From Bacillota bacterium (GTDB lineage Bacteria; Bacillota_E; Sulfobacillia; Sulfobacillales; Sulfobacillaceae), in NCBI GenBank assembly GCA_021820645.1, contig JAKADJ010000095.1:1-7752 (forward strand): 7,752 nucleotides of DNA, written 5' to 3'. A model generated the notes under the pieces. It was given only the letters and a program-made list of their open reading frames with translations, was not told where the DNA came from and made no database searches. Below, in pieces: positions 1 to 7,752 of this stretch. Position 1 is the stretch's first letter. Every line of letters starts with the position of its first letter. Made by a program: the position numbers and the translations under genes.

Positions 1-1
1 A

Positions 2-703
2 TGGAATTCGTCCACCATTGTGATGATTCTCGCCGATATTGGCGCCACTTTAACGCCATGGATGTTATTTTTCCAGCAAGGTGCGGTCACGGATAAGGGA
101 CTGGCCAAAAAAGATGTAGCCTGGGGGCGCATTGACACCGCTTTAGGTGCCTTGTTGGCGGCTTTGGGAGCCGTGGGCTGCATAGCCGTTACGTCGCTTC
201 TGTATATTCATCACATGAATGCGGGTCAATATGGGGCCGCACAGTTTGCGCAAGCATTGACCCCTTATATTGGGCACATCGGAGGCGCCTTGTTTGCCTT
301 AGGAATCTTCGACGCGGGGTTGGTGGCGGCGGTGGCCATTTCGACGTCGTCGGCCTATGCCTATGGCGAGGTGACCCATGCCGGCAAGAGTCTTAATAAT
401 TCGTTTCGGGAGGCACCCAAATTCTATCTAGTCCTGATCGGGATTGCGGCATTAGCCGCTGCCATTGTCAGCATCCCGGGGTTCCCCTTGGAGGCCGTAG
501 TCATTATGGTCAACGTGATTGCGGTTTTGACGATGCCTCCGGCCATCGGATTCTTGCTGTTGCTGGCCAACGACCAGGAAGTGGTGGGCGAGCACAAGAA
601 CACCTGGGTACTGAATGTGCTAGGGATTAGCGTGGGAGTGTTTGTGTCCCTGGCAGGCATCGTTTATGCGCTCACCGTTATCTTCCCTGGTTTTCATATC
701 TAG
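2..703 (+). CDS. NRAMP-family divalent metal transporter, C-terminal part (5' end outside window)
   Basis: Integral membrane transporter of the NRAMP/SLC11 family, which moves divalent metals with the LeuT fold. The frame is open from base 2, so the start lies upstream; 233 residues are visible and the first in-frame ATG (20) is internal. Six hydrophobic segments can be read, consistent with TM6 to TM11 of the usual 11. The first contains GATLTPWMLFFQQ, which aligns with the conserved TM6 metal-binding stretch GATVMPHNLYLHS of classical MntH proteins. The metal-ligating methionine is replaced by Thr and the following His by Trp. I recall that NRAMP-related magnesium transporters also lack this methionine, so the substrate may not be Mn/Fe. 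The gene ends in TAG and is followed 22 bp later by a small membrane protein gene. Family assignment is firm; substrate is inference. Confidence 0.88.
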   Translation, partial: WNSSTIVMILADIGATLTPWMLFFQQGAVTDKGLAKKDVAWGRIDTALGALLAALGAVGCIAVTSLLYIHHMNAGQYGAAQFAQALTPYIGHIGGALFALGIFDAGLVAAVAISTSSAYAYGEVTHAGKSLNNSFREAPKFYLVLIGIAALAAAIVSIPGFPLEAVVIMVNVIAVLTMPPAIGFLLLLANDQEVVGEHKNTWVLNVLGISVGVFVSLAGIVYALTVIFPGFHI

Positions 704-725
704 CAATCGATAAGGAGGGACCACC

Positions 726-923
726 ATGAATCCATTACCATCGAGCGAAACGGTCGAGATGGCCGAGGTTCTCGAAGAGCATCTGGCGATGCAGCAGTAC
801 ATGGCGACTTTAGGGCTTCGATCGTTATCGCCAGCGCTGCAGGCGTTAATCTGGGCGCTGAGATTCTACGTAATCTTTATGCTGGTGGCCGTTGTCATCA
901 ATGTGACACACACGTTAGGGTAA
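726..923 (+). CDS. small single-span membrane protein of unknown function
   Basis: A 65-residue protein that I do not recognise. The N-terminal 35 or so residues are hydrophilic and acidic (ETVEMAEVLEEH), then one hydrophobic segment at about residues 40-62 (LIWALRFYVIFMLVAVVINV) gives a single membrane span with a very short tail. The start is supported by a strong Shine-Dalgarno site, AAGGAGGG at 712-719, seven bases before the ATG at 726. It follows the metal transporter gene by 22 bp on the same strand, so it is probably cotranscribed and could be an accessory or stabilising subunit, but nothing in the sequence proves that. No signal-peptide cleavage site or metal-binding motif is evident. 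Confidence 0.72.
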   Translation: MNPLPSSETVEMAEVLEEHLAMQQYMATLGLRSLSPALQALIWALRFYVIFMLVAVVINVTHTLG

Positions 924-978
924 TCGTGTCATACGGTAGATGTAGGAGAATGGACCCGATAAGAAGGAGAGGTTTTTC

Positions 979-1329
979 TTGTTCACATCTATCCGATATG
1001 TTCCGTGGGTTATTAGTGTGTTATTGGCGGTGGCCATGGTGTTCTGGCGATTGGATCGGGGTCAAATTCTGAAGTGGTACCGGGCCCACACCACCGCCAG
1101 CGAGCGTGCGGCGATTCGTAGTGATTTGGCCATTGTAAGACCCATTGCCGAGGCGGCGGTCCCCTTTGTTGAGCAATTTCTACCGGGTCCCGGTCCGGAG
1201 AAGTTCGTGTCCGCGACAGAACGCGTGATGCAGATTCTTGGCCAGCAAAGAGTCAATCCCAATCCGGATTTAGTCCGCCAGGAAGTGCAGCGTGCTTATC
1301 AAGTAGCCAAACAAGCCGGATGGATTTGA
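979..1329 (+). CDS. membrane-anchored small protein, resembling LLH-type phage holin family
   Basis: A 116-residue protein with one N-terminal hydrophobic segment (about residues 8-24, YVPWVISVLLAVAMVFW) followed by a soluble, mostly helical region. The start is TTG at 979, chosen because AAGGAGAGG at 964-972 lies six bases upstream. The C-terminal part (about residues 50-116) resembles the layout of the LLH holin family (Pfam Phage_holin_6_1): an AEAAVPFVEQ segment, then GPEKF, a helix ending in LG, and a final helix of the EVQRAYQVAK type. I judge this similarity by eye. No endolysin or other phage gene is near, so it may be a domesticated holin-like or structural membrane protein rather than a lysis protein. 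It ends with TGA directly before a terminator and closes the group begun by the metal transporter. Confidence 0.62.
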   Translation: MFTSIRYVPWVISVLLAVAMVFWRLDRGQILKWYRAHTTASERAAIRSDLAIVRPIAEAAVPFVEQFLPGPGPEKFVSATERVMQILGQQRVNPNPDLVRQEVQRAYQVAKQAGWI

Positions 1330-1338
1330 AGAAGGGCC

Positions 1339-1376
1339 AAGAGCTCCCGAGTTTACCATACGCTCGGGAGCTCTTT
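1339..1376 (+). terminator. intrinsic-type terminator after the holin-like gene
   Basis: A perfect 13-bp inverted repeat, AAGAGCTCCCGAG (1339-1351) and CTCGGGAGCTCTT (1363-1375), is separated by an 11-nt loop and followed by a short, interrupted T-tract (TTTCGTT). It begins 10 bases after the TGA of the preceding gene. The stem is strong and the T-tract modest. On the opposite strand no T-run follows, so it should act mainly on + strand transcripts, separating the transporter group from argF. Confidence 0.82.
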
Positions 1377-1488
1377 CGTTGCTTCCGCTCAGAAATTCCT
1401 CATGCAAAATTGTGGGTTGCTCGTGCTGTGTGTCCACAAGGCTTAGCGGTAATCCAGCTCTAATAGAGAAATACTTTTTACATACCCA

Positions 1489-1517
1489 TTGCATAACAAT
1501 ACTAGAAAGTGTATATT
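1489..1517 (+). promoter_or_regulatory. probable argF promoter
   Basis: A -10 candidate TATATT (1512-1517, 5 of 6 matches to consensus) is preceded by a weak -35 candidate TTGCAT (1489-1494) at a 17-bp spacing. It sits just upstream of the argF Shine-Dalgarno site, giving a very short leader. The weak -35 and its overlap with the ARG-box-like sites suggest a controlled promoter. The placement is inferred; no start site is known. Confidence 0.5.
1490..1503. promoter_or_regulatory. ARG-box-like operator 1 (putative ArgR/AhrC site)
   Basis: TGCATAACAATACT matches the ArgR operator pattern TGNAT-W4-ATNCA with a perfect left half, four of five bases in the right half and one non-A/T base in the centre. 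It overlaps the -35 region of the argF promoter. Its centre is 20 bp (about two helical turns) from that of the second box, as expected of tandem ARG boxes bound by an ArgR/AhrC hexamer. Confidence 0.5.
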
Positions 1518-1523
1518 ATTGCA
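1510..1523. promoter_or_regulatory. ARG-box-like operator 2 (putative ArgR/AhrC site)
   Basis: TGTATATTATTGCA matches TGNAT-W4-ATNCA at all but one position. It covers the -10 element of the argF promoter and ends just before the Shine-Dalgarno site. If both boxes are taken as 18-mers (1488-1505 and 1508-1525), they are separated by 2 bp, close to the 2-3 bp spacing of known tandem ARG boxes. Confidence 0.55.
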
Positions 1524-1525
1524 CT

Positions 1526-1533
1526 GGAGGTGG
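1526..1533 (+). promoter_or_regulatory. ribosome binding site deciding the argF start
   Basis: GGAGGTGG lies 8 bases (from the end of GGAGG) before GTG 1539 and 11 before GTG 1542. It excludes the longer in-frame start GTG 1509, which lies upstream of this site and inside the operator/promoter region. Confidence 0.7.
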
Positions 1534-1538
1534 TTGTT

Positions 1539-2495
1539 GTGGTGGAGCGCTTAACGGCGGAGTTACCGGCTCTTAAGGGTCGTTCAGTCGTATCAATGAA
1601 TGAATGGACGCCAGAAGAGGTCGTGCAAGTACTAAATACGGCACAATGGATGAAGGGCAACCGAGACACGGTACAAGCGCGCAAAATGTTGGGGGGAAAG
1701 CATGTGGCCCTTCTCTTTGAGTTACCATCCACTCGGACTCGGGTTTCGTTTCAGGTCGCCATTAGCATGCTCGGAGCGGAGCCCGTGTGGCTCGACTGGG
1801 GAAGTAGCCAGCTCGGGCGTGGGGAGTCCTTAGCAGATACGGCGCGCGTGTTATCGCGATACGTGGAAGGGATTGTGGTGCGGGCTCATCGACACGACAC
1901 CGTCCAAGAATTACGACGTCACGCGACGGTACCGGTCTTCAACGCGCTTACCGACCGGAGTCATCCGTTTCAAGTATTGGCCGACGCCATGACGATTCGA
2001 GAGGAGCTCGGAGGATGGTCAGGGGTTAAGTTAACCTACTTGGGAGACGGCAACAACATGGCCCATTCCTATTTGACTATTGGGGCCAAACTGGGAATGG
2101 ATGTCACCATTGCGACGCCCGGAGGGTACCAGCCGCTACCGTACATCGTGGAGTGGGCCCGTCATGAGGCCCTAATGGCCGGAGGGGCGATTACCGTCAC
2201 CACCAATCCCGAAGAGGCGGTATTTGGCGCGGATGTGATCGCGACCGATGTCTTTGTATCGATGGGGGATGGGGGAGACCTGGACGCCAAGCGCAGGCTG
2301 ATGGAGCCGTTTCAAGTAAATCAAGACATGATGCACTTGGCCAAACCGCAAGCGATTTTTCTTCACTGCTTGCCCGCACATCGCGGGGAAGAAGTTACCG
2401 CTGACGTCATTGATGGACCGCAGTCCAAGATTTTCGATCAGGCCGAAAATCGGCTTTGGGTGCAAATGGCGTGTTTGGCACAGACTTTAGGCTAA
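1539..2495 (+). CDS. argF: ornithine carbamoyltransferase
   Basis: Cytoplasmic enzyme that joins carbamoyl phosphate and ornithine to give citrulline in arginine biosynthesis. Using GTG 1539 (or the adjacent GTG 1542) gives about 318 residues, a normal length. Motifs in order: carbamoyl-phosphate-binding STRTR at about 64-68, the NALTDRSHPFQVLAD segment, GDGNNMAHS, the VSMG ornithine loop, HCLPAHRGEEV with the catalytic-region Cys, and the C-terminal FDQAENRLW. Family positions usually K (FEKxSTRTR), G (NGLTD) and C (HPCQ) are L, A and F here, which are small departures that leave the ligand motifs intact. ORF architecture upstream argues for arginine control: two ARG-box-like sites overlap the promoter. 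No other arg gene is adjacent, so this is a solitary argF; the catabolic paralogue role (arcB) is less likely because arcA and arcC are not beside it. Confidence 0.95.
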   Translation: MVERLTAELPALKGRSVVSMNEWTPEEVVQVLNTAQWMKGNRDTVQARKMLGGKHVALLFELPSTRTRVSFQVAISMLGAEPVWLDWGSSQLGRGESLADTARVLSRYVEGIVVRAHRHDTVQELRRHATVPVFNALTDRSHPFQVLADAMTIREELGGWSGVKLTYLGDGNNMAHSYLTIGAKLGMDVTIATPGGYQPLPYIVEWARHEALMAGGAITVTTNPEEAVFGADVIATDVFVSMGDGGDLDAKRRLMEPFQVNQDMMHLAKPQAIFLHCLPAHRGEEVTADVIDGPQSKIFDQAENRLWVQMACLAQTLG

Positions 2496-2527
2496 ACGCC
2501 TTTATCCCTTATAACGTGCGTGCTCCA

Positions 2528-2564
2528 AGAGGTTCGTGGTAGACTAGGATTAAGACGAACCTCT
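2528..2564. repeat. perfect 10-bp inverted repeat upstream of fur
   Basis: AGAGGTTCGT (2528-2537) and ACGAACCTCT (2555-2564) are exact reverse complements with a 17-bp spacer. They lie between the argF stop and the fur ribosome binding site. No T-run follows either arm, so it is a poor intrinsic terminator. It does not match the Fur-box or PerR-box consensus. It may be an operator for a dimeric regulator or a leader hairpin in the fur mRNA. Confidence 0.6.
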
Positions 2565-2585
2565 AAGGTAAAGGTGAGATAGAGC

Positions 2586-3035
2586 GTGCCACAGTTGTCC
2601 TCGGTGTTTCGCAAACTAGAGGAAGGGTCAAAACGCCTCACACCACAGCGTGAACTGGTGATTCGCATATTTGCTGACCATCCGGGGGAGCATCTGTCCG
2701 CCGAAGAGGTTCATCGCCTGGTCAAAAAGGAGTTTGCCGACATGGGGCTGGCGACCGTATACCGGGCGCTGGAACTTTTGACTGATTTGGATATTCTGCA
2801 GCGGATTAGCTTCAACGATGGTAAAGCGCGCTATGAGTTCAACCAGGAAGAATTGCATCGGCATCATCACTTAGTGTGCTTGCGGTGTGGAAAAGTCGAT
2901 GAGTTTAATGAAGATCTCCTAGACTCCCTGGAAGATCGTATTTTGAAAAAACGTGGGTTCAAAGTCATGGATCACGAACTCAAATTGTTTGGCATTTGTG
3001 CTTCCTGTAATAGGAATGCGCGAAGGGGGTCATAG
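2586..3035 (+). CDS. fur: Fur-family metalloregulator, most like Fur
   Basis: DNA-binding repressor of the Fur family, 149 residues, starting at GTG 2586 with AAGGTGAG (2571-2578) just upstream. The N-terminal winged helix has LTPQRE at 18-23 and the recognition helix GLATVYRALELL at 54-65. The dimerisation domain has a His-rich metal site (H91, H93, H94, H95) and two CxxC pairs, C98/C101 and C138/C141, expected to hold structural zinc. Overall it resembles Bacillus Fur, including the DGKARYEF and DHELKLFGIC segments. At the position of the oxidation-tuning PerR Asp104 it has Glu106, which favours Fur over PerR; Zur cannot be fully excluded. It probably senses Fe(II) and represses iron uptake. 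The downstream ArsC/Spx-like gene begins one base after its TAG, so the two are very likely cotranscribed and translationally coupled. Confidence 0.87.
   Translation: MPQLSSVFRKLEEGSKRLTPQRELVIRIFADHPGEHLSAEEVHRLVKKEFADMGLATVYRALELLTDLDILQRISFNDGKARYEFNQEELHRHHHLVCLRCGKVDEFNEDLLDSLEDRILKKRGFKVMDHELKLFGICASCNRNARRGS
3023..3030 (+). promoter_or_regulatory. ribosome binding site fixing the start of the UGA-containing gene
   Basis: AAGGGGGT lies inside the last codons of fur and six bases before ATG 3037. It fixes translation initiation upstream of the in-frame UGA. No comparable site precedes GTG 3115, the first start codon after the UGA. Confidence 0.7.
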
Positions 3036-3036
3036 G

Positions 3037-3378
3037 ATGCCTGATTTCTATTGCTATCGGCGATGAAGTACCTGCGCTAAGGCGCGAGCGTGGCTCGCGG
3101 ATCACGGCATCTCAGTGGCCGAACACGACCTCATTGAAGCCCCCCTATCTGTGTCCGAAGTCCAGGCGCTAGCCCATGAAGTGGGCGGCGTCGCGCACCT
3201 CTTGTCCACAAAGAGTCCGAAATACCGGGAACTTAAAGGGGTCGTAACTTCCGACGAGGACTGGATTGCCGAGATGGCCCGAGAGCCCCGACTTATTCGG
3301 CGACCACTCTGGCGTACTCGGCAAGGCATCCTGGTGGGTTTTGACGCGGCCGCCTGGGATGCGGCACTTAATCTGTAA
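3037..3378 (+). CDS. ArsC/Spx-family thioredoxin-fold protein, candidate selenoprotein (UGA at codon 10)
   Basis: A 113-residue protein of the ArsC/Spx/YusI family, a thioredoxin-fold group including arsenate reductases and redox-sensing RNA polymerase regulators. The start is ATG 3037. The frame reads MPDFYCYRR, then UGA (3064-3066), then STCAKARAWLADHGI, and stays open to TAA 3376-3378. The UGA is at residue 10, matching the first Cys of the CxxC redox motif (C10/C13 in Spx), with C13 present. Later family signatures are intact: APLS, the STKSPKYRELKG segment, and PRLIRRPLW followed by GILVGFDAAAW. It lacks the C-terminal extension of Spx, so an ArsC/YusI-type reductase is the likelier subtype. 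A hairpin at 3083-3099 fits a bacterial SECIS. I infer selenocysteine at residue 10; a nonsense-mutated pseudogene or sequencing error is the alternative. UGA is an ordinary stop elsewhere in the window (holin-like gene, mobA). Confidence 0.78.
3083..3099 (+). promoter_or_regulatory. candidate bacterial SECIS hairpin
   Basis: CGCGAGC (3083-3089) and GCTCGCG (3093-3099) form a perfect 7-bp stem with a three-base loop GUG. The loop begins 23 nt after the UGA at 3064-3066. Bacterial SECIS elements are known as a stem-loop inside the coding region shortly downstream of the UGA, with a small apical loop having G in its first or second position; this one meets each point. A weaker alternative pairing, GCGC 3074-3077 with GCGC 3082-3085, would compete. 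Function would require SelB, which cannot be seen here. Confidence 0.65.
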
Positions 3379-4207
3379 CGCGGAGGGAATGTGGGGCAAA
3401 GTGCCCCAGTACGGCGTGGCTCACTTGAGGCAGAATCCGTTGGGCCTCGTTGTCCACATGAAATCGCAAATCCTGGCACCCTTCACTCATGATGGCCAAG
3501 GCATAGTCGCCCCACGGGGTGGTAACGATGCCGGCATCATTGCGGACGCCCTCCACCGAGCCGCTCTTACTTCCAATCACGATGGTCGCAGGCCCGTCCT
3601 CTGGCTCCTCAAGTAGACTATAGGGTAAGGCTCTGGATAAGACAGTGTTGTATTGTTGCCGCGTCAAGACATCCCACATCCATTCGCTCGCCATTTTGCT
3701 CACCATGGTCCGGTGATAGATGCCTTTTAACAGCGTGACCAGATCTTTGGGCGTGGAGAGGCCGATGGGTGGGGGGAGGGTAAAGTCAATCGGTTTTTTG
3801 ATCACGGTGTCGTGTGCGCCAAGGACGGCCATTAAGGCGTTGATGGGCTCGAGCCCGACCAAGCGGACCACCATATTGGTGGCCGTGTTGTCGCTCACGG
3901 TGATCATGAGCATCATGACATCGCGTAAAGATAACTGGAGACCCAAAGACAAATTTTGTAGGATACCGGATCCCGAGACGGTGTCTGACGGTTCAAGGGT
4001 AACCGCCTGGTCAAGATCAAGAACCCCGTCCTCGACCTGTTGCATTGCGGTAATCATAATCGGCAGTTTAATCACAGACGCCGTCTCCATCGGGTGCGGG
4101 GTGCCATATTCGACGACTTCTCCCGTCCCCAGGTGTTCGGCATAAACCACAAATTGTCCGGAAAATTGCTTGGCAATGGTATCAAATGTAGCTTGTAAGG
4201 TGGACAT
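3368..4207 (-). CDS. class-A beta-lactamase-like serine hydrolase, no signal peptide
   Basis: A 279-residue protein of the penicillin-binding/class A beta-lactamase fold. The three active-site signatures are present: S44-V-I-K47 (nucleophile and general base), S105-D-N107, and K214-S-G216. The omega-loop segment (about 133-155, including PIDFTLPPPIGLSTP) lacks the ExxLN motif that holds the deacylating Glu166 of true class A enzymes. The N-terminus (MSTLQATFDTIAKQF) is not a signal peptide, so the protein is probably cytoplasmic. Together these argue for a peptidase, esterase or slow acyl-enzyme rather than a working beta-lactamase. A GAAAGG Shine-Dalgarno site lies in the 16-bp gap after moeA, so it is probably cotranscribed with the Moco genes. 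Its last 11 bp overlap, tail-to-tail, the end of the convergent selenoprotein candidate. Family call is sound; substrate unknown. Confidence 0.85.
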   Translation of the reverse strand: MSTLQATFDTIAKQFSGQFVVYAEHLGTGEVVEYGTPHPMETASVIKLPIMITAMQQVEDGVLDLDQAVTLEPSDTVSGSGILQNLSLGLQLSLRDVMMLMITVSDNTATNMVVRLVGLEPINALMAVLGAHDTVIKKPIDFTLPPPIGLSTPKDLVTLLKGIYHRTMVSKMASEWMWDVLTRQQYNTVLSRALPYSLLEEPEDGPATIVIGSKSGSVEGVRNDAGIVTTPWGDYALAIMSEGCQDLRFHVDNEAQRILPQVSHAVLGHFAPHSLRVTD

Positions 4208-4223
4208 CTAGACCATCCTTTCT

Positions 4224-5474
4224 TTAATCGGAGGCTTCACGGGTGGGGGAATTCCACGTGATCGTGGTGGGCCCCAGGCCCCCAGTGCGGAGACCATTTA
4301 ACAGCGTGCCAGGCTTCAGGGGCGGACTCCCACCCGGGATGATGGCGAACGCGTCGGCGGTTCGAAATGAATTGAGGACGTCAGATTGTTGCGCCAGGTC
4401 CCAGTCAAACCCGATGCCGTGGGCGTCAGCGTGGGTGCGCACGCGGAGGTATCGGGTTTCACGAGTCGGCTTATTGAAATTACTGAGGAGTCGCCCTTGA
4501 ATCTGTTCCTGATAAAGGACGCCATGGTTGAGATGGGCTAGTAGCGGAGTTCCTAGAACGAGCCAAGAGGTCATCGCGGCTCCGGGATTGCCCGATAAGG
4601 CTAGTAGCGGGATTCCTTCGACGCGGGCACCCGCCACGGACTTTCCGGGATGCATGTCCACCCGCCAGAATAACAGGTCCGTCTCGTTGGTCAAGGCGTG
4701 GATCACGTCGTCCCGATCCCCTACCGATACCCCGCCGCTGGTTACCACTAAATCGAAGGAGTCGCCCCCGAGGGCTGTTCTTAATGTACTCAGAAAGAGG
4801 CCACCCTGATCGCCAATAATAGGAAGCGTGGTCACTCGAGCACCGGCCGAGTGGAGTAGCCCACCCAGTAGGAAACGGTTGACATCGTAGATGTGAGAAG
4901 GTGCGAGAGGCTCTCCGGGCAATGCTAGCTCATCGCCTGTGGTCAGGAGCAGAATATGTGGTCTGCGAAACATATTGAGGCTAGTCTGACCCATGCCCGC
5001 AACCAGAGCCAGTTCGGTCGGCCCAAGCCTTTGCCCGCGGCGCAACACGACCTCACCCTGGACTAGCTCACTGCCGCGCCGTGATATGTTTCGCCCCTTC
5101 TGGATAGGTATCGGGACCAGAATGCGTCCATCGGTGGCTTGAATCTGTTCTTGTTCGACGACCGCATCAGCGCCCTCAGGAATGGGAGCGCCGGTAAAGA
5201 TCCGGATGACCTGTCCGGGCTGGCACCGGGGGAGGGAAGCTTGTCCCGCTGCTACCGATCCGCTTAAAGCCAGCTCACCCGGCGCGTCTTCGGCACGCAT
5301 TGCGTATCCGTCCATCGCGGCCCGATCAAAAGAAGGCAGAGCAAAAGGCGCCCTAAGGTCTTCGGCGAGGGTGCGCCCCAGAACTTGTGCCAGCGGGACG
5401 CTTTCTGTCGTGATAATCGGGTGCGTGGCTTGACGTAATTGATCGAGCGCCTCGGAGACCGTCATGTGGGCCAT
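4224..5474 (-). CDS. moeA: molybdopterin molybdenumtransferase MoeA
   Basis: Cytoplasmic enzyme that inserts molybdate into adenylylated molybdopterin in Moco biosynthesis. From ATG 5474 it has 416 residues, typical of the family. Motifs in order: PSFDRAAMDGYA at 47-58, TGAPIPEGADAVV at 94-106, TTGDEL at 178-183, TSGGVSVGDRDD at 245-256, and MHPGKSVAGA plus LSGNPGAAM at 274-301, where family members usually have LPGNPVS. The domain IV beta-barrel follows to the C-terminus. ATG 5474 is preceded by AGGA at a nine-base spacing; ATG 5465 is a second possibility. A longer frame from TTG 5543 has no Shine-Dalgarno site. It lies third in the mobA-mobB-moeA order, 114 bp after mobB. Confidence 0.95.
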   Translation of the reverse strand: MAHMTVSEALDQLRQATHPIITTESVPLAQVLGRTLAEDLRAPFALPSFDRAAMDGYAMRAEDAPGELALSGSVAAGQASLPRCQPGQVIRIFTGAPIPEGADAVVEQEQIQATDGRILVPIPIQKGRNISRRGSELVQGEVVLRRGQRLGPTELALVAGMGQTSLNMFRRPHILLLTTGDELALPGEPLAPSHIYDVNRFLLGGLLHSAGARVTTLPIIGDQGGLFLSTLRTALGGDSFDLVVTSGGVSVGDRDDVIHALTNETDLLFWRVDMHPGKSVAGARVEGIPLLALSGNPGAAMTSWLVLGTPLLAHLNHGVLYQEQIQGRLLSNFNKPTRETRYLRVRTHADAHGIGFDWDLAQQSDVLNSFRTADAFAIIPGGSPPLKPGTLLNGLRTGGLGPTTITWNSPTREASD

Positions 5475-5513
5475 CGCCTTGGTTCCTGCCTTTTGTGTGA
5501 AGTGACATAGGTT

Positions 5514-5543
5514 ATCGTACTCTGAAAAGTCCACTGGCCGCAA
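5514..5543 (-). promoter_or_regulatory. possible internal promoter before moeA
   Basis: In the mobB-moeA gap, on the - strand, TTGCGG (5543-5538) and TACGAT (5519-5514) are 18 bp apart and lie about 40 bases before the moeA start. Each hexamer is only a partial match to sigma-A consensus, so this is a tentative call. It would let moeA and the hydrolase gene be expressed apart from mobAB. Confidence 0.25.
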
Positions 5544-5549
5544 CTGTTG

Positions 5550-5589
5550 ATGTGCATGGTTTTGGCCAAATAATTTCGGCTATGTGCAT
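5550..5589. repeat. 8-bp direct repeats flanking a palindrome in the mobB-moeA gap
   Basis: ATGTGCAT occurs at 5550-5557 and again at 5582-5589. The perfect palindrome TTTGGCCAAA lies between them at 5561-5570. The second copy touches the mobB stop codon. The gap is longer than other spacings in this operon, so an operator is possible. It does not resemble the ModE operator known from Escherichia coli. Confidence 0.35.
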
Positions 5590-6107
5590 TAAGGCTCGAG
5601 CGCCTTAAGGGCGTCCAGGAGCATCGATTCGGGAAAACTGGAGACGTCGTTGTGGTGCAGTAAGAGATCTGCGATGTCTTGGGCACGGGTGGGAGTCAAG
5701 GGGAGGTCCGATGGGAGCCAGAGGATGTCAGACAGCATGGGAGGTTGTGGTCCGATCGCGACGCCTGCCGAAAGCGGCGAGGCCACCGGGGTTTGGCTCA
5801 GATAGATTTTTGGCGTAGCGAGAGACTTTAGCCCTTCGATGAGCAAGTGGTCGCACCGGGAAGTGTACCATGACACCACATCGAATAACGGTATCGCGGG
5901 CTGACGGAGCACCATCCCGTCGGGATGAATACGTAATGTGGCCCGAGCCTGACGTGAACGCTCTGTATCCGTGCCTATCATATCCGGTTCGAGGGGATGA
6001 TGACTATGCTTAAGTACCTTAACGGTGCCAGGCAGTAGGGGGATTAAAGCTTCTAAAAGGAGTGTTTTGCCGAGCCCCGAAGGACCTGCCAGGTGCCATA
6101 CGATCAT
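5589..6107 (-). CDS. mobB: molybdopterin-guanine dinucleotide biosynthesis adaptor MobB
   Basis: Small P-loop GTP-binding protein that assists MobA in attaching GMP to molybdopterin, 172 residues. The Walker A motif GPSGLGKT is at residues 8-15. It is followed by VKVLKHSHHPLEPD at 29-42 and the GTDTERSRQARA segment, both MobB signatures, and by LLIEGLKSLATPKIYL, where E91-G92 are the conserved acidic/Gly pair. The C-terminal third is less conserved and ends in a helix. The ATG at 6107 overlaps the TGA of mobA (ATGA), showing translational coupling. MobB is often dispensable but improves MGD formation, so these genes suggest use of bis-MGD enzymes such as formate dehydrogenase, nitrate reductase or DMSO-reductase relatives. 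Confidence 0.9.
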   Translation of the reverse strand: MIVWHLAGPSGLGKTLLLEALIPLLPGTVKVLKHSHHPLEPDMIGTDTERSRQARATLRIHPDGMVLRQPAIPLFDVVSWYTSRCDHLLIEGLKSLATPKIYLSQTPVASPLSAGVAIGPQPPMLSDILWLPSDLPLTPTRAQDIADLLLHHNDVSSFPESMLLDALKALEP

Positions 6108-6688
6108 CGTGGATTGGCTCCAGTTCGCGCAATCCAGTGTTCCCAGTCTTGGGGGGTGTTAAGGTTCACTAACCATTCGGGATCGGGCACCAAGACATAG
6201 TGTGCCGCGATCCGATTCAGTAAGGTTTGCACTTTAAATTGATGGGCATGAAGCGATCTGACAATATGGCTTGCGAGCTCTTTGGACCAGAGCGCGGCTA
6301 AGGGTTGTGAAACATTTCCACAACGTGGAACAAGCACCTGGTCCTTGGCACCCCGGGCGCCATATAAGATGTCAAAGAGCTCGGGGGGGACATTGGGGCA
6401 ATCTACCGCGAGCACCGCCATCCATTCGTGATCAGTGCGAGTAAGCCCCGCTAGGATTCCTTGCAAGGGCCCTTGATTACCCACCGAATCGGGAAGATCG
6501 GAGTCCCCTAAGGTACCCCAAGTAAAGGGGCGGGATATCCATACGGTGCCAGAGATCGACGTCTGAAGTGTGTCCGAAGCATGTTGGACCAGGGTAGTGG
6601 ACGCGTTGTAGGGTAATTGAGATTTGTTGGTTCCCATCCGACGCGAAAACCCACCCGCCAAGACTAAGCCATCGGCTGCCACTTTCAT
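6104..6688 (-). CDS. mobA: molybdenum cofactor guanylyltransferase MobA
   Basis: Nucleotidyltransferase that transfers GMP from GTP to Mo-molybdopterin, giving the guanine dinucleotide cofactor; 194 residues. The N-terminal Rossmann-like nucleotide-binding motif reads LAGGFSRRMGTNK (10-22); the usual RMGxDK has Asn in place of Asp here. The GPLQGILAGL segment is at 73-82. VDCP at 95-98 supplies the metal-binding Asp96, and LNTPQDW (176-182) is the C-terminal signature. The ATG at 6688 has AAGGGAG (on the - strand, 6702-6696) seven bases upstream. It is the first gene of the - strand Moco operon, overlapping mobB by four bases. The Asn substitution also occurs in related nucleotidyltransferases and need not imply inactivity. 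Confidence 0.92.
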   Translation of the reverse strand: MKVAADGLVLAGGFSRRMGTNKSQLPYNASTTLVQHASDTLQTSISGTVWISRPFTWGTLGDSDLPDSVGNQGPLQGILAGLTRTDHEWMAVLAVDCPNVPPELFDILYGARGAKDQVLVPRCGNVSQPLAALWSKELASHIVRSLHAHQFKVQTLLNRIAAHYVLVPDPEWLVNLNTPQDWEHWIARTGANPR

Positions 6689-6782
6689 CAGAGTGCTCCC
6701 TTCCCGATTACCAGAAGTGTATCATAGACCAGGGTGCGGCTATGCGCCAGACCTCGTGTTACGGAAAGGTGATGAAATTCTA
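6689..6782. promoter_or_regulatory. divergent promoter region between mobA and the HAD gene
   Basis: This 94-bp gap separates the two divergent genes and must hold both promoters unless they lie inside coding DNA. The best -10 candidates overlap: TATGAT on the - strand (6726-6721) towards mobA and TATCAT on the + strand (6720-6725) towards the HAD gene, each 5 of 6 to consensus. Neither has a convincing -35 at the usual spacing. AAAGGTGA (6765-6772) is the HAD gene's ribosome binding site, ten bases before TTG 6783. Confidence 0.35.
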
Positions 6783-7499
6783 TTGAAAAGCTCCATTCTA
6801 GCTCTCGGTTTAGACCTGGACGGTACGTTGCTACGGCTGTCTGACCAGTTCATCCCTCAATATTTGGCGGATGTGGACCGATGGGTGGCCCCTCGGTTAG
6901 CGGTCGGACATTTATCTAACGAAGTGATGGCGACCACTATGTGGCTGGTGTCTCGCAATCATGAGGACACGTTGTTGGCCGATGCATTTTACACCCACTT
7001 TACCGAGCGCACGGGACTCGATCCCTTCATGGTGAAAACGGTGTTTGAGCAATATTACTCCGAAGAGTTTCCAAAGTTGAAATATCTCGGGCGGCCCATC
7101 CCCGGCATGATGGGGTTTTTAGCCGAGCTTCGAGCCTTGGGCCTCAAGATGGCTTTGCTTACGAGCCCCCTTTTTCCTCGAGTAGCCATTGAGGAACGAC
7201 TTCGCTGGGCTGGAATCGAAGGAGTGCCTTTTGACTGGATTTCCTGTTTTGAGATTGTCCATGCTTCCAAACCCCACCCCGCTTACTATGAAGAGGCAGC
7301 CCGGCAGTTTGATATTAGTCCGCAGCATTGGCTTATGGTGGGCAACGACCCGGTTGAGGACATACGGCCCGCCCGAGCTATAGGCATGCAGACCTGGTGC
7401 GTCCGTGAAGAATTACCCGACGACCTTCGGGATCAGGTGCTAAAGGGACCCGTTTATGATGTCCTTTCATACTTGAAAAGCCTAGCGGATCAAGGGTAA
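6783..7499 (+). CDS. HAD-superfamily hydrolase (probable phosphatase)
   Basis: Cytoplasmic haloacid-dehalogenase-type hydrolase of about 238 residues, subfamily I with a helical cap. All four motifs are visible: I, GLDLDGT with nucleophile D11 and acid/base D13; II, LLTS with T127; III, SKPHP with K163; IV, VGNDPVEDIRPA with D189 and D193. The cap lies between motif I and about residue 105 and is rich in aromatic residues. The start is TTG 6783, supported by AAAGGTGA at 6765-6772. The frame is open further upstream to 6624, but that extension is antisense to mobA and contains no family sequence. The substrate cannot be told; phosphoglycolate phosphatase-like and nucleotidase-like members share this layout. 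It diverges from mobA and ends 27 bp from the convergent gene that follows. Confidence 0.88.
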   Translation: MKSSILALGLDLDGTLLRLSDQFIPQYLADVDRWVAPRLAVGHLSNEVMATTMWLVSRNHEDTLLADAFYTHFTERTGLDPFMVKTVFEQYYSEEFPKLKYLGRPIPGMMGFLAELRALGLKMALLTSPLFPRVAIEERLRWAGIEGVPFDWISCFEIVHASKPHPAYYEEAARQFDISPQHWLMVGNDPVEDIRPARAIGMQTWCVREELPDDLRDQVLKGPVYDVLSYLKSLADQG

Positions 7500-7526
7500 A
7501 CGTCACAACCGGGCGCTCAGGGGCCG

Positions 7527-7752
7527 CTAGACTTTGGCATAGGACTGCGTCAACATGTCGCGAAAACCACTGAGCGAGTCGGCTCGATCCGGGTCTTGCG
7601 TACTATAAATTTGGATGAGGTTGGTTAGCATCCGTACCAGCATAAAGCGCGTAGGCGTGGGACTTAAATAGGCCGGATGAAAGCCAAAACCGTTATTCAT
7701 TAGGTATTGGACGCACTCCCCCCGATTTAACAGCTGGCCGTTTTGAAACGCG
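7527..7752 (-). CDS. SirB1-type transglutaminase-like protein, C-terminal part (5' end outside window)
   Basis: An open - strand frame enters from the right edge and stops at TAG (7529-7527), giving 74 residues. The sequence has the pattern of the C-terminal region of SirB1/UPF0162 proteins (Transglut_core2): NGQLLNRGECVQYL, then HPAYLSPTPTRFMLVRML and TNLIQIYSTQD, matching the family's 'P..L.P.t.r.iL.RML.NLk.iY' layout that leads into a TPR-like tail. The protein is short at this end compared with relatives that carry longer TPR tails. The transglutaminase-like core would lie outside the window, so catalytic residues cannot be checked. It converges on the HAD gene with a 27-bp gap in which I see no clear terminator. 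Confidence 0.65.
   Translation of the reverse strand, partial: AFQNGQLLNRGECVQYLMNNGFGFHPAYLSPTPTRFMLVRMLTNLIQIYSTQDPDRADSLSGFRDMLTQSYAKV

What the first reader, a model, noticed from the sequence alone, without database searches (positions are those of the whole stretch)
3037..3378. Candidate selenoprotein: ArsC/Spx-family gene with UGA at the redox cysteine
Seen: ATG 3037, with AAGGGGGT six bases upstream, opens a frame broken only by UGA 3064-3066. The frame then continues without interruption to 3378. Both sides of the UGA are family sequence: FYCYRR before it and STCAKARAWL after it, matching FYWYPKCGTCRKAK-type relatives. The UGA replaces the first Cys of CxxC at residue 10, the catalytic or sensing position, leaving U-S-T-C. 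Known: Sec typically replaces a catalytic Cys in thioredoxin-fold proteins, and I recall ArsC-like selenoproteins from metagenomic surveys. Inference: this is a Sec-containing reductase or redox sensor coupled to Fur. A gene caller would report either nothing or a truncated protein starting after the UGA.
Basis: partly seen in the sequence, partly recalled or inferred. Interest (0 to 1): 0.93.

Follow-up and report, generated by a model that had tools for sequence, protein, structure and literature searches.

The report
Selenium-containing Spx-like protein beside Fur
A small redox-type gene next to an iron-regulator gene in Sulfobacillus-type bacteria carries an internal stop codon that is predicted to be read as selenocysteine, and the same stop codon sits at the same place in all 29 related genomes found to carry the gene, so this is a likely selenium protein that gene finders cut short.

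Summary
ATG 3037 opens a frame broken only by UGA 3064-3066 and closed by TAA 3376-3378; it encodes an ArsC/Spx-fold protein with UGA at the Cys10 position. Of 34 genomes in the Sulfobacillus benefaciens family, 29 carry the gene, and all 29 have one TGA at that codon. Decoding as selenocysteine is further supported by: (1) a hairpin whose loop lies 23 nt after the UGA, meeting the published bacterial SECIS model, covarying, and freezing synonymous codons; its GCGUGGCU core is in 30/30 family members, 9/25 distant Sec homologues and 0/32 Cys homologues; (2) selB in 28/29 and tRNA-Sec(UCA) in 23/29 gene carriers, with selA-D in both nearest relatives; (3) fur directly upstream in 28/30 members, adjacent in 0/57 other Bacillota homologues. 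ArsC-like selenoproteins are a known kind; this clade is far below the curated cut-offs for Sec-ArsC and ArsC, and is fur-linked. The chemistry is inferred: the partner Cys is lost in 12/30 members, so a lone selenol acting as a reductase or peroxide-reactive centre is likelier than a CxxC-type Spx switch. An RNA-polymerase-bound sensor is not excluded. The window's own genome is not held.

The parts
2586..3035 (+). fur: Fur-family metal regulator, upstream partner gene (149 aa; stop TAG 3033-3035)
   Evidence: Pfam FUR E 8.4e-39; best NCBIfam model is a Fur model, 173.6 bits, below its cut-off of 220; directly upstream in 28 of 30 family members
3023..3030 (+). Shine-Dalgarno-like AAGGGGGT inside the 3' end of fur, six bases before ATG 3037
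   Evidence: sequence, position
3037..3378 (+). ArsC/Spx-like selenoprotein gene (113 residues including Sec at residue 10; about 12.7 kDa)
   Evidence: mass
3064..3066 (+). in-frame UGA, predicted Sec codon, at the position of the redox Cys10 of Spx
   Evidence: UGA in 30 of 30 family members at this column; aligned with Cys10 of Spx chains
3073..3075 (+). Cys13 codon, second position of UxxC
   Evidence: C 18, S 8, A 4 of 30
3083..3099 (+). predicted SECIS hairpin: 7-bp stem 3083-3089 with 3093-3099, loop GUG 3090-3092; 16 nt between the UGA and the stem, 23 nt between the UGA and the loop
   Evidence: model constraints from a passage of PMC13188914

Best explanation
This is a gene for a small ArsC/Spx-fold protein in which the in-frame UGA at residue 10 is predicted to be read as selenocysteine, helped by a likely SECIS hairpin that starts 16 bases after the UGA, and the protein is likely made together with the Fur regulator encoded just upstream and likely works as a selenol-based reductase. 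Shown by calls: the frame, the invariant UGA, the covarying hairpin, the fur-adjacent position, and Sec machinery genes in relatives. Inferred: SelB binds the hairpin and delivers Sec-tRNA. The acidic selenol just before helix 1 then attacks an oxidised substrate (a disulfide, a peroxide or an oxyanion), and is resolved by Cys13 where that is present and by a small thiol or thioredoxin where it is Ser or Ala. The Fur link suggests a role in guarding against oxidative stress in iron-rich acid habitats. My odds: decoding as Sec 0.97; co-translation with fur 0.85; single-selenol reductase rather than RNA-polymerase-bound sensor about 0.6. The confidence given is for the selenoprotein, SECIS and fur-operon part; the reductase step is the weak link.
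For: UGA at the same column in 30 of 30 family sequences, no other stop, purifying selection. Hairpin: columns 25-32 identical in 30 of 30; Ala18 codon GCG 30 of 30 and Arg17 CGA 26 of 29, the lowest synonymous entropies of the conserved columns; covariation score above all 500 shuffles and above all slides; core motif in 9 of 25 distant Sec and 0 of 32 Cys homologues; all numeric constraints of the bacterial SECIS model that I could test are met. Machinery: selB 28 of 29, tRNA-Sec(UCA) 23 of 29 gene carriers against 2 of 5 and 0 of 5 non-carriers; selD 5 of 5, itself with an in-frame TGA, and selA 4 of 5 genomes tested. Sulfobacillus is in print with Sec-containing FdhA and PrxU (passages of PMC4378227 and PMC7409299). 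fur directly upstream in 28 of 30, gap -4 to +38 in the 25 measured. Reductase reading: partner Cys lost in 12 of 30 while U10 is in 30 of 30; Spx-specific Lys62 site is Pro or Thr in 30 of 30; best VIA-align row is a YffB-type protein.
Against: The window's genome is not held. Six of 29 gene carriers (G002, G003, G004, G012, G019, G031) gave no UCA tRNA-Sec, also with a family model; two of them hold a 3' half only (G004, G012); G019 lacks selB too. Hairpin energies are unremarkable: z 0.16; mean z -0.47 over 30; RNAalifold keeps 4 pairs; the two outer pairs fail in 20 and 19 of 30; the number of pairs with two-sided change is matched by 96 of 500 shuffles and 297 of 500, and the +1 slide has more two-sided cells (7 against 5). 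Foldseek ranks Spx-alphaCTD structures first, which favours the sensor reading. No biochemical evidence for any function.
Confidence: 0.85

Rival explanations
1. A selenium-based Spx: the same selenoprotein, but acting as a redox-sensing transcription regulator that binds the RNA polymerase alpha C-terminal domain instead of as an enzyme.
For: TIGR01617 Spx/MgsR is the best NCBIfam model for the window and matches 30 of 30; Foldseek's top hits are Spx-alphaCTD structures; the site of Spx Gly52 is Gly in 24 of 30, the window included, and Arg-Pro of the RPI motif in 30 of 30; paired with another regulator, Fur; no Cys-containing match to TIGR01617 above 36.4 bits in the family.
Against: Second Cys of the switch lost in 12 of 30; Lys62 site Pro or Thr in 30 of 30; the alphaCTD Tyr263 site is Phe in 6 of 6 genomes (site mapped from recall, its importance from a passage of PMC2801614); Spx model NF002459 50.7 bits against a cut-off of 123; no C-terminal tail as in the 131-residue Spx chains; VIA-align places a YffB-type chain above Spx (17.6 against 16.2-16.4).
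Confidence: 0.3
2. The UGA is read, but as another amino acid (Cys or Ser), by a suppressor-type or selC*-type tRNA.
For: tRNA-Sec-like tRNAs with U73 exist in eight family genomes, and such tRNA-Cys can bear a UCA anticodon in other lineages (passage of PMC7609411).
Against: All eight seen here carry GCA, not UCA; the UCA tRNAs have a G before CCA and occur with selA, selB and selD.
Confidence: 0.02
3. A real stop: the 9-codon reading frame is a leader or the gene starts after the UGA (87-aa protein from GTG 3115), and the N-terminal part is untranslated or a decaying gene.
For: Databases hold the short forms; a GTG start exists at 3115.
Against: Residues 1-9 and 11-21 are conserved protein sequence on both sides with no amino-acid change in residues 11-21 against L005 and L001; no other stop in 29 of 29; the short form would lack the first strand, the active-site residue and helix 1 of the fold.
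Confidence: 0.02

Closest known systems
Spx (canonical redox regulator of Bacilli; PDB 3gfk, 1z3e, 3ihq)
   Same: Same fold (Foldseek ranks 1 and 2), 27-28% identity, active residue at position 10, Gly52 site Gly in most, RP motif
   Different: Sec in place of Cys10; partner Cys not conserved; Lys62 site Pro/Thr; no C-terminal tail; 50.7 bits against the cut-off of 123 for NF002459; fur-linked
NF041106 ArsC family (seleno)protein, listed in PMC13188914 as Arsenate reductase-like protein, UxxC (passage)
   Same: ArsC-type protein with Sec at the first position of the motif, UxxC
   Different: Window 32.9 bits against the cut-off of 85; 21 of 30 members match it at E <= 1e-5, window below cut-off
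Arsenate reductase 2 (cd03032, UxxC) and ArsC 1 (pfam03960, UxxS) selenoproteins of the ocean survey PMC2398784 (passages)
   Same: Sec ArsC-like proteins of both motif types, UxxC and UxxS; cd03032 is, from recall, the Spx-type ArsC domain
   Different: Marine metagenome reads; no fur linkage mentioned in the passages seen; sequences not compared here
Sec-containing Spx-like proteins of other Bacillota (L153-L156, L162, L163, L165, L173, L175, L178, L189)
   Same: UxxC; same hairpin place, exact GCGUGGCU core in 8 of these 11; on the same side of the tree as Spx
   Different: No window-type fur beside them; outside the 30-row family clade (support 100/94)
YffB / ArsC-related reductase-like proteins (PDB 1rw1)
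   Different: Cys-containing; 38.4 bits against the cut-off of 121 for NF008107

Membership tests
Bacterial selenoprotein gene | In-frame UGA aligned with a catalytic or redox Cys of homologues | tested here: met
   30 of 30 family members; Cys10 in Spx chains and Cys in 32 of 57 phylum homologues
Bacterial selenoprotein gene | bSECIS model: apical loop 3-9 nt, upper stem 4-16 bp, G in the first two loop positions, 16-37 nt between UGA and loop (quoted in PMC13188914) | tested here: met
   Loop GUG of 3 nt, stem 7 bp, 23 nt. The model's free-energy limit was cut off in the passage and not tested
Bacterial selenoprotein gene | selA, selB, selC, selD in the same genome | tested here: inconclusive
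   Own genome not held. Both nearest relatives (G001, G005) have all four; family: selB 28 of 29, tRNA-Sec(UCA) 23 of 29 carriers
Bacterial selenoprotein gene | Se shown at the residue | not testable with these tools
   Needs 75Se labelling or mass spectrometry
TIGR01617 Spx/MgsR family | Curated cut-off 75.05 bits | tested here: inconclusive
   Window 75.4, just over; by genome search only 4 of 34 family genomes have a match over it
Spx (NF002459) | Curated cut-off 123 bits | tested here: not met
   50.7 bits
Spx | CxxC redox switch | tested here: not met
   U10 in 30 of 30; second Cys in 18 of 30, the window included
Spx | Gly52 contact to alphaCTD | tested here: met
   G51 in the window; Gly in 24, Asp 3, Ser 2, Thr 1 of 30 (mapped)
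Spx | Arg60 and Lys62 for activation (passage of PMC2801614) | tested here: not met
   Arg60 site Lys 20, Arg 5, Thr 5; Lys62 site Pro 28, Thr 2 of 30
Spx | Tyr263 in the alphaCTD of the same organism | tested here: not met
   RSFNCLK in 6 of 6 genomes searched; mapping of the site is from recall; own genome not held
NF041106 ArsC_rel_Se_1 | Curated cut-off 85 bits | tested here: not met
   32.9 bits
TIGR00014 arsenate reductase (glutaredoxin) | Curated cut-off 106.05 bits | tested here: not met
   33.9 bits

The most novel reading that the evidence does not exclude
A selenium-based Spx: a redox sensor with selenocysteine at the switch position, made from the same message as Fur, that retunes RNA polymerase when iron chemistry turns oxidising. 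Because the side of the tree that holds Spx is mostly Sec-containing (43 of 50 rows) with canonical Cys-Spx nested in it, the Cys10 switch of the well-studied Spx may itself descend from a selenocysteine ancestor.
Probability: 0.2. Interest if true: 0.88.

Novelty: new variant of a known kind. Interest (0 to 1): 0.64.

Why it matters
It adds a Sec-only, fur-linked branch to the ArsC/Spx family in a lineage used in bioleaching; the database copies that I saw (six of six) are all cut short. It ties selenium to iron regulation by a conserved gene pair. Sec is kept while its partner Cys drifts to Ser or Ala, a natural experiment on what the selenol needs. The hairpin core shared by distant Bacillota Sec homologues and missing from the Cys homologues gives a test set for SelB-SECIS recognition, and the tree makes the ancestry of the Spx switch (Sec or Cys first) a testable question.

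Tried and rejected
Sequencing error, pseudogene and leader-peptide readings were rejected on the 30 of 30 codon and on selection. Thermodynamic tests of the hairpin gave little, so I rest on covariation and on the codon freeze. Rfam gave nothing at gathering score in the window and two chance-level matches at E up to 10 around the gene. Plasmid records (DNA at high identity only) and viral contigs held no relative. A family-specific tRNA-Sec model (R1) searched in 13 genomes added one UCA tRNA-Sec cut by a contig end (G025) and bare 3' halves (G004, G008, G012, and a second place in G005), and left G002, G003, G004, G012, G019 and G031 without an intact UCA copy. Adjacency of fur in the 57 phylum homologues was tested by tblastn with the window's Fur only (E <= 1e-4), with 726 to about 2,500 upstream bases (median 2,509), so a very different Fur or a farther one would be missed.

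Literature: nine searches of an open-licence library. One search (Spx, selenocysteine, selenoprotein) listed 7 papers, none about a bacterial Spx selenoprotein by title and abstract start. (Sulfobacillus with selenoprotein or selenocysteine) listed 2 and 4, of which I read passages of two. So 'not in print' means only: not found by these searches. Ten papers were seen as passages found by search words; none was read whole.

Full report
Observation. ATG 3037 opens a frame with a single internal UGA at 3064-3066 and a TAA at 3376-3378; AAGGGGGT at 3023-3030 lies six bases before the ATG. Read with the UGA as a residue, the 113-residue product matches Pfam ArsC (E 1.8e-12) and NCBIfam TIGR01617 Spx/MgsR at 75.4 bits, cut-off 75.05. 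Its nearest database proteins, P0001-P0006 of 32 hits, are 86-93 aa and begin after the UGA. I saw the DNA of two of these six (P0001 is the window; P0004 matches L001).

Relatives. A genome-contig scan gave 28 loci. The five close ones (L001-L005) all have TGA at the same codon. In the tool's family of Sulfobacillus benefaciens AMDSBA4 (34 genomes), 29 had a match and each best match held exactly one TGA and no other stop. I read all 29 plus the window: 30 of 30 have UGA at one aligned column. They form one clade (support 100/94) in a tree with 57 further Bacillota homologues (121 columns for 87 rows, many forks unresolved). Selection is purifying (dN 0.169, dS 1.567 against L005). Five genomes lack the gene: G008, G009, G017, G027, G034.

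Machinery. Over the curated cut-off, selB is in 30 of 34 family genomes: 28 of the 29 with the gene (not G019), 2 of the 5 without. The tool counts 23 of 34 for tRNA-Sec, but in one of these (G031) the only such tRNA is read by ARAGORN as tRNA-Cys with GCA. Dropping it and adding G025, whose UCA tRNA-Sec is cut by a contig end, tRNA-Sec(UCA) is in 23 of 29 with and 0 of 5 without the gene. Fisher p is 0.0064 (selB) and 0.0017 (selC), not corrected for relatedness or for incomplete assemblies. In the five genomes tested, selD is present in five, each with its own in-frame TGA followed by a hairpin that I read by eye, and selA in four. Both nearest relatives, G001 and G005, have all four. Against: the window's genome is not held, and G002, G003, G004, G012, G019 and G031 gave no intact UCA tRNA even with a family model; G004 and G012 hold a 3' half. 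Sec-containing FdhA and PrxU of Sulfobacillus are in print (passages of PMC4378227 and PMC7409299).

SECIS. After the UGA, columns 25-32 (GCGTGGCT) are identical in 30 of 30. The Ala18 codon is GCG in 30 of 30 and Arg17 CGA in 26 of 29: the lowest synonymous entropies (0 and 0.48) of the 28 conserved columns listed. The helix 19-26/30-37 pairs in 77.5% of cells, 0 of 500 shuffles as high; covariation score 0.127 against 0.085, 0 of 500 as high, and above the six slides. With eleven Sec homologues of other Bacillota added the score is 0.254 against 0.118 and there are 26 two-sided changes against 8.3. Among the 57 phylum homologues the core is in 9 of 25 with UGA and 0 of 32 with Cys (for Cys rows the column was set by a motif search). 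Loop GUG, 7-bp stem and 23-nt spacing meet the bacterial SECIS model as quoted in a passage of PMC13188914. Against: z 0.16 over 60 nt; mean z -0.47 against -0.19 to 0.07 in six control windows, 11 of 30 below -1 against 2-8 of 30; RNAalifold keeps 4 pairs; the two outer pairs fail in 20 and 19 of 30; the number of pairs with two-sided change is reached by 96 of 500 and 297 of 500 shuffles, and the +1 slide has 7 two-sided cells against 5. Shuffles do not keep relatedness.

Neighbourhood. A match to the window's Fur lies directly upstream in 28 of 30 (not L085, L092) and beside 0 of 57 other Bacillota homologues, though L192 has one about 1 kb away (tblastn with the window's Fur only, 726 to about 2,500 upstream bases). 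The distance from the fur stop to the chosen start is -4 to +38 bases in the 25 measured; five (L085, L092, L097, L099, L100) gave no value by my motif rule. The genomes of L085 and L092 (G007, G006) have only distant Fur proteins (27-32%). G027 keeps a fur orthologue (67%) but lacks the gene in the whole genome and in the 1.5 kb downstream.

Placement. ArsC-like selenoproteins are known: PMC1088965 (UxxS), PMC1794560, PMC2398784 (UxxS, and UxxC cd03032), PMC9312934 and PMC13188914 (TIGR00014 UxxS, NF041106 UxxC), all seen as passages. The window is far below NF041106 (32.9 of 85) and TIGR00014 (33.9 of 106.05). Hence a new variant of a known kind: a Sec-only, fur-linked clade on the Spx side of the family. 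On the tree the Sec label needs 8 changes, at least 5 forced by starred branches, so Sec and Cys have been exchanged repeatedly; the side that holds this clade and canonical Spx has 43 Sec and 7 Cys rows (midpoint root for drawing only, 249 genomes sampled of which 53 had a match at E <= 1e-12, so the direction is not shown).

Noticed in passing
L126 (G031), L128 (G014), L129 (G015), L130 (G028), L131 (G007), L132 (G024), L133 (G029), L226 (G034): tRNA-Sec-like tRNAs with a GCA anticodon and U before CCA in eight family genomes, like the selC*-type tRNA-Cys that PMC7609411 (passage) reports from anaerobic bacteria.
   Followed up: partly
L223 (G008), L224 (G004), L225 (G012), L233 (G005): Bare 3' halves of the tRNA-Sec gene without its 5' half; three share similar sequence before the break, which looks like an integrative element that uses tRNA-Sec as its attachment site (inference). 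G008 has lost selB and the Sec gene.
   Followed up: partly
L102 (G007, C7:31651-31974) and L103 (G025, C9:604-930): A second Spx-like protein with an in-frame TGA at the CxxC position in G007 and a Cys relative in G025; 42.4 bits to the Spx model NF002459.
   Followed up: partly
L153-L209: Of 57 ArsC/Spx-like homologues fetched from a sample of 249 Bacillota genomes, 25 carry one in-frame TGA at the same place (UxxC 16, UxxV 6, UxxA 3).
   Followed up: partly
G021:C2-like places: G022:C2:68158-68280, G021:C1:321883-322005, G011:C51:11083-11223: Weak short matches (20.6-22 bits) to TIGR01617 that also hold one TGA: possible further glutaredoxin-like selenoproteins.
   Followed up: no
window 3368-4207 (-) and 4224-6688 (-): A class A beta-lactamase-like gene (83.5 bits, cut-off 200) and moeA, mobB, mobA lie downstream in the opposite direction; moeA order is kept in most family loci.
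   Followed up: no
G008, G009: Two family genomes (4.1 and 3.0 Mb) without selB over cut-off, tRNA-Sec over cut-off, the Sec gene or a close fur: they look like a lineage that lost the selenocysteine trait.
   Followed up: partly
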